From assembly GCA_030527765.1 (NCBI GenBank), contig JAUNAE010000145.1, positions 1-8,975 of the forward strand: a DNA stretch of 8,975 bases, in the 5' to 3' direction. Shown here in pieces: positions 1-8,975 of this stretch. Position numbers and translations under genes: made by a program. The notes below the pieces were generated by a model that saw nothing but the letters and a program-made list of their open reading frames with translations, had not been told where the DNA came from and searched no databases. Positions within the stretch are counted from its first letter, which is position 1, and every line of letters starts with the position of its first letter. Source of the stretch: Eubacteriales bacterium. GTDB taxonomy: Bacteria > Bacillota_A > Clostridia > Lachnospirales > Lachnospiraceae.

Positions 1-389
1 GTCTGTTTAACCGCAGATATATTTCACTCCACTCCTCCCGTGTGGGAGGAGACGGTTTTGTCCTGGATAAAGCATCAGGGCGTACAGTGATTTCAATCCA
101 CTCCTCCCGTGTGGGAGGAGACGTTCTGCGCTGCACTCTTGTTATCAATTCCATAATTTCAATCCACTCCTCCCGTGTGGGAGGAGACGTTTACCACCAG
201 CCGGGACAGCATTAGCAAGTGTATTTCAATCCACTCCTCCCGTGTGGGAGGAGACGTCAGCAGAATCCTGCCATTGCACACGAGTATTTATTTCAATCCA
301 CTCCTCCCGTGTGGGAGGAGACTACCTGCGGCAAGACCATTCTCATCAGCTACATAATTTCAATCCACTCCTCCCGTGTGGGAGGAGAC
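1..389 (-). CRISPR. Type I-C CRISPR array, leader-proximal part (6 repeats, open at left edge)
   Basis: Six 33-bp repeats lie at 21-53, 90-122, 156-188, 223-255, 290-322 and 357-389. They are separated by complete spacers of 36, 33, 34, 34 and 34 bp; a partial spacer (1-20) shows that the array continues beyond the window. Read on the minus strand, each repeat begins GTCT, forms an 8-bp stem (CTCCTCCC with GGGAGGAG, loop ACAC) and ends with the 11-base handle TGGATTGAAAT. This is the usual I-C repeat architecture. Minus-strand transcription is inferred from the handle position and from the leader lying between cas2 and repeat 357-389, so that repeat is leader-proximal and the spacer at 323-356 is the newest. 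The repeat at 21-53 has one substitution (position 27, C for A on the plus strand); the other five are identical. Confidence 0.98.
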
Positions 390-597
390 AGCAAAATCAT
401 ACAATTTTATCCATCTATCAGATAGAAATCCTTGTATAATTTGCGATAAAGCTTATTTATACATTGTAATCACAACGCAAGTTTTGATGTTTTTAGTTTC
501 ATTTTTCGGTGCGAATCCCCTTGAAAATTTATGTTTACTACCCTTTCGCACCGCATAGCATGAACAAGAGTCTATACTCTGTAAAACAGGCTAACCC
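390..597 (-). promoter_or_regulatory. CRISPR leader
   Basis: This AT-rich gene-free stretch separates the cas2 stop codon from the first repeat, the normal place for a leader carrying the pre-crRNA promoter and the signals for new-spacer integration. It contains a 9-bp inverted repeat (507-515 with 545-553), a short imperfect hairpin (567-580), and near the repeat an interrupted palindrome CTATC-A-GATAG (415-425). I could not settle on a promoter. On the minus strand TATAAA (456-461) and TTGCGT (475-480) are present but only 13 bp apart, so the pre-crRNA start site is left open. The short ORFs over this region and the array come from the repeats and are not genes. Confidence 0.85.
507..553 (-). 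repeat. Inverted repeat in the leader
   Basis: CGGTGCGAA (507-515) and TTCGCACCG (545-553) are perfect 9-bp inverted repeats around a 29-bp centre. From memory, I-C leaders of Firmicutes often carry a motif with GGTGCGAA and TTCGCACC arms beside cas2, so this looks like a conserved leader element and not a chance palindrome. It has no T-tract, so it is not an ordinary terminator. A binding site for the adaptation machinery or a host factor, or an RNA hairpin in a cas2 read-through transcript, are both possible; neither can be shown here. Confidence 0.7.
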
Positions 598-888
598 TCA
601 GAATATAAGGGGCGCATCAACCCGCTTTACTTCTTTAGCCCCGATATGTTCTACTTTGGTTTTATACCTGTCCCCTAGATAGTAGAACCTTAAACTATCT
701 TTATCCTTATCAATTATATCCTCAAGGATGGCTTTTACTTCTCTGCTCTTGGCTGCATCCATGATACATTCAAATACAGAATTTTGAACTCTTGTTCCAT
801 AATTTGTGCAGACCTTTGCTACCTTTCGCAATCTGCTCTGGCCATGCTTTGTTTCAGTATTTACGTCGTATGTAATTAGTACAAGCAT
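598..888 (-). CDS. cas2: CRISPR-associated protein Cas2
   Basis: A 96-residue protein starting MLVLITYDVN, with the family's conserved aspartate at D8 at the end of the first beta strand, and ferredoxin-like spacing through VFEC (38-41) and RFYYLGD (67-73). Cas2 dimers bridge two Cas1 dimers in the spacer-integration complex. I chose the ATG at 888: GAGG (891-894) sits 2 bases upstream within a longer GGAAGTGAGG purine tract, and the length fits I-C Cas2. The frame stays open to an ATG at 966, but those 26 extra residues would lie inside cas1 and resemble nothing in Cas2. The cas1 stop is 4 nt upstream. Last gene of the operon, directly beside the leader. Confidence 0.97.
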   Translation of the reverse strand: MLVLITYDVNTETKHGQSRLRKVAKVCTNYGTRVQNSVFECIMDAAKSREVKAILEDIIDKDKDSLRFYYLGDRYKTKVEHIGAKEVKRVDAPLIF

Positions 889-892
889 ATCC

Positions 893-1924
893 TCACTTCC
901 ACAAAAATACCGGATATCCATCCAAATCACCACGCATATATCTTGCCAGTAATAATGCCTGGACATATGGAAGCATACCCCATTCTATTTTTTCTTCAAG
1001 AAATGGATGTGTAATTGTCTCATTTTTCCTATTTTGCCATGCAGTGAGAAATTTTGTTCTGCCTTCATCAGTAAGAAAAACTGCACCATCTTCTTTTTGT
1101 ATAAAGTCATCTTCAGTGACTAGCTTCTTATTAATTAACGATAGAACAAACCGATCACACATCCATGCACGAAACTCTTCTACCAGGTCTAATGCTAAAG
1201 ATCTCCGTCCCGGCCTGTCTGTATGTAAATACCCCACATATGGATCTAAGCCGACCGACTCCAGTGCTGAACCACACATACTGGTACACAAAGAATATGA
1301 GAATGACAAAAGCGCATTAACCTTATCCATGGGTGGACGTTTACTTCTGACCTCAAATATAAATGTACCCTTTTGTTGTAAAATCATCTGATCAAACACA
1401 GAAAAATAGATGCTCGCTGCTTCTCCTTCTATCCCACGAAGAGAGTCTATTGTGTCTACGGATCTACACTTATCCAAAGATGTTTGCAAATACTCTGCCT
1501 TCTTTTTAATCTGCTCAGCATCTATCCTCTGACTATGATCTCGAACAGTCCGCAGCAGAACCTGCCTGCTGTTATAAATCTTTCCGGCAATCATGTTTTT
1601 GACTATGTCTATACTCTGTGACTCATTTTCTGAAATCTCAAATTGACGTTTTCTCAAAAGCACATTTCCACTGATTGATCCTTCAACTCGTGCCAGAAAC
1701 TTTCCACTCATATTTAAGAAAACAAGTTCTATCTGATCCTTGACACATTTTCCCATAAGTGCCGGGCTTACCCCTCTGTACCCAAAGGAAACGATGCGAT
1801 CTATATTATGCAGAGGGACCCTTCCTACTATTTCATCATTCTGTTTTAAAACAACGTTCTCCCCATCTAGTGACAAATAGCTTTCTGGTGAAGAAACATA
1901 TAGTGTATTAAGTAATTTCTTCAT
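893..1924 (-). CDS. cas1: CRISPR-associated endonuclease/integrase Cas1 (type I-C)
   Basis: A 343-residue protein starting MKKLLNTLYV. The N-terminal beta domain contains LSLDGENVV (about 18-26). The C-terminal catalytic domain keeps the metal ligands: E166 in GIEGEAASIYF, H234 in GYLHTDRPGR, and D246/E249 in LDLVEEFR. Cas1 makes the nucleophilic attacks that insert prespacers at the leader-repeat junction, working with Cas2 and, in I-C, with Cas4 for PAM trimming and orientation. The frame also opens at 1939 (five residues earlier), but the ATG at 1924 has GGAG 9 nt upstream and gives the typical N-terminus. It overlaps the end of cas4 by 17 nt, suggesting translational coupling. Nothing looks damaged. 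Confidence 0.97.
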   Translation of the reverse strand: MKKLLNTLYVSSPESYLSLDGENVVLKQNDEIVGRVPLHNIDRIVSFGYRGVSPALMGKCVKDQIELVFLNMSGKFLARVEGSISGNVLLRKRQFEISENESQSIDIVKNMIAGKIYNSRQVLLRTVRDHSQRIDAEQIKKKAEYLQTSLDKCRSVDTIDSLRGIEGEAASIYFSVFDQMILQQKGTFIFEVRSKRPPMDKVNALLSFSYSLCTSMCGSALESVGLDPYVGYLHTDRPGRRSLALDLVEEFRAWMCDRFVLSLINKKLVTEDDFIQKEDGAVFLTDEGRTKFLTAWQNRKNETITHPFLEEKIEWGMLPYVQALLLARYMRGDLDGYPVFLWK

Positions 1925-2591
1925 GGCTTTCTTCTCCATAAAGTTTGCTTTCCAAGTATTTTGTAACCTCTTTCTTTTGTAATACTGGCAAACAGATATC
2001 TTTTAATGAACACGCATTACATGACTTTTTTCTTTTTGCCTTTGGTGTATATCCACGTGCGTAATACTGATGCATTTCGTACGCGAGCGCTCTTACATCT
2101 TCTCTTATCTGATCAGTAATCAGTACTTTTGTCCGCCTTTTTGTGCTTCCGTAAAACAGATAACCTACTGGGATTTCACAGCATAGCATCTCTTCCAGGC
2201 ACATTGCCTGAGCTGCCAACTGCAGCACATCCGCTTCTGTTTCTTTAGGCTGACCTCTTTTATATTCAATGGGAAGCGGTGTATACCTTCCTTTCTCTCC
2301 AAAAATTGAAACTCCATTCTGATCATCTCGATGAAATTCCACAACATCACATTCTCCCGTTATTCCCAGTGTGGGGGATGACACCGCCATCCCCCTTACA
2401 ATTATCAGATCGCCGCGTTTTTCACGCATTTCCCTATCGTGGGCACGCTTATGCATGATATCACCATCAACGGTTCTATCGTTTTCCACCCACTGCTGTT
2501 CAATATGAATGAGGGCCCACTGCCTTCTACAAAAAGAAAAATGCTGTATCCCGGAAAGCATCAAATATTCATCTTCTTCATATCTTTTCAT
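1908..2591 (-). CDS. cas4: CRISPR-associated exonuclease Cas4
   Basis: A 227-residue RecB-family nuclease with an iron-sulfur cluster. The four cluster cysteines are C21 (FSFCRRQW) and C191, C194 and C200 (CNACSLKDIC). Nuclease motifs are visible: H47 (motif I), D82 in ITGECD (motif II), E109 and K111 in PIEYKRG (motif III), then a Q-rich helix LQLAAQAMCLEEM from about 123. Cas4 trims prespacer 3' overhangs at the PAM end and works with Cas1-Cas2, so that inserted spacers have a usable PAM and the right orientation. The start codon overlaps the cas7 stop as ATGA (2588-2591), a strong sign of coupled translation. All key residues are present, so it should be active. Confidence 0.97.
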   Translation of the reverse strand: MKRYEEDEYLMLSGIQHFSFCRRQWALIHIEQQWVENDRTVDGDIMHKRAHDREMREKRGDLIIVRGMAVSSPTLGITGECDVVEFHRDDQNGVSIFGEKGRYTPLPIEYKRGQPKETEADVLQLAAQAMCLEEMLCCEIPVGYLFYGSTKRRTKVLITDQIREDVRALAYEMHQYYARGYTPKAKRKKSCNACSLKDICLPVLQKKEVTKYLESKLYGEESHEEIT

Positions 2592-3445
2592 ACAAAATCA
2601 TATATCTCCGGCTTTATCCCTATATCTTCCAACTCGATATTATAGTCATCAACTGACATCGGTTTCTTCAGCGGATCCTTTTCAACGATCTTCACAGAAC
2701 GATGAATTTTTGCTGTTGAAACAGCGGGTGTCTTACTGTCGTGTTTCCACCAGTACAATCTGCACATTTCCATACTGCCTTCCGGACGTGCTGACGAACT
2801 GTCGTTTTCAAATAATGTCTTTAATGCTTCTTTGATTTTTTCAGCATCTTCATCTGAAAAACCCGTCTTTTCTGCAAGCTGGCAATTGATACTTCCTTTA
2901 ATCTTATATAGCCCAAATGCTACACGGTGTTTCATTCCCATAGTATCAGATGCCTTTGCATTCTTACCTGACTCTCCGTTTACACTCTTCGTGATCTGCA
3001 TACTCACAATATCTACAGTTGATGCACTGACAGCCTGGTGAATGGATACCGGGCCTCTTACACCTACGGATACATTTTCACCCTTAAATGCAAATACCTG
3101 TCCAAAACTTCTGACATCTATCCATTCTTCACAGGCGGCTTTAGCGTACACATCCCGATCTGCATTCTTTCCAGCCCCTGCTTTTTTCAATGCTTCACAG
3201 GCCGCCGCTCTGCTTCTCAGGCTGTCGCATCCATCATCGCATCGATCATCAGACTGAACAAAAATCTTTTCTCCCATATCCTGAAGTCGATTTCTGATCT
3301 TTCGTTTAATACAGACATCTGACATCTCTCCATAACCGTCGGAATTAATCCTCGGGCGATTTCCATCCAGCGGATCACCGTTCGGATTGGCATCTGTTGC
3401 TGTTACAATAGCGACAAAATCAATTTTATTCTGCAATACTCCCAT
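2588..3445 (-). CDS. cas7: Cascade backbone subunit Cas7 (Csd2, type I-C)
   Basis: A 285-residue RAMP protein of the Csd2 family, which polymerises along the crRNA guide to form the Cascade backbone. Hallmarks in order: NPNGDPLDGNRPR (20-32), GEMSDVCIKRKIRN (39-52), DVRSFGQVF (110-118), GVRGPVSIHQAVS (128-140), and TMGMKHRVAFGLY (168-180). Length matches the family. The start at 3445 is fixed by GGAGGAGG (3455-3462) 9 nt upstream; that ribosome site lies within the last codons of cas8c, leaving one untranslated base between the two genes. Being preceded by its own strong site fits the need for several Cas7 copies per complex. Confidence 0.97.
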   Translation of the reverse strand: MGVLQNKIDFVAIVTATDANPNGDPLDGNRPRINSDGYGEMSDVCIKRKIRNRLQDMGEKIFVQSDDRCDDGCDSLRSRAAACEALKKAGAGKNADRDVYAKAACEEWIDVRSFGQVFAFKGENVSVGVRGPVSIHQAVSASTVDIVSMQITKSVNGESGKNAKASDTMGMKHRVAFGLYKIKGSINCQLAEKTGFSDEDAEKIKEALKTLFENDSSSARPEGSMEMCRLYWWKHDSKTPAVSTAKIHRSVKIVEKDPLKKPMSVDDYNIELEDIGIKPEIYDFV

Positions 3446-3446
3446 G

Positions 3447-3827
3447 TTACTCTTCCTCCTCCGCTTTATTCTCTATCTGCTTTGTATATAATTTTTTCTT
3501 CATGCAATAAAATGCCAACAGAAATTCCGGTTGAAGCTTTGTATTATTTTTATAATCATCCAAACTAAACTGTGTCATCACATCTTCTATCATCTTATGA
3601 CAATACCGCTGCTTTTTGACCGACATCTTATTCAGATAGGGGACAATCCTGCTATACAATGTTTGCCATGTCTGATATGGGCGATTACTAAATGCCTCAA
3701 AGGATTTCATAGCGTTTGTTGTCCGCGCATTTATCTCCTCATAGGATGTCTCCTCGATAAAGTCAGCAATTGCCAGGAGCATACCATACAGATTATCCCG
3801 GGTTGGTTCCTTCCATCCCTCCGTCAT
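3447..3827 (-). CDS. cas11c: Embedded small subunit Cas11c, translated from inside cas8c
   Basis: An in-frame internal start at ATG 3827 within cas8c is preceded by a perfect AAAGGAGG (3836-3843) exactly 8 nt away. This is a better ribosome site than most of the annotated starts in the operon. The product is 126 residues, [15 protein letters not shown] onwards, identical to Cas8c residues 498-623, and looks largely helical. Published work on I-C and related systems showed that the small Cascade subunit Cas11 is made this way and is needed for stable target binding. That knowledge plus the visible ribosome site make this a confident call, although expression has not been shown here. It would line the Cascade belly, holding the displaced DNA strand. 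Confidence 0.88.
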   Translation of the reverse strand: MTEGWKEPTRDNLYGMLLAIADFIEETSYEEINARTTNAMKSFEAFSNRPYQTWQTLYSRIVPYLNKMSVKKQRYCHKMIEDVMTQFSLDDYKNNTKLQPEFLLAFYCMKKKLYTKQIENKAEEEE

Positions 3828-5318
3828 TATATATTCCTCCTTTAACATTGAATTGTTTTCCAGTTTTTTGCGTTTGATTAGACCACAGACGCATTCCAGT
3901 GACTTCTTCCAATTTATGTTTTTTTCATAGGCAACTGGATTTTCTACTTTATGCTGCATTGCTCTCAAAATATCCTGTGGGATTTTTCTCCCCTGGACAA
4001 CACATGGGATCAGGCGGCAAATCGTTTCTCCTCTCAACTCATCCTTTGCCTGTATATTCCCTCCCTGCTCTGTGCCAAATGCAAAATCCACAATCTCATA
4101 GAGCGAAAAAGTAGAAATTTCTCGCTGTTTAGTCTTTGGATTAAAGCGATACCAGGAAATAGAGGTGTGCCAACGCTCAATGTTTTTCAAGAATTCAGAA
4201 GTATTCAGCTCTGTGTATATTGAAATGGCTAGTCTGCCGGTGGTTGCTGCATCTACTCCTAATATCATTGTTTTTGACTGTATATCAATGGTGGACAATT
4301 TCCCCCAAATTTGCTTCTGCAGACGATTTCTGAAAACTGCCATCGGCTTGTCCTCCGGTTCCATGTCTTCAAAATCGTTAAACTCGTCATCCTTATCCTC
4401 TTCCTGAAGTTCAATAATTGCAGGCAGTCTCTGAAGATTACTTTCCCATGCTACAATTGCCAAAGTACCTACATGGATGCCATCTTCAGCCAGCAACCAT
4501 TTCAAGGCGTTATGTGCCATTTGGGAATATTCATAGCTTACGGAAAGTGCCTGTGTTTTGTCCTGAAATCTTCCTCTATAGGTAAAGCCGCTTTCATCAT
4601 TGGTGGAAATCAGTTTTGCCTTATCACCTGCATTTCTGATCTTGGATGGATGCTTATAAGTAACAGGAAGTATTTCTCCGCTGGCATAGCACAGCTGACT
4701 ATTTCCCATGACTGATTTACTGAACTGCAGATAGGCCTGATATAACGTTACATCCTCCCAGGTTTTGGTTTCACGTGTTATATCTTTGTAGGAAATGCGA
4801 AATCTGATAAAAGAATCCTTCTGATCAATGCCGTTGATTTTTTCATCATCTGAAATCATACCACTGGTATTATCCAAAATTAGAGTTCCTGCATTAATCA
4901 GGTCGCGCATAACACATCCTTTTGCAAGATATTTGTATATCGCTTCCACAGCCATATGATGGTATTCAGAATTCTTCCATGATAACAGCTGCTCCATATA
5001 GGCCTTATAGTATTCGCTGTTATCGTTTTTCTTTTCGGAAACATATTTACTGTAATCACCAGCAATATAAAAAAGTTTATCATTTAATGGATGCGGAAAT
5101 ATACCCGCACTTCTGGCACCAGAGTCTTCAGTTACCGGGATGATTGTCACACTCCTTTTTTTATCTGTTATTCTGGTAGCGCTGACAAATTCTCCGTCTT
5201 CTTTGATCATTATTTCGATCTGAGCATTTGCTGTGGAATGACTAATCGGGAGCAGCGTGTTTTTTTCGTTACTTTCTATCTTTTGATAGGCCAAGTACAA
5301 TTCATTAATCCAACTCAA
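3447..5318 (-). CDS. cas8c: Cascade large subunit Cas8c (Csd1)
   Basis: A 623-residue Csd1 protein, the I-C large subunit that reads the PAM and opens the target DNA. Recognisable pieces are the N-terminus [24 protein letters not shown] (223-236) followed by FTYRGRF (245-251), an acidic low-complexity stretch (about 306-323), [16 protein letters not shown] (353-368), and an alpha-helical C-terminal domain that is also made separately as Cas11c. No ATG gives a sensible N-terminus: the frame opens at 5375, deep inside cas5c. I chose TTG at 5318 because GGGAGGT lies 8 nt upstream (5326-5332) and the protein then starts (M)SWINELY as in relatives. This overlaps the cas5c end by 14 nt. The N-terminus is less certain than the gene. 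Confidence 0.93.
3836..3843 (-). promoter_or_regulatory. Internal ribosome binding site for Cas11c
   Basis: AAAGGAGG on the minus strand, inside the cas8c codons for KEE (M-L-K-E-E-Y), followed by the spacer AATATATA and ATG. Match length and spacing are close to ideal, and the AT-only spacer should keep the start unstructured. Confidence 0.85.
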
Positions 5319-6048
5319 ACGGAGCACCTCCCTCAAATTCAGACAATCCGCTAAAGTTATTGAGAGCTTCACCAAACTGCTTTTCCTTCATGCGTCTAAT
5401 ATGACGTGTTGCTGTGCATTCTTCTGGTCGGATAAATTGTATAATTCCATCCCGCATGACTGGGTTCCATAAACGGACCGTCAGCATTCCCTGATCCTCA
5501 TCACGGACTGCTTCATCTGCATAAGTAATTCCATGGTAAGTTAAGCCATACATGATTTCTCCGGTTTGATCATATGCCCCTTCTCCGGAACCAAATTCGC
5601 ATGGTTCTACATATCCCTGACATTCTCTCGTCCCCAGAAAAATATCTCTCCTGCCGCCTCTCTCAATCATTCGTTTGGCAATATTATGATGTTTATGCTC
5701 ATTTCGATCCTGTGCAAGCTCAGACCTGTTTTCATTCCATTCAAAATGCGCTCGTACCTGGTAACACACATCTTTTAAATATGTGTAGTACGATAAATCA
5801 TTTCCCCCGCCATATTTTATTGGCCGAATTCCTTTTCTTTCTGTGCTGATTGGATGCATTATTCTGACAGAATCAATAATCCATATAAATGTTGGTTTCC
5901 AGTACACACTGCTGATGATCCCTTTTAACGCTTCATAAGTCGGCACAGGATAAGAAAATTTTTCACCTCCCGGCCTTGTTAAAATATCTGAAAACAGTGC
6001 ATAATCCCCGCTGACCATAAACTCCACTGTATTTCTATAAACACTCAT
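5305..6048 (-). CDS. cas5c: Cas5c, pre-crRNA endoribonuclease and Cascade subunit (type I-C)
   Basis: A 247-residue Cas5 of the I-C type (Cas5d/Cas5c). Type I-C lacks Cas6, and none is present here, so Cas5c cuts each repeat at the 3' base of the stem and stays on the 11-nt 5' handle. The Bacillus halodurans enzyme uses Y46, K116 and H117; this protein has Y49 (SVYW), K119 and H120 (EHKHHN) at the same spacing, so it should be catalytic. Other family features are [12 protein letters not shown] (10-21), [11 protein letters not shown] (33-43) and [13 protein letters not shown] (137-149). The start at 6048 is preceded by a GAGGGGG tract 12 nt upstream, which is long spacing but has no better alternative. 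cas3 ends 20 nt upstream; cas8c begins inside the last codons. Confidence 0.97.
5326..5332 (-). promoter_or_regulatory. Ribosome binding site deciding the TTG start of cas8c
   Basis: GGGAGGT on the minus strand, encoded within the EGG codons near the C-terminus of cas5c, lies 8 nt before TTG 5318. No ATG is available nearby in the cas8c frame; the first in-frame upstream ATG (5375) has no comparable site. Confidence 0.75.
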
Positions 6049-6068
6049 TTCAATTCTGATCCCCCTCT

Positions 6069-8450
6069 CTACATCATGAGTAATTCCATCGAATTGGTTT
6101 TAGGAATACTTATTCCCACTTTTTCATCATAAAAATTCTCAGATAATGCCAGTGTTCCACATGGAAGTTTTAGTAATCCATTCTCTTTTTCCAGTTTGAC
6201 TATCAGGTTGGGATAAACACTTATGGTATACTTCTGTGCTTCCCTCAGCAGTTTGCCTTCCTGATACAAGCTGATATCTCCATTTAATGCTAAAATTATT
6301 TCCTTGCCCCTGTTACCATACGGCACAATTACATCAACTGTCCCGTTATCAATCATTTGAAATTTTTCACCTGCTGATTTAAAAGCCTGATGTCTCACAT
6401 CTGGATCACGCGAAGACTGTGAACACCTACTTTCATTTACTGACAGCAATTGCAGCAAGGTTGTGCTTCTCCCCGCATCTGTGGCGGGATAATCCAATTC
6501 TTTCTGACGATCCCTGTACAGTTTGTAAAAATAATCTGACATAACAGCGACATCGAGATAATCATCATAGTTTCCGCTGCTGATCATTTCCTGTGATATT
6601 GCCTGTGCTGCAGTAATATCATAAAGACTACCTGGATTTTCATCTTTCAGCTTCAGGAAATAGACGTCTCTTATACCTGGAAATTCGCCATTTCGATTAC
6701 ACCTGCCTGCTGCCTGTGCGGCGTTATCCAGTCCGGCTAACGCTCTCACAACACACGGGAAGCTTATATCCACACCCGCTTCTATCAGTTGAGTCGTGAC
6801 GCAAATGACTTTTTTATTTTCATTTAGCAATTGTTTGATGTCTTTCAACACATCTCGTCGATGTTCTGCACACATTCCTGTGGAGAGATGTCTGACATAG
6901 GTATCTGTCCCCACTTGATCGTTCAAAATTTGGTACATTGCTAACACTGTTGCCTTTGTATTGGCAATGAATAAAGTACTTCCCTGTTTTTCCAGACATT
7001 CCAGGCAAAATGCGGCAGCTTCTTCTGTTGTATATCCAGTAGAACAATCCAACGGCACTAAGCGGTTTCTCTGAAAATTGATAAAATCCACTGCATAATC
7101 ACCTGTCATACTCGGATCTTTATCCAGGAGCAGTGCATACGGATTATTTTCAAACCCCGGTTGCGTTGCAGAGCATAACACTATCGTTGTCCCTGCTATA
7201 TGTGACATAAAATTCATGGCAAGATTAAATATGGACACACATTTCACTGGAATAGACTGAACCTCATCAATAAGAATAACCGCGTTGCACAGCCTATGCA
7301 TTCTCCTCACGGAAGTCATCCTGCCATCAAAAAAAATATTCATAAAAGAGACCATCGTCGTGGCAATAACCGGATCAGTATACGACTGACTCACCAGTTC
7401 ATAATGGGCCAGCTCCTGTTCAGCCTGACCTCCGGCGTGATTTAGTATTTGGGGGATCATGTCTGAGTGATGTTCCAGGTAACTTTCATTGGGAAAAAGA
7501 GCTTTATATACTCCACTATTCTGTTCCAAAATACTCAAATACGGAGCGCAATATAATATTCTATCTTTGCTGTGTTTTCTACAGTACTCTATAGCAAATC
7601 TCATTCCGGAATATGTTTTTCCACCCCCAGTTGGAACAACTAGTTTACACACCCCCACTTCATGTGCCGCATAGGCTGCACAACGGTCAGAGATATCCAT
7701 TCTAAGGACGGATATTCGATCAGTCTTTTTGCGAAACTGCTCACACTGCTCTTCCATCTTTTCCGATGCTGCTTTCCAAAATGATGGTTCAACTTTCTGC
7801 TCGATTTCATCGTCTAACTCAAAATTAATCGTATCTGTGCGATCAGCGTCAACCAGCATAGAAAGGATCAATCGTTCATACATCCCCATATAAAAGGCAA
7901 ACGTACTTCGTTTTATCTTTGGAGTAAGGTTAGCTGCAAGTCTTTTACAGCGATCCTTGATTTGGTAATATTCTTCTTTTGCGGCGTACAGTAATTGAAG
8001 TACTTCTTCCTCTGAAATAACAGTCGCAACATTCGCTTTAATTTCAGCAAAGCGCTCATCCTTTTGTATTCTGCGTATAAACGTATCCTTGCCCAGATCA
8101 TCCAGCCAATCTGTCAATCCATGGTGTGTCATGATACAGTGACCTATAAATACCGCTGTTTCAATCAGCTCCCCGCCACCATGTTCTTTTGCCAATACAT
8201 AGAGATATTTCCCGCCAGCATAACTATGGTCAATTTCTCCTCGTTTTATATTGCTGTCTCCGGAAATATACATTGTGAAATCATCATTCAGCTTACCGAT
8301 ATCATGGAGTAATCCCATCAATTCACATAATTTCTGGCACCCGATCGATTTTCCAAACTCTGATGCCCGCGCGGCAACACCTTCACAATGTACCTTCACA
8401 CTCTGTATAGCATTATCTGTACTTCTGATATGAGCGATGAAATTCTTCAT
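6069..8450 (-). CDS. cas3: CRISPR-associated helicase-nuclease Cas3 (HD domain fused)
   Basis: A 793-residue Cas3 with an N-terminal HD nuclease and a superfamily 2 helicase. HD ligands: H21, H49-D50 (GLLHDIGK), H109/H110 (MTHHG) and D201 (LVDADRTD). Helicase: Walker A PTGGGKT (273-279), DEVQ box (395-398), SAT (427-429), motif [14 protein letters not shown] (from 552) and motif [12 protein letters not shown] (579-588). It is recruited after Cascade forms a full R-loop, nicks the displaced strand, then unwinds and degrades the target. No motif is missing. ATG 8450 has a GAGGGGGGAG ribosome site just upstream (from about 8455). It is the first gene of the operon, so the promoter ahead of it controls the whole system, including the putative guide-RNA target. 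Confidence 0.97.
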
Positions 8451-8474
8451 GATGCTCCCCCCTCTATAAGGATG

Positions 8475-8503
8475 AGATTACTCCTCTTATATCAGATAGT
8501 CAA
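8475..8503 (-). promoter_or_regulatory. Predicted cas operon promoter
   Basis: On the minus strand, TTGACT (8498-8503), a 17-bp spacer, and TAATCT (8475-8480) put the start near 8468, about 17 nt before the cas3 ATG. The -35 box is good and the -10 box moderate. An alternative -10 is TATAAG (8486-8491), whose -35 would lie around 8509-8514, inside the guide-RNA target. Either way the core promoter abuts or overlaps the protospacer at 8505-8525. Confidence 0.6.
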
Positions 8504-8504
8504 A

Positions 8505-8525
8505 TACTTATTACATTCAATTGAA
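8505..8525 (-). promoter_or_regulatory. Putative target (PAM + 18-bp protospacer) of the crRNA-like RNA
   Basis: Read on the minus strand from 8525: PAM TTC (8523-8525), then AATTGAATGTAATAAGTA (8505-8522). The guide of the plus-strand small RNA reads AATTGCAGGTATTAAGTA (8626-8643). They agree at 15 of 18 positions; the mismatches are 6, 8 and 12. TTC is the established I-C PAM. The seed (1-5 and 7) is fully paired, and positions 6 and 12 are flipped out in type I Cascade, so only position 8 is a real mismatch. The match stops after 18, too short for the full R-loop thought to be needed for Cas3 recruitment. Repression without cutting is the inferred outcome. Confidence 0.82.
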
Positions 8526-8559
8526 TTTCTATTTTAATTTACATTTATTATTGCTATAT

Positions 8560-8588
8560 TTGACTAGCCTCTCATGATAAGATACTAT
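8560..8588 (+). promoter_or_regulatory. Promoter of the crRNA-like small RNA
   Basis: TTGACT (8560-8565) and TACTAT (8583-8588) are separated by exactly 17 bp. A start 7 bases after the -10 box falls on G8595, the first base of the repeat-like element. The AT-rich stretch 8526-8559 upstream could act as an UP element. It is divergent from the cas operon promoter. Confidence 0.82.
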
Positions 8589-8594
8589 TACGTT

Positions 8595-8625
8595 GTCTGC
8601 CGGTATACCGGTAGTGGATTGAAAT
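8595..8625 (+). repeat. Solitary degenerate CRISPR repeat (psi-repeat) with compensatory stem
   Basis: A 31-nt element sharing GTCT at its start and AGTGGATTGAAAT at its end with the 33-nt array repeats (compared in crRNA orientation). The middle differs completely, GCCGGTATACCGGT against a CCTCCC/GGGAGG stem, yet still folds: C8597-G8603 pairs with C8608-G8614 (7 bp, one G-U) around a UAUA loop. The stem ends at G8614, directly before the 11-nt handle (8615-8625), as in the array. Pairing kept while sequence changed indicates selection on the RNA structure. Confidence 0.92.
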
Positions 8626-8644
8626 AATTGCAGGTATTAAGTAG

Positions 8645-8697
8645 AAATAGCCTTCTCGACTTTCAGCTATTGCATGTCGTTAAGGCTATTTTTATTT
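8645..8697 (+). terminator. Intrinsic terminator of the crRNA-like RNA
   Basis: AAATAGCCTT (8645-8654) pairs perfectly with AAGGCTATTT (8682-8691). CGAC (8657-8660) and GTCG (8676-8679) extend the stem beyond a 2x2 internal loop. The run TTTTTATTT (8689-8697) overlaps and follows the 3' arm. The stem starts just one base after the 18-nt region matching the cas promoter. Confidence 0.88.
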
Positions 8698-8842
8698 AGG
8701 ATTTTCAGATAGTATTATTTCGCCCATTGCTCTACCCAAAGCAATCGATGATCAGGGGATTGTCATTCCAATGATACTATGTGCAAATACTAACAATGAG
8801 AAAAATAGCAAGTATCACATCTATCTAAAGCCACAGTGTTAA
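8684..8842 (+). pseudogene. Possible degraded ORF fragment, unrecognised
   Basis: A plus-strand frame is open from 8684 to a TAA at 8840-8842, about 52 codons without a convincing start codon or ribosome site at its 5' end. The later part (8705 on) reads like ordinary protein, for example ALPKAIDDQGIVIPM and NSKYHIYLKPQC at the C-terminus. An internal ATG (P-M-I-L) would leave only a short peptide. It may be the tail of a gene truncated when this locus was rearranged, or chance. I do not recognise a family. Confidence 0.25.
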
Positions 8843-8865
8843 GCTGTACGGTTAAAAATCTCGTA

Positions 8866-8918
8866 AAACAATAAAATACCTCGGTCAGATTTTCATGTCT
8901 GATCGAGGTATTTATTGT
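8866..8918. terminator. Strong bidirectional intrinsic terminator
   Basis: AATACCTCGGTCAGA (8875-8889) pairs with TCTGATCGAGGTATT (8898-8912) over 15 positions, with one G-U on the plus strand and an 8-nt loop. It is flanked by an A-rich tract (8866-8876) on the left and TTTATTGTTT (8911-8920) on the right, so it works in both directions. It directly follows the stop codon of the minus-strand gene at the right edge, which is its likely main client, and it separates that gene from the CRISPR locus. Confidence 0.9.
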
Positions 8919-8975
8919 TTATCTCACCCTGATCACGGCACCTGCCAGTGCTTCCAGGGTCACATCGCAGCCCAC
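8919..8975 (-). CDS. C-terminal end of an unidentified gene (partial, runs off the right edge)
   Basis: The minus-strand frame entering at 8975 reads 18 codons (VGCDVTLEALAGAVIRVR) and stops at TAA 8919-8921, immediately before a strong terminator. Higher GC, protein-like composition and the terminator right after the stop support a genuine gene end. Too little is present to name a family. It is separated from cas3 by the small RNA and two terminators, so it is a flanking host gene and not part of the CRISPR operon. Confidence 0.6.
   Translation of the reverse strand: MGCDVTLEALAGAVIRVR

Follow-up and report, generated by a model that had tools for sequence, protein, structure and literature searches.

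The locus analysed here raises the question of why a solitary CRISPR repeat stands beside the cas3 gene of a type I-C operon, followed by a short sequence that resembles a site next to the predicted promoter of that operon. Our answer is that the region 8560-8698 is very probably a CreR-type cas-regulating RNA gene, composed of a degenerate repeat, a guide and a predicted terminator, whose product would steer its own Cascade to the predicted promoter of cas3, thereby repressing the cas operon. This answer is read from sequence: a handle, a match, a PAM, a sharp boundary between handle and guide, and recurrence with the 5+1 register in 54 other type I-C loci carrying matching pairs are seen directly.

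Organization of the locus

The window, by which we mean the whole stretch of 8,975 nucleotides that was analysed, carries a type I-C operon on the minus strand, in which family profile matches give the order cas3-cas5c-cas8c-cas7-cas4-cas1c-cas2. The cas3 gene (6069-8450; TIGR01587 and TIGR01596, over cut-off) is followed by cas5c (5305-6048; TIGR01876, 233 bits), a cas8c reading frame (3447-5375; TIGR01863, 330 bits), cas7 (2588-3445; TIGR02589), cas4 (1908-2591; TIGR00372), cas1c (893-1939; TIGR03640) and cas2 (598-966; TIGR01573). The cas8c frame was taken from a TTG, and the real start of the gene probably lies within it. A CRISPR array, also on the minus strand, occupies 22-389 at the left end of the window, with the operon to its right, and contains five identical copies of a 32-base repeat, with starts at 91, 157, 224, 291 and 358; a further, variant copy lies near 22. 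Terminal array repeats are often variant; this outermost one (22-53) deviates near the handle, with TTTCACTCC in place of TTTCAATCC.

No open reading frame of at least 50 amino acids was found in 8452-8975, the region beyond cas3. A family of direct repeats was also not found in 8000-8975, so this end of the window does not hold a canonical CRISPR array, that is, at least two evenly spaced repeats. The terminator scan reported, at 8874-8913, a terminator-like hairpin of 17 pairs that has a T-rich tail.

A repeat, a guide and a predicted terminator opposite cas3

A crRNA-like gene, repeat plus guide (8597-8643), adjoins the cas operon as CreRs do, and is divergent to cas3, lying on the plus strand whereas cas3 is on the minus strand. 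Its predicted promoter (8560-8588; TTGACT-17-TACTAT) has 9 of the 12 consensus bases. The promoter is weak as sole evidence, because the shuffled region is equally rich in such sites (2 found, shuffle mean 2.3). The solo degenerate type I-C repeat (8597-8625) forms a 7 bp hairpin, in which 8597-8603 pairs with 8608-8614, and ends in a 3' handle at 8614-8625. The handle, GTGGATTGAAAT, is identical to the last 12 bases of the repeat in the locus's own array, whereas the stem sequence differs from that of the array. Directly 3' of the handle starts the guide, AATTGCAGGTATTAAGTA (8626-8643). The position of a second repeat is occupied by a predicted terminator hairpin with a T-rich tail (8645-8698), whose arms were located; the terminator scan, which limits loops to 3-8, omits it. 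The fold of 8594-8700 has a z-score of -5.23, and none of 200 shuffles was equally stable. An Rfam search gave four matches, every one below the curated score.

The guide matches a site beside the predicted cas3 promoter

The preliminary description had claimed that the guide matches a site beside a TTC at 15 of 18 positions, with mismatches at positions 6, 8 and 12, and this proved exact in both bases and coordinates. The target site, AATTGAATGTAATAAGTA, is read on the minus strand from 8522 down to 8505, and the TTC, read from the bases, lies at 8523-8525 on the same strand. Both have counterparts in type I-C, for which TTC and TTT have been reported as PAMs: in the available parts of the literature, TTC is given for a P. 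aeruginosa I-C system and TTC/TTT for that of N. lactamica. A full-length protospacer of 34 nt at the target would extend to 8489. The additional mismatch at position 8 falls within the seed region and counts against the reading as a CreR.

Such a match had been estimated to be rare by chance. When 8451-8593 was dinucleotide-shuffled 50,000 times, the best match beside a TTC was never above 13 of 18. The guide itself aside, no site in the window other than the target has three or fewer mismatches to the guide, and 200 shuffles gave a mean of 0.03 such sites.

The predicted cas3 promoter (8475-8503, minus strand) consists of TTGACT (8503-8498), a spacer of 17 nt and TAATCT (8480-8475), and agrees with the consensus at 8 of 12 bases. 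The TTGACT adjoins the target and starts 19 nt past guide position 1, the geometry of 11 of 18 same-strand targets described below. A -35 box had been placed at 8498-8503, and the -35-like hexamer does stand there; its -10 partner TAATCT is weak, and a stricter scan omits the promoter. The assignment of a cas3 promoter is therefore predictive, with some help from the analogy to related loci. The guide is thus partly complementary, beside a PAM, to a predicted though weak cas promoter, as is expected of a CreR.

Matching pairs recur in type I-C loci

Among the 120 proteins listed of 1762, the Cas3 closest to that of the window is 50% identical, which ruled out a comparison at strain level. Genus searches yielded no closer relative of value beyond loci already in the sample, to which their new loci L248 and L250-L254 do not belong, and viral Cas3 relatives reached 33% at best, over short stretches only. 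The sample consisted of two sets. The first comprised the best 80 of 338 loci by Cas3 profile, 80 regions around cas5c matches and the window (161 in all); the cas3 start was placeable in 156 of them, and at least 200 bp lay upstream of it in 152. The second comprised 59 loci, of which two had no placeable cas3 start, leaving 57; the genome draws behind it had also supplied part of the first set. In total, 213 type I-C loci were compared, the window included; L293 was omitted as a duplicate of L238.

An early scan of the region from -1000 to +60 of cas3 in 152 loci found a handle with at most two mismatches 94 times. With 15 positions scored (1-18 without 6, 12 and 18) and any PAM allowed, 25 guides reached at least 13 of 15, as did 5 of 1124 pairs swapped between loci; at least 14 of 15 was reached by 18 guides and by none of the 1124 swapped pairs. 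Both counts of guides include the same two dispersed repeats of L019, and the matches upstream of cas3 in that locus were rejected as guides for being such repeats. A loose any-PAM search was swamped by arrays and repeats and was left out of the counts.

The rule was then frozen as follows: a solo handle with at most one mismatch, and within 800 bp a partner that has a TTC, TTT or CTC PAM and matches the guide at 13 or more of the 14 positions 1-5, 7-11 and 13-16. Applied locus-wide, it found a target for 43 of the 114 solo handles that the first set contains, against 0 of 904 swapped-locus pairs, and for 12 of 37 in the second, against 0 of 291. For solo handles near cas3 (-1000 to +60) the figures were 19 of 28 and 5 of 6, respectively. 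Thus 151 solo handles gave 55 elements in 55 of the 213 loci, one in each, with 54 distinct guides, L049 and L050 having one guide in common. By the same rule 158 of the 213 loci have no element, and 96 of the 151 solo handles have no target. A good handle is required, as the first set shows: with 0, 1, 2, 3 and 4 handle mismatches, target matches were found for 10/35, 9/15, 2/44, 0/444 and 0/2337 handles, and with five mismatches for 4 of 9095 (rows L016, L019 and L230), against 4 of 27,101 when swapped.

The elements resemble that of the window in form. Forty-six of the 55 are oriented against cas3, as is the window's. None of 54 has a second handle (at most two mismatches) 20-115 nt after the guide start, so they are not two-repeat mini-arrays. 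A terminator-like hairpin lies within 120 nt in 19 of 24 loci, against 117 of 360 random stretches. These 24 loci were obtained from 31 rows of the early scan by removing L019 (3 rows), L058, L178, L226 and a second, weaker row of L232, and they serve the tests of boundary, promoter geometry, terminators and guide sharing. They do not coincide fully with the 55 elements, which were selected by a rule that demands a better handle and covers the whole locus; L175, L180, L181, L232 and L234 are in the 24-locus set only.

The degenerate stem and the single repeat might suggest that the element is left over from an old array, a repeat with a spacer of phage origin that matches the promoter by coincidence. 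The 96 solo handles without a target may be such leftovers, and the 18 bases of the guide are found exactly in two viral contigs. However, both contigs carry one and the same stretch, in which the flank is ACC rather than TTC and only 2 of 16 further positions match, and the top matches among phage records have E values of at least 2. Coincidence is also opposed by the shuffles described above and by the behaviour of true array spacers, none of which (0 of 2458) reached 13 of 14 against its own promoter region, two reaching 12. We therefore regard an origin as an array leftover as very improbable.

Where the targets lie

Of the 55 targets, 24 are upstream of the cas3 start (one of them at it) and 31 are in the gap after cas3. 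Fifteen of the upstream targets lie within about 200 bp of cas3. The other nine, at 249-1488 bp, may serve other genes; in L070, L075 and L304 the matched site is 377-1488 bp before cas3. The 24-locus set includes 18 same-strand targets, and in 11 of them, where 4.5 were expected, the distance from guide position 1 to the start of a -35 hexamer is 14-24 nt. When only promoters with at least 9 of 12 consensus bases were counted, which excludes the window, the same geometry was seen in 10 against an expected 1.9. The protospacer overlaps a 9-of-12 promoter in 16 of the 24 loci (10.5 expected), and the window is not among them.

Relative to the start of cas3, the elements in the gap after it (L051, L052, L069, L015, L017, L022 and others) lie at about +2.2 to +2.9 kb. 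Here the protospacer covers the -10 of a promoter with at least 9 of 12 consensus bases in 23 of 31 cases, against 11.6 expected, and the best nearby promoter is a perfect 12 of 12 in 15 of 31. Elements of this group often lie over a near-perfect predicted promoter ahead of the Cascade genes. In several of these loci cas5 begins directly past the target; in five (L016, L200, L198, L263 and L256) it starts about 1-2 kb beyond, and in four it was unplaced.

These positions bear on the idea that the RNA is an antitoxin of the CreA type, which represses a small toxin gene and not the cas operon. CreA antitoxins use the same kind of promoter matching, according to the available part of one review (PMC12737573), and small reading frames do lie between target and cas3 in L167, L221 and L224. 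In the window, on the other hand, no reading frame of at least 50 amino acids is present on the cas strand between the target and cas3, and 31 relatives have their targets after cas3, 23 of them over a predicted -10. An antitoxin role is very unlikely for this element, although a mini-ORF or an RNA toxin could be present, and repression of the cas operon by the RNA is the reading that we follow.

The frame in L167 (-368 to -92) encodes a DUF3892 protein (PF13031), and a similar-looking one was noticed by eye in L232 at -599 to -263. Those in L224 (-594 to -312) and L221 (-688 to -430) have no Pfam match; such frames may be cargo that the same guide controls, in the manner of the toxins of CreTA/CrePA.

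Guides and targets covary in the Cascade register

The pairing pattern was examined in 52 guides that were selected only for matching at all ten of positions 1-5 and 7-11, with any PAM. The PAM, although not imposed, was TTC in 45, TTT in 5, CTC in 1 and ACC in 1. In the columns unused in selection, positions 13, 14, 15 and 16 match in 45, 46, 44 and 43 of the 52, respectively, and positions 6, 12, 17 and 18 in 15, 24, 35 and 14, with background beginning at position 18. Positions 1-5, 7-11 and 13-16 thus match almost throughout, position 6 seldom, and positions 12 and 17 in part; the pattern is that of the Cascade register, ending near position 17, halfway along a spacer. In Class 1 complexes each sixth guide base is flipped out, as the accessible part of a review describes. 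The preliminary description had assigned mismatches 6 and 12 of the window to these flipped bases, and the assignment agrees with the low matching at both positions across the whole set of relatives.

At the other end the match stops at the handle. Positions -1, -2 and -3 agree between guide and target sides in 4, 0 and 0 of 24 loci, and positions -4 to -12 in 0-11 of 24. The guides themselves have a mean of only 5.7 of 17 bases in common in the 24 loci. Guides and their own targets agree at 13.67 of 14 positions on average, against 5.94 for cross pairs; 13 of 14 was reached by 4 of 2862 cross pairs, all of them inside the after-cas3 group (4 of 870).

Independent drift of guide and target in relatives had been named beforehand as the outcome that would speak against the proposal, and the opposite was seen: of 21 changes that affect paired positions of a guide, 17 keep pairing. 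In three related pairs of loci, with Cas3 70-81% identical, the changes keeping pairing in both loci were 5/6, 5/6 and 7/9; a fourth related pair, L182/L189 (56% Cas3 identity), was left out of the scoring. For the window guide, 5 of 5 changes keep pairing relative to L077 and 6 of 7 relative to L002, the window Cas3 being 48% identical to both. The occurrence in 55 of 213 loci, together with the compensatory changes, indicates that selection keeps the match in relatives, as it would for a CreR.

The two like sequences lie in one AT-rich divergent intergenic region about 100 bp apart, as would paired operators bound by one protein regulator at both divergent promoters. Such operators would not explain why the match begins exactly at the end of the handle, why positions 6 and 12 match poorly or why the PAM stands on the target side only, and 54 distinct guides do not fit a single operator. 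This explanation is extremely unlikely.

Relation to known systems

According to the available excerpts of reviews, CreRs are reported in types I-B, I-E and V-A (PMC13131331) or, more generally, in 'Type I and Type V-A' (PMC12737573), and the cas genes that they repress are released by crRNA competition and by anti-CRISPRs (PMC13131331, PMC12737573). The present element is like them in being a crRNA-like RNA beside the cas genes, in its partial complementarity to a cas promoter and in the feedback expected of it (PMC13131331, PMC12737573, PMC12948488; excerpts). It differs in belonging to subtype I-C, which is absent from the I-B, I-E and V-A list in the part of PMC13131331 available, and in having a single repeat and a predicted terminator where the excerpts speak of a mini-CRISPR; its regulatory role is predicted.

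The kind of element, CreR, is thus already known, and the comparative support obtained here is unusually strong. As far as the literature examined goes, what is new relative to the reviews is the subtype I-C, the single repeat and the covariation record. Among the literature matches listed there was no paper on a type I-C CreR, and an earlier listing of I-C elements is possible. Shmakov et al. reportedly described in 2023 (NAR) repeats that stand alone close to cas genes, with spacers that match cas promoters in part, and may have listed type I-C cases. Their mini-arrays are said to have two repeats, whereas a second handle follows none of the 54 guides inspected here.

CreTA/CrePA likewise guide Cascade by a partial promoter match, but they repress a toxin gene, whereas the target here precedes cas3 (PMC12737573, available part). 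In the self-repression of SpyCas9, an effector turns down its own expression, an effect that anti-CRISPRs relieve; that effector is a type II Cas9, whereas a type I effector and a repeat-derived guide are at issue here (PMC13131331, available part). Racrs, in the accessible portion of PMC10651486, are solitary repeats without an array, one type I-C case included, which are carried by phages or mobile elements and act by repeat mimicry, with no promoter-matching guide described there. The present element lies directly beside a type I-C operon, and a search of a plasmid collection found no DNA resembling it, so carriage by a mobile element does not apply. That it is a decoy of this sort, sequestering Cas proteins with an irrelevant guide, is exceedingly improbable, for despite the single repeat, the terminator and the lack of a second repeat, it sits next to its own operon within the cas locus, with a guide that fits the promoter in the Cascade register, whereas decoys need no target.

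Proposed mechanism and implications

If 8560-8698 encodes a cas-regulating RNA, the RNA would be transcribed and then trimmed at the handle by Cas5c; in subtype I-C, crRNA processing is attributed to Cas5 in the available part of PMC10651486. The trimmed RNA would be loaded into Cascade and carried to the cas3 promoter, where the complex at the target may block RNA polymerase at the -35 box. With pairing limited to the first 16-18 or so of some 34 positions, the complex would bind but not call in Cas3, which would thus leave the chromosome intact. The damping of the operon would scale with the amount of free Cascade, and when competing crRNAs or anti-CRISPR proteins leave less of it free, the operon would be released, a step carried over from CreRs of other subtypes.

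For type I-C as a whole, it is likely that widespread single-repeat, terminator-ended self-guides hold their own Cascade genes in check, at a site either ahead of cas3 or in the gap that follows it. These guides appear free to evolve except for their fit to the promoter, so that covariation would record the 5+1 register and the stop near position 17, which would let Cascade bind without cutting its own chromosome. If this is true, RNA-guided self-regulation of cas genes extends to subtype I-C, and anti-CRISPR proteins are predicted to induce these type I-C operons. A handle with at most one mismatch and a PAM-flanked partner within 800 bp also provide a rule for finding such elements. Furthermore, the 55 natural guide-target pairs offer material for learning what extent of pairing leads to binding but not to cleavage. 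Among them, the two flipped positions differ in how free they are, position 12 matching in 25 of 54 pairs and position 6 in 14 of 54.
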